Assembly (NCBI GenBank): GCA_016927425.1
Contig: JAFGMR010000072.1
Span: 1 to 64,000, forward strand
Direction of reading: 5' to 3'
DNA length: 64,000 nt
Source: Methanotrichaceae archaeon
GTDB lineage: Archaea; Halobacteriota; Methanosarcinia; Methanotrichales; Methanotrichaceae
The translations under genes and the position numbers were made by a program. The notes below the pieces were generated by a model. The model did no database searches, was not told where the DNA came from, and saw only the letters and a list, made by a program, of their open reading frames with translations. This document shows, one piece after another, positions 1 through 64,000 of the stretch (within the stretch, counting starts at the first letter, position 1; the number at the start of each line of letters is the position of its first letter).

Positions 1-41
1 AGCTTGGGAAGCTCATGTCCTAACCCCTGGACCACAGCCGC
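1..41 (-). tRNA. tRNA-Gly (CCC), 5' part only
   Basis: Read on the minus strand from position 41, the sequence gives acceptor strand GCGGCTG, a D arm with GTCC/GGAC stem around AGGGGTTA, and an anticodon stem TGAGC followed by loop TTCCCAA and the start of the 3' stem. The anticodon is CCC, so glycine. The variable loop, T arm and acceptor 3' strand lie beyond the window start. An AT-rich stretch reading GCTTTATCTT on this strand, about 35 bases upstream, could be its TATA box. Confidence 0.85.
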
Positions 42-196
42 ACGAAAGCGCCTATGCCTTTCGTTGAAGATAAAGCTTGTGCTACCCTTTATTCGATCCC
101 CGGCGAATCCCCAATCGGGGTTTAAGGCGGCTCTCCAGCGCTCAGATCTTGCGAGCGACCGCATACTTCATCCCCAATCGATGCAACCGAGGGATC

Positions 197-1294
197 ATGA
201 TAACCTTCCACAAGTTCAGCCCTCCCCCCTTCGAGGTGGTCGAGAGAAAGGGGATAGGCCATCCAGACAGCCTTGCAGACGGCATATCGGAGGCGATCTC
301 CAGGGACCTCTCCCGCGCCTATCTGGAGGAGCATGGGGAGATCTTGCATCACAACGTCGACAAGGTCCTGATCATCGGCGGGTGCGCGCATCCGACCTTC
401 GGAGGCGGACGATTGATCGATCCGCCAACCGTCATCGTCGGCGGCAGAGCCACGGTGCCGGAAGGCCGGTCCCTCGACGAGATCATCTACAAGGCGACTT
501 CCTCCCATCTGAAGAGCACCGTCCCGGGCCTATCCGACTTCCGGGTGGAGCCTCGAACCCGCGAGGGTGCGCCTGAGCTTCGCCGGCTCATCGGGCGGGG
601 AGCGAACGATACCTCGATCGGCGTCGGCTACGCCCCCTTGAACCCCGTCGAGGAGGTCGTAAAGGACCTGGAGGTGCTGATTCGAAAGGTCCGCGGGGTC
701 GGCCAGGACACGAAGGTCATGGCGGTTCGCCGGGGCGAGGAGCTGGGCCTCGTCGTCGCTGCAGCGATGGTCTCCTCCGAGATCGCATCCTTGGAAGAAT
801 ACATGGAGGCCAAGGAGAGGGTGAGGGATGCGGTGCTATCGAGGGTGGATGCAGAGGTCGTCGTAAACGCTGCAGACGAGGGCGAGAACATATTCCTCAC
901 GGTGACGGGAACATCGGCCGAGATGGGGGATGACGGCGCCACAGGCAGGGGAAACCGCGTAAACGGCCTGATAACCCCCATGAGGCCTATGACCATGGAG
1001 GCGGTTGCTGGAAAGAACCCGGTGAGCCATGTTGGAAAGATCTATAACGTCATTGCAGAGCGCGCAGCCGAGGAGGTGGCGGAGCTCGAAGGCGTGGAGG
1101 AGTCCTACGTCACACTGGTATCGCAGATAGGCGCTCCGCTTGGCAAGCCCCTCCTCCGCGGATGCAGGATCGCCGCAGCCGGGGGGGATCGCTCAATCAT
1201 CTCCTCCCAAGCGGAATCCATCATAGGCTATTGGCTGGAGAGGGTGGAAGATTTGGCTCTGGAGTTCGTTGCAGGGAGAATAGAGGTCTGCTAG
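197..1294 (+). CDS. mat: Archaeal-type S-adenosylmethionine synthetase
   Basis: Makes S-adenosylmethionine from methionine and ATP in the cytosol. The protein belongs to the archaeal MAT family, not bacterial MetK: the N-terminal [15 protein letters not shown], the central [14 protein letters not shown], the [16 protein letters not shown] segment and the SHVGKIYN segment are all present. The ATG at 197 starts at MITFHKF, which fits the family N-terminus; upstream in-frame codons (from 77) give an unlikely basic extension. From this start it is 365 residues, slightly shorter than the roughly 400 usual for the family. It runs alone, with the DUF5611 gene convergent downstream. Confidence 0.93.
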
Positions 1295-1330
1295 GGGCGA
1301 TGCAGGGGCGAAGGACGAGGCTCTACCTCT

Positions 1331-1639
1331 TCAGCCCTGCTGCGCCTCCTTCTTTGCCATCTTCAGCCTCTGCTTTGCAGTGTATCCCGTTGCCTTCTCG
1401 AGGAAATTTCGAAAGCGGTGGTTGGTATCCAAGATCTCTGCGTCGTCCGCTTCTGGATTCGCCTCGGTGACAACGTTCATCTTCTTTCCATCCAGCCGTA
1501 CGGTGATGCTCTTGAGCGCGCCGTAGCTAAGGTGGAGATCATCCCCTTCCCGGCTAATCTGGCCGGGAAACTCCTCTTTTAGGGCCTCCTGGATGCGCTC
1601 CAGGTCGGGGCGAAAGCCCCTCTTAAGTGAATACTCCAT
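1331..1639 (-). CDS. DUF5611-family small protein
   Basis: A 102-residue soluble protein of unknown function. I recognise it as a DUF5611-like protein, a family seen in methanogens, from the N-terminal KRGFRPDLERIQ, the central LSYGALKSITVRLDGKKM and the C-terminal FLEKATGYTAKQRLKMAKK. It is acidic and basic mixed, with no signal peptide or membrane segment. The start ATG at 1639 follows a GGAG-poor leader. It sits downstream of enolase on the same strand, with about 55 bases between the enolase stop and this start, so the two may be cotranscribed. Function cannot be assigned from sequence. Confidence 0.75.
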   Translation of the reverse strand: MEYSLKRGFRPDLERIQEALKEEFPGQISREGDDLHLSYGALKSITVRLDGKKMNVVTEANPEADDAEILDTNHRFRNFLEKATGYTAKQRLKMAKKEAQQG

Positions 1640-1693
1640 GAGGGGGGGTGGTCTCTATTGCAGTATAGATCTTTCGAGCGATGGAAGCCGTGC

Positions 1694-2944
1694 TTAGAGC
1701 TTTGCGAAGGCGGCAGCGCTTCCCAGCTCCTCCTCTATTCTCAATAGCTGGTTGTACTTGGCGTTTCGCTCGCTTCGGGCAGGCGCTCCGGTCTTGAGCA
1801 GCTCCGCTCCAAGGGCAACGGCCACATCTGCGAGCGCCGAGTCCTCGGTCTCTGCGGAGCGATGGCTTGCCATGACCTTGTATCCCGCTCTAAAGGCCAT
1901 TCTCGCGGCGTCGAAGGCCTCGGAGACGGAGCCTATCTGATTGAGCTTTAAGAGCAGGGCGTTTGTGGCACCCATCCGGATCCCCTTCTCAAGCCTCGAT
2001 ATGTTCGTGACGTATAGGTCGTCTCCTACGATGATAGTCCCGGGAAGCCGCTTCGTCAGGGCTGCGAAGTCGTCGTAGGCCTCCTCTTCGAATGGATCTT
2101 CGATCAGGATTATGGGGTAGGTTGCGACGAGATCCGCGTAGAAGTCGACCATCTCCCCAGGCGAGAGGCGGTCTCCATCAACAGAGTAGCCGCCGTCCAG
2201 GTAGAAGCTGGATGCCGCGGCGTCGAGGCCGATCTTCACCTCCTCTGAGTAGCCGCTTGCATCGAGGGCGGCCATGATCGCGTCGAGGGCCTCGCCGGTC
2301 TTCGTAAGCGGGGGTGCGTATCCTCCCTCGAAGCCGACGTTCGTTGCGCCTGCGCCATAGCGACCCTTGAGGATGTTTCCCAGCGTGTGATATGTCTCTG
2401 CGGCCATGCGCAGCCCCTCGGAGAACCGTTTGGCTTCGATGGGAAGGATCATGAACTCCTGGATGGAGAGATCGTTTCCTGCGTGCTGGCCCCCGTTGAG
2501 GACGTTGAGCGAAGGGACGGGCAGGCGGCAGGTGTTCACCCCTCCAAGGTATCGATATAGGGGCATGCCCAGCGAGCTCGCCGCGGCCTTTGCAACGGCG
2601 AGGGATACGCCCAAGATGGCGTTTGCCCCGAGGACGGACTTGTTTGGAGTGCCGTCGAGCTCGATCATCAGTTGGTCGATGGAGCGCTGGTCCAAGGAGT
2701 TTGTCCCCATTAGCTTTGGAGCGATGACGTTGTTCACATTATCGACCGCCTTCAGGACGCCCTTGCCGCCATAACGATCTCCACCATCCCTCAGCTCGAG
2801 AGCCTCATGGGTTCCGGTCGAGGCTCCCGAAGGGACGGCAGCTCGGCCAAAGCCGCAACAAGTGCATATGTCTACCTCTACGGTGGGATTGCCCCGGGAG
2901 TCCAGGATCTCACGGGCGTGTATCTTCTCGATCTCCATTGACAT
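1694..2944 (-). CDS. eno: Enolase
   Basis: Interconverts 2-phosphoglycerate and phosphoenolpyruvate; in a methanogen it serves mainly gluconeogenesis. At 416 residues it has the full family length. Visible signatures are the N-terminal AREILDSRGNPTVEV, the mobile SGASTG loop, EDPFEEEAYDD (metal ligand region), GDDLYVTN, and the catalytic-lysine segment LLLKLNQIGSVSEA followed by SHRSAETED. The start at 2944 lies about 30 bases downstream of a GTTAAATAAAC TATA-like box (complement 2973-2983), implying a very short leader. A Met two codons in (MEIEKI) is an equally possible start. Confidence 0.96.
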   Translation of the reverse strand: MSMEIEKIHAREILDSRGNPTVEVDICTCCGFGRAAVPSGASTGTHEALELRDGGDRYGGKGVLKAVDNVNNVIAPKLMGTNSLDQRSIDQLMIELDGTPNKSVLGANAILGVSLAVAKAAASSLGMPLYRYLGGVNTCRLPVPSLNVLNGGQHAGNDLSIQEFMILPIEAKRFSEGLRMAAETYHTLGNILKGRYGAGATNVGFEGGYAPPLTKTGEALDAIMAALDASGYSEEVKIGLDAAASSFYLDGGYSVDGDRLSPGEMVDFYADLVATYPIILIEDPFEEEAYDDFAALTKRLPGTIIVGDDLYVTNISRLEKGIRMGATNALLLKLNQIGSVSEAFDAARMAFRAGYKVMASHRSAETEDSALADVAVALGAELLKTGAPARSERNAKYNQLLRIEEELGSAAAFAKL

Positions 2945-3136
2945 GATCTATCACAAATCCCTAATCATCGGCAGTTTATTTAACATTGGCGAGGGGCGAG
3001 GGGCGATTGCCTTATTTGCAGATCATAGATCGATGGGCGGCTCGATTTGATCATAATGATGTTATTCGATTGAGGCTTCTTGCTTGAGATAACGATTAAG
3101 ATGTATGAGCCGCCATGAGGGGGGTTGGTAGATTAC

Positions 3137-3544
3137 ATGGGGTCGAAGCAGATGGAGTACACTGAGAAGGTGATGGATCATTTCATGAATCCACGCAACG
3201 TCGGCCTGATGGAAGATCCCGACGGTCACGGAAAGGTCGGAAATCCGGTATGTGGGGATGTGATGGAGATCTTCATTAAGGTTGAGGACGATGTCATAAA
3301 GGATGTCAAGTTTCGCACGTTCGGATGCGCTGCCGCCATCGCTACGAGCAGCATGACGACTGAGATGATAAAGGGAAAGACACTGGATGAGGCGATGCAT
3401 CTATCCCGAGACGACGTGGCTCGTGCGCTCGGCGGCCTTCCACCCCAGAAGCTGCACTGTTCCAATCTGGCCGCAGACGCCCTGCACGATGCGATAAAGG
3501 ATTATCGCAGTCGAGGGGGGGATGGTATCGATCGGATCTCTTGA
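3137..3544 (+). CDS. iscU: IscU/NifU-type Fe-S cluster scaffold protein
   Basis: Assembles Fe-S clusters using sulfur from a cysteine desulfurase and passes them to apoproteins. The 135-residue protein is a single NifU N-terminal (IscU) domain. The three cluster cysteines are in NPVCGD (C39), TFGCAAA (C64) and KLHCSN (C108), and the conserved Asp two residues after C39 is present. The ATG at 3137 is chosen because GAGGGGGG lies about 11 bases upstream; a TTG at 3125 would have no ribosome site. A cysteine desulfurase lies 17 kb away at 19555-20709 rather than adjacent. Confidence 0.92.
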   Translation: MGSKQMEYTEKVMDHFMNPRNVGLMEDPDGHGKVGNPVCGDVMEIFIKVEDDVIKDVKFRTFGCAAAIATSSMTTEMIKGKTLDEAMHLSRDDVARALGGLPPQKLHCSNLAADALHDAIKDYRSRGGDGIDRIS

Positions 3545-3666
3545 TGGCCATGAAGATGGGATCCAAGCCGAGTGGCCTCCTCATCGCTTTGGAGATGTCC
3601 AGAGGTGGTGTTGGTCAATCTCCTCCAAATTTAATATATTTTAATTTAAATTTTCTGATGGTCGTA

Positions 3667-3681
3667 CGAAATCCTTATATA
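3667..3681 (+). promoter_or_regulatory. Thermosome promoter (BRE + TATA)
   Basis: CGAAAT followed by CCTTATATAG matches an archaeal BRE/TATA pair. The expected transcription start about 25 bases further on (near 3702) precedes the GGAGGACT ribosome site and the TTG start at 3728. Confidence 0.65.
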
Positions 3682-3727
3682 GAACTTCAAACTGCCTAAT
3701 CAACAAAATGGTTATGGAGGACTGGCA

Positions 3728-5356
3728 TTGGCTGGTTTGAGCGGTTACCCAATTATCGTTTTAAAGGAAGGACATAAGCGTGAGTCGGGCAAGGAGGCCC
3801 AGCACAAGAACATCACGGTCGCTCGAGCGGTGGCCGAGTCTGTGCGTAGCTCCTTGGGCCCCAAGGGCATGGACAAGATGCTAATCAGCAACTCCGGAGA
3901 TGCTGTGATCACCAACGATGGGGCAACGATCCTCTGGGAGATGAACGTGGACAATCCCGTTGGCAAGATGATCGTGGAGGTAGCGAGAGCCCAGGATGAC
4001 GAGGTTGGGGATGGCACGACCACAGCGGTGATCATCGCAGGCGAGCTGTTGAAGGAGGCCGAGGCCCTCATCGATCAGGGCGTCCATCCGACGATGATCG
4101 TCCAGGGCTACAGACAGGCTCAGGCTCAGGCGAGCAAGGTGCTCGATGAGATGGCGGTCCCGGTCAAACGCGAGGATCGGGCAATGCTCGAGCGAATAGC
4201 CCAGACGGCCATGACCGGCAAGGGCATAGAGTCCATGAAGGGGAAGCTCTCCGGAATCGGCGTGGATGCCGCCCTCGCGGTGGAGGAGAACGGCAAGGTG
4301 GACGTTGAGCATCGGATCAAGACGATAAAGATCATCGGAGGCTCTTTGGAGGACTCCCAGCTGAACTTGGGCGTGGTGTTGGATAAAGAGCGTCTCAATC
4401 CCTCGATGCCTCGGCAGGTGTCGGATGCAGCAATAGTCCTCCTCGATGGAACCCTCGAGCTCAAGAAGCTAGGCACCGATGCCAAGATCAAGATCACCGA
4501 GGCCACGGAGCTCAGGAGCTTCAAGGAGGGCGAGGAGACGATACTCGCTGGCCTCGTGGAGCACTTGTCTCGAATGGGGGCGAACGTAGTCTTCTGTCAG
4601 AAGGGCATAGGGCTTACTGCATCTCACTTCCTAGCCAAGCATGGCATAATGGCTGCAAGGCGCATCAGCGATGAGGATATGAAGATGCTCGCCTTGGCGA
4701 CGGGCGCTAAAATCGTGGGCGATGCGATGCAGCTCGGCGAGGCAGACCTCGGCCGTGCCGATCTCGTGGAGGAGCGGAAAGTCGGCAAGGAGAAGAGCAT
4801 GATCTTCATTGAGGGATGCCAGAACCCCAAGGCTGTATCCATAATCATCAGAGGCGTCTCAGAGATCTATCTGGATGAGATCGAGAGGGCGCTTAACGAC
4901 GCCCTCGAGGTAGTCGGAGACGTGATCACCTACGGCAAGGTGGTCCCAGGAGGAGGCGCTCCGGAGGTTGAGGTTGCAGAGCGGGTAAGGCAATACGCAG
5001 CGACCCTCACCGGCCGTAACCAGCTTGCTGCAATGGCCTTCGCCAAGGCCATGGAGTCCATTCCAGTGACATTGGCCGAGAACGCTGGACACAATGCAGT
5101 GGACTGCCTGGTCTCGCTGCGATCAGCACATGGCCAGGGGAACAAGAGCCATGGACTCGATTTTATGAGCGGAAAGCCCGTGGACATGATGGAACTGGGA
5201 GTTGTGGAGCCTCTCGCAGTCAAGCAGCAGGCCATCAAGTCCGCGACCGAGGCTGCCACAATGGTGCTCAGAATAGATGATGTTCTCGCAGCCGAGAGGA
5301 AGGAGATGACCCCTGGCCCAGGCCAGAGCCCCCATGACTACACAAGGATGGGCTAA
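3728..5356 (+). CDS. thsA: Thermosome (group II chaperonin) subunit
   Basis: ATP-driven double-ring chaperonin subunit that folds cytosolic proteins. Family signatures are [20 protein letters not shown], the ATP-site [10 protein letters not shown], and [11 protein letters not shown] near the C-terminal equatorial domain. Length 542 is normal. It begins with TTG at 3728, nine bases after GGAGGACT. Unusually, the C-terminus ends in [13 protein letters not shown] and lacks the Gly-Gly-Met tail common in thermosomes. It is followed by a strong hairpin terminator and then by grpE, dnaK and dnaJ, so group II chaperonin and the bacterial-type Hsp70 system are neighbours here. Confidence 0.96.
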
Positions 5357-5363
5357 GGTTTGC

Positions 5364-5391
5364 GGCCCCCTTGCGGGGGCCTCTCTCCTCT
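5364..5391 (+). terminator. Hairpin terminator after thermosome gene
   Basis: A perfect 7-bp stem GGCCCCC/GGGGGCC with loop TTGC, followed by the pyrimidine tract TCTCTCCTCTT, sits 8 bases after the thermosome stop codon. Confidence 0.6.
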
Positions 5392-5445
5392 TAAACGCCG
5401 AGGCAGATAAGGGATCGATTGGAGCACTCTGGAGGACTTAGCCTT

Positions 5446-5997
5446 ATGGCGAGGAAGACTGACCCTGAGAGGGCGCAAGAGGCTTGCGAAGATGAGCAGG
5501 CGGCCTTGGATCGGGGTGAAGGCGATTTTGGGGAGGAGATAGCTCCCTCCAAGGTGGCTCGAGAGGAGCTTGAGCGTCAGCTTGAGGAGGCCAAGACGCA
5601 GTCAAAGGAGCGTCTGGACCAGTTGCTCAGGTGTCAGGCCGACATGGAGAACGCCTTGAAGAGGGCGGCTCGTGAACGGCAGGAGATGTCCAAGTACGCC
5701 TCGGAGCGTATTATAACCAGGCTCCTTGGCATTCTCGATAGCCTCGAGGAGGCGGCAAAGCACGACGCAGGATCCAAGGTCCTTTTAAACCAGTTCATGG
5801 ACGTGATGAGGGGAGAAGGCCTATCTCCAATCGATGCGATTGGCAGGAAGTTCGATCCCAACTTCCATGAGGCCATGATGTGCGTCTCTTCAGATGAGCT
5901 GGACGATGATTACGTCGCCCAGGAGTTCCAGAGGGGCTATACCCTCCACTCCAAAGTCATCCGCACCTCCAAGGTTGCTGTGGCTAAGAGACAATAA
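5446..5997 (+). CDS. grpE: GrpE nucleotide-exchange factor
   Basis: Exchanges ADP for ATP on DnaK. The 183-residue protein has an acidic N-terminus, a long coiled coil (about residues 30-90, heptad-rich EELERQLEEAKTQSKERLDQLL), and the C-terminal beta domain with GRKFDPNFHEAMM and VAQEFQRGYTLHSKVIRTSKVAV. The ATG at 5446 follows GGAGGA by 9 bases; the upstream TTG at 5419 has no such site. Hsp70 systems in archaea are generally regarded as acquired from bacteria; here the full grpE-dnaK-dnaJ order is kept. Confidence 0.95.
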   Translation: MARKTDPERAQEACEDEQAALDRGEGDFGEEIAPSKVAREELERQLEEAKTQSKERLDQLLRCQADMENALKRAARERQEMSKYASERIITRLLGILDSLEEAAKHDAGSKVLLNQFMDVMRGEGLSPIDAIGRKFDPNFHEAMMCVSSDELDDDYVAQEFQRGYTLHSKVIRTSKVAVAKRQ

Positions 5998-6000
5998 ACA

Positions 6001-6012
6001 TTAAATATTTAC
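6001..6012 (+). promoter_or_regulatory. Possible dnaK promoter TATA box
   Basis: TTAAATATTTAC lies right after the grpE stop and about 40 bases before the dnaK TTG, so dnaK may have its own promoter besides read-through from grpE. A GAGGAAGTGG ribosome site follows at 6036-6045. Confidence 0.45.
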
Positions 6013-6049
6013 AATGTGCTTATTATGATTGGTTTGAGGAAGTGGTAAC

Positions 6050-7912
6050 TTGGCTAAGATTATAGGAATAGATCTGGGAACCAGCAACTCTGCGGCAGCG
6101 GTGCTCATGGCCGGAAGGCCTACGATCATCCCCAGCGCAGAGGGTACCAGCCTGGGCGGAAAGGCATTTCCATCCTATGTGGCCTTCACCAAGGAAGGCC
6201 AGGTGCTTGTGGGTGAGCCGGCCAAGAGACAATCGGTGACCAATCCCGAGGGTACGATCACCGGAATCAAGCGAAAGATGGGCACGGACTACAAGGTTCG
6301 GGTCTATAACAAGGAGTATAGCCCCGAGGAGGTCTCTGCCCAGATACTGAGGAAGATCAAGCAGGATGCCGAGGCACATCTCGGCGACAAGGTTGATCAG
6401 GCGGTCATCACGGTCCCCGCCTACTTCAATGACAACCAGAGGCAGGCCACGAAGGATGCGGGAACAATCGCCGGCCTGAACGTTATGCGCATCATAAACG
6501 AGCCAACCGCCGCAGCACTTGCCTATGGTCTGGACAAGAAAGGCGACCAGAAGCTTATGGTCTTCGACCTTGGCGGAGGCACCCTCGACGTTACGATAAT
6601 GGAGATCGGCGAGGGCGTGTTCGAGGTTCGCTCAACGAGCGGGGACACACAGCTCGGCGGCAGGGATATGGACGAGCGGCTGATGGACTACATTCTGGAG
6701 AAGTTCAAGCAGGAGTCCGGGGTCGACCTGCGCAAGGATTCGATGGCCATGCAGAGGTTGAGAGAGGCCACGGAGGTTGCGAAGATCGAGCTCTCATCCG
6801 TTCCCCAGACCAACCTGAACCTGCCCTACATAACGGCCGACACTTCAGGACCCAAACATCTATCGATGACGATCAGCCGGGCCAAGCTCGAGGAGCTGAT
6901 CCGCGACGTGCTCGAGAGGTGCAAGGGGCCGATGATCCAGGCCCTCAGCGACTCCAAGCTCGAGAAGTCCGAGGTCGATCGCATCATACTGGTGGGCGGT
7001 CCCACTCGAATGCCGGTTGTGCAGAGCTTCGTCAAGGACTTCATGAACAAGGATGCAGAGCGTGGCGTCGACCCGATGGAGTGCGTCGCAATGGGCGCGG
7101 CAATCCAAGCGGGCGTCCTGGGCGGCGAGGTCAAGGACCTCCTACTGCTCGACGTAACCCCTCTGAGCTTAGGGATAGAGACCCTGGGCGCGGTCACAAC
7201 GAAGTTGATCGAGAGGAATACAACGATTCCCACCAGAAAGAGCCAGATCTTCACGACGGCTGCCGACAATCAGACGCAGGTGGAGATAAATGTGCTCCAG
7301 GGTGAGAGGCAGTTTGCCCACGACAACATCTCCTTGGGCAGGTTTGCCCTGACAGGCATTCCTCCCGCGCCACGAGGCATACCACAGATCGAGGTTACCT
7401 TCGATATCGACGCAAACGGCATCATCCACGTCTCCGCGAAGGATATGGCGACGGGCAAGGCTCAGACCATCACCATCACAGCCCCTCACAAGCTGGGCAA
7501 GGATGAGATCGATCGTAAGATCAAGGAGGCTGAGAAGTACGCCGAGGAGGATGCCGCGCGCCGCGAGGAGATCGAGACCCGGAACCAGGCCGATACGATG
7601 GTCTACAGCTCCGAAAAGATGCTGAAGGAAGCCGGGGATATCGCGACAAGCGATCAGAAGGAGAAGATCGAGAAGGGCATAGCCGATCTTAAGGAGGCCT
7701 TGGCAGGGACCGATATAGAGGCTGTCAAGTCCAAGATGGAGGCGCTCCAGAACGCCGTCTACGAGCTCTCCACGGCCATGTACCAGCGAGCCGCCCAAGA
7801 GGCCCAGAAGGCGTCTGGAGGGGGAGCTCAGCAGGGTGGGTCGGAGTCATCCTCCGAGCAGGACCAGACCTTCGATGCCGACTACGAGGTCGTAAACGAG
7901 GAGAAGAAGTAG
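6050..7912 (+). CDS. dnaK: Molecular chaperone DnaK (Hsp70)
   Basis: ATP-dependent chaperone. N-terminal ATPase domain (about 1-370) shows [61 protein letters not shown] and VGGPTRMP; the substrate-binding domain follows with [11 protein letters not shown] and the beta-sandwich [15 protein letters not shown]; the helical lid ends in a Gly/Gln/Ser-rich linker and an acidic tail. Length 620 is typical. It starts with TTG at 6050 after a GAGGAAG site. Works with GrpE upstream and DnaJ 31 bases downstream. Confidence 0.97.
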
Positions 7913-7943
7913 CCGCCAATTGCAACCGATTTAGGAGATCGAG

Positions 7944-9092
7944 ATGCCGGATAAGAGGGACTACTACGACGTCCTTGGCGTATCCAAGGACGCCGGAGAC
8001 AAGGAGGTCAAGAGCGCCTATAGGAAGCTGGCGATGAAGTATCATCCAGACCGCTCCGACGCCCCCGATGCCGAGGAGCGGTTCAAGGAGATCTCGGAAG
8101 CCTATGCGGTTCTCTCCGATCCTCAGAAGAGAAGGCAATACGACCAGTTCGGTCACTCCGGCATCTCAGGCCAGTACTCACAGGAGGATCTCTTCCGGGG
8201 AGTCGACTTCGAGGATCTGCTGCGAGGCTTCGGCGGCGGTGGCAGCATCTTCGACATGTTCTTCGGCGGCGGTGGCGGAAGTCGCGGCCCGTCGAGGGGA
8301 AGGGATCTGCGCTTCGACCTCGACCTGTCGCTCGAGGAGGCGGCCTCTGGGCATGAGACCACCATCCAGGTTCCCCGTTCAGAGAATTGCCCAACCTGCA
8401 ATGGCTCGGGCGCAAGGCCCGGGACAAATCCGGCTAGTTGCGGAAACTGTCACGGCTCAGGCCATATTACCCGCGCCCAGCAAACGCCATTTGGCCAGAT
8501 GATCTCCTCGACGACCTGCCCCAAGTGCGGCGGCAGAGGCCAGATAATCACCTCCCCTTGCGAGGACTGCAATGGGTCGGGAAGGGTCCGCCGAGTGAGA
8601 AGGATAAACGTGAAGATCCCTGCCGGCGTAGAGTCAGGCCAGCATCTCAAGCTGCGTGGCCAGGGGGAGGCAGGCCCTGTCGGTTCAGGCGGATCGGCTC
8701 CTTCCGGAGACCTCTACGTCTTCGTGAACGTGAGGCCGCATCCTGTCTTTCGAAGGATCGACGACGACCTCCTCCAGGAGTCCCACGTCAGCATCACCCA
8801 GGCAGCCCTTGGAACGGATCTGGAGGTGCCGACCCTTGATGGGAGGGCCAAGATCAAGGTCCCTCCGGGCACCCAGAGCGGCACGGTCTTTCGCCTGCGA
8901 GGCAAGGGCATGCCCAGCCTTCATGGCGGGACCGGCGACATGCACGTCAAGCTGAACCTGCGAACTCCAACCAATCTCACATCCCGCCAGCGCCAGCTTC
9001 TCGAGGAGCTCGCAAGGGAGTTTGGAGAGCAGAAGCAGGGGAAGAGCTTCATCGACAAGATCGTCGACGAGGTGAAGGGCGCGGTACAGTAG
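7944..9092 (+). CDS. dnaJ: Chaperone DnaJ (type I Hsp40)
   Basis: Delivers substrates to DnaK and stimulates its ATPase. Domains in order: J domain with the HPD motif in KYHPDRSD (about residues 33-35), a Gly/Phe-rich linker, a zinc region with four CxxCxGxG repeats ([32 protein letters not shown]), and the C-terminal peptide-binding domains. Length 382 is typical of type I DnaJ. ATG at 7944 follows AGGAGAT. It closes the chaperone block. Confidence 0.97.
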
Positions 9093-9157
9093 CGGCAGGA
9101 TCTGGGAATCAAAGCGAGGGGATCGCGGAGTTTGGGAAAAAATAGTTGCCCGGCCGG

Positions 9158-9274
9158 CTACTTCACGAGCACCATCGGCACTCCGCAGCAGACAAGCTTG
9201 CCGTAGCTTGCCTCCTTGACCTCGACTACGTTTCCGCATTTTTCGCACTTGTATATCTCTCCCACCTGGGTCAT
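9158..9274 (-). CDS. Desulforedoxin-like one-iron protein, 38 residues
   Basis: A very small gene. The 38-residue product begins MTQVGEIYKCEKCG, continues with VVEVKEASYGKLVCCG and ends MVLVK. The spacing CxxC...CC, the YKC and the CCGxxM end match desulforedoxin and the N-terminal domain of desulfoferrodoxin, which bind one iron through four cysteines. An ideal ribosome site GGAGGTGATC sits 6 bases before the ATG. A likely role is electron transfer in oxygen or superoxide defence; that is inferred from the family. The neighbouring downstream gene is dnaJ (convergent), upstream is mscS. Confidence 0.87.
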   Translation of the reverse strand: MTQVGEIYKCEKCGNVVEVKEASYGKLVCCGVPMVLVK

Positions 9275-9330
9275 GACCGATCACCTCCAAGATATTCTAC
9301 GATATATTCGTCCCTCATCGTTAATCATGG

Positions 9331-10470
9331 TTACCCCTCGTCCATATCCCCTTTGGAGACCTGAGGGCCAGATCCCCTCCGGCGCAGATAGATCGTCTGC
9401 GTTGGGTAGGCGATCTCCACTCCGAGATCCTCGAGCAAGGCCATGATCGAGAGGTTGAACTCCTCTCTAACGGCCAAAAATTCGTCCCAGACGGTCGTCT
9501 TTGTGAAGCAGTAGATGAATATCCCAAGCGACGAGTCGCCGAAATCGGTGAAGTGCACCATATAGAAGTTGTGATCGAACCGGGAGTCCTCCTTGATGAT
9601 CGCCTTGATCCCATCGACTGCCTCTATCATCTGGGCTCGGGTTGTCTCGTAGGAGACGCCGAGGGTGAAGTTGATCCTGCGCTTCTTCATCCTCGTGAAG
9701 TTCACTATATCCGACTTGATGAACCGGCTGTTTGGAACGGTCACGAGGGCCTGGTCGAATCGTTTAATCTTGGTTGACCGGAGACCGATATCCTCGACCG
9801 TTCCCTCCACACCATCGACCGATATCCAGTCCCCCAGCTGAAAGGCTCGATCGGAGAAGACCGTGATCGATCCGAATATGTTGCTCACCGTCTCCTGGGC
9901 GGCGAGGGCAAGCGCGAGGTAGCCGATCCCGAGGCCCGCTATGAGGGTGGTCACGTTCCAGCCAAGCGTCTGAACAATTGATAGGACGGTAAATATCACG
10001 GCACCAATCTTCAGGCTCTTGATGATCAAGGGAACGAGCTGCTCATCGAGCCTGGTCTCGGTTCTAAGAGTGATCTTGTGGAGATAGTACCCCAGGAGAT
10101 CGATGAGGTTGAGCAGCAGGTAGAGGGCGACCACTGCAAAGCCCAGGAAGAAGATCGAGTCGATGATCCCTGAAAGGTTCAGCCCGCCTGCCTCTTCCGG
10201 GAGGTGGAGGGAGTCGACTGCGAGATAGCCGCCGGCGATCAGCACCAGATAGCTCACCGGGCCGATCAATGCCTTGACAAGGATGTTGTCGAGCTCCGTG
10301 CTAGTCTTGCCTGCCAACCGGGCTAGCTCCTTTTCCAGGAGGTAGAGGGCGAGGCGGCGAGTGGCGAGCGTGAGCAGTATGATCAGGAAGAATATGGCAA
10401 CGTCCTCGGCGGATATGTGGAGGGAGAAGCTGGACAGTCCTTCCAGCGGTCCGAGCAAGTCCCCTAACAT
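9331..10470 (-). CDS. mscS: MscS-family mechanosensitive channel
   Basis: Membrane channel that opens under membrane tension and protects against hypo-osmotic shock. The 379-residue protein has about five hydrophobic segments (near residues 22-45, 70-90, 107-128, 150-172 and the pore-lining 178-200), then the MscS beta domain with QLGDWISVDGVEGTVEDIGLRSTKIKRFD and VPNSRF, and a mixed alpha/beta C-terminal domain. The pore-lining helix reads GLGIGYLALALAAQETVSNIFGS, in line with the family's Gly/Ala-rich TM3. The final ~15 residues are charged. Confidence 0.93.
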   Translation of the reverse strand: MLGDLLGPLEGLSSFSLHISAEDVAIFFLIILLTLATRRLALYLLEKELARLAGKTSTELDNILVKALIGPVSYLVLIAGGYLAVDSLHLPEEAGGLNLSGIIDSIFFLGFAVVALYLLLNLIDLLGYYLHKITLRTETRLDEQLVPLIIKSLKIGAVIFTVLSIVQTLGWNVTTLIAGLGIGYLALALAAQETVSNIFGSITVFSDRAFQLGDWISVDGVEGTVEDIGLRSTKIKRFDQALVTVPNSRFIKSDIVNFTRMKKRRINFTLGVSYETTRAQMIEAVDGIKAIIKEDSRFDHNFYMVHFTDFGDSSLGIFIYCFTKTTVWDEFLAVREEFNLSIMALLEDLGVEIAYPTQTIYLRRRGSGPQVSKGDMDEG

Positions 10471-10488
10471 GGGCGTTGCGTATCTTGC

Positions 10489-10596
10489 TTATCGCCTAAT
10501 AGCTTTTCCCCCGAGCCGGAGGAAGCGCTCATTTTTGGGGATGTAGATCGTCTTCCCCGGGGATGGAGGCGGGTCCGTCGCATGGAAGACGTCCAT
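10489..10596 (-). CDS. Possible 35-residue small protein
   Basis: An ATG ORF on the minus strand upstream of mscS encodes 35 residues beginning MDVFHATDPPPS and ending in a basic stretch FLRLGGKAIRR. Its composition looks protein-like, but the ribosome site is weak (CCAGGATC) and I recognise no family. It may be the tail of a decayed gene. Confidence 0.25.
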   Translation of the reverse strand: MDVFHATDPPPSPGKTIYIPKNERFLRLGGKAIRR

Positions 10597-10912
10597 GATC
10601 CTGGCGGGCTCATGCAAAAAAGAAGAAAAACGGCGTCTAGCGATTCTCTCTTGGAAGACGCAGTTCTTCGCTGAATTGTGTCGGCAGGGATCATCGTTCA
10701 GATTGAACTTATTGCCAACGTTGGCAGGTTTAAATTTGATGAAGGCGCTATATCTGAGCTTGTATGTGCCCCTAAAGCATGTAATTTAAGGGGAAATATT
10801 AGCGTTCATTCGCGTTCATTCGTGGTTGAAGTAGGTAAAGATACGTCCCCCCATATAAAACGACGAAGGGTCTGAGGAATATCGGCCACCACTCGGGCGC
10901 CGGCCCCCGGGC
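10597..10912. other. Intergenic stretch with decamer repeat
   Basis: No convincing gene. It contains one decamer-repeat array (10802-10830), an AT-rich segment with GGTTTAAATTTGATG near 10728 that could be a TATA box, and a CATATAAAACG box near 10852. Confidence 0.4.
10802..10830 (-). repeat. GAATGAACGC decamer array, copy A
   Basis: On the minus strand the segment reads AACCACGAATGAACGCGAAT and then one more GAACGCT unit. It is the first of six places in the window where this 10-base unit occurs between genes. Confidence 0.75.
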
Positions 10913-11173
10913 TCATCTCCTCTCCTCGGCCGTTTCGAGCACATGGATATCGAGGCCGATCTCCAGCCAGGCCCAGGCCCAGATCACGGCCTCGAACGAC
11001 CGGATCAGATCTCCTTGATCGAGGAAGTACCTGGCATCGGAGATGTATGCCTTGATGTTCTCGAGATACCGCTCCTCGCCGCAGGTAATCCCTTCGAGCC
11101 TCTCCTCAGCGAGGCCGAGCCACTTGAGGGTCTCATCCCGAAGCCTCTCATCGAGGTCCGTCTCATCGCTCAT
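10913..11173 (-). CDS. DUF357-family protein
   Basis: An 86-residue soluble, all-helical protein. The segment YLENIKAYISDARYFLDQGDLIRSFEAVIWAWAWLEIGLDI matches the archaeal DUF357 family, whose members are small helical proteins of unknown function. No signal peptide or membrane segment. It lies 43 bases downstream of the hypoxanthine phosphoribosyltransferase gene on the same strand, so the two are probably cotranscribed, but this says little about function. Confidence 0.8.
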   Translation of the reverse strand: MSDETDLDERLRDETLKWLGLAEERLEGITCGEERYLENIKAYISDARYFLDQGDLIRSFEAVIWAWAWLEIGLDIHVLETAEERR

Positions 11174-11215
11174 CCCATCAAGCCCGCCTTGTGCATCGAG
11201 TGAGAACCGGAACCT

Positions 11216-11785
11216 CTACCGGCGATAGGTCTCCTCCACCTTGGTAACACCCCTCTCTCCAACCTCCACTCGGACCATCGTCTTGATCCCATGGCCTTTT
11301 GCAGAAAGCCTCTCCGCACCGTCGCCCCTCTCGATTACGACCACGAGGTCTTTTACGATTGCTCCTGCTGCCTTGAGCGCATCGAGGGTTGCAAGGGCCG
11401 TTCCCCCCGTGCTCACAACGTCGTCGACTACGATCACCCTGTCCCCTTTCTCGATCCCGTTTAGGAAGAGTTCTGATTTCGAGTAGCCAGTCACCTGGCT
11501 GATCTCGATCTCCCCAGGAAGGCCGTATTTACGCTTTCGGATGATCACAAGCGGTATGTCGGTTGCAAGCGAGAGGGCCATCCCAATGGGGATTCCCATG
11601 GCCTCGATCGTCACGATCTTGTCGACGTCCATATCTGCCATGCGGATGATCTGGCTTATGACCTCCCTGATCAACGACGGCTTGACCTGTGGGACGCCGT
11701 CGGTGATGGGGTGGATGAAGTAGTGGTACTCGCCCCTCTTGTAGACAGGGGCTTCCAGAAGCGACTTTTTTAGGATCTCCAGCAG
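11216..11785 (-). CDS. hpt: Hypoxanthine/guanine phosphoribosyltransferase (CTG start)
   Basis: Purine salvage enzyme joining hypoxanthine or guanine to PRPP. The PRPP loop [21 protein letters not shown] and the preceding [22 protein letters not shown] are typical of the archaeal PyrE-like Hpt. The open frame extends upstream to 11854, but the homologous N-terminus ([13 protein letters not shown]) begins at a CTG at 11785. A ribosome site GGAGGG sits 7 bases upstream and a TATA box (complement 11824-11832) lies inside the longer frame, so the longer start would not be transcribed. The start codon is therefore probably CTG; 189 residues. Confidence 0.9.
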
Positions 11786-11823
11786 TGCAATCCCTCCGGC
11801 TGCATTTCGGCGGCCTTTCGGCT

Positions 11824-11832
11824 TAAATATAT
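11824..11832 (-). promoter_or_regulatory. hpt TATA box
   Basis: On the minus strand CGATATATTTAAGC forms a TATA box whose predicted start site (about 11801) falls just before the GGAGGG site of hpt. Confidence 0.6.
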
Positions 11833-11872
11833 CGGCGTTGCCCCGACGCCCCACCTCATAGGTCCGGCGTAT

Positions 11873-11884
11873 TTTTTATATACT
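11873..11884 (+). promoter_or_regulatory. TATA box of the VAT ATPase gene
   Basis: TTTTTTATATAC, about 45 bases before the TTG at 11926 and 75 before the ATG at 11953. It is divergent from the hpt promoter 40 bases away. Confidence 0.6.
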
Positions 11885-11952
11885 AACGAAGATAAAAGAA
11901 ACCTCTAAATAAGAAGGATGCGGAGTTGTCTCTACAAGAGGGTGTAAAAGAT

Positions 11953-14229
11953 ATGAGCGATGGGGAATCCCTTCGGCTGAAGGTTGCCGAGGCTGATCAG
12001 AGGGATGTGGGAAAGGGCATAGCCCGGGCGGGCGAGGAGTACATGGGGAAGGTAGGCCTGCGACCCCTTGACGTCGTCGAGGTCAGGGGATCGAGGACGA
12101 CCGCCGCCCTTGTCGTCAGCGCCTATGCTGCAGACCAGGGCCTCGATATCATCAGGATGGACGGCCTGATCCGGTCCAATGCCGGGACGAGCATCGGCCA
12201 GTACGTGGAGCTGAGGAGGGCCGACTGGTCCGATGCAAAGCACGTGACCCTTGCCCCGGTCACGAAGGGCATGCAGATCTTCGCCCCGGGCGAGGTACTG
12301 ACAAAGGTCTTCCAGGGCCGTCCGGTCTGCAAAGGCGACGTCATCTCCACGACGAGCGTAAGAAGGCCTCCGAACACATCTTTCGGCCGCGATACGATGT
12401 TCGAGGAGATCTTTCGCGGATTCATCGGGGCTCAGGCTTTCGGTCTCGGTGAGATCAAGCTCAGGGTCATCTCGACGACGCCCGGGGGGATCGTCAAGAT
12501 CACCGAAGCAACGGAGGTCGAGCTCCTCCCCCAGGCTGTGGAGATATCTGAGAGATCGGTTCCCTCTGTCTGCTACGAGGACGTCGGAGGAATAAAGCAG
12601 GCGATCGGCAAGGTTAGGGAGATGATCGAGCTTCCCCTCAAGCATCCGGAGCTCTTCGACCGGCTGGGTATCGATCCGCCAAAGGGGGTCTTGCTCCACG
12701 GACCGCCGGGTACCGGAAAGACGATGCTTGCAAAGGCCGTTGCAAACGAGAGCGACTCCTACTTCATATCGATAAACGGCCCTGAGATCATGTCCAAGTA
12801 CTACGGGGAGAGCGAGAAAGCCTTAAGGGATCTCTTCGAGGAGGCTGAGAAGAACACGCCTGCGATCATCTTTCTCGATGAGCTCGACTCGATTGCTCCG
12901 AAGCGAGGCGAGGTGACGGGCGAGGTCGAGCGCCGCGTGGTGGCCCAGCTCCTCTCCCTGATGGACGGGCTTACCGAGCGAAAGAACGTGATCGTCATCG
13001 GCTCGACTAACAGGCCTGAAGCCCTCGATATGGCTCTTCGCCGCCCGGGCCGATTCGATCGCGAGATCGAGCTCGGCGTTCCCGACTTCGATGGAAGGCG
13101 CGAGATCTTCCAGATCCACACGAGGGGCATGCCGCTTTCAGAAGACGTCGACATAGACGAGTTTGCCGAGCTCACATACGGCTTCGTGGGGGCCGATATC
13201 GCAGCAGTCTCCAGGGAGGCTGCCATGAACTCGCTTCGCAGGGTCCTTCCCGAGATCGACCTCGACGAGCCAACGATCCCCGAAGAGATACTCGACCGGC
13301 TCGTCGTCCACAAGGAGGATTTCGAGGCAGCGCTTCGGGAGATCCAGCCCTCGGCAATGCGAGAGATCATGATCGAGGTTCCAAAGGTCACCTGGGGGGA
13401 TGTAGGCGGACTCGAGGGGGTAAAGCAGCTCCTCGTCGAGGCTGTGGAGTGGCCTCTCAGAAACGCCGAGAGCTTCAAGCGGCTTGGGATCGACGCCCCC
13501 AAGGGGGTCCTCCTCTACGGGCCACCAGGCACTGGAAAGACGATGCTTGCAAAGGCCGTTGCCAACGAGAGCGATTCCAACTTCATAACGGCAAAGGGAA
13601 GCGCGCTTCTCTCCAAGTGGTATGGAGAGAGCGAGAAGCGCGTAGAAGAGATCTTCAAAAAGGCAAGGCAGGTGGCCCCGGCGATCATCTTCCTCGACGA
13701 GCTCGACGCCCTCGTTCCCGTCCGGGGCGGAGGCGCGGGCGAGCCTCATGTGACGGAGCGCGTCGTAAACCAGCTCTTGAGCGAGATGGACGGCCTCGAG
13801 GAGCTCCATGGAGTAGTCGTAATCGGTGCTACCAACAGGCCGGATATCGTCGATCCAGCTCTCCTTCGGCCAGGGCGCTTCGATGAGCTGATCATGGTCC
13901 CCGTTCCAGACTCCGCCTCCCGGAAGAAGATATTCGAGGTCCACCTAAAGTCCATGCCCCTCTCCTCGGATGTTGAAGTCGACGAGCTGGTGAAGCTCTC
14001 CAGCAACTACACGGGAGCGGACATTGCGGCTGTCTGCAGGAAGGCCGGGCGCATGGCTCTTCGGGAGGAGATGAGCGCAACGGAAGTGCGCCAGAAGCAC
14101 TTCCTTGCCGCAATGGAGGAGATAGGGCCGTCGGTTACTCCTGATACGCAGAAGTACTACTCAAAGCTAGGAGAGGCTCTTCGAAAGAAGGCATCCCGGG
14201 AGATCGAGAGAGGAGATATGTACGCCTGA
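11953..14229 (+). CDS. VAT/Cdc48-family AAA+ ATPase
   Basis: Hexameric unfoldase that extracts and unfolds proteins, usually feeding the proteasome. N domain (about 1-190) with double-psi barrel segment [19 protein letters not shown], then two AAA+ modules. D1 has [20 protein letters not shown] and an arginine-finger region [14 protein letters not shown]2 has [20 protein letters not shown] and [11 protein letters not shown]. Length 758 fits the family. A TTG at 11926 would add nine residues; the ATG at 11953 gives [14 protein letters not shown], close to the family start, and follows GAGGGTG. No proteasome gene is nearby. Confidence 0.95.
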
Positions 14230-14448
14230 GGCCACAGATGGCCCCTCTCGTCCCCCAGGCGTAATCCGAAAGCCGAAATATCCCATTTGGCTCTTCGCCC
14301 TTTAGCATGGGTGAAACAGAAGATGAGAAGGAGTCTCGAATTCCCAGTGCCCTCCCCCTTGTCATCTTCGGGAACGCCTGGACCGGGCATCTAGGCGACC
14401 TTTGCCGAATGCCCACGATAGAGGCTTCCCTTTTCTTGGAAAATCCCC

Positions 14449-15414
14449 TTATGCCTTCCATTCGCCGATCCTGGTTCTAACAGGCTCCAGGATCTCTATG
14501 AGGTATAACGCTGCGGCCTTCTTCATATCCATCGGGTGGAGGACTCCGCCCTTGAAATCGGCCTCCATATCCACATACTTCGAGTAGACGACGTCTCCTC
14601 CGAACTTGGCAGGCCTTCTGACAACGATCTCTTCTACGCGCGGGAATATGTGGTACTTGAAGATCTCGGTTATCGGGTTGTCCTCAGTCACCTTCGCAGG
14701 ACAGAACGCGGCCATGATCTTCTTCTCGATATCGATTGCCGGCTCGTCCACTGAGATGTTGTTTCCTTTCGACGATGACATCTTCTTTCCGTCAAGCCCG
14801 GGGATCAGGGGCGTATGAAGGCATACGGGGGCGGGCATGCCCATTCGCGGCAGCTCCTCCCTTGCGAGCATGTGGATCTTTCGCTGATCGATTCCGCCGA
14901 CTGCGAGATCCACCCTGAGATCAGCAATATCCACTGCCTGCATCAAAGGATAGATCATCTGAGATACCATGGGGTTCTCGGCGCTACGGCTGACCTCGTC
15001 CATGCTCCGACGAGCCCTGTTGAGTGTTGTGTTCCTGGCCATCTGGAGGACCTTTATCACATATTCGGGCTTGAGCTGGTAGTCGGTTCCATAAATGAAC
15101 TCGGTCCTCTCGGGATCGAGCCCGAGCGCCATGAAGCACTCCCTGTTGTAGTCCGCGGTTCTTCGGACCTCTTCGAGGCTTCCCTTCTCGTTCAGGTAGG
15201 CGTGCAGGTCGGCTAGCAGCACCACCACGTCGAATCCCGCCTTCTGCAGGTCGATTAGCTTGTTCGCTGTGAGCATGTGGCCCAGGTGAACCTTGCCGCT
15301 GGTCTCGTATCCAACATAGGCCCGGGGATGTCCCTCTCCATCCAGCAGGTCTTCGAGCTCTTTTTGCGTTACGATCTCCTCAGCGTTCCTGACCACAAGC
15401 TCCAGCCTATCCAA
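14449..15414 (-). CDS. tyrS: Tyrosyl-tRNA synthetase
   Basis: Charges tRNA-Tyr. The archaeal short form (321 residues) shows the class I HIGH-type motif as GKVHLGHML, the tyrosine pocket segments YNRECFMALGLDPE and QMIYPLMQAVDIADL, and the KMSSSKGN signature. It starts with TTG at 15414 preceded by GGTGAT. Its 3' end converges on the VAT gene with about 220 bases between. Confidence 0.96.
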   Translation of the reverse strand: MDRLELVVRNAEEIVTQKELEDLLDGEGHPRAYVGYETSGKVHLGHMLTANKLIDLQKAGFDVVVLLADLHAYLNEKGSLEEVRRTADYNRECFMALGLDPERTEFIYGTDYQLKPEYVIKVLQMARNTTLNRARRSMDEVSRSAENPMVSQMIYPLMQAVDIADLRVDLAVGGIDQRKIHMLAREELPRMGMPAPVCLHTPLIPGLDGKKMSSSKGNNISVDEPAIDIEKKIMAAFCPAKVTEDNPITEIFKYHIFPRVEEIVVRRPAKFGGDVVYSKYVDMEADFKGGVLHPMDMKKAAALYLIEILEPVRTRIGEWKA

Positions 15415-15507
15415 TGGGTATCACCAGACCCCCAGTAGCGGAGGGAGTTTTAACGCTTTTGGTATGCGGGGACAGCTATTTACGTAAGGCAGGGCTAGAG
15501 GAGGTTT

Positions 15508-15693
15508 ATGAGCTATGGAAGGAGAAGCAGAAGGATCCCCATAAGGGATGGTCAATTGCGAAACATCCTCTTGATAATAGGGGCAGTTCTCATAGTGGCC
15601 CTTCTGTGGGGCCCCCTCTGGTTCCTGGCCCGGTTGTTGCTCTTCGCCCTGGTTGTGTACATCGTCTACCAGCTCTTGAAGGGCCGCCTATAG
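15508..15693 (+). CDS. Small basic single-pass membrane protein
   Basis: Encodes 61 residues: an arginine-rich N-terminus (GRRSRRIPIRDGQ), then a long hydrophobic region from about residue 19 to 57 that could be one or two membrane helices, ending QLLKGRL. A GAGGAGG site lies only 3 bases before the ATG; a TTG at 15559 preceded by GGGATGG is an alternative start that would keep only the hydrophobic part. No family recognised. Its 3' end overlaps the end of mobA on the opposite strand by about 100 bases. Confidence 0.6.
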   Translation: MSYGRRSRRIPIRDGQLRNILLIIGAVLIVALLWGPLWFLARLLLFALVVYIVYQLLKGRL

Positions 15694-16285
15694 AGATCGC
15701 CTGAGCCATTCGGAGATCCTCTGCCGTGTTCAGGTTGAAGAAGGTCAGGAGCTCTCGATCCAGGGATCGTAATGCCTCAGAGTCCACGTAGTTGACATTC
15801 AGCCTCGATAGCGGCGCAGAGATCCTGCGCTCGCCCTCGTCAAGGGCGCGGCGAGAGGCCTCCTCCATCTTTGCCCTGTTGTAGACCGCGTGCAGACGCT
15901 CGGCATATCCGTCCTTTCGAGGAACTGCAGCATGAAATCCTATCGCCCTCTCAAAGAGCATCTCGACCACACGGGCGTTTAGAAAGGGAAGGTCGCAGCC
16001 GCAGGCAAAGGCGTACTTTCCAGAGGCCTTCAGAAGCCCCGCCTGGATTCCCGCAACTGGCCCCTGGCCGGGGATAAGGTCACATGTGATCGATGCATCA
16101 TCCAGGATCGCTTCCAGCCTTCGGGATTGGTCCGGATCTCGGGCAACCACTACCAGCTCGTCGACAACCGGGCGGAGGGTCTCTATCGTCCTCTCTATCA
16201 GGCTCTTTCCCGAGAACTCGATGAAGGCCTTCTCCATGCCGATGCGGCGTCCAATCCCGCCAGCAAGGATCACCGCTGAACGCAT
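15590..16285 (-). CDS. mobA: Molybdenum cofactor guanylyltransferase (MobA-like)
   Basis: Attaches GMP to molybdopterin to make the guanine dinucleotide cofactor used by, for example, formylmethanofuran dehydrogenase. The nucleotidyltransferase N-terminus AVILAGGIGRRIGMEKAFIEF, LIPGQGPVAGIQAGL and ACGCDLPFLNARVV match MobA; the usual CDMP is CDLP here. The family end lies near FFNLNTAEDLRMAQA; the last ~30 residues are Arg/Gly-rich and overlap the convergent gene, so they may be a read-through tail. ATG 16285 overlaps the DUF2121 gene by 16 bases, showing an operon. Confidence 0.9.
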   Translation of the reverse strand: MRSAVILAGGIGRRIGMEKAFIEFSGKSLIERTIETLRPVVDELVVVARDPDQSRRLEAILDDASITCDLIPGQGPVAGIQAGLLKASGKYAFACGCDLPFLNARVVEMLFERAIGFHAAVPRKDGYAERLHAVYNRAKMEEASRRALDEGERRISAPLSRLNVNYVDSEALRSLDRELLTFFNLNTAEDLRMAQAISIGGPSRAGRRCTQPGRRATTGPGTRGGPTEGPL

Positions 16286-16866
16286 AACTTCCAACCTTCG
16301 GCCCGGCAGTCCTCATCGAGCGCCCGTGCCAGCACTTCCTTCGGGTGAGGTGGAGCCTCCCTAGTCTGGATGAGCCTGCAATCGGGGCTGACCGAGGCAG
16401 ATCTCCGCCGTGCCTCACCGAATATCGACCTGAAGAGGTTCTCGTCCAACCTTCCCCTTGCCTGGGCAAGCGCAGCCTCGGCGACCTTTCGGGTGATCTT
16501 ATTTCCAAGCACTATTGCCGATGAGCTGCCCTCGCCCGAGATCTCGACCAATCCATCGATCACCTGGACCAATAGGAAGGCACCGGGCGTGATGTAGGCC
16601 CGCCTTCGCTTCTCCGCCGTCCGGGATATCTCGGCCACCTCGCCGATCAGGACGGGGCCGCGCTGCCATATCTTCTCCCTGTCGTCGAAGACGGCGATAT
16701 TGGCCTTGAGGGCAACTGCCCTCTCTTGAAGCTCCTCGTCCCCCACGATCCTGCCGGAGTATATCTCTTCCTCGAGATTCGAGCAGTCCCCCTCAAAGGT
16801 TATGGAGCGGCGGTCGCCAGCGACCATCGCAACCCTCTTCCCGGCATAGGCCAAGACGAGGGACAG
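16270..16866 (-). CDS. DUF2121 methanogen protein (probable CTG start)
   Basis: Conserved methanogen protein of unknown function, recognised as DUF2121 by AYAGKRVAMVAGDRRSITFEG, KRRRAYITPGAFLLVQV and the SSSAIVLGNKITRKVAEAAL segment. No ATG precedes the conserved start. A CTG at 16866 gives MSLVLAYAGK, which fits the family N-terminus; the TTG at 16854 would remove the first four residues of that motif. The CTG begins three bases after the folD stop codon. Sits in a glyA-folD-DUF2121-mobA operon. Confidence 0.82.
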   Translation of the reverse strand: MSLVLAYAGKRVAMVAGDRRSITFEGDCSNLEEEIYSGRIVGDEELQERAVALKANIAVFDDREKIWQRGPVLIGEVAEISRTAEKRRRAYITPGAFLLVQVIDGLVEISGEGSSSAIVLGNKITRKVAEAALAQARGRLDENLFRSIFGEARRRSASVSPDCRLIQTREAPPHPKEVLARALDEDCRAEGWKLCVQR

Positions 16867-16869
16867 GGC

Positions 16870-17715
16870 TTACGCCCCCCGGGCCTCGCCCTCCGCGGCA
16901 TTGAGCGTCTGGCTGAGCACCATGGATACTGTGAGCGGTCCAACCCCACCGGGAACGGGGGTGATGGCACCTGCTACATCCTTTACGGCCTCGTAGTCAA
17001 CGTCTCCAACGGTCTTTCCATCCACCCGGTTGATGCCAACATCGAATACGATCGCGCCCTTCCGAACCATTTCCGCCTTGACGAGACCGGGGACGCCGGC
17101 TGCGACGACCAGGACCTCCCCTCGGCGCGTATGGCTGGCGAGATCCTTCGTGAATACATGACATACTTGAACTGTTGCGTTTCGGTTGAGCATCATTGCT
17201 GCAAGCGGTTTTCCAACGACGTTGCTGTGTCCGACTATCACCGCCTCCTTGCCCTCGAGATCTATCCCGAGCCTTTCAAGCGCGTAGATGATGCCCTTTG
17301 GGGTGCAGGGAACGAGCCTCTCCGATCCCAGCAGAAGCGACCCCATGTTCGCCGGATGGAAGCCGTCGACGTCCTTTTCCGGGGCTATGGCGGTCATCGC
17401 CTCCTTGGGGTCGAGGCCAGGCGGAAGCGGCAGCTGGAGCAAAATGCCGTGGACATCGTCCCTTGAGTTGAGTTCATCAATCGCCTTCAATAGATCGGCC
17501 TGGCAGGAATCGGCTGGAAGGAAGATGTTCTCTGAACGGATGCCAACCCTCTGACAGGCCGCATGCTTGAGGCGGATGTACATCTGGGAGGCCGGGTTCT
17601 CCCCGACGAGGATCGTTGCAAGCCCTGGCGTGATCCCACGGGCAGAAAGCCTCTCAACCCTCTCCTTGGCCTCTTCCTCCACCTCCTCTGCCATGGCCTT
17701 TCCGTCGATTATCAT
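16870..17715 (-). CDS. folD: Methylene-tetrahydrofolate dehydrogenase/cyclohydrolase FolD
   Basis: Bifunctional C1-folate enzyme converting methylene-THF (or a pterin analogue) to formyl-THF with NADP. Catalytic Tyr/Lys segment [18 protein letters not shown], the motif [28 protein letters not shown] and the closing [15 protein letters not shown]-type segment are all present. Length 281 is normal. It follows glyA by one base between TAG and ATG, so translation is coupled. Together GlyA and FolD feed C1 units into purine and other biosynthesis. Confidence 0.96.
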
Positions 17716-17716
17716 C

Positions 17717-18961
17717 CTACCCTAGCTCCGGATAGAGGGGGAAGCGCTCGCAAAGCGCTTTTACCCTTGCCCTGACTGAGGCGATCGTCTCATCGTTCTT
17801 GATATCCCTGATCACAGTTGCGATGAGGTCGGCGATCTCGGCCATCTCCCCCTCCAACATGCCCCGGGTGGTAACCGCGGGCGTGCCTATTCGGATGCCG
17901 CTTGTAACGAACGGCGTCCTTGGATCGAAGGGTATCATGTTCTTGTTGAGCGCAATTCCCGCCCGCTCCAGGGTCTCGTCTGCCTCCTTGCCGGTGATTC
18001 CCTCCTTGAGAAGCTTGACCAGCATCAGGTGGTTGTCGGTCCCGCCGGAGACAAGCTCGAAATCGAGATCCATCAGCCTTCTTGCAAGCGCCTGGGAGTT
18101 TCTAACGATTTGGAACTGGTACTTCTTGAACTCGGGCGTCAGCGCCTCCTTGAAGGCCACGGCCTTGGCAGCTATCGTGTGCATCAGAGGACCTCCCTGA
18201 ATGCCGGGGAAGACGGCGCGGTCTATGGACTGGGCAAGCTCCTCCTTGCACATGATCACGCCGCCTCTAGGGCCGCGCAGCGTCTTGTGGGTCGTCGTGG
18301 TGACTATATCCGCATAGGGCACGGGCGATGGGTGTGCTCCTGCAACGACGAGCCCTGCGATATGGGCGATATCTGCCATCATCAGGGCGCCCACCTCATC
18401 TGCCACCTCGCGAAGCGCCTTAAAGTCGATTATGCGTGGATAGGCCGAGGCGCCGGTGACGATGATCTTCGGGGAGAAGGACTTGGCCACCTCCAGGACC
18501 TCCCCGTAGTCCAGGGCCTCGGTATCCTTGTTGACCCCATAGGGCACGACCTTGTACAGCTTGCCTGAGAAGTTGACGGGGCTTCCGTGGGAGAGGTGGC
18601 CCCCGTGGTCTAGGTTCATCCCCATAATCGTATCGCCGGGTTTGATCGTGGCGAAATAGGCGGCCATGTTGGCCTGGGACCCGCTGTGAGGCTGGACGTT
18701 TATGTGCTCTGCGCCGAAGAGGGCCTTGCATCGATCTCGGGCGAGCTCCTCTGCCCGATCGACGTAGGTGCACCCGCGATAATACCTCCTGCCCGGGTAG
18801 CCCTCAGCGTACTTGTTTGTCATGACGCAGGCCTGAGCCTCCATAACTGCCTGGCTCGTGAAGTTCTCCGCTGCTATCAGCACCAAGTTCTCCCTCTGCC
18901 GCTGGATCTCCCCTCTTATGGCCGCGGCAATATCCGGATCAACGACATCCAATGAGTTCAA
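17717..18961 (-). CDS. glyA: Serine hydroxymethyltransferase
   Basis: PLP enzyme converting serine and a tetrahydropterin to glycine and methylene-pterin. The PLP-lysine motif [14 protein letters not shown] is clear, with [30 protein letters not shown]-type N-terminal segment and [12 protein letters not shown]. Length 414 is typical. First gene of the glyA-folD-DUF2121-mobA operon; the upstream region is shared with the divergent PUA-domain gene. Confidence 0.96.
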
Positions 18962-19097
18962 TCAAATCACCGTGTAAGGATTGGTCTCCATGCCACCAAC
19001 GGGGCAAAATAGGTTATGGTAAATGGAGGCATGAAGCATGGGGGGCCTCTTGCGACCATACCATAAATCTTTATCCCAGGCAGTTCCAGGGAGGGCG

Positions 19098-19580
19098 ATG
19101 CTTCAACGCGCAAGGATAATAGCCGACTACCAGTTTGGGCGCGGGTCGGGTGACGCCCTATTTCCCGATGGCACGTCCTATCGTCTCTCTCGCACACGTC
19201 GACTGAGGTTCCTGTTCTCTGGCGAGGAGAGGATAGCAACGCTTCGAGCGTCAGACGGCCTCTTCACGCTCAGCTTCCTTGGAGCGTCCGTTCTCCACGA
19301 CCATATCCCCTTCCCTAAGCTACGGGCGGTTGTGTCAAAGGAGGTATCTCCCTTCATTGCCAAGGGAGGGAACGCATTTGCCCGCCACGTAGTGGATGTT
19401 GACCCAGAGATCAGGGCAGGCGACGAGGTCTTGGTGGTCGATGAGGATGACGCCCTCCTTGCGACGGGAAAGGCCGTTTTATCCCCCCAGGAGATGCTCC
19501 AGATCCGAATGGGTGTTGCGGTCTCCGTTAGAAGCGGCGCCATGAAGGGGGATATCACCGAATCGCAGAGATCTGGCTGA
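19098..19580 (+). CDS. PUA-domain RNA-binding protein
   Basis: A 160-residue protein with a predicted C-terminal PUA domain (about residues 73-150): PKLRAVVSKEVSPFIAKGGNAFARHVVDVDPEIRAGDEVLVVDE and the closing segment GKAVLSPQEMLQ. PUA domains bind RNA in tRNA/rRNA-modifying enzymes such as archaeosine transglycosylase; the N-terminal half (YQFGRGSGDALFPDG...RLRFLFSG) resembles the domain preceding PUA in those proteins. No catalytic domain is present. ATG at 19098 follows GGGAGGG, and ATAAATCTTTA at 19063-19073 may be its TATA box. The 3' end overlaps the convergent desulfurase gene by 26 bases. Confidence 0.78.
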   Translation: MLQRARIIADYQFGRGSGDALFPDGTSYRLSRTRRLRFLFSGEERIATLRASDGLFTLSFLGASVLHDHIPFPKLRAVVSKEVSPFIAKGGNAFARHVVDVDPEIRAGDEVLVVDEDDALLATGKAVLSPQEMLQIRMGVAVSVRSGAMKGDITESQRSG

Positions 19581-20709
19581 ACCTCTCCGCAGCCTCGACA
19601 ATTGTTCTCGATGCGTAGTCGACCTCCTCCTCTGTGTTGTAGCGGCCAAGCGTTATTCGAAGCGATCCATGGCACCTTTCCGGCGCAAGGCCGATTGCCG
19701 TCAGCACATGGCTTGGCTGGAGCTTTCGAGAGGAGCAGGCAGATCCCGTGGATACGGCGATTCCCCTGGCATCCAGGTACAGGAGGAGCGACTCTCCCTC
19801 GACCTTCCCAAAGCCTAGGTTGACGTTCGACGGCAGCCGCTCTCGGGGGTGGCCGTTGAGCCAGGAATCGTCGACGTGAGAGAGGACGAAATCTATCATG
19901 CCGTCCCTATATCTGGTGAGGCGCTCTGTCTCCTCGGCCATGGCCTCCTTGGCAAGCGCGCAGGCCTGGCCTAGCCCAACGATTCCCGGGACGTTCTCCG
20001 TACCTGACCGAAGGCCGCTTTCGTGGCCTCCTCCCTGGACGATGCTCTCGATCTTCGCTCCCTTTCGAATGTAGAGGGCTCCCACTCCCTTTGGGCCGTA
20101 GAGCTTGTGACCGGAGATGGATGCGAGGTCCAGGCCCAGACTGTCGACATCGAGGGGGATCTTTCCTGCCGTCTGCACCGCATCGCTGTGGAAGTAGATC
20201 TCCTTCTCCTTTGCGATCTCGCCGATCTCCTTCAAGGGCTGGATGGTTCCCACCTCGTTGTTTGCATGCATCACCGAGATGAGGATCGTCTCCGGTCCGA
20301 TAGCCTTTTCGAGGGCGTCGGGCTCGACCAGCCCTTCCCCCGTGACCGGGAGGTATGTTACCTCGAAGCCCAGGGCTTCAAGGCCTCGGCAGACCTCGAG
20401 CACTGCAGGATGCTCGAAGGTGGTTGTGATGATGTGCCTTCCTTTCGCCCGGTTCCGGAGCGCGATTCCCTTCAGGGCGAGGTTGTCAGACTCGGTCCCG
20501 CCGCTTGTGAAGTACACCTCCTCAGGCTCCGCTCCTATGAGCGATGCCACCCTCTCTCTCGCCTCCTCCATTCCGGCCCTCGCCTCCCTGCCGAAGGCAT
20601 GAAGGCTCGAAGCGTTGCCATAAAGCTCCTCGAAGTAGGGGAGCATGGCCTCCAGGACCTCGGGCGCAACTGCAGTTGTCGCCGAGTTGTCCATATAGAT
20701 CCTTTTCAT
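19555..20709 (-). CDS. iscS: Cysteine desulfurase (IscS/NifS)
   Basis: PLP enzyme that removes sulfur from cysteine for Fe-S clusters and tRNA thiolation. Signatures: YMDNSATTAVAPEVLEAM at the start, TSGGTESDNLALKG, the PLP lysine in SISGHKLYGPKGVGALY, and the catalytic cysteine loop STGSACSSRKLQPSHVL. Length 384 is normal. Likely partner of the IscU scaffold at 3137-3544. A CATATATTTACC box lies about 25-35 bases upstream on this strand, giving a short leader. Confidence 0.96.
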   Translation of the reverse strand: MKRIYMDNSATTAVAPEVLEAMLPYFEELYGNASSLHAFGREARAGMEEARERVASLIGAEPEEVYFTSGGTESDNLALKGIALRNRAKGRHIITTTFEHPAVLEVCRGLEALGFEVTYLPVTGEGLVEPDALEKAIGPETILISVMHANNEVGTIQPLKEIGEIAKEKEIYFHSDAVQTAGKIPLDVDSLGLDLASISGHKLYGPKGVGALYIRKGAKIESIVQGGGHESGLRSGTENVPGIVGLGQACALAKEAMAEETERLTRYRDGMIDFVLSHVDDSWLNGHPRERLPSNVNLGFGKVEGESLLLYLDARGIAVSTGSACSSRKLQPSHVLTAIGLAPERCHGSLRITLGRYNTEEEVDYASRTIVEAAERFSQISAIR

Positions 20710-20786
20710 CCATTGGTCATCAGCCCTAATGTGGTAAATATATGGCGAAGGTAGGGAGCGAGGCCGCAGGCCGTGCCCGAAAAAGC

Positions 20787-20795
20787 CTTAAATAT
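20787..20795 (+). promoter_or_regulatory. TATA box for leaderless membrane-protein gene
   Basis: CGAAAAAGCCTTAAATAT (BRE plus TATA) is centred 26 bases before the ATG at 20817, so transcription should start at the A of the start codon. Confidence 0.6.
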
Positions 20796-20816
20796 CCTCG
20801 AATCCCAGGGAATACC

Positions 20817-21056
20817 ATGCTCTCGCCGGTCATACTGGATATAGCGGCCCTCTTGATGGGGCTCGGCCTGATTGTGAGCGTTGTCTCCTCCCGGGCAGGA
20901 TCCATAAGCCTCGGCGTTGGATCGGTCGCTGTTGGGCTTGTCCTTCTCTCAAGCATCCCTTCCGGCTGGGAGATAGTAGGAGTCGCTTTCTTTGGGATGA
21001 TAATCGTAGCCGGCCTCTGGATGATCTTTCAGGGTGTCAGGGAGACGCGCAGCTGA
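20817..21056 (+). CDS. Small membrane protein, unknown family
   Basis: Encodes 79 residues with three closely spaced hydrophobic segments: LDIAALLMGLGLIVSVVSS (about 6-24), ISLGVGSVAVGLVLLSSI (28-46) and VGVAFFGMIIVAGLWMIFQG (53-72), ending in RETRS. I recognise no family. The upstream in-frame start at 20742 would lie before the TATA box, so ATG 20817 is chosen and the message is probably leaderless. Confidence 0.65.
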   Translation: MLSPVILDIAALLMGLGLIVSVVSSRAGSISLGVGSVAVGLVLLSSIPSGWEIVGVAFFGMIIVAGLWMIFQGVRETRS

Positions 21057-21118
21057 ATTCTCTAAATCCAAAAAATAAAAAAAAAAAATAGGCCCCGATG
21101 TAAGGGGGTCTGTCTTAT

Positions 21119-22084
21119 TCACGACGCCTGCGAGAACGGCGTTATCATCATATTTCCGGCAACTAGTCTCAAATAGTAGGTCCCGGCCCTCGGCATATCG
21201 TCGGCGCCAATTGGTCCCTTGAAGCCTACGTCGCAGATCCCGGTTGCGCTCGAATCCGTATGGAAATCGCTCCTCGCTGCGGTCGATGGATCGAGCTTGT
21301 ATATCCTCGTCTGGCCGTTCGCGTAGTAGATCATGCCGCCTTTCACAGCCATCCCCTCTATCGACCTCGTCCGGTCGGTGAATATCTGAGAGATCGCCCC
21401 GCTACCGTCCCTCACCTTGTAGATGGTTGCCGGGATGTGGTTGCCTGAGCTCAAGAGGAGGTTTCCGTCGGTGTCAAAGGCGAAGTCCCCTCCCCAGTAA
21501 CCGCCCACGTTAGAGAGCCTGACCTCGTAGAACTGGGTTGCGGTGCCGTCGGTCTCAAGCCTGTAGATCTTTCCGTTTGCCCCAGCGCCGGTTGCCTCGC
21601 TGAAGTAGATGCGCACGTCTCCTGCGCTATCCTTGGCAAACGCGATGTCCCTTACGTAGGTGTTATGGGTGTAGACGACTTGCTCTGAAGACCAGCCCGA
21701 GCCCGTGTAGGCTACGAGATAGATCTTGTTCTCGTTGGCATTGACGAAGTAGAGCTTCTCTGGAATCCCGGGGTGGAAGGTGAAGCTGTGCAGCCTTCCG
21801 CTGGGCCTCGTGTAGAATGGCGTCCCCGCCGAGTTTGCGTAGCGTGCGTAGAAGACCGCGCCTGGGTTCGCGTCAGAGTCTGCGAAGTATACGTCTATAG
21901 AGGGTCGAAACTGGGCGATGTCTGTCGCTCCAATCTGAGCCATCTCCTGCGCCTGTGCACCGGCGATTTGGCCGCCGGTTGCGAGCTTGGCGGAGGCAGG
22001 ATACGCCAGGCAGAGCAGGGCGAGGAGGATTGCGAGATAGACCGGCCCACGGCTTCTGCCCTCGAAGATAGATGATGTTCTCAT
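21119..22084 (-). CDS. Secreted beta-propeller-like protein
   Basis: Secreted 321-residue protein. Signal peptide at about 10-32 (PVYLAILLALLCLAYPASA). The mature part has repeated segments of the propeller type: KLYFVNANENKIYLV, DVRIYFSEATG...GKIYRLETDG, GGDFAFDTDGNLLLSSG...IYKVRDGSG, IEGMAVKGGMIYYANG...IYKLDPST. This resembles NHL/SMP-30-like propellers, but I cannot assign a ligand. ATG 22084 follows GGAGAGTG; the Met at 22108 lies before that site. Likely outside the membrane. Confidence 0.75.
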   Translation of the reverse strand: MRTSSIFEGRSRGPVYLAILLALLCLAYPASAKLATGGQIAGAQAQEMAQIGATDIAQFRPSIDVYFADSDANPGAVFYARYANSAGTPFYTRPSGRLHSFTFHPGIPEKLYFVNANENKIYLVAYTGSGWSSEQVVYTHNTYVRDIAFAKDSAGDVRIYFSEATGAGANGKIYRLETDGTATQFYEVRLSNVGGYWGGDFAFDTDGNLLLSSGNHIPATIYKVRDGSGAISQIFTDRTRSIEGMAVKGGMIYYANGQTRIYKLDPSTAARSDFHTDSSATGICDVGFKGPIGADDMPRAGTYYLRLVAGNMMITPFSQAS

Positions 22085-22167
22085 AATGGATCCACTCTCC
22101 TTTCCCATCTATATTTGGCAGCTTCATTACTTAACTATTTCCAGCGGCGGTCCGTGCCTATGGGAAA

Positions 22168-22176
22168 CGCTTATAT
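22168..22176 (+). promoter_or_regulatory. tRNA-Pro promoter TATA box
   Basis: GCTTATATGG lies about 32-40 bases before the mature tRNA 5' end, as expected for an archaeal tRNA promoter. Confidence 0.6.
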
Positions 22177-22207
22177 GGCGGATACCCTATCTCACTCCCG
22201 CTGGCTT

Positions 22208-22280
22208 GGGGTCATAGGGTAGCCTGGTATCCTACAGGACTGGGGGTCCTGTGACCGGCGTTCAAATCGCCGTGACCCCA
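22208..22280 (+). tRNA. tRNA-Pro (GGG)
   Basis: A complete cloverleaf can be drawn: acceptor GGGGTCA/TGACCCC, D arm AGGGTAGCCTGGTATCCT, anticodon stem CAGGA/TCCTG with loop CTGGGGG (anticodon GGG), T arm CGGCG TTCAAAT CGCCG, discriminator A. CCA is not encoded. It borders the accessory island that follows. Confidence 0.95.
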
Positions 22281-22979
22281 TTCTCTTTTGGGATATGGAT
22301 GTATCCGCTTCAAATTAGAGGATAACTGACACTTTTTCAAAATCAAATGCCTGCTTCCGCACTTGATTTCGATGATCTGAATGTGATTTTTCCCTATTTT
22401 TTGAAGTGGATACATATGGATCCTTAAGGTTCCTCGCTATTCTGAGTGGGTTGTGAATAGCAAGTGTCGGCGCCTTACTACTGTCGTCTCATCATTCCAC
22501 CATAATTATCGATATATGGCGGTTTATCTCCGACTCTTTATGACGAGATAAATGGCTCATACCTGAAATCTCCAATGATCCATACCCACACAATTCGGCG
22601 AAGAACCGATCTCTTAATTCAATGCAAGATCTATGTTAGGCGTGAGTCTTTTCTGATTTAAAAAATTGATCTTAAAAACGAATACCCGCAGCTTGCTGCG
22701 GCTGGGGTGGGCAGGAAACCGACTAAAGGGCTGGTGCATAATCTTCGGTAATGATCGAATTGCAGAGGGCGAGCATTGTGCATAAAGAATTAAGCGGGGG
22801 GGGGCGGCGTCTCGCATGCCCCGCAGCAGTCAATGAGCCGGTTTGATGGACTTCCGCTATTTTACAGCAGAATCGGTACGCTACTTTCTAAAAGCGTGTA
22901 AATCTATTCTTATCGATGTATTGGGAAACAAAAAATGAATGTTTTATAAGTATGGAACGTGTAAATGCTGTATTAGCAA
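22281..22979. other. AT-rich intergenic region downstream of tRNA-Pro
   Basis: About 700 bases without a convincing gene. It contains an imperfect inverted-repeat element just after the tRNA (22292-22423), a short Gly-rich run near 22795, and at 22838-22890 a fragment related to the ~280-bp repeats found at 26.5, 27.9 and 28.6 kb. Base composition shifts from GC-rich to AT-rich across it. Confidence 0.5.
22292..22423. mobile_element. Possible MITE-like inverted-repeat element
   Basis: Imperfect terminal inverted repeats face each other: TATCCGCTTCAA at 22302-22313 and TTGAAGTGGATA at 22401-22412, with matching flanking bases (ATGGATG.. and its partner CATATGGAT). Total length about 130. I see no clear target duplication. 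It could also be a long transcription-terminating hairpin behind tRNA-Pro. Confidence 0.35.
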
Positions 22980-24674
22980 ATGAGAAAATTGAAGCTTCAG
23001 AACTTCAACGACGAAAGGAGTACTTTTATGGATGCTAATTTATATTATACGATGAAAATGTATAGTAGGAGAATGTATTCAATATGTTCTGAAGCTGAAT
23101 TATTAGAGTTAATACGAACTGAAATTGACCCAGAAATAACCTCAATTCCTCCACATTGGGTTGATTTAATTAATCATTTTATTAAATTTGAACCATGTAA
23201 TCTATATAATAAAGATATCTCAGATATTATGTATGACAACTTATTAACTTTATATACTCAAAAACCGGAAGAATTTATTAAAGGTATATCATATGGATTA
23301 GAATATTGGTTTAAAGGAGTACGATCGTATCTAGAAATGGCAAATATTATACGTGTGGTTGAATCCGTTGACGAATTGCCAGAAATAAAAACAAGATTAT
23401 ATCGAATCCCTACATATACTCAAATATTAGAATCGGTCTTATCAAACTTATTTAGATTTATACGAGATATACTTGGATGTGTTAATAAAAAAATATATTC
23501 TAACCAAAATACTCTTAATAACTTAAAAAACATACTTGAATCAAATGGATTTGATAAGCTGTTTCGGTTTGTAGATATAGATGTCAGAAATTCAATTAAT
23601 CACGGTGGTGTAATTATAAACCCATATGATATACAATTTGTTTATGCGTCTAGCGGATCATGGCATAAAAAAGAATGGACAATACGAGATATATTTGGTG
23701 AAACTGCATATGCATTAGTAGGGGCTGGAAAACCTCATTTTGACGATTTCATAGAAGGCGCATTTGACGATGCAGGAGGATTACTACTTGGAACTATTAG
23801 ATTTTTCTGTAAACATAATGAGGTAATTCAAAAAAATATTGACAAAATATTTGCAGATTGGTATCTTCGAACTGAATACTTGTGTAGATATTTATCATAT
23901 CCAGGATGTACCTGTACACATATTGATACTGGATTAGTTGGATTGTCACAACTTAACATAAATTTCTTAGTATCTAATCCAGATCATAATAACTTAAAAG
24001 AACATGCGTTTGAAGCTGCAATACTTTCTAGCAATTGGTTTCCTGATTACCATAGATATTCAATAAATTATAGACATTTAAGAATGCCGGATGGATTTAT
24101 AAGGTTCAATAAAGATGAATTGGATGCTGTCGTTAGTAATAAAATATTGCCTATAGATGTAATGAGATGTGTTATTTCTAGGGGGGACTTTGGGTTGCTA
24201 TTTAAGGCTAGTGATGAAGATATTGAACTAGAACGTGTCAAACGGTTTAGATATCCTTTAATTGGGGATAACGAATGGATGTTACGAGAAATTAATGATG
24301 TTAGTAATGAAAAAAATAAGCGATTTCAAGCCAATTTGTATGTACCACATATAAATACTAAAGATAACTTAATTAAAATAATATACTCATCAATCAATGA
24401 ATTAAAACATGAGCAAAATCCTCCATCACTAAAAATGAAAATAAAGCATGGTCGGCTTCCTGCAGATGCTATTTATTTAAAAGTATTTAAACAAAGGTCA
24501 CGAAGAAGATATCGATCTATTTCACCAGATAACGATAATTTTATTTGTTTAGTTGAATGGCATTCTACGGACTGTCCTTCTCTTGAGCATGGTGGCATCC
24601 CTAACCATATTTGGAAAAAATTAAAAATTGATATATATGATAATATGGTAATATCTTGGAATCCCAATACCTGA
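22980..24674 (+). CDS. AT-rich gene with HEPN-like RNxxxH motif
   Basis: A 564-residue protein of no family I can name, rich in Ile, Asn, Lys and Tyr. The coding sequence is far more AT-rich than its neighbours, so it was probably acquired recently. Residues 200-211 read IDVRNSINHGGV: R203-N-x-x-x-H208 is the catalytic motif of HEPN ribonuclease-type domains, preceded by a helical stretch (about 145-198) as HEPN domains are. The C-terminal third has no visible motif. HEPN proteins are common effectors in toxin and anti-phage systems, so a defence role is a reasonable inference. An inner ATG at residue 17 (MDANLYY) follows GAAAGGAG and may be the true start. Confidence 0.7.
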   Translation: MRKLKLQNFNDERSTFMDANLYYTMKMYSRRMYSICSEAELLELIRTEIDPEITSIPPHWVDLINHFIKFEPCNLYNKDISDIMYDNLLTLYTQKPEEFIKGISYGLEYWFKGVRSYLEMANIIRVVESVDELPEIKTRLYRIPTYTQILESVLSNLFRFIRDILGCVNKKIYSNQNTLNNLKNILESNGFDKLFRFVDIDVRNSINHGGVIINPYDIQFVYASSGSWHKKEWTIRDIFGETAYALVGAGKPHFDDFIEGAFDDAGGLLLGTIRFFCKHNEVIQKNIDKIFADWYLRTEYLCRYLSYPGCTCTHIDTGLVGLSQLNINFLVSNPDHNNLKEHAFEAAILSSNWFPDYHRYSINYRHLRMPDGFIRFNKDELDAVVSNKILPIDVMRCVISRGDFGLLFKASDEDIELERVKRFRYPLIGDNEWMLREINDVSNEKNKRFQANLYVPHINTKDNLIKIIYSSINELKHEQNPPSLKMKIKHGRLPADAIYLKVFKQRSRRRYRSISPDNDNFICLVEWHSTDCPSLEHGGIPNHIWKKLKIDIYDNMVISWNPNT

Positions 24675-25043
24675 TACAATCTCAAAATTAAGGTATGTGA
24701 TTGGAGCGAATCCCCTTAAGTAGACAGTGAGTACGCATTGTGAACCAAATGGAGAGATCACATGACGAAGGACGTGATATTGAAATCGGTTGGAGTTTCG
24801 ATGACCTGTCTTCAGCTCGCGGTCGCATTAAGGATCATCATGAGGGATTCTCTGGGACAATCGCTATTCGATGATGGCGTATTCAAGAACTTCAGAAAAT
24901 TCCAACCCATTACGAACTCACGACCGACGAGATGCCAAAGTTGAAAGCGAGAATTATGCCAACGACCGCTCCGACTCAGGTGATCCAGCAACCAGATCCC
25001 GTCCTCTTCGACAGGCATCCCTGATATCATAGGACCTCCCGCA
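24675..25043. other. Gap with decayed gene fragment
   Basis: Between the HEPN-like gene and fic there is only the frameshifted fragment at 24749-24944, then about 100 bases in which I see no signal except GGACCTCCC before the fic start. Confidence 0.5.
24749..24944 (+). pseudogene. Frameshifted fragment, paralogue of 30439-30636
   Basis: The frame from ATG 24749 reads EIGWSFDDLSSARGRIKDHH, then EGFSGTIAI, and hits a stop because of one extra C near 24869. Removing it continues as DDGVFKNFRKFQPITNS to the stop at 24944. The ORF at 30439 reads KIGWSFYTPSRARDLMIKHR, then EEFSETIGIDDSVF, a clear relative. I do not recognise the family. Both copies appear broken. Confidence 0.55.
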
Positions 25044-26183
25044 ATGACCGCCCCCGCCTGGACCCCAAAGTACGCCCTGACCCCAGTCATCCTCCAGGGC
25101 CTGATGCAGATCAAGGCAGCCTGCGCCTTGGTGGACCACACGCCGCTTACCCCGGCCGCAGAAGCCGAGCTAAGAAGCCTTGCCCGCGTCAGGGCAGCCC
25201 ACTTCTCGACCTTCATCGAAGGAAACCGGCTGTCACTGGACGAGGCAGAAAGGGTTATCGACGACGAGAGCTCCAATATCCAGGGCAGGGAGGGGGATGT
25301 CGGCGAGGTGAGAAGCTACTGGCACGCCCTCTTGCGCGTCGAGGAGTGGGCCGAAAAGAGAAAGCCTCTGACCGAAGATATGATCTGCAGACTTCATGGC
25401 CTGGTCGAGCACGGCCCGAAGGCTAGGTCATCGCCTTACAGGGACGGCCAAAACGCCATAAGAGCCTCGTCTACAGGCAGGCTGGTCTATCTGCCTCCGG
25501 AGGCAAAGGACGTTCCCGGCCTGATGGCCTCGATGGTCAAGTGGGCCGGCAAGGCGGAGGCAGACGGTCTGCCCGCGCCTCTCATAGCCGGGTTGATACA
25601 CTACCAGTTCGTGACCATCCACCCCTACTACGACGGCAACGGCAGGACGGCCCGCCTGCTCGCAACCCTCATCCTTCACCGGGGCGGCTTTGGCCTGAAC
25701 GGATTCTTCTCCCTGGAAGAGCATTATGCCCGCGATCTGCAGGGCTACTATCGAGCCTTATCCACTCATCCTCATCATAACTACTACTTCGGACGGAGCG
25801 AGGCTGATTTGACCTCCTGGCTGGAGTACTTCATCCGGACCCTGGTAGAAGTCTTCGAGGCTGCAAGGCTTCAGGCCCTCAAATGTGCAGAGCAGAAAGT
25901 TCCTGCAGAGCCCGAGGAGCTGCGCCGCCTGGACCACAGGGCCAGAAGGATCTTGTGGCTGTTCGCCACAAAGGAGAATATCACTTCCGCAGACGTGGCA
26001 GTTGAGCTTGCCCTCTCTGAACGGATGGCTCGCAATCTGCTGAGGGCCTGGGTGGACGAGGGCTGGCTGGAGGTGGCGAATTTCTCCAGACGGGCACGAA
26101 GCTATCGGTTATCGGCAATTTATCGGCAATACATCGGCAGCTTATCGGCAACGCCAAGAGGGGGAGATGAAAACGGCGTCTGA
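25044..26183 (+). CDS. fic: Fic-domain AMP-transferase
   Basis: Fic proteins transfer AMP (or other groups) from nucleotides to protein hydroxyls. The 379-residue protein has the active-site motif HPYYDGNGRTAR at residues 193-204 with catalytic His193, and an N-terminal STFIEGNR at 55-62 that matches the inhibitory (S/T)xxxE(G/N) helix of class II Fic proteins, so it is self-restrained. A C-terminal winged-helix segment (about 305-365: ITSADVAVELALSERMARNLLRAWVDEGWLE) follows. It overlaps by 17 bases the start of a broken hsdR gene; fic genes are often found within type I restriction loci. GC-rich like the chromosome. Confidence 0.92.
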   Translation: MTAPAWTPKYALTPVILQGLMQIKAACALVDHTPLTPAAEAELRSLARVRAAHFSTFIEGNRLSLDEAERVIDDESSNIQGREGDVGEVRSYWHALLRVEEWAEKRKPLTEDMICRLHGLVEHGPKARSSPYRDGQNAIRASSTGRLVYLPPEAKDVPGLMASMVKWAGKAEADGLPAPLIAGLIHYQFVTIHPYYDGNGRTARLLATLILHRGGFGLNGFFSLEEHYARDLQGYYRALSTHPHHNYYFGRSEADLTSWLEYFIRTLVEVFEAARLQALKCAEQKVPAEPEELRRLDHRARRILWLFATKENITSADVAVELALSERMARNLLRAWVDEGWLEVANFSRRARSYRLSAIYRQYIGSLSATPRGGDENGV

Positions 26184-26445
26184 CTATTCCGAGCTTTACC
26201 TGATCGAGCAGCCCGCAATCTCCCTCTTTCGGGACTTGGGATGGCAGGCGGTCAACTGCTTTTACGAGGTTCATGGCCCAGGAGAGTCAGCCATGAGGCC
26301 GGTACTTGATGGGTACTTGATGAAAAGATGCAATATTCATATGGTAGATCTTGATGCATGCCAGCCTGATTCCGGTTTGCATCTTCGATCCGTACTTGAT
26401 AGCTACTTGATCCAGCGTCTTTCTGGCTTTGGAAGCCATGAGTAG
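26167..26445 (+). pseudogene. hsdR: Truncated type I restriction HsdR remnant
   Basis: ATG 26167, preceded by GAGGGGGAG, opens with YSELYLIEQPAISLFRDLGW and QAVNCFYE, which matches the start of type I restriction subunit R (HsdR). After about 35 residues the similarity ends and an unrelated 57-residue tail follows, including two near-identical segments (VLDGYLM / VLDSYLI). HsdR is normally around 1000 residues, so this is a remnant. No hsdM or hsdS is present in the window. Confidence 0.7.
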
Positions 26446-26845
26446 CATACTGGATCTGCTGAAAATAGCATAAATCCACCGAACAAGTGACCGAATAAGT
26501 GGAACGTCTCTTGAACACGCTTGTTAAGGATACCTATTCAGCCCATGAACCCATGGATGGGCCTTTCGCATCGCCCGCCCGGCGAGAATCTCCGCCCGCA
26601 ACAACGAGTGCCCCCCCCCGGGCCGCGATGGCGCCGGGCTTCGCAACGGCGCCGAGCCCCAGCCTCCCCCGGGCCGGCAGTGGCGATGGCGTGCGGCAGT
26701 TCGCCGTCTCCACGCAGATCCCGGCCGGCGCCATGATCGTCACATCTACTTGTTCCTGGCACGTATCGGCCATGCTGCCGTCCTTGGTGGGGTGGGTGTA
26801 ACGCCAATGCCGAGAAAGGTCGCCATACCTCCGGATAAAGCGTTC
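26446..26845. other. Gap holding repeat copy 1
   Basis: Occupied mostly by the first copy of the ~280-bp repeat (26452-26790). Several overlapping GC-rich open frames exist on both strands, but none looks like a protein. Confidence 0.45.
26452..26790. repeat. ~280-bp island repeat, copy 1
   Basis: Shares blocks with copies at 27859 and 28603: AAAATAGCA..AATCCACCGAACAAGTGA, GTGGAACGTCT, AAGGATACCT.TTCA, then the block GCCTTTCGCATCGCCCGCCC and GGCGAGAATCTCCGCCCGCA. This copy is the most diverged after the last block. Confidence 0.65.
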
Positions 26846-27250
26846 TCATAAAGGACAAATTGGCACACTTGACCTGTTTTCAGGCACGTCCTCTACAATA
26901 ACCGGTGGCTCGTCAAGCTTGGAGGCGTGGTAATTTGAGATCGCCCGATCCAACTCGATGAGTTTCATGACTACTTCGTTCTTCATGTTTAGCTTGTACA
27001 TCTTCGCCCGGCCGACTTCGCGGGTAAATGCTACAAGCTCGTTTGCCTCTATGTTATCCCACACCGAGAATAATGTCGTCCTGCTAATTCCTGCGCCCGC
27101 GGCTATGTCAGTCTTAGAATAGTCGAATGACAGGTTGTCTATCAGGAAATCCAAGATCTTCAATGTGGGGTCTCTGCCCCCAAGTACTCTGAGAAACAGC
27201 GATCCAACGCCCATTTTCTCCGCTTCTCCCTTTGCCATATCGACATCCAT
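26846..27250 (-). CDS. Winged helix-turn-helix transcriptional regulator
   Basis: A 134-residue protein with one winged-helix domain at about 28-105: TLKILDFLIDNLSFDYSKTDIAAGAGISRTTLFSVWDNIEANELVAFTREVGRAKMYKLN, the recognition helix lying in ISRTTLFSVW. The N-terminus is Met/Glu-rich and the C-terminus a disordered acidic tail. ATG 27250 has a strong GGAGGAAGGAG site. TATA-like sequences (TTTATAACC) lie 60-80 bases upstream. It probably binds DNA; the target is unknown. Similar small regulators are abundant in methanogens. Confidence 0.78.
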   Translation of the reverse strand: MDVDMAKGEAEKMGVGSLFLRVLGGRDPTLKILDFLIDNLSFDYSKTDIAAGAGISRTTLFSVWDNIEANELVAFTREVGRAKMYKLNMKNEVVMKLIELDRAISNYHASKLDEPPVIVEDVPENRSSVPICPL

Positions 27251-27410
27251 TGCCGCTCCTTCCTCCTTTTACCTCTCTTTTCAGTTTCTCTGTCTATACG
27301 TGAATCGACAGCGTATAATGCTTTTATACATGGTTATAAATCTTGTCGTCATAGTGTTGTATTCTGAACTTCCATAAATTTAAATAGCATAAGGATCTTT
27401 TTTCAAGTGG

Positions 27411-27820
27411 ATGGATAGGGATTTAAGACTAAGAGGAACAATTCTTCACAAATTGGCTAGAAATGGTGAACATGCTCAATATCGTGAGGGTATCTGAATA
27501 CTGATCAAAATAGACCGCTATCAGGAGGCATTGCAGTTCCGCTGAAGATCAGCCAAGAGGGCAATTTACATCAACGTATTGAGCATGTTCGAAATGGTAA
27601 ATGGGGTCCGGCCCATACTAGCTTTGATAACTTGTCGAAAGGTCTCCCATCGGATCAGCGCGGCGAGGCGAAGGCTGCTGCAAAAGCTTTGATCAACGAG
27701 GAGCTGCTTTTGGAGAAACCAACATCCTACGGCATTGAAGTATCCCTAAACATAAACAGGCGGCCCGAGATAGAAGAGATCATTAACGCATACTTGAAGG
27801 CAGCCGAATTGGAGAGATGA
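27411..27820 (+). pseudogene. Small HTH-like gene interrupted by a MITE
   Basis: ATG 27411 opens MDRDLRLRGTILHKLARNG and then runs into the inserted element at 27468 and a stop. Removing the 123-bp element plus one 8-bp duplicate rejoins the frame exactly: ...LARNG-KWGPAHTSFDNLSKGLPSDQRG...LLLEKPTSYGIEVSLNINRRPEIEEII, ending at 27820. The restored protein is about 92 residues and resembles small archaeal winged-helix-type proteins (inference). An AAATTTAAATAG box at 27376-27387 is its likely promoter. Confidence 0.75.
27468..27590. mobile_element. MITE with 14-bp perfect inverted repeats
   Basis: Ends are GAACATGCTCAATA (27468-27481) and its exact reverse complement (27577-27590). The element is 123 bp, has no coding capacity, and is flanked on both sides by GAAATGGT (27460-27467 and 27591-27598), an 8-bp target-site duplication. 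A diverged second copy lies at 55181-55313. No transposase that could mobilise it is in the window. Confidence 0.85.
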
Positions 27821-27858
27821 TTCCGTTGCCCCTTCAATCACGTTGCAGGCAGCGTACC

Positions 27859-28140
27859 GATTCGGCTGCAAAATAGCAGAAGTCCACCGACCAAGTGGAA
27901 CGTCTTCTGATCACATTAGGCAAGGATACCTGTTCACCCGCGAATGCATGGCTCGGATGGGGCTTTCGCATCGCCCGCCCGGCGAGAATCTCCGCCCGCA
28001 GCCCCGAGGCCGCCCTCCCCCCCCCAAGGCCGCCTAGACCGCACGGCAATTCCTCGCCGTCGCCCCCTTGCAGATCCCGGCCGCGGCCAGCCGCGAGAAG
28101 CGCGCCCTGATGCGTGACGGCGCGCAGGTCTTCTTCCACA
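27859..28140. repeat. ~280-bp island repeat, copy 2
   Basis: Starts TTCGGCTGCAAAATAGCAGAA and shares with copy 3 CACATTAGGCAAGGATACCT, CATGGCTCGGATGG, GGCCGCGGCCAGCCGCGAGA and TGACGGC.TGCAGGTC. The first block can form a short hairpin. On the minus strand the block reads VDFCYFAAESVR, also seen at 22838. Confidence 0.7.
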
Positions 28141-28288
28141 GTAGCAATGGGGGTGCTATAGGCGGCGACCTCTATTGCTTTCGGCCGAGATCGTTGGCTT
28201 CCTAAGCGGCCTTTCGCTCCTCTTCAGGGGTGCAAGAGAAGATGCGGTATTTAAACGCTCAACGGACTCGAAATACACAAAAAAGAAA

Positions 28289-28325
28289 TTATTCGTGTTC
28301 ATTCGTGTTCATTAGTGGTTGAATT
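28289..28325 (-). repeat. Decamer array, copy B
   Basis: Minus strand: AACCACTAATGAACACGAAT followed by GAACACGAATAAT; three units of the GAATGAACRC decamer. Confidence 0.7.
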
Positions 28326-28550
28326 TTGTGGATTGAAATAAATTTTCAGATATTATTGATAGCTTTGCATCCCCTCGACACATCCCATCCTGAGTTCCCA
28401 ATTGATTAGGCATAAGTGAGCACAAATGGGGCGATTGATGCTGATTATCCCAAATAGCTTATATGCCTAATTAGTCACAACCGATCGATATGCTGCGGCT
28501 TTATGTGCCTAAAAGAGTGGGAAACCAGGATCCCATGTGCCGGAGGGAAT

Positions 28551-28590
28551 AACCGCGAATGAACGCGAATGAACGCGAATGAACGCGAAT
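28551..28590 (+). repeat. Decamer array, copy C
   Basis: AACCGCGAAT followed by three perfect GAACGCGAAT units, the most regular array in the window, directly upstream of island-repeat copy 3. Confidence 0.8.
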
Positions 28591-28602
28591 TGGTATCGTG
28601 CC

Positions 28603-28900
28603 GTTTCTGCTGCAAAATAGCAGAAATCCACCGAACAAGTGACTGAACAAGTGGAACGTCTTCCGATCACATTAGGCAAGGATACCTGTTCACCCGCGAA
28701 CGCATGGCTCGGATGGACCTTTCGCATCGCTCGCACCAGCGAGGGCCCGAGTGCGTCCTCGCCCCTGGCCACGATGGCGTGGCTGTTGCCAAGCCCTGTG
28801 CCGGAGCCTCGCAGATCCTGGCCGCGGCCAGCCGCGAGATGCACAGCCTGATGCCTGACGGCTTGCAGGTCGCCTTCCGCAACGACAACGGCAAGCGTGG
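28603..28900. repeat. ~280-bp island repeat, copy 3
   Basis: Begins with the hairpin TTCTGCT-gcaaaat-AGCAGAA (7-bp stem) and then follows copy 2 closely through CGCGAACGCATGGCTCGGAT and CCGCGGCCAGCCGCGAGATG. A plus-strand frame near the end (ILAAASREMHSLMPDGLQV) has a counterpart in copy 2 (IPAAASREKRALMRDGAQV), hinting at a decayed coding origin. Confidence 0.7.
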
Positions 28901-29056
28901 GCGCGGGAGAGCTACGGGGGAAGGGCTTGCCCGGCTATGATTGGCAGAAGGTTTCGGGATTATGCGGCTCAATGCTGCGCTTCTTCACATTCACGGCAGC
29001 TTGCTCTGATGTGCGCCGCCGCCGTTTGACGTTTCTGCTCCAGATCTCCGAAATAG

Positions 29057-29066
29057 CTTTATATTA
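29057..29066 (+). promoter_or_regulatory. Promoter of dockerin binding-protein gene
   Basis: CGAAATAGCTTTATATTA forms a BRE/TATA pair about 55 bases before the ATG at 29119; GGTGGT before the ATG can serve as ribosome site. Confidence 0.55.
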
Positions 29067-29118
29067 TCATAATATCATACCAATTCAGAATTATGTAACA
29101 TAAATGTGGTGGTAAATC

Positions 29119-30432
29119 ATGAAACGAATGGCATTGTTATTGGCTTTGATCTATTTCGTATCACTGGCCAGCGTGCCCGCAGGTGCATCGGATATCACGC
29201 CGAAGATCTTCGGGGATGCGAACATGGATGGCGGAATCGATGAGCAGGACGTCGAATTCGCGCAGGGGATAATCGATGGGACAAACGAAGCGACGCTCCT
29301 TTCAGACGCGAACCAGGACGGCCTGATCGACGAGGGGGATATTGCCCAGATTGAGCTTATCATAAGCGGAGAGGAGGGCGAGATAACCTTGATCGATATG
29401 GCCGACAGGGTCGTGACCGTGCCAAGGCCGGTAGAGCGCGTGGTCTCGACATCTCTTCCCGTTACCCGGATAATCGTTGCGCTTGACGGGTGTGATCGCC
29501 TCAAGGGATCAGAGATCGACAGCAGCGGAACCGGTGACTGGGCTGGTGCAAGCTGTGTCGGCGAGCTCCAGTTTGCCTGCGGCGGAGCGATTACCGGCGT
29601 TACCGACGTTGGATGGGGCGGATCAAAGGTCGAGACGATAGCAGAGCTGGAACCTGATGTGGTCTTCGTCTCATCGGGAACCGATGCCGATGCACTGCAG
29701 GAGAAGATTGGCGCCCCGGTTGTTGTCAGCATGCCCAGCCAGACTATGGATGATACCATGATGGACTGGTGGGCAGGCCAGATCAGATGCACAGGAGTTG
29801 TGCTTGGAAGGGATGCCGAGGCCGAAGACCTGATCTCTTTCATGGAAGAGAAATTGGCCCTTGTAACCGATATCTCCTTTCAGATTGACGATAGCGAGAA
29901 GCCGAGGGTGTACTTCGCATCACGCGCAGGATCTCACATAAATGACATCATACAGACCACAGGCTACTACGACCCGATCGATCTGGCTGGTGGCATCAAT
30001 GTGGCAAAGGAGGATGCGATAAGCACAAGCGAATTCACGATCTCGCCCGAGCAGATCGTCGTCTGGGATCCCGATATAATCCTCCTCAAATGCCACAAGA
30101 ACAACCCTCCGTCCGAGACACAGTACACGATAGAGATGGCGCTCTCAGACCAGCTGTTCAAGGAAGGAGGCGTAAATGCTGCTCTGAGCGGCGCGGTCTA
30201 TTACTGCATGGCTACCTGCAGATACTACCCAATCGAGAGATACATTCCTGAGACCATGTATCTTGCCAAGATCTTCCATCCAGAGGAGTTCGCGGACCTG
30301 GATCTGGAGAAGGAGGGAAACGAGATATTGAATAAGTTCTTCCACGAGGATGGTCTCTACACATGGTTGGCCGATGATAAAGGCTACATCCGTGACTTGA
30401 TAGTGGATCCTGTTGAGGTGGGGAATTGGTAG
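29119..30432 (+). CDS. Secreted ABC-type binding protein with N-terminal dockerin domain
   Basis: Secreted 437-residue protein. A signal peptide (1-23, LLLALIYFVSLASVPAGA) is followed by a dockerin-like pair of calcium loops, DANMDGGID (33-41) and DANQDGLID (63-71), and then a TroA/BtuF-like substrate-binding domain (about 88-430: DRVVTVPRPVERVVS..., VDVGWGGSK-type VTDVGWGGSKVETIAELEPDVVFVSS, SPEQIVVWDPDIILL). Such domains bind iron-siderophore, corrinoid or similar ligands for uptake. No permease or ATPase is adjacent, so it is an orphan; the dockerin may attach it to a cohesin-bearing surface protein (inference). Confidence 0.85.
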   Translation: MKRMALLLALIYFVSLASVPAGASDITPKIFGDANMDGGIDEQDVEFAQGIIDGTNEATLLSDANQDGLIDEGDIAQIELIISGEEGEITLIDMADRVVTVPRPVERVVSTSLPVTRIIVALDGCDRLKGSEIDSSGTGDWAGASCVGELQFACGGAITGVTDVGWGGSKVETIAELEPDVVFVSSGTDADALQEKIGAPVVVSMPSQTMDDTMMDWWAGQIRCTGVVLGRDAEAEDLISFMEEKLALVTDISFQIDDSEKPRVYFASRAGSHINDIIQTTGYYDPIDLAGGINVAKEDAISTSEFTISPEQIVVWDPDIILLKCHKNNPPSETQYTIEMALSDQLFKEGGVNAALSGAVYYCMATCRYYPIERYIPETMYLAKIFHPEEFADLDLEKEGNEILNKFFHEDGLYTWLADDKGYIRDLIVDPVEVGNW

Positions 30433-30438
30433 ACAGAA

Positions 30439-30636
30439 GTGGAACTGAAATGGATCGGGGGGTTAATCCCCCTGACTCCCATTCGTCTTCGGTTAAGTGA
30501 TTTGCTGGGTCATGATGCTAAAATAGGTTGGAGTTTTTATACCCCGTCCAGAGCTCGTGATCTCATGATAAAACATCGCGAGGAATTCTCAGAGACAATC
30601 GGTATTGATGATTCCGTATTCTTAGATGGATCCTGA
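30439..30636 (+). pseudogene. Decayed paralogue of the 24749 fragment
   Basis: GTG-started frame of 65 codons ending ...KIGWSFYTPSRARDLMIKHR-EEFSETIGIDDSVFLDGS. Beyond the stop the same frame continues FQSITDS, which pairs with FQPITNS in the 24749 copy, showing that the stop interrupts a once-longer gene. Family unknown; lies 3 bases after the binding-protein gene. Confidence 0.5.
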
Positions 30637-30680
30637 TTCCAATCCATAACGGATTCAAGGGCGAAGAGTGTCAGAAATAA

Positions 30681-30689
30681 TTTATATAT
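30681..30689 (+). promoter_or_regulatory. TATA box for leaderless pentapeptide gene
   Basis: AATAATTTATATATGG is centred 25 bases before the ATG at 30710, predicting a leaderless message. Confidence 0.6.
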
Positions 30690-30709
30690 GGGGGCGTGAA
30701 AGTCTTATT

Positions 30710-33445
30710 ATGCACTCCTCTTTAACTCGATTTGCCTTTGGAGCGTGTTTGCTTCTAATTGTTCTAATCTCCTCGTCTTTTGCAGTTGAAGAAAGCCCGC
30801 CTAAGAATATCCTCATATTTGCCTCTTACAATCCAGGCCTGAGTTGGACGGATTCCGTCGGAAGCGAGATAGAGAATGAATTATCCATATACTACCCCAC
30901 CGCAGATTTCTCTTTTGATTATATGGATACCAAAAAGCAGCCTCCCACCAATTCTCGCCTGGCCGAATTGAAGGAATTGTATCAAAATACATATAAAAAT
31001 CGCCATTTTGATGTTATCATCTGTTCGGATGATGATGCATTCGTGTTCCTGCTCGACAACAGAGATGAGCTGTTTCCAGGAACTCCAGTGGTCTTTTGTG
31101 GAGTAAACTTCTTCGAAGACGATATGCTTGCCGGCAAGAATAACTTCACTGGTGTGGTGGAGGCGTTCGATCTAGCTGGTACCATCTCACTGATGCTCAA
31201 CTTGCATCCAAATACAAAGCAAATCGTTTTAGTTAATGACCGGACAACGACTGGTAAAGCCAACAGAGAGGTCGTAAACCAGACCCTTCCGAGCTTCAGC
31301 ACAAATGTCACCTTCGCTTTGTGGGATAACATGACTGTAGATGAGCTCCAGAGGAATGCCTCTTCTCTGCATGAAGGAAGCTTGATCCTTCTCTTGAATT
31401 ACAATCGCGATCGGGAAGGAAGATCCCTGACTCATGAGGAGAGCACATGGATTTTAAGAAGCGTAAGCTCGGTTCCAATTTATGGCACGCGAGATGTCTA
31501 CATGGGATTCGGCGTGCTTGGCGGGGTGATTACCACAGGTCCAGTCCAGGGTGGATTGGCAGCGGACCTCGCTCTTCGGATCCTCCGAGGCGAACGCGCG
31601 GACGATATCCCGGTTATAAAAGAGCTCCCCACCTTATACATCTTCGATATGGTGGAGCTGCGACGATTCAAGATCGATCTCTCCTCTCTTCCGCAGGGAA
31701 GCATAATTGTCAATCAGCCGTTTCAACCTCGGGTCGATCTCAGTTATAAGAACCTTAGCGGCTTGGACTTGTCCGGGGTGGACTTGAATCTCACCATTCT
31801 CGAGGGAGCTGATCTCAGTGGTGCGAACCTTAGCAGATCCTTTTTGTGGGGTTCCATCATAGGCCACGCCAATCTTGTCGGAACTAATTTAAGCGGCGCA
31901 GTCATGCCATCCGGCGCTCTCACCGGGGCAGATCTCTCCCGAGCATATCTCAGAGGCGCTTTTATGCCGCTAGACTATATAGTTGAAGCAAATCTGACCG
32001 AGGCGGATCTATCAGGTTCTTTTATGGATCAGGTCATGATGGATAATTCAACGATGGTCGGAGCCAAGCTGGATGGGACAAGCCTCTGGGCTGCGAAGAT
32101 CAGCTATGCAAACCTTGACGGGGCAAGCCTCATAAAAGCATTCATGAACCGTGCCACATTACAGAAATCCCATTTGAATGGAGCCAATCTGACAGGAGCA
32201 AGCCTGGTTGGCGCTGACCTGATCGATGCTACCGTCACTTATGCAGACCTCTCCGGGGCAGATTTATCGGAGTCCCGTTGTGGGGGGGCGAACTTCTCTG
32301 GCTCCAAGCTGGTTGAATCAAAACTGGGTTTTGCAAACCTGACCAGCACAAATCTCAGCATGGCGAACCTCTTTGGTTCATATCTTGTGGCTTCGAATCT
32401 AACTAATTCCGATCTCTCTAATGCAGATCTATCCTATGCGAACCTCGAAAATGCCTTCATGCACCGAGTAAAGCTCGTTGGAGCCAAGCTGGTCGGCGCG
32501 CTTCTATCTGGCGTGCATCTGGAAGAATCCGATCTATCGCACTCCGATCTCGAAAACGCCGATCTGACCAATACATTGCTCAACAGATGCAACCTGACCG
32601 GTGCAGATTTGAAAGGTGCCAGGCTTCTCGGAACGGATTTCAATCTTGCCATTCTCGAAGATGCCAGCCTGAACAGAGCCAACATGGTTGGTGCCAAACT
32701 GAATTGGGCTGACATGAGCGGCAGCAGTCTTACAAATTGTCTGTTCTCAAGGGCGGAGCTTTTTGGAGCAAACCTGAGCAATTGCAACCTGAGCAGCTCG
32801 GACTTCACTCGCGCTTATTTGGTGAGGGCCAATCTAACTGGCTGCACTCTGAATGATACCCGCCTGGATTATACCGATCTTACAAACGCGAATCTGCGAA
32901 ATGCCTATCTAAGCGGTGTCGGGTTGCATAACGTATATCTGGATTATGCAGATCTGTCGGGTGCTAACCTTTCAGAATCCTACCTATATGGTGCCACATT
33001 AACGGGAACTGTCTTTAGCAAGGCGAACTTGAGGTCATCGCGTATATTTATGGTGAACTTTTTGGGTGGGGACTTCAGCGGCACAGATCTGAGGAATACC
33101 AGTCTCGCCCAGGTCTACATGAACAACACAAACCTATCGGGTGCGGATTTGAGCGGAGCCGTTATTTACGCATCTGCCATGGAAAACGTCGATCTCAGTG
33201 GTGCAAATCTCGAAGGATGTATCTTTGACACATCTGCCATGGAGAACGCTGATTTCAGTGGTGCAAATCTCGAAGGATGCAGCTTTGACACAACTGCCTT
33301 AGAGAACGCTGATTTCAGTGGTGCAAATTTAAAAGGGGTTAAGTACGATGAGATAGCGCTTCAGTATTTCGCCGTTTCAAAGCTCGATGGCGCTAGGATC
33401 AGCGCGGATCTGCAAAGGGACCTTGAAGAATTGCGGTCTGGATGA
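30710..33445 (+). CDS. Secreted fusion: ABC-type periplasmic binding domain + pentapeptide-repeat helix
   Basis: A 911-residue exported protein. Signal peptide at about 5-27 (FAFGACLLLIVLISSSFA). Residues about 30-330 resemble the ABC_sub_bind / sensor type of binding fold found in methanogen and bacterial sensors: NILIFASYNPGLSWTDSVGSEIE, DVIICSDDDAFVFL, LFPGTPVVFCGVNFF, IVLVNDRTTTGKANRE, VPIYGTRDVYMGFGVLGG. From about 345 to the end come some hundred A(D/N)LxX pentapeptides (GADLSGANLS..., ENADFSGANLEG...), which form a right-handed quadrilateral beta-helix. No kinase or membrane anchor is present. ATG 30710 is chosen over 30668 because the TATA box lies between them. Confidence 0.85.
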   Translation: MHSSLTRFAFGACLLLIVLISSSFAVEESPPKNILIFASYNPGLSWTDSVGSEIENELSIYYPTADFSFDYMDTKKQPPTNSRLAELKELYQNTYKNRHFDVIICSDDDAFVFLLDNRDELFPGTPVVFCGVNFFEDDMLAGKNNFTGVVEAFDLAGTISLMLNLHPNTKQIVLVNDRTTTGKANREVVNQTLPSFSTNVTFALWDNMTVDELQRNASSLHEGSLILLLNYNRDREGRSLTHEESTWILRSVSSVPIYGTRDVYMGFGVLGGVITTGPVQGGLAADLALRILRGERADDIPVIKELPTLYIFDMVELRRFKIDLSSLPQGSIIVNQPFQPRVDLSYKNLSGLDLSGVDLNLTILEGADLSGANLSRSFLWGSIIGHANLVGTNLSGAVMPSGALTGADLSRAYLRGAFMPLDYIVEANLTEADLSGSFMDQVMMDNSTMVGAKLDGTSLWAAKISYANLDGASLIKAFMNRATLQKSHLNGANLTGASLVGADLIDATVTYADLSGADLSESRCGGANFSGSKLVESKLGFANLTSTNLSMANLFGSYLVASNLTNSDLSNADLSYANLENAFMHRVKLVGAKLVGALLSGVHLEESDLSHSDLENADLTNTLLNRCNLTGADLKGARLLGTDFNLAILEDASLNRANMVGAKLNWADMSGSSLTNCLFSRAELFGANLSNCNLSSSDFTRAYLVRANLTGCTLNDTRLDYTDLTNANLRNAYLSGVGLHNVYLDYADLSGANLSESYLYGATLTGTVFSKANLRSSRIFMVNFLGGDFSGTDLRNTSLAQVYMNNTNLSGADLSGAVIYASAMENVDLSGANLEGCIFDTSAMENADFSGANLEGCSFDTTALENADFSGANLKGVKYDEIALQYFAVSKLDGARISADLQRDLEELRSG

Positions 33446-33450
33446 AGAGG

Positions 33451-35532
33451 TCAGGGCGAGCCCTGGCCTTCCTTCACCCTCTTTCGATAGTGATACATCG
33501 CGGAGATGGCATCGGCGCACTCCTCAGGCGTCGAGAAGACCGGAATTCCCGCTTGCTCCATCGAGATTACATCCTCCATCGCAAACTCCTTTCCGGCAAC
33601 GCAGGCCATGACCGGTTTTCCGCGATAGTCTATCCGGCTCAGGGGCTCGACGTAGCTTCCAAGGATCTCCGCCTGAAGGACGACTATGAAGCTTCCGACA
33701 TCCTCGCTGTCGACGCCGATCTCTATCGTCTTGCAGACAGTATCGGCATCCTGGCTGAAGGTGTAGTCGACCGGGTTTAGCCCTCCCACGTACTCGGGAA
33801 GCAGCTTCATGAGGCGCAACTTGTTCTCAGGCTCGAGCTCGGCAAGCCTCATCTGGTTGTCGGTTACGGCATCGGCCGAGATGACGCCAAGCGACCCTGC
33901 ATATGTTATTATGAAGACGCCGTCCTTCGAGGGGAGAGGCTGCTTCGAGAATGCTTTCGTCAGGTTGAACATATGCTCGTAGTCCCTGGCCCTGACTATC
34001 CCAGCCTGGCGAAAGATCCCGCTGTAGACCTGGTCGTCGCCTGCAAGGGATGCGGTGTGCGATGTAACAGCCTTCTTTCCGGCATCGGTTCGGCCGGACT
34101 TGAGGGCGATTACTGGCTTCTCCCGTGTCACCTCCCGGGCCACATCGATGAACCTGCGGCCGCCCTTCACGGACTCGAGGTACATGCAGATCACGTTGAT
34201 GTTGGGATCGTGCGAGACTGCCTCGAGCATATCGGTCTCATTTATATCGAGCTTGTTTCCGATTGTGGCGACGATCCCGAAGTCCATGATGTGGCGAAGC
34301 CCCCAGAGCATGCCTGCGGCGCAGACCCCGGCCTGGGATATCAGGCCGATGTTACCCTGGCTCAAGGCATCGACTATGCCGATGGACTGGACCATGTTGC
34401 TGTGGGTGTTGATGATCCCGGAGCAGTTGGGGCCGAGGAGCCGGCATCCATAAGGGCCTGTGATCTCCATCATCTCGCGCTCGATCATCTTTCCCCCCTC
34501 GCCCATCTCGGCAAATCCCGCCGACTCGACCACGATGTACTTTACTCCGCACTCGCAGCACTCCCTCACCACATCAGGGGTTGTGTTTGCCGATACCAGC
34601 ACAATTGCAACGTCGATCGGCTCTGGGACATCGCTGATCGTTGGATAGGCCTTGATGCCTCGAATGGTGTCGGCCCTCGGATTTATCGGGTAGAGCTTCC
34701 CCTTGAAGTCGTGGTCGACGAGGTTTGAGAAGACGTTCCAGCCGAGCTTGCCCTTGGTGCCGGAAGCCCCGATCACTGCGATGCTCTTTGGATAGAGCAG
34801 CTTTGAGAAGTTCTGGTCTCCTCTCGGGGTGGGTAAAAGCGCCAGCCTCTCTCCTAGTATGATCCTCGCATCGACTACCTTGTACCCTTCGGGATAGAGG
34901 AAGACCGGGTTTAGGTCCATCTCGGCGATCTCCGGCACCCTCATCACGAGGTCTGAGACCTTCACCATCAGCTCTTTTAGGGCAGGGATGTCCGCCTTCG
35001 ATCCCCTGTAGCCCTCCAAGAGGGCGTGGCCTGCGATCTCCTCGATCATATCCTGGGCCTCGTCCCCTCCAATTGGAAGCGCCCTGAAGGATATGTCCTT
35101 TAGAACCTCGACGAAGACTCCGCCGAGCCCGAACATCATAACAGGCCCGAACGTTGCATCCCTGGTCACGCCTATGATGACTTCCAGCCCGGGCTTTGCC
35201 ATCTCCTGAACCGATACGCCTACGACTTCGACGTCTCCAAACCGGCTGAGGATCTCTTCGAAGGCCTTCCTCACCTGCTCTTCATCCCGAATGTCGAGCT
35301 TTACGCCGCCAGCGTCAGACTTATGCACCACTGATGGGGATAGCACCTTCAGCGCGACCGGCCCTCCAAGGGCTCGAAAGATCTCTGCGGCCTCGTCTGC
35401 CGAGCCTGCCATGCGGGTCCCGGTGGTTGAGATCCCCTGTTCCTCCAGGATCTGCTTGCTCTCATGCTCCATCAGATAGGCCCTCATCTCTTTGTGGGCC
35501 TTATCCATGACCATCTTGAATTTCTCCGCCAT
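33451..35532 (-). CDS. acd: ADP-forming acyl-CoA (acetyl-CoA) synthetase, fused beta-alpha
   Basis: Converts acyl-CoA, ADP and phosphate to the acid, CoA and ATP, or the reverse. The 693-residue protein fuses both subunits in beta-alpha order. The N-terminal ATP-grasp beta part (about 1-230) shows GGPVALKVLSPSVVHKSDAGGV and IGVTRDATFGPVMMFGLGGVFVEVL. The alpha part has the CoA-binding Rossmann start LYPKSIAVIGASGTKGKLG, LLGPNCSG and the phosphohistidine segment AVTSHTASLAGDD. Substrate cannot be fixed; acetate is likely in an aceticlastic methanogen. It converges on the pentapeptide gene, 5 bases apart. Confidence 0.93.
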   Translation of the reverse strand: MAEKFKMVMDKAHKEMRAYLMEHESKQILEEQGISTTGTRMAGSADEAAEIFRALGGPVALKVLSPSVVHKSDAGGVKLDIRDEEQVRKAFEEILSRFGDVEVVGVSVQEMAKPGLEVIIGVTRDATFGPVMMFGLGGVFVEVLKDISFRALPIGGDEAQDMIEEIAGHALLEGYRGSKADIPALKELMVKVSDLVMRVPEIAEMDLNPVFLYPEGYKVVDARIILGERLALLPTPRGDQNFSKLLYPKSIAVIGASGTKGKLGWNVFSNLVDHDFKGKLYPINPRADTIRGIKAYPTISDVPEPIDVAIVLVSANTTPDVVRECCECGVKYIVVESAGFAEMGEGGKMIEREMMEITGPYGCRLLGPNCSGIINTHSNMVQSIGIVDALSQGNIGLISQAGVCAAGMLWGLRHIMDFGIVATIGNKLDINETDMLEAVSHDPNINVICMYLESVKGGRRFIDVAREVTREKPVIALKSGRTDAGKKAVTSHTASLAGDDQVYSGIFRQAGIVRARDYEHMFNLTKAFSKQPLPSKDGVFIITYAGSLGVISADAVTDNQMRLAELEPENKLRLMKLLPEYVGGLNPVDYTFSQDADTVCKTIEIGVDSEDVGSFIVVLQAEILGSYVEPLSRIDYRGKPVMACVAGKEFAMEDVISMEQAGIPVFSTPEECADAISAMYHYRKRVKEGQGSP

Positions 35533-35760
35533 TATCGATCATCGACCTACATTAGCTGGAACGCCTCCCCATGGTCTATCGCTATCCATGAAGGAGCTTG
35601 GCGGTCCTTTCAGCGCATAATCGTCGTTCATAGCTCGGGCCTTATATACGATATACCTTTCGTGCGGGCTCGAACGATAGCCAAGCCGCGCCGCGCCTGC
35701 CCTTCTCGGCGAATCGAAGAGTCGTCCAATCCTTCAGACCTCGCCGTTTCTGGAGTTCCC

Positions 35761-37056
35761 TCAATGCAGGAAGATCCAGTAGACGAGCAGGTTGATTGCG
35801 GTAAGCGGGATTCCCAGGCGGGCGAACTCCATGAAGGTCAGCGTCTCGCCCTCGCGTTCGGCGTTTTGGATGATTATCACATTGCTTGCAGCGCCCATGA
35901 TGAAGAGGTTTCCGGCAATCGTGCTCCCGGCGGCAAGCGCCATCATCCCTTTCGTAGAGGTGCCCATGTTCTGGAGGACTGGGAGGAAGAGCGCAACGAA
36001 GGGGACGTTCGATATGATCTGGCTTACAATTGCGCTTCCAAGAAGTATCATGGGGATGGATTCGAGGTCGAGGTCGCATCCCTCAGGTCCTCCCTGCAGG
36101 ACCCCTGCATTCCAGACGCTCTCCATGAGGACGAACATGGCCGCAAAGAAGATCAGCGTTTGCCAGTCAACGCGACGCAGGATTTCGAGGCGGCGGGGAC
36201 TTCTAAGCAAGGGGAGGGCTGCAATCACCGCCACGTATGTGAGCCTTAGATCAAGGCCCGCCTGGACTAAGAGCATCTTTCCCGCAACCATGACGAGGAT
36301 CAGGGCAAGCGAGATCTGTGAGAGCCTGGTGAGGTTCGCGTCGCTGATCTCCTGAGGGCGGTGCGTCAAAGGTCGATCGTGGAACTCGTCTCCGTACTTC
36401 CACCTCAGGAGGAGGTATGCGGCAAGCAGGTTCACGAACGTGGGGATGGCAAGGGCGCCGAAGAAGGTGAGGAAGGGGGATGAAATCTGGCCGCCGAGAG
36501 AGATCAACAGGTTCTGGGGATTGCCAATTGGGCTCATCGCGCTTCCGGTGGTAACGGCATATGCTAGGGCGAGGAGCAAGGGCTTAGGCGAGATCTCATG
36601 GGCCCTTGCCAGATAGAGCATGAGGGGGGTTCCAACGATTGCGAGCGTATCGTTCATAAGGAAGGCTGAGAGCAGGCCGGTGATGAAGAGGATGAGTAGC
36701 AGGAGCTCGTCGGCATTTTTCGCCCTGCTGAAGAGGCGAAAAGAAATCTGCGAGAGGTACCCGCTCTCCTGAAGGGCGACGCCTACGGCAAACATGCCGA
36801 AGAGGAATATCATGACGTCCGGGTTGATCGCAAGTATGGCCTCTTGAGGTGTGATATCCCCTGTGGCTAAGGCGGCCATGGCGCCGGCAAGCATTATCAG
36901 CCAGATGGGGAGGCTGAAGCGGCCAAGCTTTCTTGCCGCAATGAGGAGGAGGACGATTAGGAGTATGGGGAGAGACAGGTTTGGGATCAACGAGCCACGA
37001 GAGACGCTCGTCCCCGGTATATGGCTATCGATCCAACGATCCCCATAACGAGGCAA
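35761..37056 (-). CDS. ArsB/NhaD-type ion transporter
   Basis: Polytopic inner-membrane transporter of the ion-transporter superfamily (about 11 membrane helices). Conserved segments are MIFLFGMFAVGVALQESGYL, GLLSAFLMNDTLAIVGTPLML, TGSAMSPIGNPQNLLISL and the inverted-half counterpart SQIISNVPFVALFLPVL with GSTIAGNLFIMGAASNVIII. These two N-(D/V)-x and SxxGNP motifs fit arsenite/Na+-H+/dicarboxylate permeases, but the ion cannot be decided from sequence. Start at TTG 37056; a TTG at 36990 just before the first helix is an alternative. No ars regulator nearby. Confidence 0.85.
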   Translation of the reverse strand: MPRYGDRWIDSHIPGTSVSRGSLIPNLSLPILLIVLLLIAARKLGRFSLPIWLIMLAGAMAALATGDITPQEAILAINPDVMIFLFGMFAVGVALQESGYLSQISFRLFSRAKNADELLLLILFITGLLSAFLMNDTLAIVGTPLMLYLARAHEISPKPLLLALAYAVTTGSAMSPIGNPQNLLISLGGQISSPFLTFFGALAIPTFVNLLAAYLLLRWKYGDEFHDRPLTHRPQEISDANLTRLSQISLALILVMVAGKMLLVQAGLDLRLTYVAVIAALPLLRSPRRLEILRRVDWQTLIFFAAMFVLMESVWNAGVLQGGPEGCDLDLESIPMILLGSAIVSQIISNVPFVALFLPVLQNMGTSTKGMMALAAGSTIAGNLFIMGAASNVIIIQNAEREGETLTFMEFARLGIPLTAINLLVYWIFLH

Positions 37057-37136
37057 GCTATCGAGGCAGATGGAGTCTTAATGAGAAGATAATTTCTAAT
37101 ATCATGCGACCTAATTGTGAATGGGAGACATGGTCA

Positions 37137-37988
37137 ATGAAGAGCATCTTTATCCTGTCCATACTCGGGGCTCTCTTCCTCTCCCCCGGCGCAGGGGCGG
37201 GATGGGAGAGGATCTGGGGGCCTGTGGACCTCGTGGTTGTGGCCCACGACCAGGTTGGAGGCACGACCGCCCTCTTTGCGGTCTCAACTGGTGATGGGGA
37301 TATATACCGATATATTGGATCGCTCGATAACTGGACGAAGATTGGGGGGCAAGGCCTGGCCTTCGCCTCCGGCGGGGGACGGATCTTCGAGCTGTCTGCA
37401 AACGGGAGCGAGATCTTGGGCTACAGCGGCCAATCCGAGGATTGGAACCTCATCGGCGGGCCCGCATCGAAGATCTACGGCGGGGATGGAGGCCTCCTGG
37501 TCACGGATTCGGAGACCGGCGATGTCTACATCTACAAGGGATCGGCGGGACAATGGGAGAGGATAGGGGGGCCAAGGAACGAGTTCGCCGTAGGATCGAT
37601 CGGGAGGATCTACGCCCTCTCTCCCGATGGGGTCTGGCGCTACGATGGGACGCCTGACGAGTGGACTCATATTGGCGGCCCAGCCAATGCCATATACGCC
37701 GGCGGAAGCAAGCTCTATGGGGTAAATCCCCAGACCAACGATATCTACGAGTACAAGGACTCTCCCTTTCAGTGGGAGAAGGCGGGAGGGCCCGGCAAGG
37801 CTTTCGCAGTAGACTCCCAGGGAACGCTCTATGCTATCACGATCTCCGGAGACGCGGTCATGCGCTACAACGGCACCCCTGATCAATGGATCCAGGTAGG
37901 CGGTCCTGCCTCTGCCATATATGCCGGGGGAAACAATCTCTATGCGACAGTCCCTGAGGAGAACGATCTATGGCAATACAGGCCTTGA
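37137..37988 (+). CDS. Secreted tectonin-like beta-propeller protein
   Basis: Secreted 283-residue protein. Signal peptide at 1-21 (IFILSILGALFLSPGAGAG). The mature part is six to seven repeats of about 38 residues of the tectonin type, each with W..IGGP......YAGG..LY: DNWTKIGGQG, EDWNLIGGPASKIYGG, GQWERIGGPRNEFAVG, DEWTHIGGPANAIYAGG, FQWEKAGGPGKAFAVD, DQWIQVGGPASAIYAGG. Such propellers often bind sugars or surface ligands. ATG 37137 follows GGGAGA; the open frame upstream is not needed. Divergent from the transporter gene. Confidence 0.85.
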   Translation: MKSIFILSILGALFLSPGAGAGWERIWGPVDLVVVAHDQVGGTTALFAVSTGDGDIYRYIGSLDNWTKIGGQGLAFASGGGRIFELSANGSEILGYSGQSEDWNLIGGPASKIYGGDGGLLVTDSETGDVYIYKGSAGQWERIGGPRNEFAVGSIGRIYALSPDGVWRYDGTPDEWTHIGGPANAIYAGGSKLYGVNPQTNDIYEYKDSPFQWEKAGGPGKAFAVDSQGTLYAITISGDAVMRYNGTPDQWIQVGGPASAIYAGGNNLYATVPEENDLWQYRP

Positions 37989-38046
37989 GCTGCGCGCGTG
38001 CCTGCTTGCGCAAGGGAAACCATCGCGAGTTATCTCTCCTCTTTTT

Positions 38047-38110
38047 AACCGCGAATGAACGCTATTTGCTTTGTCGGATTCGCGTTCATTAGTGTTCATT
38101 AGTGGTTTTA
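38047..38110. repeat. Decamer array, copy D (inverted pair)
   Basis: AACCGCGAATGAACGCTA on the plus strand faces GATTCGCGTTCATTAGTG and TTCATTAGTGGTT, the reverse complement type, 15 bases later, so this copy is a palindromic arrangement. Confidence 0.75.
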
Positions 38111-38123
38111 TATTTTATATCCT

Positions 38124-38183
38124 AAACTACGAATAAACGCGAATGAACGCTAATTACTTAATCGAATTCGCGTTGATTTGCGG
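38124..38183. repeat. Decamer array, copy E (inverted pair)
   Basis: AAACTACGAATAAACGCGAA then TGAACGCTAAT, facing GAATTCGCGTTGATTTGCGG; a slightly diverged second palindromic copy directly after copy D. Confidence 0.7.
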
Positions 38184-38407
38184 CCCCCCCCCCTTTGGCT
38201 AAAATATATTGTTTTCCTGGCAGTTTAGGCACACTGAAGTTGACAATAAGTCCGAGTGATAGCCTATGGAATTCATGTAATTGAGCTATTGCCGTTAATA
38301 CTCAAATTAAAATGAGGATCAGTTGCCCGCTCCCGGCCTGGCGCAGGCATCGGCTTTGGGGGACGGATCTCGCATGCCGGAGGAAGGGCGGCTACCTTCC
38401 GTTGGAT

Positions 38408-39283
38408 TCAGGCGTTTACCCAGCCGGTCCCCCACCCGCCCGTCATCCCCGGCGGCACCCAGCGCGGCCCCACATACTTGAAGTACCAGTACCCGTTGGA
38501 GGGGCGGAATACTCCGATGTCGTTTCTAAGGCCGTCGCGATCGAGATCGCCTGAGAGGGGCAGGTCTCCTCGAAGAGCCCAGGGGCTGAAGCGATGATCG
38601 GTATCGCCGTCTGCATCGTAGTCGAAGTACCAGGTGCGATCACTTGACCTGAAGACTGCGAGATCCCCATCCACACCGTCGCCGTCGAAGTCTCCAGCAA
38701 GGGGCAGATCCCCTCCAAATGCCCAGGGGCCGGAGCGGCGGTTTGTGCTGCCGTCGAAGTCGTAGTCGAAGTACCAGATCCGGTTCGTATGGCGAAAGAC
38801 CGCGAGATCGTCGCAGTAGCCGTCCCCGTCGAAGTCTCCAGCAACAGGCAGGTCATCGGCTATCGCCCATGTTATACCTGGCCAGGGGGCGGACCAGGCC
38901 ATGGCCCCGCCGGGCCGGTAGGTGAAGGCGCCAAAGTACCATCTGCGAGACGAGGGGATGAAGACCCCTACGTCGTTCAAGAAGCCGTCACGGCCGAAGT
39001 CGCCCACTACGAACAGATCTCCCTCGTCCCCTGGCCCCATCCTCGTGCTGACGTCAGTGCTTCCATCTGCATCGAAGTCGAAGAGCCAGTTGCGGCTTTC
39101 GGGCCGGAAGACGGCTAAATCATCGGCATAGCCGTCGCTGTCGAAGTCCCCCACCAGGGGCACATCCCCGCGCTCGCCCCAGGGCCCTATCGACATGTCC
39201 GACTGACCTTCTGCCATTCCAGCCATGATGAAGCCCGCGAGAAACGCTGCGAATGTAACTGACCTGTATATGGATCTCATCAT
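38408..39283 (-). CDS. Secreted FG-GAP/VCBS-like repeat protein
   Basis: Secreted protein of 291 residues. Signal peptide at about 5-27 (VTFAAFLAGFIMAGMAEG). The body is five repeats of roughly 48 residues with the form GDFDxDGYxDDLAVFR....WYFDYDxDGSTD, preceded by GPW..(G)DLPL(A)G. The Asp-rich loops look like calcium sites of integrin-type FG-GAP propellers. Likely a calcium-stabilised surface or adhesion protein. ATG 39283 follows GGAGAG by 7 bases; a GAGATATATATTC TATA box lies at complement 39316-39325. Confidence 0.83.
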   Translation of the reverse strand: MMRSIYRSVTFAAFLAGFIMAGMAEGQSDMSIGPWGERGDVPLVGDFDSDGYADDLAVFRPESRNWLFDFDADGSTDVSTRMGPGDEGDLFVVGDFGRDGFLNDVGVFIPSSRRWYFGAFTYRPGGAMAWSAPWPGITWAIADDLPVAGDFDGDGYCDDLAVFRHTNRIWYFDYDFDGSTNRRSGPWAFGGDLPLAGDFDGDGVDGDLAVFRSSDRTWYFDYDADGDTDHRFSPWALRGDLPLSGDLDRDGLRNDIGVFRPSNGYWYFKYVGPRWVPPGMTGGWGTGWVNA

Positions 39284-39482
39284 CCCCACTCTCCATCATC
39301 CATAGGGCCTTCTGAATATATATCTCTGCTGGCATATTCCGATGGTTCCGTGTAATGTCCTATTGGAGTGGCTTATTGCAGTGCACTATCGTAATGCCCT
39401 GCTGCGATGACCCGGTGAAATTCTCGAGGCGGCTATGGCATCCAATGCGACTTTATATGGGTATCGGCATACATACCGAGCC

Positions 39483-40097
39483 ATGAACCGATCTGGGAGG
39501 ACACCTGCGCGCACAGTCTCACTTCTGTCAAGCGATGAGAAGGCGGTGATCGTTGCCTTCGGCGACTCCATCACCGCAGGCTATGCTGTCAGGAGGGGCT
39601 TTCCCCACTTCTGGAGGGAAGCGCTGGTGAGAAGATACCCTTCGGCTAAAATCGAGCTTCATAACGAGGGCGTCTCCGGGAATACGAGCTTCGACGGCCT
39701 TGCACGGCTTGGCTGGTCCGTCCTGCCTCATAGGCCCGACCTCGTGACGATGAACTTCGGCATCAACGACGCCGCTTACGGCATCTCAATCGATGAATTC
39801 TCCTCAAATATCGTGGAGATGGCGGAGACGATAATGGCAGAGTGCGGAAGCGAGGTGATACTTCTGAGCTCCCAGCCGCTCCTGACCCCTGGCTTCAACG
39901 ACCTAGTGCTGAAGTACTATCATGCTCTGGAGGCCGTCTCGAGCGAGATGGACCTCGGCTACGTCGACGTCTACGGCGCCTGGATGAGGCGCGCAGAAGC
40001 TGGAGTTCCCCTCGAATCGTTGATACTGTCTGGGCTCGACCATCCAAACGAGGCAGGTTATCGAATCATAGCAGAGGAGCTGATGAAGCTCTTCTGA
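39483..40097 (+). CDS. SGNH/GDSL-family hydrolase
   Basis: Esterase/lipase-type hydrolase of 204 residues. Block I is AFGDSITAGYA with the nucleophile Ser, block II is the GVSGNTSFDGL Gly, block III is MNFGINDAAYG with the Asn, and block V is SGLDHPNEAGYRIIAE with the Asp-His pair, so all catalytic residues are present. No signal peptide, so probably cytosolic; the substrate is unknown. A CTTTATATGG box at 39447-39456 predicts a start site near 39480, supporting ATG 39483 over 39435. Confidence 0.88.
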   Translation: MNRSGRTPARTVSLLSSDEKAVIVAFGDSITAGYAVRRGFPHFWREALVRRYPSAKIELHNEGVSGNTSFDGLARLGWSVLPHRPDLVTMNFGINDAAYGISIDEFSSNIVEMAETIMAECGSEVILLSSQPLLTPGFNDLVLKYYHALEAVSSEMDLGYVDVYGAWMRRAEAGVPLESLILSGLDHPNEAGYRIIAEELMKLF

Positions 40098-40123
40098 AGC
40101 CGATCATAGTCTTCTTGAACCGA

Positions 40124-41104
40124 TCAAAGGCCATCGTAGACAGCCTTGATCGCCTCCCTGTTCCCTTCCCAGAAGCGGAAGTCCTTTTCATCCAGCTTCT
40201 CAGGCCTCATATCGAGGGACTTCCTCACGGTCTCCACGAGCTCGCCGGGCCTTGCTATGATCAGGTTCTTCCTATCCTCCTCTTTTGAAACGCCTGTTGC
40301 AAGGACTAGCTTTCCCAGGTTGAGGTACTCGTTGAGCTTCCAGATGCTCTTATCGGTCGAGTAGGGGGTTAGAGCATTCTCTTCGCGTGGTATCAGGCAT
40401 AATTGAGATCGCCTAACCAGCCTTGCCACCTCGTCGTGGCTCTGCCACCCCATGAACTTGACGTTATCCTTAGCCTTCCTGAGATACAACCAGGCGAACG
40501 GGCCGTCGCCGACGATCCAGAACTCTTGATCTCTCAATGCCACCGACGCCTTGATGAAGTTCGCGACGCCCTCTTGCTCGCAGACCCTTCCGACGAATAT
40601 CACGGCTCTTTCCTCATTTGTCCCGCCGCCCTCGCGGGATCCTTTCTCGACGAAGCTTCTCGAAGGGTAGTTGGGTATGACGCAAACCTCCTTTCGAGGA
40701 GCATAACCGCTGACCTTCAACTTGAGGGGGCCATTGACGGTGGTTATCGCGTCCGCTTGCTGGGCAAGCTCCCTCTCATAGCGTTCGCAGAACCATCTGC
40801 CGGGGGGGCCAAAGCGCATCGCAGTCTCCACTCCCCATGGAGAGCGGTAATCGTAGATCAGCTTCCCAAAGTCGCCCTTGAGCTTAGGCAGGTCGTGGTA
40901 GATGATATCTGGAACGTTGAATAGATGCACGACATCGGGGCGCGCCCTCTTTATCAGATCCTTTGCAGCGTTTCCTATCTTCCACCAGTTCCTCGTCTCG
41001 AAGCGAGGTGTGATCACCTCATGGCCGAGCTCTTCAAGGGTAGAGCGAAATCGAATCAGCCTCGTCGTCCTCTCTGGCTGGTTGGCGAGCAATAAAACCT
41101 TCAT
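40124..41104 (-). CDS. Family 4-type glycosyltransferase (GT-B)
   Basis: A 326-residue GT-B glycosyltransferase. The N-terminal domain has LLLANQPERTTRLIRFRSTLEELGHEVITP and ARPDVVHLFNVPDIIY; the C-terminal domain has AVIFVGRVCEQEGVANFIKA, FWIVGDGP and KLNEYLNLGKLVLATGVS, as in glycogen-phosphorylase-fold GT4 enzymes. Donor and acceptor unknown; may act on cell-surface glycans. ATG overlaps the stop of the upstream glycosyltransferase gene as ATGA, so both are translated together. Confidence 0.88.
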   Translation of the reverse strand: MKVLLLANQPERTTRLIRFRSTLEELGHEVITPRFETRNWWKIGNAAKDLIKRARPDVVHLFNVPDIIYHDLPKLKGDFGKLIYDYRSPWGVETAMRFGPPGRWFCERYERELAQQADAITTVNGPLKLKVSGYAPRKEVCVIPNYPSRSFVEKGSREGGGTNEERAVIFVGRVCEQEGVANFIKASVALRDQEFWIVGDGPFAWLYLRKAKDNVKFMGWQSHDEVARLVRRSQLCLIPREENALTPYSTDKSIWKLNEYLNLGKLVLATGVSKEEDRKNLIIARPGELVETVRKSLDMRPEKLDEKDFRFWEGNREAIKAVYDGL

Positions 41105-42222
41105 ACGGCACTCCGAAGAACCTTTTCGTACTGGCCTGCAAGATCCCTCCAGTCGAACTTCTTCGCAAGAGAGCGCTCCTCGTCGACTGGCGGCGGCGAT
41201 CTCAGGATCCGGTTCACCTGGCTTACAAAGTCATCGAGGTCGTCGTAATAGTAAAGGCCGTCGCCCAGGAGCCGCTCCAGGGAGACCATTCGGCTGGAGA
41301 GAACCGGCCGGCCGCATGAGAGGTAATTGAATACCTTGCCGCCGACGACGTACTCGTTCTTGATCATCATCTTCAAGGGGTTGAGCCCGATGTCCATCGC
41401 AGAGATGTATCTGCCGAGGTCGGCGTAGGGAACGGCTCCAGTGAAGACGATTCTGTCCAAAACTCCGAGATCTTCTGCCATCTCCTTTATTCGCTCCTCG
41501 TAGTCCGTGAATAGGCTTGGCCCGACGACCAGCAATACAACATCGAGCCGGGTTAGGGCCTGCACAACCATCTCGAGGTCCACCCAGTACTCGAGGGATC
41601 CGACATATCCGAGGACCGGGCCTTCCAATCCAAGGTCCCTCTTTGCCCGATCCTTGGGAAGGGGCAAGAGCAGGCTCGTATCCACTCCATTGGGTATGAT
41701 GCGAACTCGATCTACCCCAATCCCTCCCAGGTACCCCTTGAGCTCCTGGGTCAATGTGATCACCAAAGTGGCATGATGGAGGTTGTACCTTGAAATCCGG
41801 CCGACGACCCCCTTCACCAGCCTGCCGAGCAGCGAGTTTGGATAGTATATCGATGCCGACTCCTCCAGGTGGTCCAGGTAGTCGAAGACGATTGGGACGC
41901 CTACGAGGTTGGCCATGAAGGATGGGATGACGTTCGCCGAGAGGATGACGTCTATGCCTTCCTCTTTCACCACCTGCCTTATCTTCAAGAGATGAATGAA
42001 GGAGTTCGAGATGTAGTAAAGGGAAGGGTCTTCCAGGTCGATGCAGCCCGCTGGGATCAGCCGACAGGAGGTGCTCCTGGGCTCATTATCCCTGAATCGC
42101 AAAAGCTGGAAGTGGAGCACATATATGTCGTGCCGCTCGCTCAGGATGTCGAATATGAAGTTCAGCCTGTTTGGGAAGGGGTGGCGTATCCAGTCCGTGG
42201 TGGGAATGACCAGTATCTTCAT
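41101..42222 (-). CDS. Family 4 glycosyltransferase
   Basis: A 373-residue GT4-type enzyme. VRIIPNGVDTSLLLPLP and GPVLGYVGSLEYWVDLEMVVQAL mark the interdomain and donor-side start; GAVPYADLGRYISAMDIGLNPLKM and VVGGKVFNYLSCGRPVLSSRM mark the nucleotide-sugar site (GKxFxYLSxGxPVL). Start MKILVIPTTDW at 42222 resembles other GT4 N-termini; no ribosome site is obvious. First gene of a two-gene glycosyltransferase operon, divergent from the GlmU-like gene. Confidence 0.9.
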   Translation of the reverse strand: MKILVIPTTDWIRHPFPNRLNFIFDILSERHDIYVLHFQLLRFRDNEPRSTSCRLIPAGCIDLEDPSLYYISNSFIHLLKIRQVVKEEGIDVILSANVIPSFMANLVGVPIVFDYLDHLEESASIYYPNSLLGRLVKGVVGRISRYNLHHATLVITLTQELKGYLGGIGVDRVRIIPNGVDTSLLLPLPKDRAKRDLGLEGPVLGYVGSLEYWVDLEMVVQALTRLDVVLLVVGPSLFTDYEERIKEMAEDLGVLDRIVFTGAVPYADLGRYISAMDIGLNPLKMMIKNEYVVGGKVFNYLSCGRPVLSSRMVSLERLLGDGLYYYDDLDDFVSQVNRILRSPPPVDEERSLAKKFDWRDLAGQYEKVLRSAV

Positions 42223-42362
42223 GAATGCTGCGGTGTTGCTTATCTCATCACATATAGATCCCACCGCTCCTTCGGACCACTGCGGTTAGCTGGTTGACCG
42301 AAAGGATATAATTAGGGCCGCACAGTCAGCTACATGACCAAGTTATCCAGGATGTAATACTG

Positions 42363-43559
42363 ATGAAGGCGGTCATACTGGCGGCAGGAGAGGGCAGGAG
42401 ATGCCGCCCCCTCACACAGACCAGGTCGAAGGTGATGCTACCTGTGGGCAACAGGCCCTTCCTTGAGCATGTAATCCGGGCCCTGGCAGTAAACGGCATC
42501 GAGGACCTCTTGGTGGTCGTGGGATATCAGAAGGAGCGTATCATGAACCACTTCGAGGATGGGCTTCGATATGGGGTACGAATGGAGTACTTCCATCAGC
42601 ACGAGACCCTGGGCACAGCCCACGCCCTCAAAACGGTGCGCTCAAAGATCGATGATGAGTTCTTGGTGCTGAACGGCGATAACCTGGTCGATGGGAGGGC
42701 AATCCACGATCTGCTCTCCGCCGATGGCGATAACGTTATCCTCGCTGCTTTAGGAACTCACTCAGGTGACTATGGCGTCCTCTCTGTGGAAGGCGATTGC
42801 GTAACTAGGATCGTCGAGAAGCCTGGAAAGCCTTGCGCCGGAATACTGAACACTGGTGCCTATCGATTCTCTCCAAATATCTTCGACGAGCTAGACAAGA
42901 CCCCCATCTCTGACCGTGGATCATATGAGCTGACGCAGACCGTGGGTCGATTGATAGACTCCGGCAAGGATGTGCGGGCCAAGGTAACCAGTGGCACCTG
43001 GTCGGATGCGATATTCGCATGGGACCTCCTGATGGCGAACAGCTTGGCCTTCGATCTCGGCGAGATGCGAGTCGATGGCGAGATCGAGGATGGGGCCAGG
43101 ATCAGGGGTGCGGTTGGAGTCGGCAAGGGATCGGTGATCCGATCTGGAACCTATATAATTGGCCCTGTCGTCATAGGGAGGAATTGCGATATAGGCCCGA
43201 ACGCGACGATCCTTCCAACGACCTCTATCTCCGACTCCGTACGCATAGGGTCGAGTTCGGAGGTCAGGAATAGCATAGTGATGAGCGGAAGCAGGATAGG
43301 ATCTGGAACGATCGTCACCGACTCGGTCATCGGCTCGAGCTGTGCGCTCGGAGACCAGGTGATGCTGGAGACCGGCTCCTCCTTGGTAGAGGTGGAGGAT
43401 CTGATACTGAGGGCGGAGTTCGGTGCCATCCTTGCGGATGGCGTTGTGGCATCCGGCAGGGCTTTCATGCATCCGGGGACGATGGTCGGCGCCACATCGC
43501 GGATAGGGCCGGGCGCGGTCATTCGTGGATGGATCGATCGGGGAAGCAGGGTGATCTGA
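42363..43559 (+). CDS. GlmU-like sugar-1-phosphate nucleotidyltransferase/acetyltransferase
   Basis: Bifunctional enzyme of the archaeal GlmU type: N-terminal uridylyltransferase (about 1-230; VILAAGEGRRCRPLTQTRSKVMLPVGNRPF, LVLNGDNLVDG, GILNTGAYRF) and a C-terminal left-handed beta-helix (from about 240; hexapeptides such as GSVIRSGTYIIGPVVIGRNCDIGPNATILP). It likely acetylates glucosamine-1-phosphate and makes UDP-GlcNAc. Directly followed, one base later, by glmS, which supplies glucosamine-6-phosphate. A CGAAAGGATATAATTAGG BRE/TATA lies at 42299-42316. Confidence 0.92.
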   Translation: MKAVILAAGEGRRCRPLTQTRSKVMLPVGNRPFLEHVIRALAVNGIEDLLVVVGYQKERIMNHFEDGLRYGVRMEYFHQHETLGTAHALKTVRSKIDDEFLVLNGDNLVDGRAIHDLLSADGDNVILAALGTHSGDYGVLSVEGDCVTRIVEKPGKPCAGILNTGAYRFSPNIFDELDKTPISDRGSYELTQTVGRLIDSGKDVRAKVTSGTWSDAIFAWDLLMANSLAFDLGEMRVDGEIEDGARIRGAVGVGKGSVIRSGTYIIGPVVIGRNCDIGPNATILPTTSISDSVRIGSSSEVRNSIVMSGSRIGSGTIVTDSVIGSSCALGDQVMLETGSSLVEVEDLILRAEFGAILADGVVASGRAFMHPGTMVGATSRIGPGAVIRGWIDRGSRVI

Positions 43560-43560
43560 G

Positions 43561-45366
43561 ATGTGCGGAATAGTGGCATACGTGGGCGCGGAGAAGGCCG
43601 GGCCCATCCTTTTCGATACGCTGAAGAGGCTGGAGTACAGGGGCTACGACTCTGCAGGCATCGCCATGAGGTCGAATGGGGATCTCCTTGTGCTCAAGTC
43701 GGCTGGAAGGATAAGCGAGCTAGAGAAGGCCTACCTCACCCAGGGCTCGCCTGGAGATTGCATGGGGATTGGCCATACCAGATGGGCGACCCACGGTCGC
43801 CCCAGCGATGATAACGCCCATCCCCATACGTCAGGCGATATCGCCATTGTCCATAACGGCATCATCGAGAACTATCTGGAGCTGCGAGAGCGGCTCTTTG
43901 ACCTCGGCTACAGGTTCAGCTCCGAGACCGACAGCGAGGTCCTTGCCCATTTGATCAATCATCACTTCCGAGGAGATCTGGCAGAGGCCGTATCCGAGGC
44001 GATCTCCGAAGTGGAGGGGTCGTATGCCCTGGCGGTTCTATCCTCCAGGTCTTCAGCGGTCGTCTGCGCGAGAAAGGACAGCCCTCTCGTCATAGGCGTA
44101 GGCCTCGGCTGCAACTATGTGGCTTCCGATGTTCCAGCCCTTCTTCCATACACGAGGGAGGTGGTCCGACTGAGGGACGGGGAGTTGGCCATCATCCATC
44201 GTGGCCAGTTGGAGATCAAAGACCTTTCCGGCCGGCCTGTGGCCTATTTGATGGAGCATATCGACTGGGATGTGGACGCCGCTGAGAAAGGGGGCTACTC
44301 TCACTTCATGCTAAAGGAGATTCATGAACAGCCGCGAGCCCTTCAGGAGACGATGGCCGGCAGGATCTCTGAGATCGGGGGCGATGTGATGATCGACCTT
44401 GGCTTCTCCGACGATGAGGTGCGAAAGATCCAGCGCGTTTGCATCGTGGCCTGTGGGACATCCTACCACGCAGGCCTCCTTGCGAGGTATCTCTTCCTGA
44501 GGGCCGCAGGTCTTCCAGTTGACGTGGAGGTGGCTTCAGAGTTCCAGCATCAGCAGATGCGCCCGGAGACGCTGCTCGTTGCAATATCTCAATCGGGGGA
44601 GACTGCAGACACGCTGCAGGCATTGAAGAAGGCGAGTCCTTGCGGGATCCGTTGCATTGCAATCACCAATGTCGTCGGCAGCACCGTCACGAATCTCGTG
44701 GACGGGACGATCTATACAAGGTGCGGCCCGGAGATCGGGGTTGCGGCGACGAAGACCTTCACCTCTCAATTGGCGGCCTTGATCCTGCTCGGGATCAGGC
44801 TTGGACGGGCTCGAGGCCATATCTCGCCTGACAAAGCGAGAAAGATGCTCGTGGAGTTCTCCAGGTTGCCGGGATTCGTTCAGGAGGTTCTCGATGAGAG
44901 GGAGAAGATCCGGGAGATCGCCGAGCAGTACGCGGGGTCATCCACTTACTTCTTCATCGGGCGGGACTACCTGTATCCCATCGCCTTGGAGGGCGCGTTG
45001 AAGATGAAGGAGATCGCTTACATCCCAGCCGAGGGCTATGCCGGGGGGGAGCTGAAGCACGGCCCCCTTGCGCTCATAACCGACGGCACCCCGGTCGTGG
45101 CGCTTGCTACCTGCGGGAAGAAGATCCAATCCAATATCAAGGAGGTGAGGGCAAGGGGAGCTGAGTTGATAGCCATCGTGGAGCGAGGCGACCCGAATAT
45201 CGGAAAGGTCGCAAGCACTGTCATTGAGCTCCCCCCAGCAATGCCCATCCTATCTGCCGTCCTATGCACTGTTACGCTTCAGCTGCTCTCCTACTACACC
45301 GCATTGAAGCTCGGACGCGAAATCGATAAGCCCAGGAACCTGGCAAAGAGCGTCACGGTCGAGTAA
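43561..45366 (+). CDS. glmS: Glutamine-fructose-6-phosphate aminotransferase
   Basis: Makes glucosamine-6-phosphate from fructose-6-phosphate and glutamine. The N-terminal Ntn-hydrolase domain starts MCGIVAYVGAEKAGPIL, with Cys2 as nucleophile, and has RLEYRGYDSAG and GHTRWATHGRPSDDNAHPH. Two SIS domains follow (CGTSYHAGLLARYLF; SQSGETADTLQALK; EIGVAATKTFTSQ) and the C-terminal KPRNLAKSVTVE. Length 601 is normal. Operon partner of the GlmU-like gene; feeds surface and glycolipid sugar synthesis. Confidence 0.97.
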   Translation: MCGIVAYVGAEKAGPILFDTLKRLEYRGYDSAGIAMRSNGDLLVLKSAGRISELEKAYLTQGSPGDCMGIGHTRWATHGRPSDDNAHPHTSGDIAIVHNGIIENYLELRERLFDLGYRFSSETDSEVLAHLINHHFRGDLAEAVSEAISEVEGSYALAVLSSRSSAVVCARKDSPLVIGVGLGCNYVASDVPALLPYTREVVRLRDGELAIIHRGQLEIKDLSGRPVAYLMEHIDWDVDAAEKGGYSHFMLKEIHEQPRALQETMAGRISEIGGDVMIDLGFSDDEVRKIQRVCIVACGTSYHAGLLARYLFLRAAGLPVDVEVASEFQHQQMRPETLLVAISQSGETADTLQALKKASPCGIRCIAITNVVGSTVTNLVDGTIYTRCGPEIGVAATKTFTSQLAALILLGIRLGRARGHISPDKARKMLVEFSRLPGFVQEVLDEREKIREIAEQYAGSSTYFFIGRDYLYPIALEGALKMKEIAYIPAEGYAGGELKHGPLALITDGTPVVALATCGKKIQSNIKEVRARGAELIAIVERGDPNIGKVASTVIELPPAMPILSAVLCTVTLQLLSYYTALKLGREIDKPRNLAKSVTVE

Positions 45367-45423
45367 GGCATCGCACCTCTGCCGGGGCGATGCCTGGGGG
45401 GGTCCGGTCCCCTCCGCTTTTTT
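45367..45423 (+). terminator. Terminator after glmS
   Basis: A perfect 8-bp stem GGCATCGC/GCGATGCC (45367-45374 and 45387-45394) begins right after the stop codon; a second GGGG..CCCC pairing and a T6 run (45418-45423) follow. Confidence 0.65.
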
Positions 45424-45609
45424 CCCCCTTCCCCGATGGGGTCTATCTCTCGAATAGTCGACGTAGTGATAATCTGGTTTTCGCATGGGTTGCTTTTTTT
45501 AATCGGATATCTCAATTCTTAGCAGAGCATAATATGATTCTTTAATTATTAGCAGGCTATAACATGATGCTGGAAAAATTCATAAATAATGAGTCCGCAC
45601 TGTGTCTAG

Positions 45610-46674
45610 ATGTCGATGGACGACCTGAGCCGTGGAAGTGGTGGATGGATCGATTACACGATAGCGAGAGCTATCGAATGGCCGGGCAAAGCGTTCTCCC
45701 TCCTCTGCAAGGGAGGAATCCTTGCCAACTACATCATAGCCATCCTCATAATCCTCTCGCTAAACTTCCTCCTGCCCCGGATGATGCCGGGCGATCCATT
45801 GCAGGCAATCTACGGCGACGAGGCGCTCGTAGCCATGACGCCTCAGCTGGAGGCCGATCTGATCCATAGGTTCGGCCTCGATCTCTCAATCGATCAGCAA
45901 TTCATAGCCTACCTCTCAGCGTTGGCCCATGGGGACTTGGGCTACTCCTATTACTATGGCGAGTCGGTCTCGCAAGTCATATTGGCATTTCTGCCCTGGA
46001 CCATCTTGCTCGCGGGCTCGGCGATGATGATATCCACCGCAATTGGCCTCCTCCTTGGAATGGAGTCGGGATACCGGAGGGGGCAGCCGCTTGATAAGCT
46101 CTTGCTCGCCGGGGTTATATTTCTAAGCGGCCTTCCCGACTTCTTCATTGGAATCCTGCTCTTGATCGTATTCGGTGTGAGCTGGAGAGTTCTGCCCCTC
46201 TCCGGGGCACTGACGCCTTATGGCGATCTTCATGGAACTGCTCTCGCATTGGACCTCCTTCGTCATCTGGCAGCCCCTCTGGCAGCTCTGGTCATCGTCA
46301 GGATGACCTCCACATATCTTCTTACGAGGAACAGCATGATCGCAACGCTTGGAGAGAGGTACATCGTGACCGCCCGGGGCAAGGGTTGTTCTGAGCGGCG
46401 AATCCAATACATGCACGCAGGGAGAAACTCGCTCCTCCCCGTCGTGACGAGCGTAGGCCTCCACCTGCCAAATATCGTTACAGGGGCGCTTTTTGTGGAG
46501 ATAGTCTTCGCCTATCCGGGGGTGGGATGGCTTCTTTACAACTCCATTCTGAGTCGCGATTATCCCCTTATACAGGGGATCCTTCTAATGGTAACGCTCT
46601 CGGTGCTGACCGTGAACATGGCTGTGGACCTCGCCTATCGAAGGCTGGATCCGAGGGTTGGCAATGCACATTGA
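45610..46674 (+). CDS. Peptide/nickel-type ABC transporter permease (DppB family)
   Basis: Membrane permease of an import ABC transporter. The 354-residue protein has a typical DppB/OppB layout: first helix IIAILIILSLNFLLPRMMPGDPL, an extracellular domain, and a five-helix core with the EAA loop YIVTARGKGCSERRIQYMHAGRNSLLP, ending GVGWLLYNSILSRDYPLIQG. N-terminal 35 residues before the first helix are longer than usual. It overlaps the next permease gene. First gene of a four-to-five gene operon. Confidence 0.93.
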   Translation: MSMDDLSRGSGGWIDYTIARAIEWPGKAFSLLCKGGILANYIIAILIILSLNFLLPRMMPGDPLQAIYGDEALVAMTPQLEADLIHRFGLDLSIDQQFIAYLSALAHGDLGYSYYYGESVSQVILAFLPWTILLAGSAMMISTAIGLLLGMESGYRRGQPLDKLLLAGVIFLSGLPDFFIGILLLIVFGVSWRVLPLSGALTPYGDLHGTALALDLLRHLAAPLAALVIVRMTSTYLLTRNSMIATLGERYIVTARGKGCSERRIQYMHAGRNSLLPVVTSVGLHLPNIVTGALFVEIVFAYPGVGWLLYNSILSRDYPLIQGILLMVTLSVLTVNMAVDLAYRRLDPRVGNAH

Positions 46675-47512
46675 TCCTTTGGGGGAGGTCATGGGCAGAT
46701 CGACAGGGAGGATCGGCCTGCTGCTTCTCTGTCTGATGGTGGGCCTTGCCCTTTTTGCCCCTATGCTCACGCAGTATTCTCCCAGCCAGAGGACGGATGC
46801 CAGCCCTTTCAGCCCCCCCTCCAAAGATCATCCCCTGGGGACGAACGATGCCCGCCAGGATATTTGGACCAGGTTGATCTATGGGGCAAGAACATCGCTC
46901 TCGGTGGCAGTTGGGGTAGCACTTCTCTCAGGCCTCATCAGCGCAACGATCGGGAGCACGTCGGCCATCTTTGGGGGGCTCTACGATCGCTTCTGGATGA
47001 GGGTGGTCGATGCGATGCTGGCAATACCGGCGGTTATAATTGTGATTCTTGTCGCAACCTATCTCCAGCCCAACCTGATGCTGATGATCGTCCTGATCTC
47101 CGCCATGTCCTGGCCGGGCGGGGCGAGGGTGGTTCGTGCCCAGACATTATCGTTGAAGGAGAGGATGCATGTATCGGCAGCGAAGACCTTCGGGGCGGGA
47201 TGGAGACATATCCTCAGTAGGCATATACTGCCTGACCTAGGGCCGGTATTGCTCGCCATAATGATCCAGGATGCGAGGGCGGCAGTCTTCATGGAGGCGG
47301 GGCTTTCCTTCCTTGGCATTGCCGATCCGAGCATGATAAGCTGGGGGAAGATGATGCAGTATGCGCGGGTCTTCACCTACCTGGATGTTTGGAAGTGGTG
47401 GCTCCTTCCAACAGGAATTGCCCTCTCCATCACGCTCGTGGGGTTGAGCCTGATTGGATTCTCCCTGGAGACCGCGCTTGACCCCAGGCTGAAGGATAGG
47501 AGGGAGGCATGA
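46664..47512 (+). CDS. Peptide/nickel-type ABC transporter permease (DppC family)
   Basis: Second permease of the transporter, 282 residues. Shows the DppC-family N-terminal helix LLLLCLMVGLALFAPMLTQYSPS, DHPLGTNDARQDIWTRLIYGARTSLSV, and the EAA loop MHVSAAKTFGAGWRHILSRHILPDLGPVLL. Start may be ATG 46664 or TTG 46658, inside the previous gene. Its stop overlaps the ATG of the methionine-rich micro-ORF in an ATGA. Confidence 0.93.
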   Translation: MHIDPLGEVMGRSTGRIGLLLLCLMVGLALFAPMLTQYSPSQRTDASPFSPPSKDHPLGTNDARQDIWTRLIYGARTSLSVAVGVALLSGLISATIGSTSAIFGGLYDRFWMRVVDAMLAIPAVIIVILVATYLQPNLMLMIVLISAMSWPGGARVVRAQTLSLKERMHVSAAKTFGAGWRHILSRHILPDLGPVLLAIMIQDARAAVFMEAGLSFLGIADPSMISWGKMMQYARVFTYLDVWKWWLLPTGIALSITLVGLSLIGFSLETALDPRLKDRREA

Positions 47513-47583
47513 TGCCAGTTGATGTCATGATGCCAGAGGAGGGCGCAATGCCGGATGGTGTCATGATGTGGATGGAGGCTTGA
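47509..47583 (+). CDS. Methionine-rich 24-residue micro-ORF
   Basis: ATG at 47509 overlaps the permease stop (ATGA) and is preceded by GGAGGGAGGC, a strong ribosome site. The frame encodes 24 residues starting MMPVDVMMPEEG, eight of which are Met, with three Glu and two Asp, and ends in TGA overlapping the ATPase ATG (TGATG). Both junctions are of the coupled type. No family is recognised; a Met/acid-rich peptide could bind soft metals, or the ORF may only carry translation to the ATPase gene. Confidence 0.5.
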   Translation: MMPVDVMMPEEGAMPDGVMMWMEA

Positions 47584-49355
47584 TGCTCGATATCGAGGGA
47601 TTGAAGGTCTCGTTTGGCGAGAGAGAAGTCCTCAAGGGCGTGGACATCCATCTGGAAAGAGGGGATGCCCTCTCGATCATAGGCGAGTCGGGTGCTGGAA
47701 AGACCACCCTTGCCATGAGCATTATGGGGCTTCTAAACGGCGGATGCTCTGGAAGGATCGTCCTGCAGGGACGCGATATTCTGGAGATGGGGGAATCAAG
47801 AAGGCGGGAGATCAGGGGGGATGTGATGGCCATGGTCTTCCAGAACGTCGAGGATGCGCTAGATCCGGTCTATACCATCTCAGATCAGATCGAAGAGGCG
47901 ATCCTGGTCCACCACCCCATGGATAAGGACAGGCTTCGCTTGAGGGTGGATCATCTCTTGATCCAGGTCGGGCTCAACCGTGAGAAGGGAGATGCCTATC
48001 CCCATCAGCTCAGCGGAGGCGAGAGGCAGAGGGCATTGATCGCAATGGCGCTTGCAAACGATCCCCAGGTCCTGATCCTCGATGAGCCGACCGCGTCGCT
48101 CGACGCCATGACTAAGGCCGAGATACTGGGCCTGCTTCGAGAGTCCATGAGGGATAGGATCGGCCTAGTCGTCACCCACGACATCTCCGCGGCTTCGAGG
48201 ATCAGCAACCGGATGGCGGTCCTTTATTCGGGGAGGATTCTCGAGATGGGTGACACCGAGGAGGTTCTTGCTCGGCCGCTTCATCCCTACACGAGGGGGC
48301 TTCTCCGATCGTCTCCGAATATGATCACCACAAAGGATCTTCAGGGGATTCCCGGCCGCATGAATTCGGGCGTTAAAGGCTGTCCATTTCATCCTCGATG
48401 TACGCAGCACCAGCAACGTTGCACGTTCGAGCTTCCCGAGCTTCGAGATGTGGGGGGACGAATGATCGCATGCCATCGAGGGGGAATAGTGCCCCTCCTG
48501 GAGGTGAGGGGGCTATGCCGATCCTTTGGGCCTTTGAAAGCGGTGGATGGGGTTGATCTCAACCTATGCGAGGGGGAGACCCTAGCCCTCGTTGGCGAGA
48601 GCGGCTCGGGCAAGACCACGCTTGCCCGGATGATCATGGGCCTAACTAGGCTCGATTCGGGGGAGATTTGCCTGGAGGGCGAGCCCTTGGAAGCTCGCTC
48701 TAAGGAGTTCTATCGGAGAGTGCAGATGATATATCAGAACCCGAGGGAGTCCATAAGCCATCGCATGAACGTGGCCGAGGCCATAATGGAGCCTCTTGAT
48801 GTTCAGGGCCTTGGCCGGTCCCGCGAGAAGCTGGAGAGGGTGCTCGATGAGGTCGAGCTTTCCAGCGATCCCGAGTTCCTGAACCGATACTCTCATCATC
48901 TAAGCGGAGGCGAGGCGCAGAGGGTGGCAATCGCCCGGGCCCTGATACTCGATCCAAAGCTCCTCATCGCCGACGAGCCGACATCGGCGCTCGACTCCAG
49001 CGTCCAGGCGAAGATATTGAGGCTGTTGATGGACCTGCAGGAGAAAAGGGGGCTTGCCATCCTCCTCGTGACCCATGACCTTGCCCTTGCGCGAAAGGTA
49101 AGCGACAGGATGGCCGTCATGAAGGGCGGAAAGATCTTGGAGGAGGGGCTCACAAGCGATCTCTTGGCCCATCCCTTACACCAATATACCCGAGAGCTAA
49201 TGGAATCAGCGTCAGGCGTCGACGACGATGGAGTTCAGGTCAAGGCGAGAAGGCAGGTAGAGAGGGAGGGCGATTGTATCGAGGAGCAGTCATTCGAGGT
49301 TTGCCGCAGGCCGGGGACCTGGCAGAGGATGATCAGATGGATGAGGAGTTCATAA
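47583..49355 (+). CDS. Fused peptide/nickel ABC transporter ATPase (DppD-DppF type)
   Basis: One 590-residue protein carries two ABC ATPase modules, as if DppD and DppF were fused. Module 1 (about 1-300): Walker A GESGAGKTT, signature LSGGERQRA, Walker B VLILDEPTASLD, ending with the Dpp/Opp Cys cluster GCPFHPRCTQHQQRC. Module 2 (about 303-560): GESGSGKTT, LSGGEAQRV, LLIADEPTSALD. Start ATG 47583 follows GGAGG. No binding protein is encoded in this operon. Its 3' end overlaps the FmdE-family gene by 19 bases. Confidence 0.94.
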   Translation: MLDIEGLKVSFGEREVLKGVDIHLERGDALSIIGESGAGKTTLAMSIMGLLNGGCSGRIVLQGRDILEMGESRRREIRGDVMAMVFQNVEDALDPVYTISDQIEEAILVHHPMDKDRLRLRVDHLLIQVGLNREKGDAYPHQLSGGERQRALIAMALANDPQVLILDEPTASLDAMTKAEILGLLRESMRDRIGLVVTHDISAASRISNRMAVLYSGRILEMGDTEEVLARPLHPYTRGLLRSSPNMITTKDLQGIPGRMNSGVKGCPFHPRCTQHQQRCTFELPELRDVGGRMIACHRGGIVPLLEVRGLCRSFGPLKAVDGVDLNLCEGETLALVGESGSGKTTLARMIMGLTRLDSGEICLEGEPLEARSKEFYRRVQMIYQNPRESISHRMNVAEAIMEPLDVQGLGRSREKLERVLDEVELSSDPEFLNRYSHHLSGGEAQRVAIARALILDPKLLIADEPTSALDSSVQAKILRLLMDLQEKRGLAILLVTHDLALARKVSDRMAVMKGGKILEEGLTSDLLAHPLHQYTRELMESASGVDDDGVQVKARRQVEREGDCIEEQSFEVCRRPGTWQRMIRWMRSS

Positions 49356-49903
49356 AAGCAAGCCAGTTTCACGGGCATATCTGCCCCGGGCTGGCAATAG
49401 GGTATCGCGTGGCGAAGTACGTCTTGGGCCACTTCACACGATCGGAGGATGAGGAGCTGGTAGCCGTTGCGGAGAACAAGTCATGCAGCATCGATGCGAT
49501 CCAGTACATGTTGGGATGCACGATGGGCAAGGGAAACCTTGTTCTGCATGACAATGGAAAGCAGGTTTTCACGTTCTTCTCCCGGGATAGGGGAGTTGCG
49601 ATGCGGATCTACTTCAAGATGAACCTCTCCCAGAGGATGGATGCAATGAGGAAGAGCAATCCGGATCTGGCCGAGGCGGAACTCATGAGGAGGGCGAGGC
49701 AAGAGGCTGTGGAGTACATCCTCGAAGCAAGCGACGAGGACCTGCTCGCAGTCTCCGAGCTGGACCTTGCGCCGCCCAGGAAGGCCAGGATCTATCCAAC
49801 TCTCCATTGCCAGGAGTGCGGGGAGGGCTTCATGGAGATCAGGGGTAGGACTATCGGGGGAAAGGTCGTCTGCCAGGGATGCTTCGACCGCCTGACGGCC
49901 TGA
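49337..49903 (+). CDS. fmdE: FmdE-family protein with C-terminal zinc ribbon
   Basis: Named after formylmethanofuran dehydrogenase subunit E, though many members have no proven role. The 188-residue protein has the family motif FHGHICPGLAIGYRVAKYVL, KSCSIDAIQYMLGCTMGKGNL and IYFKMN, then a zinc-ribbon tail LHCQECGEGFMEIRGRTIGGKVVCQGCF with two CxxC pairs. ATG 49337 lies inside the ATPase gene. Because it is coupled to a peptide/nickel-type transporter, a role in metal handling is likely (inference). Confidence 0.9.
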   Translation: MDEEFIKASQFHGHICPGLAIGYRVAKYVLGHFTRSEDEELVAVAENKSCSIDAIQYMLGCTMGKGNLVLHDNGKQVFTFFSRDRGVAMRIYFKMNLSQRMDAMRKSNPDLAEAELMRRARQEAVEYILEASDEDLLAVSELDLAPPRKARIYPTLHCQECGEGFMEIRGRTIGGKVVCQGCFDRLTA

Positions 49904-50086
49904 TCCAGCTCTCCCCCCTCGGCAAAAGCTTTTCCTCAAGGGCATCAAGGCCACAATTTCGCCATAGATGAGGTTTCCAATCCCGATTAGGAGAAACCGG
50001 CCATCCGTTTGCGATTTGAACGAGAGCTCCGGTGTAGTAGGGCGCTGTAGAGCAAAGGCGGCAGGTGAGACAGGCAGGTGAATCCA

Positions 50087-50923
50087 ATGATAGAAGGGAT
50101 CGACTGGAACGATATGTGGAGGCGAAAGGTTGAGGCCTCCTCATGGGAAAATAAGCATGAGAACTGGATCGAGTTCTGGGATCGGAGGGCGGAGGGATAC
50201 GATTCCAGGGTCAAGTCTAATCGTGAAAGGCAGATCGAGGCTGTATTGGGCCTCAATATAGAGTCGGAGGACTCAGTGCTCGACGTGGGGGCAGGTCCTG
50301 GGACGTTCTCAATTCCCATTGCCCGGAAGGCGAGGCTTGTAACTGCGGTTGAGCCGTCCAGAGGGATGATCTCCTGCCTCTGCAGAAACGCAAGGGAGGA
50401 AGGCCTCGAGAATATCGTCCCAATCGAGAAGCTCTGGGAGGATGTGCGGCCAATTCAAGACGTCGCAGAGCACGATGTCGTCATCGCATCCTACTCGCTC
50501 GGCATGAAGGATATCAGGGGGGCTCTCGAGAAGATGGACCTGCTTGCAAAAAGGTGGGTCTATCTCTTCCACTTCGCAGGGGATGCTTCCGCGATCTATC
50601 GGGATCTCTGGTACGAGGCTCACCATGAGGAGTACAGATCCGGCCCGGACTACATCTATCTCATAAACGTCCTCCACCAGATGGGCATCTACGCCAACGT
50701 CGAGGTCAGCTCCGAGGAGCAGATCCAAAGGTTCTCCGACCTGGACGAGGCTGCAAGCCACTGGTCGGAGAACCTGGATGCGCCGCCTGAGGCGGAGAAG
50801 GCCATTCGGGACCATCTCTCATCCATGCTGGAGAGGGACGGGGACGACCTCGTCCAGAGGGAGATGATGAGGCGGGTCAAGATATGGTGGAGGCCGGATA
50901 CGCGGGAAGCAGGCGAGATATGA
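50087..50923 (+). CDS. SAM-dependent methyltransferase
   Basis: Class I methyltransferase of 278 residues. Motif I is SVLDVGAGPGTFSIPIA (about 60-76), the acidic loop after beta 2 is LVTAVEPSRGM, and motif IV region is HDVVIASYSLGMKD. N-terminal WIEFWDRRAEGYDSRVKSN and the C-terminal half resemble small-molecule methyltransferases common in methanogens; substrate unknown. ATG 50087 is preceded by GGTGA; an upstream GTG at 50078 adds three residues. Confidence 0.85.
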   Translation: MIEGIDWNDMWRRKVEASSWENKHENWIEFWDRRAEGYDSRVKSNRERQIEAVLGLNIESEDSVLDVGAGPGTFSIPIARKARLVTAVEPSRGMISCLCRNAREEGLENIVPIEKLWEDVRPIQDVAEHDVVIASYSLGMKDIRGALEKMDLLAKRWVYLFHFAGDASAIYRDLWYEAHHEEYRSGPDYIYLINVLHQMGIYANVEVSSEEQIQRFSDLDEAASHWSENLDAPPEAEKAIRDHLSSMLERDGDDLVQREMMRRVKIWWRPDTREAGEI

Positions 50924-51212
50924 AGCGGGCGGAGCCGGTCCAGATCCTCGCCATTCTCCCGGCTCTGGATGGCTTCTCTCATGGGGAGAGGCTCCTAAGA
51001 TCTCGCAATTGGCATGAGGGGGACCCTTTGGGCTCGGTTTCTACCCTTTGTGGATGGGCTCGCCGGGATCATGAGCATATCAACCACGAATGAACGCGAA
51101 TGAACACTAATAATATCCATTAAATTACATTATTCGGAATTATATATTGTGGCATGTATATTGTTTTAATTGAAGAACAGGCATGGCCAAGATGACAATT
51201 ATTAGAATTGAA
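50924..51212. other. Intergenic region with decamer copy F
   Basis: No gene seen. Decamer repeat at 51082-51111, an AT-rich stretch, and the 3' flank of tRNA-Met. Confidence 0.4.
51082..51111 (+). repeat. Decamer array, copy F
   Basis: AACCACGAATGAACGCGAAT followed by GAACACTAAT, matching copies A and B at most positions. Confidence 0.75.
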
Positions 51213-51290
51213 TGGTAGCGGGGAGTAGATTTGAACTACTGATCTACGGGTTATGAGCCCGTCGGGATTTCCTGGCTACCCCACCCCGCT
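51213..51290 (-). tRNA. Initiator tRNA-Met (CAT)
   Basis: On the minus strand: acceptor AGCGGGG/CCCCGCT, D arm with GGGGTAGCCAGG, anticodon stem ACGGG/CCCGT with loop CTCATAA (CAT), T arm TAGTA TTCAAAT-type, discriminator A, and an encoded CCA. The A1:U72 pair and three G:C pairs in the anticodon stem mark the archaeal initiator tRNA. A CTTTTATACGGG box (complement 51325-51337) is its likely promoter. Confidence 0.95.
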
Positions 51291-51460
51291 TCTGTCGTGG
51301 CAGACATCCCTCCCTCTGGCGAACCCGTATAAAAGCTTTTGCGCACGGCCTCGCATCGATGGGGTGCGACCTTGGGCGGATGAATCCTTCGATCATCAAC
51401 CATCGTCATGGAAAGATATAAATTACTTTAAGTTGATGTTGTCGATTGGGGAATTCGATC

Positions 51461-52156
51461 ATGATCTCTATCTCCAATATGGGCATCATAGCCCTCCTAC
51501 TCCTCTTCATCTCGGCCTTGCCGTCTGCTGCGGATGATGAGCTGAAGTACGGATCCAAGGTCCTCTGGCACGATGTGGATGAGGCCCGGCCCCTCTGTCC
51601 ATTCTATGCCGGGCCAGAGTTCGCCTTCGTGGATGCCGGCATCCGGGGCATATTCGATCCCGAGGATCCGGTCTATGTGAACATCGATGCCCGGGACAGC
51701 CAGGTGAATGAGAACGATGTCCGGCTCACTCCATTTGGCAGCATCCCTGCTGGAACTCAGGTCAGGATAGACGACCCGGACTATGGCTATAAGCTCTCTC
51801 GCTTCGGCATCATGGGCTTTCCGGCTGCTGAGATGCGCTACTTCGATGTGGATGGGGATATGGCATACAGCCTCGATGATCCGGTCTACCTGGATATCAA
51901 GCCGGGTGTCGTCAATGCCGGGGATATCCGCATCAATGGATACCTAGGCTACGAGGCAGGGGGCCGGGTCAGGGACGCCCAGGCCGATAGCGACAAGCCG
52001 ACCCTGACGCTTCCCGGAATGCTCAGCTTCTTCAACGCCAATGGGAACATCAACAACGGCGGATGGGGCATCTACGATTATGGGGACCTGGTCTACATGG
52101 ATACCCAGTATCCATTCTACGAGGTGACGATAAACGACGTGAGGTTGACGAGCTGA
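51461..52156 (+). CDS. Secreted repeat protein, paralogue of 52517-53233
   Basis: Secreted 231-residue protein. Signal peptide at about 1-24 (MGIIALLLLFISALPSAA). Three repeats of roughly 60-70 residues follow, each ending like (D)DPVYxxID......NENDVRLTPFGxxPAGTQV: at DPEDPVYVNIDARDSQVNENDVRLT, DDPVYLDIKPGVVNAGDIRI, YGDLVYMDTQYPFYEVTINDVRLT. The family is not one I can name, but the next gene is a clear relative. ATG 51461; a GATATAAATTAC box is at 51414-51425. Confidence 0.8.
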   Translation: MISISNMGIIALLLLFISALPSAADDELKYGSKVLWHDVDEARPLCPFYAGPEFAFVDAGIRGIFDPEDPVYVNIDARDSQVNENDVRLTPFGSIPAGTQVRIDDPDYGYKLSRFGIMGFPAAEMRYFDVDGDMAYSLDDPVYLDIKPGVVNAGDIRINGYLGYEAGGRVRDAQADSDKPTLTLPGMLSFFNANGNINNGGWGIYDYGDLVYMDTQYPFYEVTINDVRLTS

Positions 52157-52516
52157 GGGCCTTCCCCTCTGCTCTTGTTTGGAAGATCGGATCCGGTATC
52201 GGCTGGGATCACGTTAGCGATGTCAGATGGGCAAGCGAGTCCTTTATGAGTTGGAATTTGGAACTATCTGAGAATACGAGCATTATCGGATGCCATTTAT
52301 CCCTGGGAATCCCCCGAATTGATTTTTTATACGATCATATGCTGAGTTCGGGATCTAAGAAAAACCATCCGATTTCAGAATTACGATCCATTCGGTTGAC
52401 TACCAAAAAATACTTATGTTATCGAGATATTCTATATCTAATATGCTAGATCAGTGGTGGTGGCGCGAGGTGTGTGTGTGCGGCCATTTCCATTGGAGAT
52501 TAGGAGGAATAAAACC
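52157..52516. other. Intergenic region, no gene seen
   Basis: 360 bases without a convincing ORF. AT-rich towards the end, with TTCTATATCTAATATG near 52430, a possible promoter for the next gene. Confidence 0.4.
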
Positions 52517-53233
52517 TTGAAGAGAGTAGCAACTCGCGCTCTGGCTGCAAGCCTTGCATTGATGCTGTTGCTCGCCGGGGCTGTCGCATACGACTTTGGA
52601 TCCAAGGTGGCGCCCGGGGATGCGGATATAGGACTGCTTCTGAACAACCTGAGCGATCCACGCATCGCCTACTGGGATATCGGAGTGCCTCCAGGGGTCT
52701 ATGATGCGGGAGACGTGGTCTATCTGGACATTGCAAACAACAGCTTGGTGGATGCCTACGATATTCGGCTCACTCCATATGGCGCCCAGGCTGCGGGAAG
52801 CAAGGTTCTCCCCAGCGATAACGATATCAATGCTCCATTGAAGCTCCTGGATAGCTCGACAGAGATATCGTACATGGAGCTGGATGGGACTCCCGGCTAC
52901 AACCTGATGGACTCGGTCTACATCCATATCAACACGACAATAAATACTCATCAAAACGACATCAGATTGGTGAAGGTGGGCGGCCTGGATGCCGGAACGA
53001 GAGTCCTCGACTTCCACGAGGACAACAACATGCCCTTGAGCACGCTCTTGAGGTTCCCGGTTCCGCCGGGAGGTCCATTTGCCACCATCCGGTTCAACAA
53101 CGTGAACGGTAACTTCGATGTCTTCGGCCAGCCGGCCTATGACCTACCGGACGTGGTCTACATCGATTGCTCAACGCCTGGAGCAGCGCCCATTGGCTTC
53201 GTTATTCCAAACGATGTGCGCCTCTCCCTCTAG
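52517..53233 (+). CDS. Secreted repeat protein, paralogue of 51461-52156
   Basis: Secreted 238-residue protein. TTG 52517 follows TTAGGAGGAATAAA, an excellent ribosome site, and the sequence then gives MKRVATRALAASLALMLLLAGAVAY, a signal peptide. The body has the same units as the upstream gene: DAGDVVYLDIANNSLVDAYDIRLTPYGAQAAGSKV, MDSVYIHINTTINTHQNDIRLVKVGGLDAGTRV, LPDVVYIDCSTP...NDVRLSL. Function unknown; probably surface exposed. Arose by tandem duplication. Confidence 0.8.
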   Translation: MKRVATRALAASLALMLLLAGAVAYDFGSKVAPGDADIGLLLNNLSDPRIAYWDIGVPPGVYDAGDVVYLDIANNSLVDAYDIRLTPYGAQAAGSKVLPSDNDINAPLKLLDSSTEISYMELDGTPGYNLMDSVYIHINTTINTHQNDIRLVKVGGLDAGTRVLDFHEDNNMPLSTLLRFPVPPGGPFATIRFNNVNGNFDVFGQPAYDLPDVVYIDCSTPGAAPIGFVIPNDVRLSL

Positions 53234-53289
53234 AGCCCGATCCATACGGGCTCCTCCCCTCCTTTTCTTGTTCATGGTGGCTTCGATCA

Positions 53290-53300
53290 TTTAATATATA
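53290..53300 (+). promoter_or_regulatory. rnhB TATA box
   Basis: TTTAATATATA is centred about 24 bases before the ATG at 53320, predicting a leaderless message. Confidence 0.55.
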
Positions 53301-53319
53301 TCCTGTCAAAACTAAACAC

Positions 53320-53955
53320 ATGGCATTGCTCCTGGGCGTGGACGAGGCGGGCAAGGGTCCGGTCATCGGGTCCATGTTCGTGGCAGGCGTGGTGGTGGAG
53401 GAGGAGAAGCTCTTCGACCTTGCCGCGATGGGGGTGAAGGACTCAAAGCTGCTCTCGGCGAATAGAAGGGATATATTGGCCTCCAGGATTTGCAATCTTT
53501 CCGATGATCATTACGTGCTCGAGGTTAAGGCGTCTGTCATCGATGAGCTCCGTCAGATAATGACCATGAACGAGATCATGGTCCGGGCCCACTCCCAGGT
53601 GGTCCAGAGGCTGAAGGCGGATAAGGGCATCTTGGATGCGGCAGACGTCGACGAGCGCCGCTTCTGCCGCCGGGTATGCGAGGACAGCGGGACCTCGATC
53701 GACCTCGTTGCCGAACACAAGGCGGATAGGAACCATCTGATAGTAGCGGCCGCATCGATCGTTGCCAAGCATCGAAGGGACCGGTCGATCCGCGATCTGG
53801 AGCAACGGGCCGGAGCGATCATAGGCAGCGGCTATCCATCGGACCCGAAGACCATCCGCTTTATCGAGGGCTGGATAAAAGAGCATGGCGTACTTCCTGC
53901 ATGTACCAGGAAGACCTGGGCTACTGCACAACGCTTAATAGGGAGTTCGGTATAG
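53320..53955 (+). CDS. rnhB: Ribonuclease HII
   Basis: Cuts the RNA strand of RNA-DNA hybrids and misinserted ribonucleotides. The catalytic acidic residues are seen in LLGVDEAGKGPVIGSMFVAG (DEAG motif), in VDERRF-type segment and in HKADRNHLIVAAASIVAKHRRD. The GSGYPSD motif of archaeal RNase HII is present. From ATG 53320 it is 211 residues. The upstream part of the open frame lies before the TATA box and is excluded. Confidence 0.95.
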   Translation: MALLLGVDEAGKGPVIGSMFVAGVVVEEEKLFDLAAMGVKDSKLLSANRRDILASRICNLSDDHYVLEVKASVIDELRQIMTMNEIMVRAHSQVVQRLKADKGILDAADVDERRFCRRVCEDSGTSIDLVAEHKADRNHLIVAAASIVAKHRRDRSIRDLEQRAGAIIGSGYPSDPKTIRFIEGWIKEHGVLPACTRKTWATAQRLIGSSV

Positions 53956-53997
53956 TCGGAAGCGAGATCGAAGCATCGTGTATGGAATGTGATCCCC

Positions 53998-55143
53998 ATG
54001 GATATCGAAGATACATTGCTGATGATTCCGGGTCCTGTGAAGGTTGCGCCTCGCGTCCTTCGGGCCATGTCCAAGCCGATGATGAGCCACAGAAGCCCCG
54101 AGTTCGGGGCCATATACGAGGACTGTAAAACGCTGCTCCAGGAGTTCTTCATGACCAAAAACGAGGTCGTGATAATGAGTGGAAGCGGCACCTGCGCCAT
54201 GGATGCGGCCATCGGCGGCCTCATGGACCGGGATGGAAAGATCGTTGCCGCCACCAACGGCAAGTTCGGAGAACGATTTACCGAGATCGGCGATCGCTAT
54301 GGGTCGGCCATTCCAGTGAACTTCGAGTGGGGCATGCCCTTCCAGCCCGACTCAATCGAGGCTGCAATCGAGGACGGTGTCAAAGCCCTTGCCATGGTTC
54401 ACAACGAGACATCGGTCGGCATAATCAATCCCGCTGAGACGGTTGGAAAGATCGCAAGGAAGCACGATCTACCCTTCGTCGTCGATGGCATATCCTCGAT
54501 CGGCGGAAACGAGTTCCTGACCGACGCCTGGGGTATCGATGTGGCGATCACCGGCTCTCAGAAGTGCCTGGCCGTCCCCCCTGGCCTTGCTGTAGTTGCC
54601 GTGAGCGAAAGGGCGGAAGATCGGCTGGTCGAGGGGTGTGGAAGCTACTATGCTGACCTGCGGGCGCATATCAAGAGCGCGAGAAAGAAGCCGGCTCAGA
54701 CCCCCTATACACCGGCAGTCCCCCTCTTCTACGCCCTGCAAGAAGCCTTGCATATGGCAAAGGAGGAGGGCTTCGACGTCCGAAGGAAGCGCAGCCAGAG
54801 GCTTGCCGCGTCCGTTCGAGCAGCGGCAGGAGCGCTTGGGATAGAGATCTTTCCTGTAAAGGGCGAGTTCTCCGAGTACTCCAATACGGTCACCGCGATG
54901 AAGACTCCTTCAGGAATTTCCGATGACAAGCTCCGAGGAGGCATGAAGAAGCATGGGATCGTTGTCTCCGGCGGGCAGGAGCGGCTCAAGGGAAAGATCT
55001 TTCGCATAGGCAGCATGGGGGTATGCTCCGAGGGCGACATCCTGCGCACGATACAGACGCTCGAGATGGTCCTTGCCAAGGAAGGCGTGATCGGCGAGCT
55101 AGGCGCAGGAGTTGAAGCTGCCTGCAAGGTGCTCGATGGCTAG
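53998..55143 (+). CDS. Class V PLP-dependent aminotransferase
   Basis: A 381-residue aminotransferase of the serine/alanine-glyoxylate type. LLMIPGPVKVAPRVLRAMSKPMMSHRSPEF is the family start, VVIMSGSGTCAMDAAIGGL binds PLP, and the PLP lysine is in ITGSQKCLAVPPGLA. C-terminal KGKIFRIGSMGVCSEGDI carries the carboxylate-binding Arg. Methanogens have a related enzyme of broad specificity; the exact substrates cannot be told. ATG 53998 is chosen over GTG 53989. Confidence 0.9.
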   Translation: MDIEDTLLMIPGPVKVAPRVLRAMSKPMMSHRSPEFGAIYEDCKTLLQEFFMTKNEVVIMSGSGTCAMDAAIGGLMDRDGKIVAATNGKFGERFTEIGDRYGSAIPVNFEWGMPFQPDSIEAAIEDGVKALAMVHNETSVGIINPAETVGKIARKHDLPFVVDGISSIGGNEFLTDAWGIDVAITGSQKCLAVPPGLAVVAVSERAEDRLVEGCGSYYADLRAHIKSARKKPAQTPYTPAVPLFYALQEALHMAKEEGFDVRRKRSQRLAASVRAAAGALGIEIFPVKGEFSEYSNTVTAMKTPSGISDDKLRGGMKKHGIVVSGGQERLKGKIFRIGSMGVCSEGDILRTIQTLEMVLAKEGVIGELGAGVEAACKVLDG

Positions 55144-55180
55144 AGGCCTAAGCACCGTTCAATTTTTCATTTCATCGGCG

Positions 55181-55313
55181 AAGGGCCGTGCTCGTTTGAT
55201 ATCATAAGGATCCTTGAGATGCTGACTAAAGGATATCGCTATCTGGAGGCATCGCAGTTCCGCTAAAGGCCGGCCGAAAGGGCAATTTACCTCTACGTAT
55301 CGAGCATGCCCTT
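55181..55313. mobile_element. Second, diverged MITE copy
   Basis: Shares with 27468-27590 the internal block GGAGGCATCGCAGTTCCGCT (one mismatch) and AGGGCAATTTAC, and similar ends: AAGGGC.CGTGCTCG on the left and GCATGCCCTTT on the right. No clean target duplication remains, so it is older than the first copy. Confidence 0.65.
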
Positions 55314-55411
55314 TGGCATTCCACAAGCGGGCAATTCTATTCACTTTATTTAACCATAAACTTTAATACTTGTGTCCAGTAGTTACAGATATACCGGGAT
55401 TGGGGATATTC

Positions 55412-58400
55412 ATGGAGTTCGTTGATATCTGTGGAGGACGTGGCCTGGGGTCGGTTCGTCGGTGGCGGGCCTCTTTGCCACGATGCATTGGGGTCATCTT
55501 AGCTCTCCTTCTCCTGCTGGGCCTGCTCTGCGTCCCCTGTGCGGGTCAGAGCGACTATGAGCTGAGGGATGCAATGGTCACTCCCGACTATGGATATGGA
55601 GACTTCAACTACTCGGCAAAGATCGGCATCACCGGAACCACAACCGATGTCTCTGGCAAGTACAAGGTCGTGCTTAGGATCTACGATGGAGATCGCCTGC
55701 TTCGCGAGGCAAGCTCGATGGAGCGCCGTCTTAGCAACTCGGAGATCGGAAACCGCCTGAGCGAGCCTTTCCTCTTCGGCCCTTTCAACTTCCAGAGGGA
55801 CTTTGGGATAGTGACTACGAAGAACGCATCCTTCGAGTTCGTCCTCCTCAAGTCGGGAACGGAGCAGGCAAGGTCCAGCCTTAGAGGTCCCGAGGTCGAG
55901 CCGCCTCATATCATCGGTACACCCCAATTCAACGCAAAGCCCTACTTCTTCCAGGGGCTTTCCGTCTCCACCAGCTTCAAGGACCAGGCCGGACTTGCGC
56001 CTTCTGCGCACATCGAGCTGAAGGGCCCCCTGGGAACCGATTTGGAGCGATCCTGGAACACGGGCGAGCTTGCTTGCAGCGGGTCTGGGACGGTTTATAC
56101 CTCTCGCATCTTGGAAGATACCTCCTCTTATCGTGAGGGGGGAAACTTCAGCTTCGAGTTCGTCTACAACAACCTCCGCATGGATCCGATGGTCTTTGGA
56201 CCCTACAACTTCACTGTTATGCCCTATACGCCTTCCATCGAGAGGTTCTCGGTCGCTCCCGCCATTGACTACACGAACTTCACAATTAGGGCTTTTGTAA
56301 GCGACGAAGGCGCAAGAACCGTCGGGGGAAGCACCATGGGGAGCAGGGCCGATCTCATCATCAGCCATCCCTCGAAGGGATCTGTAACCTACGCCGACTC
56401 CCAGCCCAGGGTCGAGGGCGGCTACTTGGTCTTCGAGTGGGATGAAACTGAGGTTCCCTTCGATCGAGGCGATGTAGACCTCAGCGATCCTCGCAAAGGC
56501 GGCCAGCCATTCGAGGCCCGGCTTGTCTACGTAAACGATAACTGGGATTTTGGGGTGGAGAGCTCAAACGTCTCCTTCATCGTCGTAGAGGAGGTTCCAA
56601 CGCTCGATCTGCGCTACAGCCCGGTCGTCTACATGAGAAGCGGCCAGATAGCGAGGGAGTCCATAACCGCGACCATCGGCTTCTCCAAGGGCGCAGGGGA
56701 AGCGCGGCTCGCGCTTGCCGGTCCCGGACTGGATTATAATCGTACCGTCGAGGGAACATCGCTTGGCGGGAATAAATACCGCTATGAGTGGCAGCTGACA
56801 TTAGACGATAGCAATAGCAATCATAACTACACGCTATCGCTCGCATTTCTTCACCCAGCCCTTGAAGGAGGCTCCTTCGAGTTCGAAGGGAGAAACGTAT
56901 CTGTCCGCCCGATATCGGTGGAGTACAGGGACTCAATTGTGCTCCCATCCGGGGGAAGGTGGAACGAGAGCTTCGCCTACTCGACGAATGTGGACTCGAG
57001 CGTCGATTGCGAGATAATGCTCCAGATATTCAACCCCTGCAGCCGGGAGTGGGAGGACTGGAGCTCCAAGAAGGTCTCCGCCGGCATCTCGGCGCTCAAC
57101 TGGACGCTAAACCCATTCCGCTATGAGTGTCCGGGAATGGAAGGATCCACCGCCATGTACCGTTTCAAGGCGAGCTTTCAGGGCGTCGATTATATCTCTA
57201 GGCCTTTCTTTGGGCCTTTTATATCCGCAAGCGCTCCTATGCTCGTCTCCTTCGACCTCTCGCCCACGGTCTACGTCCCTGTCGGCGGAAGCACGATCGA
57301 AGCCGTCCGGGCGACGGTTGAGTATGCGGGGGGAATGGGCGATATGAGATTGATCGTCTCAGGACCTGGCTTGAGCTTTGACGAGACTTCAGCGGGCGTC
57401 GCTTTGGGCGGAGATCGCTATCGATACGATTGGACCGTGCCCTTCCGCTACAGCCATGCTAACAACAACTACACAGCAACGCTATCCTTCTCCCATCCCT
57501 CCCTAGCAGGCGGCTACCTCTTCGAGAATAGGACTGTCGAGGTCCGGCCAATCTACCTAGCCTTTGAGGAGGGCTCTGTCGTCCCCTCCCGCGGTCGCTG
57601 GAACGACTCATTCCTCTACTCGGTCAAGGTAAACTCGACAACTGATATGGACCTCGCCCTCCAGATCTACAATCCCTGCAGCATGGAATGGGAGGATCGT
57701 GAAGGTGGGGCGGTCGGCCGGGGAACAAGCAGCCTGAACTGGACTCTCTCACCATACGAGTACTCCTGTCCGGATATCACAGGGGCGCTTTCGAGGTACA
57801 GGTTCAAAGCCCGATTCGACGATATCGAGTACGGATCCCGGGTCTATTACGGGCCGCAGATCACAGGAGGCCAGCCGGAGCTGATATCACTCGATTACGA
57901 TCGAGAGGTATACGTGAGCGAGGGATCCCTCACTTACCAGAGGATAAGGGCGACAATCGACAGCCCGCTTGGCCAGGGCGTTTCGCAGCTGAGGGTCTAC
58001 GGTCCGGGCAAGAGCGTGGACGTCTCATCCCCTGGCCAGCCCCTGGGCGGAGACAAGTATGCCTACTGGTGGTCGATACCCTTTGGGGTCGAAAACGTTG
58101 GAAACCACACCATATCCCTGAGGTTCCTCCATCCGGAGCTCGAGGGAGGTGGATACTCGTTTGCAGATGCGCCAATGGAGGTGCTCCTAGTTGAGGGCAT
58201 GCCCGCAGAGCCTCAGCTCGTAGACCTCAACTATACGCCGCTCCTCCTCATCGACGGCGACGAGGTGGCATACCAGGAGATCGAGTCAAAGGTTGCTTCT
58301 CTGGCTGGAGCAGGCGAGCTCAAGCTCAGCCTGACAGGTCCGGACAAGGACCTGGAGGAGTTCCCCGAGGCAGAGGAGATGGGATCGAACATCTACAGGT

Positions 58401-59752
58401 ACAGGTGGTCCGTCCCGTTCGATCGGTCCAACGACCAGAATACCTACAAGATATCGCTTGCCTATATCCTGGGCGAGAATAGCTACGCATTGGGAGATCG
58501 AATGATGGCTGTTGCGATGCGCGATGGGCCAGCTCCCAAGATCTTGGAGCCTACGCTCACCGTGGAGTACGATCGGACCCTCTACGTGCCGCGTGCCGGA
58601 AGCGCGGACCAGATCGTCAGGGCGACGGTTAACTACTCACTGGGGATGGGCAAGCTTGAGCTCAACATCTCCGGAGCGGGGATGGATTTCAGCGGTATCG
58701 AGGAAGGTCGCCGCGCAAATGGCCAGAGGTATCTCTACGAGTGGAGCGTTCCCTTCAACTCGAGCCATATCGATGAGAGCTACACGCTAGCCCTCACTTA
58801 CATGCACCCAAGCCTACCTGGCGAATCGTACAGGTTCGCCGACCGATACATGCAGGTTAAAGCTGCCTCCGGTGGAGAAGAGGCAAGGCTGGCCTTCGAG
58901 AACGCGCAAGTGCTTCCGGAGAACGGGTCTTCATTCACCCATTTCGCATACTATGTAGACCTGAAGACCGATCTCGACGAGGCAGATGTGGAGCTATTGA
59001 CATCCGATCCCGGATCCAGCATCTGGACATCGCAAGGCTTGGTACACTACGATGGTTCGAATGCCACGCTCTGTTGGCCCGATGTGATGATCGACGGCGA
59101 ATCATACGGCCTTGCCAGGTACAGGTTCAAGTACGGAACCGCTTTCTCCAATATATCCCAAGGGCCGGCCTTAGAAGAGCCATCGGCCCTCGTCGTTGCG
59201 AGCGTCGACCCGATTGAAGGTTCCCTCTACTCCACAACGCCGCTCATAGGTGAGATCTCCCGGGTATACACATATACCTTCACAGCGGACGTTCGGGGAT
59301 CCCTGGGGGAGGGATCGACTGAGGTGAGGCTTGATGTATACGATCCCGTGGCCAGACGCTGGATCAATGCGGGCAGCCAGACCTACGATCCAAGCAGGAC
59401 GCGGCTGTTATACCTGGTCAACTTCGCAGGGCTTTCCTTCCAGGAACTGTTCTTGAACGAGACCAAGTACAGGTTCGTTGCAAGGGACAGGATCCTCGGC
59501 GAGTTTCCCGGCCCGAATATCACAGTCAACCTTAGATCCGAGCGTGCGATTCGCGTTGGAGACAAGATCACATATCAGGTGGATGTGAGGTCGGTGCAGC
59601 CTGCAAAGATCGCGCTCGCCTATACAACCGATAACGTCCATTGGCATCGGTCCGATAGTAGGGACTACGATTTAGCGGATGAAGGGTGGAAGACGCTCGA
59701 GTGGGAGGAGTATCCGCGTTATTACGCCTATGAGTTCGAGGTGATGAGCTAG
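55412..59752 (+). CDS. Giant secreted Ig-like repeat surface protein
   Basis: Exported 1446-residue protein. A signal/anchor helix at about 27-47 (IGVILALLLLLGLLCVPCAG) is followed by tandem beta-sandwich-type modules. Type A units (five, each near 105 residues; DNA about 56600, 57240, 57880, 58210 and 58550) share VY...G..IRATV....G...L.GPG...LGG.KY.Y.W..PF...NYT.SL.FLHP.L.GG. Type B units (at about 56920, 57560 and, weaker, 58890) share VPS.GRWN.SF.YS..V and LQI.NPCS.EWED...LNWTL.P. Many NxS/T sites suggest N-glycosylation. No C-terminal anchor is visible. First gene of the FtsZ-like operon; ATG 55412 lies downstream of a TTTATTTAACC box. Confidence 0.88.
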   Translation: MEFVDICGGRGLGSVRRWRASLPRCIGVILALLLLLGLLCVPCAGQSDYELRDAMVTPDYGYGDFNYSAKIGITGTTTDVSGKYKVVLRIYDGDRLLREASSMERRLSNSEIGNRLSEPFLFGPFNFQRDFGIVTTKNASFEFVLLKSGTEQARSSLRGPEVEPPHIIGTPQFNAKPYFFQGLSVSTSFKDQAGLAPSAHIELKGPLGTDLERSWNTGELACSGSGTVYTSRILEDTSSYREGGNFSFEFVYNNLRMDPMVFGPYNFTVMPYTPSIERFSVAPAIDYTNFTIRAFVSDEGARTVGGSTMGSRADLIISHPSKGSVTYADSQPRVEGGYLVFEWDETEVPFDRGDVDLSDPRKGGQPFEARLVYVNDNWDFGVESSNVSFIVVEEVPTLDLRYSPVVYMRSGQIARESITATIGFSKGAGEARLALAGPGLDYNRTVEGTSLGGNKYRYEWQLTLDDSNSNHNYTLSLAFLHPALEGGSFEFEGRNVSVRPISVEYRDSIVLPSGGRWNESFAYSTNVDSSVDCEIMLQIFNPCSREWEDWSSKKVSAGISALNWTLNPFRYECPGMEGSTAMYRFKASFQGVDYISRPFFGPFISASAPMLVSFDLSPTVYVPVGGSTIEAVRATVEYAGGMGDMRLIVSGPGLSFDETSAGVALGGDRYRYDWTVPFRYSHANNNYTATLSFSHPSLAGGYLFENRTVEVRPIYLAFEEGSVVPSRGRWNDSFLYSVKVNSTTDMDLALQIYNPCSMEWEDREGGAVGRGTSSLNWTLSPYEYSCPDITGALSRYRFKARFDDIEYGSRVYYGPQITGGQPELISLDYDREVYVSEGSLTYQRIRATIDSPLGQGVSQLRVYGPGKSVDVSSPGQPLGGDKYAYWWSIPFGVENVGNHTISLRFLHPELEGGGYSFADAPMEVLLVEGMPAEPQLVDLNYTPLLLIDGDEVAYQEIESKVASLAGAGELKLSLTGPDKDLEEFPEAEEMGSNIYRYRWSVPFDRSNDQNTYKISLAYILGENSYALGDRMMAVAMRDGPAPKILEPTLTVEYDRTLYVPRAGSADQIVRATVNYSLGMGKLELNISGAGMDFSGIEEGRRANGQRYLYEWSVPFNSSHIDESYTLALTYMHPSLPGESYRFADRYMQVKAASGGEEARLAFENAQVLPENGSSFTHFAYYVDLKTDLDEADVELLTSDPGSSIWTSQGLVHYDGSNATLCWPDVMIDGESYGLARYRFKYGTAFSNISQGPALEEPSALVVASVDPIEGSLYSTTPLIGEISRVYTYTFTADVRGSLGEGSTEVRLDVYDPVARRWINAGSQTYDPSRTRLLYLVNFAGLSFQELFLNETKYRFVARDRILGEFPGPNITVNLRSERAIRVGDKITYQVDVRSVQPAKIALAYTTDNVHWHRSDSRDYDLADEGWKTLEWEEYPRYYAYEFEVMS

Positions 59753-61204
59753 ATGAAGAAGGCCTTGGTTGTAACGCTAGTGCTTCTCCTCTCCCTCTTC
59801 CTCTCCCTCCCGGTCCACGGGGGCGAGGTACTCGGGCCTGGCGGGGGAGGAGGGGATGGCGGCGATGGGGGCGACGGCTCCAGCAGCAGTAGCAGGAGCA
59901 AGCTCACCCTCGACAACTTCGTGAGGTATCTCGAGAGCTGGCAGAAGGATAAGCCGACCCAGTATCAGTACATGGTAAAGCTCCTGAGCACGGGCAATCC
60001 CGAGTCCTACCAGACCCCGAATGTATGGCTCCAGTACGCTGGAAACCAGACCGTGAGCAGGAACGAGCCGCTCAATCTGGGATTCTACGTCCAGAATCCA
60101 AATCCCCTCGATCTGAGGAGGACGGTCTTCGTGGATCTCGAGGCAAAGCTCCCGGGCGAGACGAAATACCAGAAGCTCAACCTGTACACCCAAGCGGTCC
60201 AGCCCTTCGACTACCAGGAGAAGGGGAAGGTGAACTGGACCGCCAAGATCTGGCCAGAGTTCGCATCGTTCAGCTGCCTCGAAAAGGTTGGAGATGTGCG
60301 GCTTCGGGCGCTTGTTTCAGACGGTAGCAACAAATGGTACTCCAGTGCGAGCGGAAACAGCCGTCCATACTACGGCGAGCTCGTCTTGAATGTCACGAAC
60401 TCACCTCCTGTGATGGATAACGCAACGCTCATCTGCACTGAGTCGCCCAGGTACAACGACCCCATCGAGTACGTCGCCTCGGTCTACGATCCCGATGGCG
60501 ATCTCATGAATGTGACGCTTCACATCCTGGATGAGGCGGGCTGGGAGGTTAGGAACGAGACACAGGACGTCAAGTCCGGACAGGTTCGCTTCAAGGCTGC
60601 GCAGTACGGCTTCTTCGGAGAGGCCGATGCCGGGAAGAACTACACGTACTATTACACGATCGGAGACGGCATCGATACCGTCTGCTATCCGCCCAGCGAG
60701 GATGGAAACGCTACGCTGGAGGGGCCTCGCATCAGGTCAAATCCGAAGCTCTGGGTGGAGACCCCTCATGTAGAGCCCGAGGACGATAACTACTACTATT
60801 GGGGAGAGTATAACTTCAGCCTGGAGATGAGAAACCAAGAGCCGTACAACATGGAGATCCCTGTGACACTTAAGATCAGAACGGAGGACAAGAACTGGAA
60901 GCCTGTTGCAAAGAGGACGGTCTTGGTAACCCCGGACTCAAAGCGAGAATATTTCCCAACCAGCGATGCCTTCGATGTCCTGGATAGAGGATCCCAGTTC
61001 TCCTTCCGCTTCGAGTATCCCGAGTACGATCAGAATAACAGCATGTCGATTGATATGCAATGGGCAAACCCGTTGAACGAGAGGCTTATGAAAAACGGCC
61101 TTGCATCCTTCCCCATAGCGATCAACTTGCTGTTGCTGATGGTGCTTCCGCTCCTCGGGGGGATATTCCTGGAGAGGTGGATGGGCAAAGGGAGGATGGG
61201 GTGA
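59753..61204 (+). CDS. Secreted protein with C-terminal membrane anchor
   Basis: A 483-residue exported protein beginning directly after the stop codon of the giant surface protein. N-terminal signal helix (ALVVTLVLLLSLFLSLPVHG), a Gly/Asp/Ser linker (about 25-48), then mostly beta modules: LGFYVQNPNPLDLRRTVFVDLEAKL, EYVASVYDPDGDLMNVTLHI (a fibronectin/PKD-like strand pattern) and YNFSLEMRNQEPYNMEIPVTLKI. A single hydrophobic helix near 453-472 (AINLLLLMVLPLLGGIFLE) and a short basic tail would anchor it. No family name is certain. Confidence 0.82.
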   Translation: MKKALVVTLVLLLSLFLSLPVHGGEVLGPGGGGGDGGDGGDGSSSSSRSKLTLDNFVRYLESWQKDKPTQYQYMVKLLSTGNPESYQTPNVWLQYAGNQTVSRNEPLNLGFYVQNPNPLDLRRTVFVDLEAKLPGETKYQKLNLYTQAVQPFDYQEKGKVNWTAKIWPEFASFSCLEKVGDVRLRALVSDGSNKWYSSASGNSRPYYGELVLNVTNSPPVMDNATLICTESPRYNDPIEYVASVYDPDGDLMNVTLHILDEAGWEVRNETQDVKSGQVRFKAAQYGFFGEADAGKNYTYYYTIGDGIDTVCYPPSEDGNATLEGPRIRSNPKLWVETPHVEPEDDNYYYWGEYNFSLEMRNQEPYNMEIPVTLKIRTEDKNWKPVAKRTVLVTPDSKREYFPTSDAFDVLDRGSQFSFRFEYPEYDQNNSMSIDMQWANPLNERLMKNGLASFPIAINLLLLMVLPLLGGIFLERWMGKGRMG

Positions 61205-61208
61205 TCCG

Positions 61209-61826
61209 ATGAGCATAATGCAGGCCTCGTTTGTTGCCATTGTATTGCTGCTCATCCTCGGATGTGGAGTACATCTCCTGAACGTGAGGAGGATTCACGG
61301 AAGGATAGAGAGGCTGGAGAGCAAGGCCGTTCCAATGGAGAAGCTGTTACCTGACCTGTACAGCTGCCAGGGATCCAACTTCAACTCCCTCATTTTAGCC
61401 GCTTGGATCCTATTCCTTGCGGGAGCTGCCTTTCTATATTTGCTTACGCCCGCGGTATTCCCGGATGGAAACTACTTCGCATTTCTTCCAGGGCTTTCAA
61501 GCAGCTGGGTGGGCCTTGTCATCTTCGGGCTTTTAGGATATCTGATAATGATCTTGGTAATTGTTGGAGGCGAGAAGCTGCCCGAGAGCTGCCGGTGCTT
61601 CCGTCTAGCAGAACTATACGGGTACTACACGCTTAGCCGAAACGAGAAGCGGGTGATGATAGCAGCAATTCCGCTTCTCTGGATATCGATATTGATCTCT
61701 ACCCACATGGCAACCGTATATCCTGAGCTCTGGGCGGCTGAATGGTGGACGGCCTTCCTCCTCCTCTTGGCCTCTCTCGTGCTGCTGATCTGGCCTGTGG
61801 CGAAGGAGATGTTCGAGGGGAGATGA
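61209..61826 (+). CDS. Multi-pass membrane protein of FtsZ-like operon
   Basis: A 205-residue membrane protein with about five hydrophobic helices: VAIVLLLILGCGVHLL (8-23), ILAAWILFLAGAAFLYLLTPAV (62-83), WVGLVIFGLLGYLIMILVIVGG (100-121), IAAIPLLWISILIST (151-165) and FLLLLASLVLLIWPVA (182-197). The stretch between helices 1 and 2 (RRIHGRIERLESKAVPMEKL) could be a coiled-coil cytosolic loop. Four bases after the previous gene and two bases before the FtsZ-like gene, so it likely bridges the filament to the membrane. No known family. Confidence 0.8.
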   Translation: MSIMQASFVAIVLLLILGCGVHLLNVRRIHGRIERLESKAVPMEKLLPDLYSCQGSNFNSLILAAWILFLAGAAFLYLLTPAVFPDGNYFAFLPGLSSSWVGLVIFGLLGYLIMILVIVGGEKLPESCRCFRLAELYGYYTLSRNEKRVMIAAIPLLWISILISTHMATVYPELWAAEWWTAFLLLLASLVLLIWPVAKEMFEGR

Positions 61827-61827
61827 T

Positions 61828-63405
61828 ATGAGGCTATGCATTGTTGGGATCGGTGGGACGGGCGGCAAGGTTGCCCAGGAGTTCCTTGGAAACGAGGACC
61901 TGGAGTCTTTCAAGCTTTCAGGGTTGACCTGTGGGGAGCATATCACATCGGGGGGGATCAAGGGGGTATGGCTGGAGTCGGATGAGAACGATGCCAAGAA
62001 TAAGAACAAGTTCTTCAAGGACGGGAGGGAGAATCCCAGCGATTACCCGCTTTACTTCATACCCCATAACGTTGTGCCGGACAACCATCCGGTTCACGTT
62101 GCCATCAACGAGAAGTACGGATACGATATCAAGAAGCAGGGCTATGTGAGAGACGCCCAGTACCTCAAGGCGATCTTCGAGATATTCGAGGACGACCCCG
62201 TCATCAAGGCAAAGGCGCAGGGTCTCAGCTCCACGAACCCGATCTTCGACTGTGCCTGGGCAGCGGTTAGGCCCTACACTACAATGGGTAAGGGAAAGTG
62301 CGACGGCGTCCTCTTCATTATATCGCTTGGCGGAGGGACTGGGACAGGGTTTGTAAACCCAATAGTGCAGCATATCAGATCCACGGGGAAGGGGGACTAT
62401 CCAGTCTTCGTGATGGGGGCACTGACTGAAGAAGGGACGGCGTCGGACAGGGAGCAGTACGCAAAGGAGGGAAAGAGGAACCTTGGGGCGATCAGCTCCT
62501 TATACGACCTCCTCACCAAGGGGGAGGGCGTCGACGGCCTGATCCTCGTGGACAACCAGATCCTTCTCCAAAGATGCGAGGGCGATTATACCCTTGCAAA
62601 CCGCTACCTGCACCAGATAGCGCTTCCCCTCGTGGCTGCGAGGGACTATCCTGGAGAGAAGCCTCCTAGCCCTGCCGTTCGGGCGTTCTGCGTTGAGGGA
62701 TGGAGCTTCCCTCCAATCCTGGTCCCTTGCTATGCCAAGATCAAAAGAAGGTCCAATCCGGAGGCGGCCCTCGTCGAGGAGGCGTTCTCTAAGGGGTGCC
62801 TCTTCGGCTGCCAGCCGGAGGACGCCGATAAGGCAGCGGTCTTTTGCAGGGGCTACATCGACTCAAACGAGATCAGAAAAGCCATGCAGGCACGCATTCC
62901 CCGCCTTACCGATGATCAGATCGCTGTATGGCGAAAGCTCGGTGACAACAGGCATGACGAGGTCTTGATCCTCCTTAGAAATCCATACGGCTCGCCTGGG
63001 GCTTGCCAGAAGGAGGGAACGCTTGAGTGGAGGCTTCACAGGGTGATGACAAGCGCCATCGGCTATATCGAGGATCACAGATCCGACCTCCTTTACATCA
63101 AGGGCTACTCGGAATCGAGCGAGAAAGACGAGCTTACGGTCACCGATGAGACCAGAAACGCCCTGGATAATTACTTCTACGGGGAACGGGGTCTAAAGGA
63201 GGAGCTTAAGCTGGCGATGGGTCGGCTGGAGGGAGGGGAGAAGCCCTTCTTCAACCGTCCTCTGCGGATATTCGATCTCCTCAAGGCTGGCCACGGGTCA
63301 GCGGGCCCTATGGGCGATGAGTGCGCTGAGCTCACGCCGGCCCAGAGGGCAATGATACAGAGGATGATCCAGGAAGAGATCAAGTCGATGGGCCTCAAAG
63401 CCTGA
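61828..63405 (+). CDS. Divergent tubulin/FtsZ-superfamily GTPase
   Basis: A 525-residue protein with the FtsZ/tubulin GTP-binding fold. The N-terminal nucleotide loop is IVGIGGTGGKVAQEFL (5-20), and the tubulin signature is SLGGGTGTGFVNPIVQHI with GGGTGTG at about 168-174; LILVDNQILLQ (238-248) matches the strand before the core helix. I see no NxDxxD catalytic T7 loop, so polymer GTPase activity may be altered. The C-terminal 200 residues are unlike FtsZ or CetZ. It may belong to the FtsZ-like families described by Makarova and Koonin as linked to membrane remodelling, but this needs comparison. Coupled to membrane and surface genes. Confidence 0.85.
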   Translation: MRLCIVGIGGTGGKVAQEFLGNEDLESFKLSGLTCGEHITSGGIKGVWLESDENDAKNKNKFFKDGRENPSDYPLYFIPHNVVPDNHPVHVAINEKYGYDIKKQGYVRDAQYLKAIFEIFEDDPVIKAKAQGLSSTNPIFDCAWAAVRPYTTMGKGKCDGVLFIISLGGGTGTGFVNPIVQHIRSTGKGDYPVFVMGALTEEGTASDREQYAKEGKRNLGAISSLYDLLTKGEGVDGLILVDNQILLQRCEGDYTLANRYLHQIALPLVAARDYPGEKPPSPAVRAFCVEGWSFPPILVPCYAKIKRRSNPEAALVEEAFSKGCLFGCQPEDADKAAVFCRGYIDSNEIRKAMQARIPRLTDDQIAVWRKLGDNRHDEVLILLRNPYGSPGACQKEGTLEWRLHRVMTSAIGYIEDHRSDLLYIKGYSESSEKDELTVTDETRNALDNYFYGERGLKEELKLAMGRLEGGEKPFFNRPLRIFDLLKAGHGSAGPMGDECAELTPAQRAMIQRMIQEEIKSMGLKA

Positions 63406-63474
63406 GCTAGGATCTCGCCTTATCGTTCAACAGCTCCAAGATGCAAGAATGGGAGAACGGGGGATTCGATTCAA

Positions 63475-64000
63475 ATGATCGCAGAAATGAGGGCTTTCAT
63501 GAATAGCCAGTCGGGATCAAATGGGATCGAGCGCCCCTGGATCATCCGCTCTCTCCTAGTCCTTTTACTCTTTCTCTCTCCCTCCCTCCTAATTGGGACG
63601 TCCGCCGCGCTCGATGTCTCATCGAGTCAGGTATCTCCGGGCGACTCGATCGTTGTGAGCGGAGAGGCATCCCCCGGCGATGATGTCACGTTGAGCTCCA
63701 GCTTCCGGATGGATATTCCGGTAGTCGATGGCAGGTATGAGTACCTGGCCGATGGCGTGAGCATCCCAAGCAAGCCCAACCAGTTCACAGCAACAGCAAG
63801 CAATGTTGCCGATATGAACGTGGGCGTGAAGATGGGAATCTGGCTGACAAAGAGCATTCCAGCATCGTCGGGCCGGGCGAGCATCTCCCAGGGTGGCATC
63901 CCGCCCGGCCGGTATACGCTGAAGGTCTCGGGGCAGGCGGAGGAGGGCGCGTCTTTCGTGGAGATGGAGATCAGGGCCCGGACGACGGTGGAGGCAGATT
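63475..64000 (+). CDS. Secreted protein, partial at window end
   Basis: Open frame from ATG 63475 to the window edge (175 codons). N-terminal ~25 polar residues, then a signal helix IIRSLLVLLLFLSPSLLIGTSAA (about 23-45), followed by an Ig-like start DVSSSQVSPGDSIVVSGEASPGDDVTLSS and PPGRYTLKVSGQAEEGASFVEMEI. It resembles the beta-rich surface proteins upstream and begins 70 bases after the FtsZ-like gene, so it may belong to the same locus. The rest lies beyond the window. Confidence 0.75.
   Translation, partial: MIAEMRAFMNSQSGSNGIERPWIIRSLLVLLLFLSPSLLIGTSAALDVSSSQVSPGDSIVVSGEASPGDDVTLSSSFRMDIPVVDGRYEYLADGVSIPSKPNQFTATASNVADMNVGVKMGIWLTKSIPASSGRASISQGGIPPGRYTLKVSGQAEEGASFVEMEIRARTTVEAD

Follow-up and report, generated by a model that had tools for sequence, protein, structure and literature searches.

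A four-gene operon that joins an apparently undescribed family within the known tubulin superfamily to a new set of partners, namely two membrane proteins and a large Ig-like surface protein, is conserved across the genera of the Methanotrichaceae. It was analyzed in a stretch of 64,000 nucleotides (hereafter the window) from a 66,077-bp contig (C11) of a Methanotrichaceae genome of 2.3 Mb in 94 contigs. The comparison set contained no second genome of the same genus, and the nearest relative found was Candidatus Methanocrinis natronophilus, with a GTPase identity of 76–77%. An earlier note on this DNA had claimed four tightly packed genes with gaps of 0–4 bases, and an ORF check recovered them as a plus-strand unit at 55412–63405 with intergenic gaps of 0, 4, and 1 bases. 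The locus comprises the following features, assigned on the evidence given in brackets:

55345–55353, + strand: TTTATTTAA, candidate archaeal TATA-box-like element (by eye)
55412–59752, + strand: gene 1, secreted Ig-like repeat protein, 1446 aa (ORF, hydropathy, repeat self-comparison)
59753–61204, + strand: gene 2, type-I membrane protein, 483 aa (ORF, hydropathy)
61209–61826, + strand: gene 3, protein with five transmembrane helices, 205 aa (ORF, hydropathy)
61828–63405, + strand: gene 4, tubulin-superfamily GTPase of a new family, 525 aa (profiles, tree, alignment)
63475–64000 and on to contig position 64893, + strand: probable fifth, accessory gene, encoding a secreted protein of 472 aa (C-terminal domain comparison)

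The ATG at 55412 was preferred as the start of gene 1 over an upstream TTG, which would give 1460 aa, because of the TATA-like element at 55345–55353, located by eye ~25 bp ahead of a plausible transcription start. The 472-aa protein had no Pfam match, and its C-terminal domain was also found in proteins of 176–194 aa (and in one longer ORF) encoded directly 3' of the GTPase gene in six relatives. Upstream of the operon, the window contains rnhB and a class-V aminotransferase gene. Many relatives share these flanks, and the position is therefore probably the ancestral site. Two related secreted proteins of ~240–260 aa are encoded at 51446–52156 and 52454–53233 (+ strand); they contain repeated ‘DLxDxVYxD...NDIRLT’ segments and have no Pfam match. 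At seven further loci with the module, rnhB is preceded by one to three copies of homologous genes. Elsewhere in the window, a 925-aa protein with a long pentapeptide-repeat array (15 matched stretches) is encoded at 30668–33445 (+ strand).

The GTPase was detected in 35 of 37 Methanotrichaceae genomes; M. harundinacea 6Ac (G014) carries the module, and second copies, present as whole operons, occur in G003, G020, and G023. When 37 loci were fetched and compared by tblastn with the four proteins, all of them contained the GTPase, 35 had genes 2 and 3 adjoining it in conserved order, and 34 had gene 1. Exceptions to the four-gene order were two loci cut by contig ends (L061 and L069) and one lacking a detectable gene 1 (L046). 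The latter (G030:C1), in a single-contig genome, also has an N-terminally shortened gene 2, a state that possibly reflects decay or rearrangement. In the relatives, the module genes mostly overlap by a 4-base ATGA. Hence, the question of whether the same neighbors recur in other archaea can be answered for the Methanotrichaceae, where the same four genes occur in the same order across genera, and this conservation excludes chance as an explanation of the gene order.

Consistent with these results, the 14 genomes that contained gene 2 in a sample of 394 genomes of the phylum were exactly those with a full-length GTPase. Other matches to the GTPase profile in this sample scored at most 41 bits and were tubulin-superfamily genes, mostly of 370–440 aa and CetZ-type where read. 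Across 496 pairs of loci, sequence identity in any one of genes 2–4 tracked that in the other two with correlations of 0.88–0.90; gene 1 followed less closely (0.67–0.76), and shared descent explains part of these correlations. Viral contigs and plasmids yielded no relative.

Outside the Methanotrichaceae, only one genome of the 394-genome sample (G092) carried the operon (L104, G092:C75). Its GTPase places inside the Methanotrichaceae tree, and therefore horizontal transfer or mis-binning is likely. Other genomes of the same group (f17) lacked the operon, and the GC content of the operon contig, 0.41, is close to the 0.43–0.45 of the genome. With transfer and binning error both plausible on these grounds, we dropped this locus as independent evidence from beyond the family. 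A vWA protein is encoded next to the operon there, two more ORFs, one of them weakly similar to gene 1, run on the opposite strand, and G092 yielded no mcrA match. The two module copies of Methanocrinis natronophilus (G023; L037 and L059) have diverged from each other; the copy orthologous to that of the window lies away from the rnhB/aminotransferase site, at which the window copy is located.

Gene 4 encodes a soluble protein without transmembrane segments according to hydropathy, and its identification as a GTPase with a GGGTGTG motif proved correct. Two nucleotide-binding loops were located:

61846–61866, + strand: T1 loop GIGGTGG, residues 7–13 (alignment; glycines conserved)
62329–62349, + strand: T4 signature GGGTGTG, residues 168–174 (alignment; invariant among aligned members)

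In Pfam searches, the window GTPase matched Tubulin (PF00091) with an E-value of 2.3e-6, under the curated cut-off, and Tubulin_2 (PF13809) at 0.02, scoring 14.6 bits against a cut-off of 27 (best member E 4e-4). All 24 aligned members of the family matched PF00091 with E-values below 0.1 (best 1.7e-9). FtsZ_C (PF12327) matches in this genome were confined to contigs C54 and C62, with none at the locus. A profile of the GTPase family matched tubulin, CetZ, and FtsZ structures in the PDB (E 6e-5 to 7e-4) across the GTPase domain, and the tubulin match extended into the C-terminal domain to include its CDP...RG stretch. With hhalign, CetZ ranked first (2e-12), followed by FtsZl1 (4e-7) and FtsZ (1.5e-6). 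In a maximum likelihood tree of 60 sequences, calculated by a quick method and with eukaryotic tubulins left out, all 25 GTPase members fell into a single clade with a long stem (SH-aLRT 98), separate from those of FtsZ, CetZ (97), and FtsZl1. Thus, the profile search of 61828–63405 proposed in the earlier note places gene 4 in the tubulin superfamily, and the tree places it in a clade of its own outside those of FtsZ and CetZ. As the neighbors are constant rather than freely varying and the GTPase does not group with FtsZ or CetZ, the interpretation of the operon as a functional unit is well supported.

The T7 motif completes the active site of the neighboring subunit in polymers of this superfamily. 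Its consensus, NxDxx[DE], was found in none of the 25 GTPase members versus 32 of 32 FtsZ and 16 of 16 CetZ-type sequences, although one sub-clade has kept acidic residues near the T7 position. T7 is a catalytic feature and does not define descent. We predict that the GTPase binds GTP and that hydrolysis would be slow or reliant on other residues, and polymerization in the manner of FtsZ or CetZ could have been lost together with T7. The main alternative to a cytoskeletal role, a monomeric or dimeric GTP-bound switch that would act via both membrane proteins to gate how the surface protein is exported, assembled, or turned over, draws on this loss and on the lack of any further cytoskeletal component in the operon. 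We nevertheless consider such a switch unlikely, as the tubulin/CetZ-type core is kept beyond the GTPase domain and the family has an FtsZ-like terminus, both of which fit a scaffold. The members, 509–581 aa in length, end in a variable linker and a short conserved C-terminal helix in the alignment. FtsZ likewise ends in a linker and an end peptide, and the latter binds membrane tethers. A structure model of the GTPase built from two sequences reached a pLDDT of only 36, and the assignment of the C-terminal half thus rests on profile alignment.

Gene 2 has the architecture of a membrane-anchored secreted protein, as previously claimed: a signal peptide, a Gly/Ser-rich stretch, a beta-rich ectodomain, one C-terminal transmembrane segment identified by hydropathy, and a short basic cytoplasmic tail. 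For gene 3, hydropathy supported the five claimed helices (the windows at residues 91–109 and 102–120 represent one helix), but the proposed coiled-coil loop amounts to no more than a basic, cytoplasmic stretch of ~35 residues. The basic charge of both long loops suggests that they are cytoplasmic.

The gene 1 product has a single N-terminal signal or transmembrane segment and no other hydrophobic segment, and is therefore probably secreted. The claimed repeats are real, as self-comparison within the window protein gave scores of up to 299 versus a shuffled maximum of 48. Five Ig-like units were delineated:

56600–56914, + strand: Ig-like unit A1, 105 aa (repeat alignment; AlphaFold2 model with pLDDT 96.3, all-beta; Ig/CARDB-type PDB neighbors)
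57245–57553, + strand: Ig-like unit A2 (repeat alignment)
57884–58207, + strand: Ig-like unit A3 (repeat alignment)
58220–58534, + strand: Ig-like unit A4 (repeat alignment)
58556–58879, + strand: Ig-like unit A5 (repeat alignment)

An AlphaFold2 model based on these five repeats of ~105 residues and four from a Methanocrinis homologue was an all-beta sandwich with a mean pLDDT of 96.3. Most of its best PDB matches were Ig-type domains, among them the CARDB domain of Pyrococcus furiosus, although the matches were weak (E-values slightly over 0.001, TM scores 0.4–0.6). The confident all-beta model and these neighbors therefore indicate that the label ‘Ig-like’ is correct at the level of fold class. 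Gene 1 is the least conserved of the four genes and ranges from 537 to 1460 aa among the relatives, nearly all of which share its C-terminal ~280 aa. This variability would be expected of a self/non-self recognition module comparable to the Ig-domain modules of Thermococcales (PMC8416519). We regard this explanation as hardly probable, because the C-terminal part is conserved, the 537-aa versions are at least 90% identical among close relatives, effector and immunity genes are lacking, and neither PADLOC nor PHROGs gave a match of weight.

At 11 of 38 loci, the module is adjoined by genes for vWA-domain surface proteins, which can lie before or after it, on either strand, and in several arrangements. 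The genomes hold only 5–10 vWA_2 matches each, and by a rough count ~0.2 adjacent cases would be expected under random gene placement. This contrast overstates the case, because arrangements are shared among related genomes and surface genes tend to cluster. The window locus, like most of the others, has no vWA neighbor.

Gene order, strict co-occurrence, co-evolution, topology, family membership, retained GTP-binding loops, the loss of T7, and the vWA neighbors are direct observations. Building on them, we propose, at even confidence for and against, that the operon encodes one envelope-spanning complex that joins the outer Ig-like protein to a GTP-binding, tubulin-like submembrane scaffold. 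The Ig-like repeat protein would be exported and held at the surface, and the type-I and five-helix proteins would carry the connection through the membrane. At the cytoplasmic face, the tubulin-superfamily protein would bind GTP, attach to its membrane partners via the linker and the conserved C-terminal helix, and, by assembling into a slowly hydrolyzing or non-hydrolyzing oligomer or filament, cluster the complex and set its position. The output would likely be the spatial organization of a structure for surface adhesion or cell contact, in which vWA-domain surface proteins would often take part. This proposal is favored by the strict co-occurrence of the GTPase and gene 2, the co-varying identities of genes 2–4, the tubulin-type profile matches and FtsZ-like terminus, the conserved order of genes 2–4 at 35 of 37 loci (with gene 1 at 34), the ATGA overlaps and whole-operon second copies, and the adjacency of vWA genes despite their small number per genome. 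However, linked genes can share expression without contact between their products, T7 has been lost, and most loci lack vWA neighbors. The earlier note's single machine running from surface to cytoskeleton therefore stands as a functional unit with conserved order and neighbors, whereas we infer the physical interaction of its parts, their polymerization into filaments, and the adhesion output. A more specific version, to be taken as tentative, is an analogue of cytoskeleton-linked adhesion receptors, in which a hydrolysis-poor tubulin-family scaffold would be coupled via the two membrane proteins to the extracellular Ig-like protein (and to vWA proteins at some loci) as a transmembrane link from filament to surface.

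The earlier note had also suggested that the module shapes the sheath or links it to the cell. Two observations are in line with this: the module is nearly confined to the Methanotrichaceae, which all have sheath proteins, and known sheath-assembly genes were not found in the study of archaeal sheaths (PMC11576556), which reports SH proteins in all Methanotrichales and mentions neither tubulin, FtsZ, nor an operon. However, the closed genome of M. soehngenii GP6 (G015) contains seven matches to an M. thermoacetophila SH protein, yet searches with the GTPase, gene 2, and gene 3 found nothing there, and the module is therefore dispensable for a sheath. The SH query was identified as Mthe_0667 by position and gene count in genome G016, which we take to be M. 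thermoacetophila PT. Conversely, G092 has the module without an SH match, albeit on a possibly foreign contig, and no other lineage of the sampled phylum has the module, yet SH proteins also occur in Methanomicrobia and ANME-1 (PMC11576556). Hence, a sheath function is improbable. The identification of gene 1 as the sheath protein MspA was likewise dropped: MspA is Mthe_1069 (PMC10470525), and the operon lies near 0.43 Mb in G016, unlike the place expected of gene 1069. Membership of the tubulin superfamily would also suit a role at the septum, where the GTPase would act with FtsZ between cells of a filament and the surface proteins would build the end plug. Methanothrix does divide within filaments, and its plug proteins have not been identified (PMC11576556). 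Yet we give this explanation very little weight, as the genome is already equipped with two FtsZ and a CetZ (L003), the locus adjoins rnhB and the aminotransferase gene rather than division genes, and M. soehngenii GP6 divides in sheathed filaments without the module.

Methanothrix and related archaea rank among the major producers of methane. According to the Methanocrinis paper (PMC10598746), there are no data on the genetic determinants of the cytoskeleton for this family. The conserved operon provides a concrete candidate for a link between a divergent tubulin-family protein and proteins of the outer surface. We found no prior description of the GTPase family or the module in the open-access literature, to which our search was confined.

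Several known systems resemble parts of the module. The VARTIG Ig-domain modules of Thermococcales (PMC8416519) likewise begin with a large archaeal surface protein that carries Ig domains and varies in length, but the partner genes differ and tubulin or FtsZ is not mentioned in that study. SH proteins occur in the same organisms and some have Ig-like domains (PMC11576556), but they are encoded by different genes and are present in a species without the module. Archaeal FtsZ1 and FtsZ2 share the GGGTGTG loop and, by profile, the core fold with the GTPase family, which differs in lacking NxDxxD and any FtsZ_C match at the locus. In profile comparison, the GTPase family comes closest to CetZ (E 2e-12; 24% identity across 184 columns), with which it has in common the T4 region, the segment VDG.ILVDNQ, and portions of the C-terminal domain. 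Unlike CetZ, the GTPase family forms a separate clade, lacks the T7 acidic residues, has a poorly alignable N-terminal part of 150 residues, is longer (509–581 versus about 370 aa), and has conserved operon partners, none of which have been reported for CetZ. A parallel in organization is offered by the FtsZl1/Tubulin_2 (PF13809) vWA systems, a predicted membrane-associated machine in which vWA proteins are found in the majority of operons (Makarova and Koonin 2010, PMC2875224). In contrast to FtsZl1, the GTPase of the window scores below the PF13809 cut-off, is shorter (525 aa versus 738–799 aa for archaeal FtsZl1 ORFs), and has a C-terminal part that aligns with CetZ and tubulin instead of a long coiled-coil plus helical C-terminal half, and its family falls into a separate clade; moreover, its vWA proteins are optional and extracellular, and no protein kinase or P-loop GTPase partner was seen. 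In both systems, nonetheless, the operon combines a divergent FtsZ-like protein with proteins of the membrane and the surface, which in the module include vWA proteins at only a minority of loci. The module described here adds a second case in which FtsZ-like proteins have membrane proteins and vWA surface proteins as partners.
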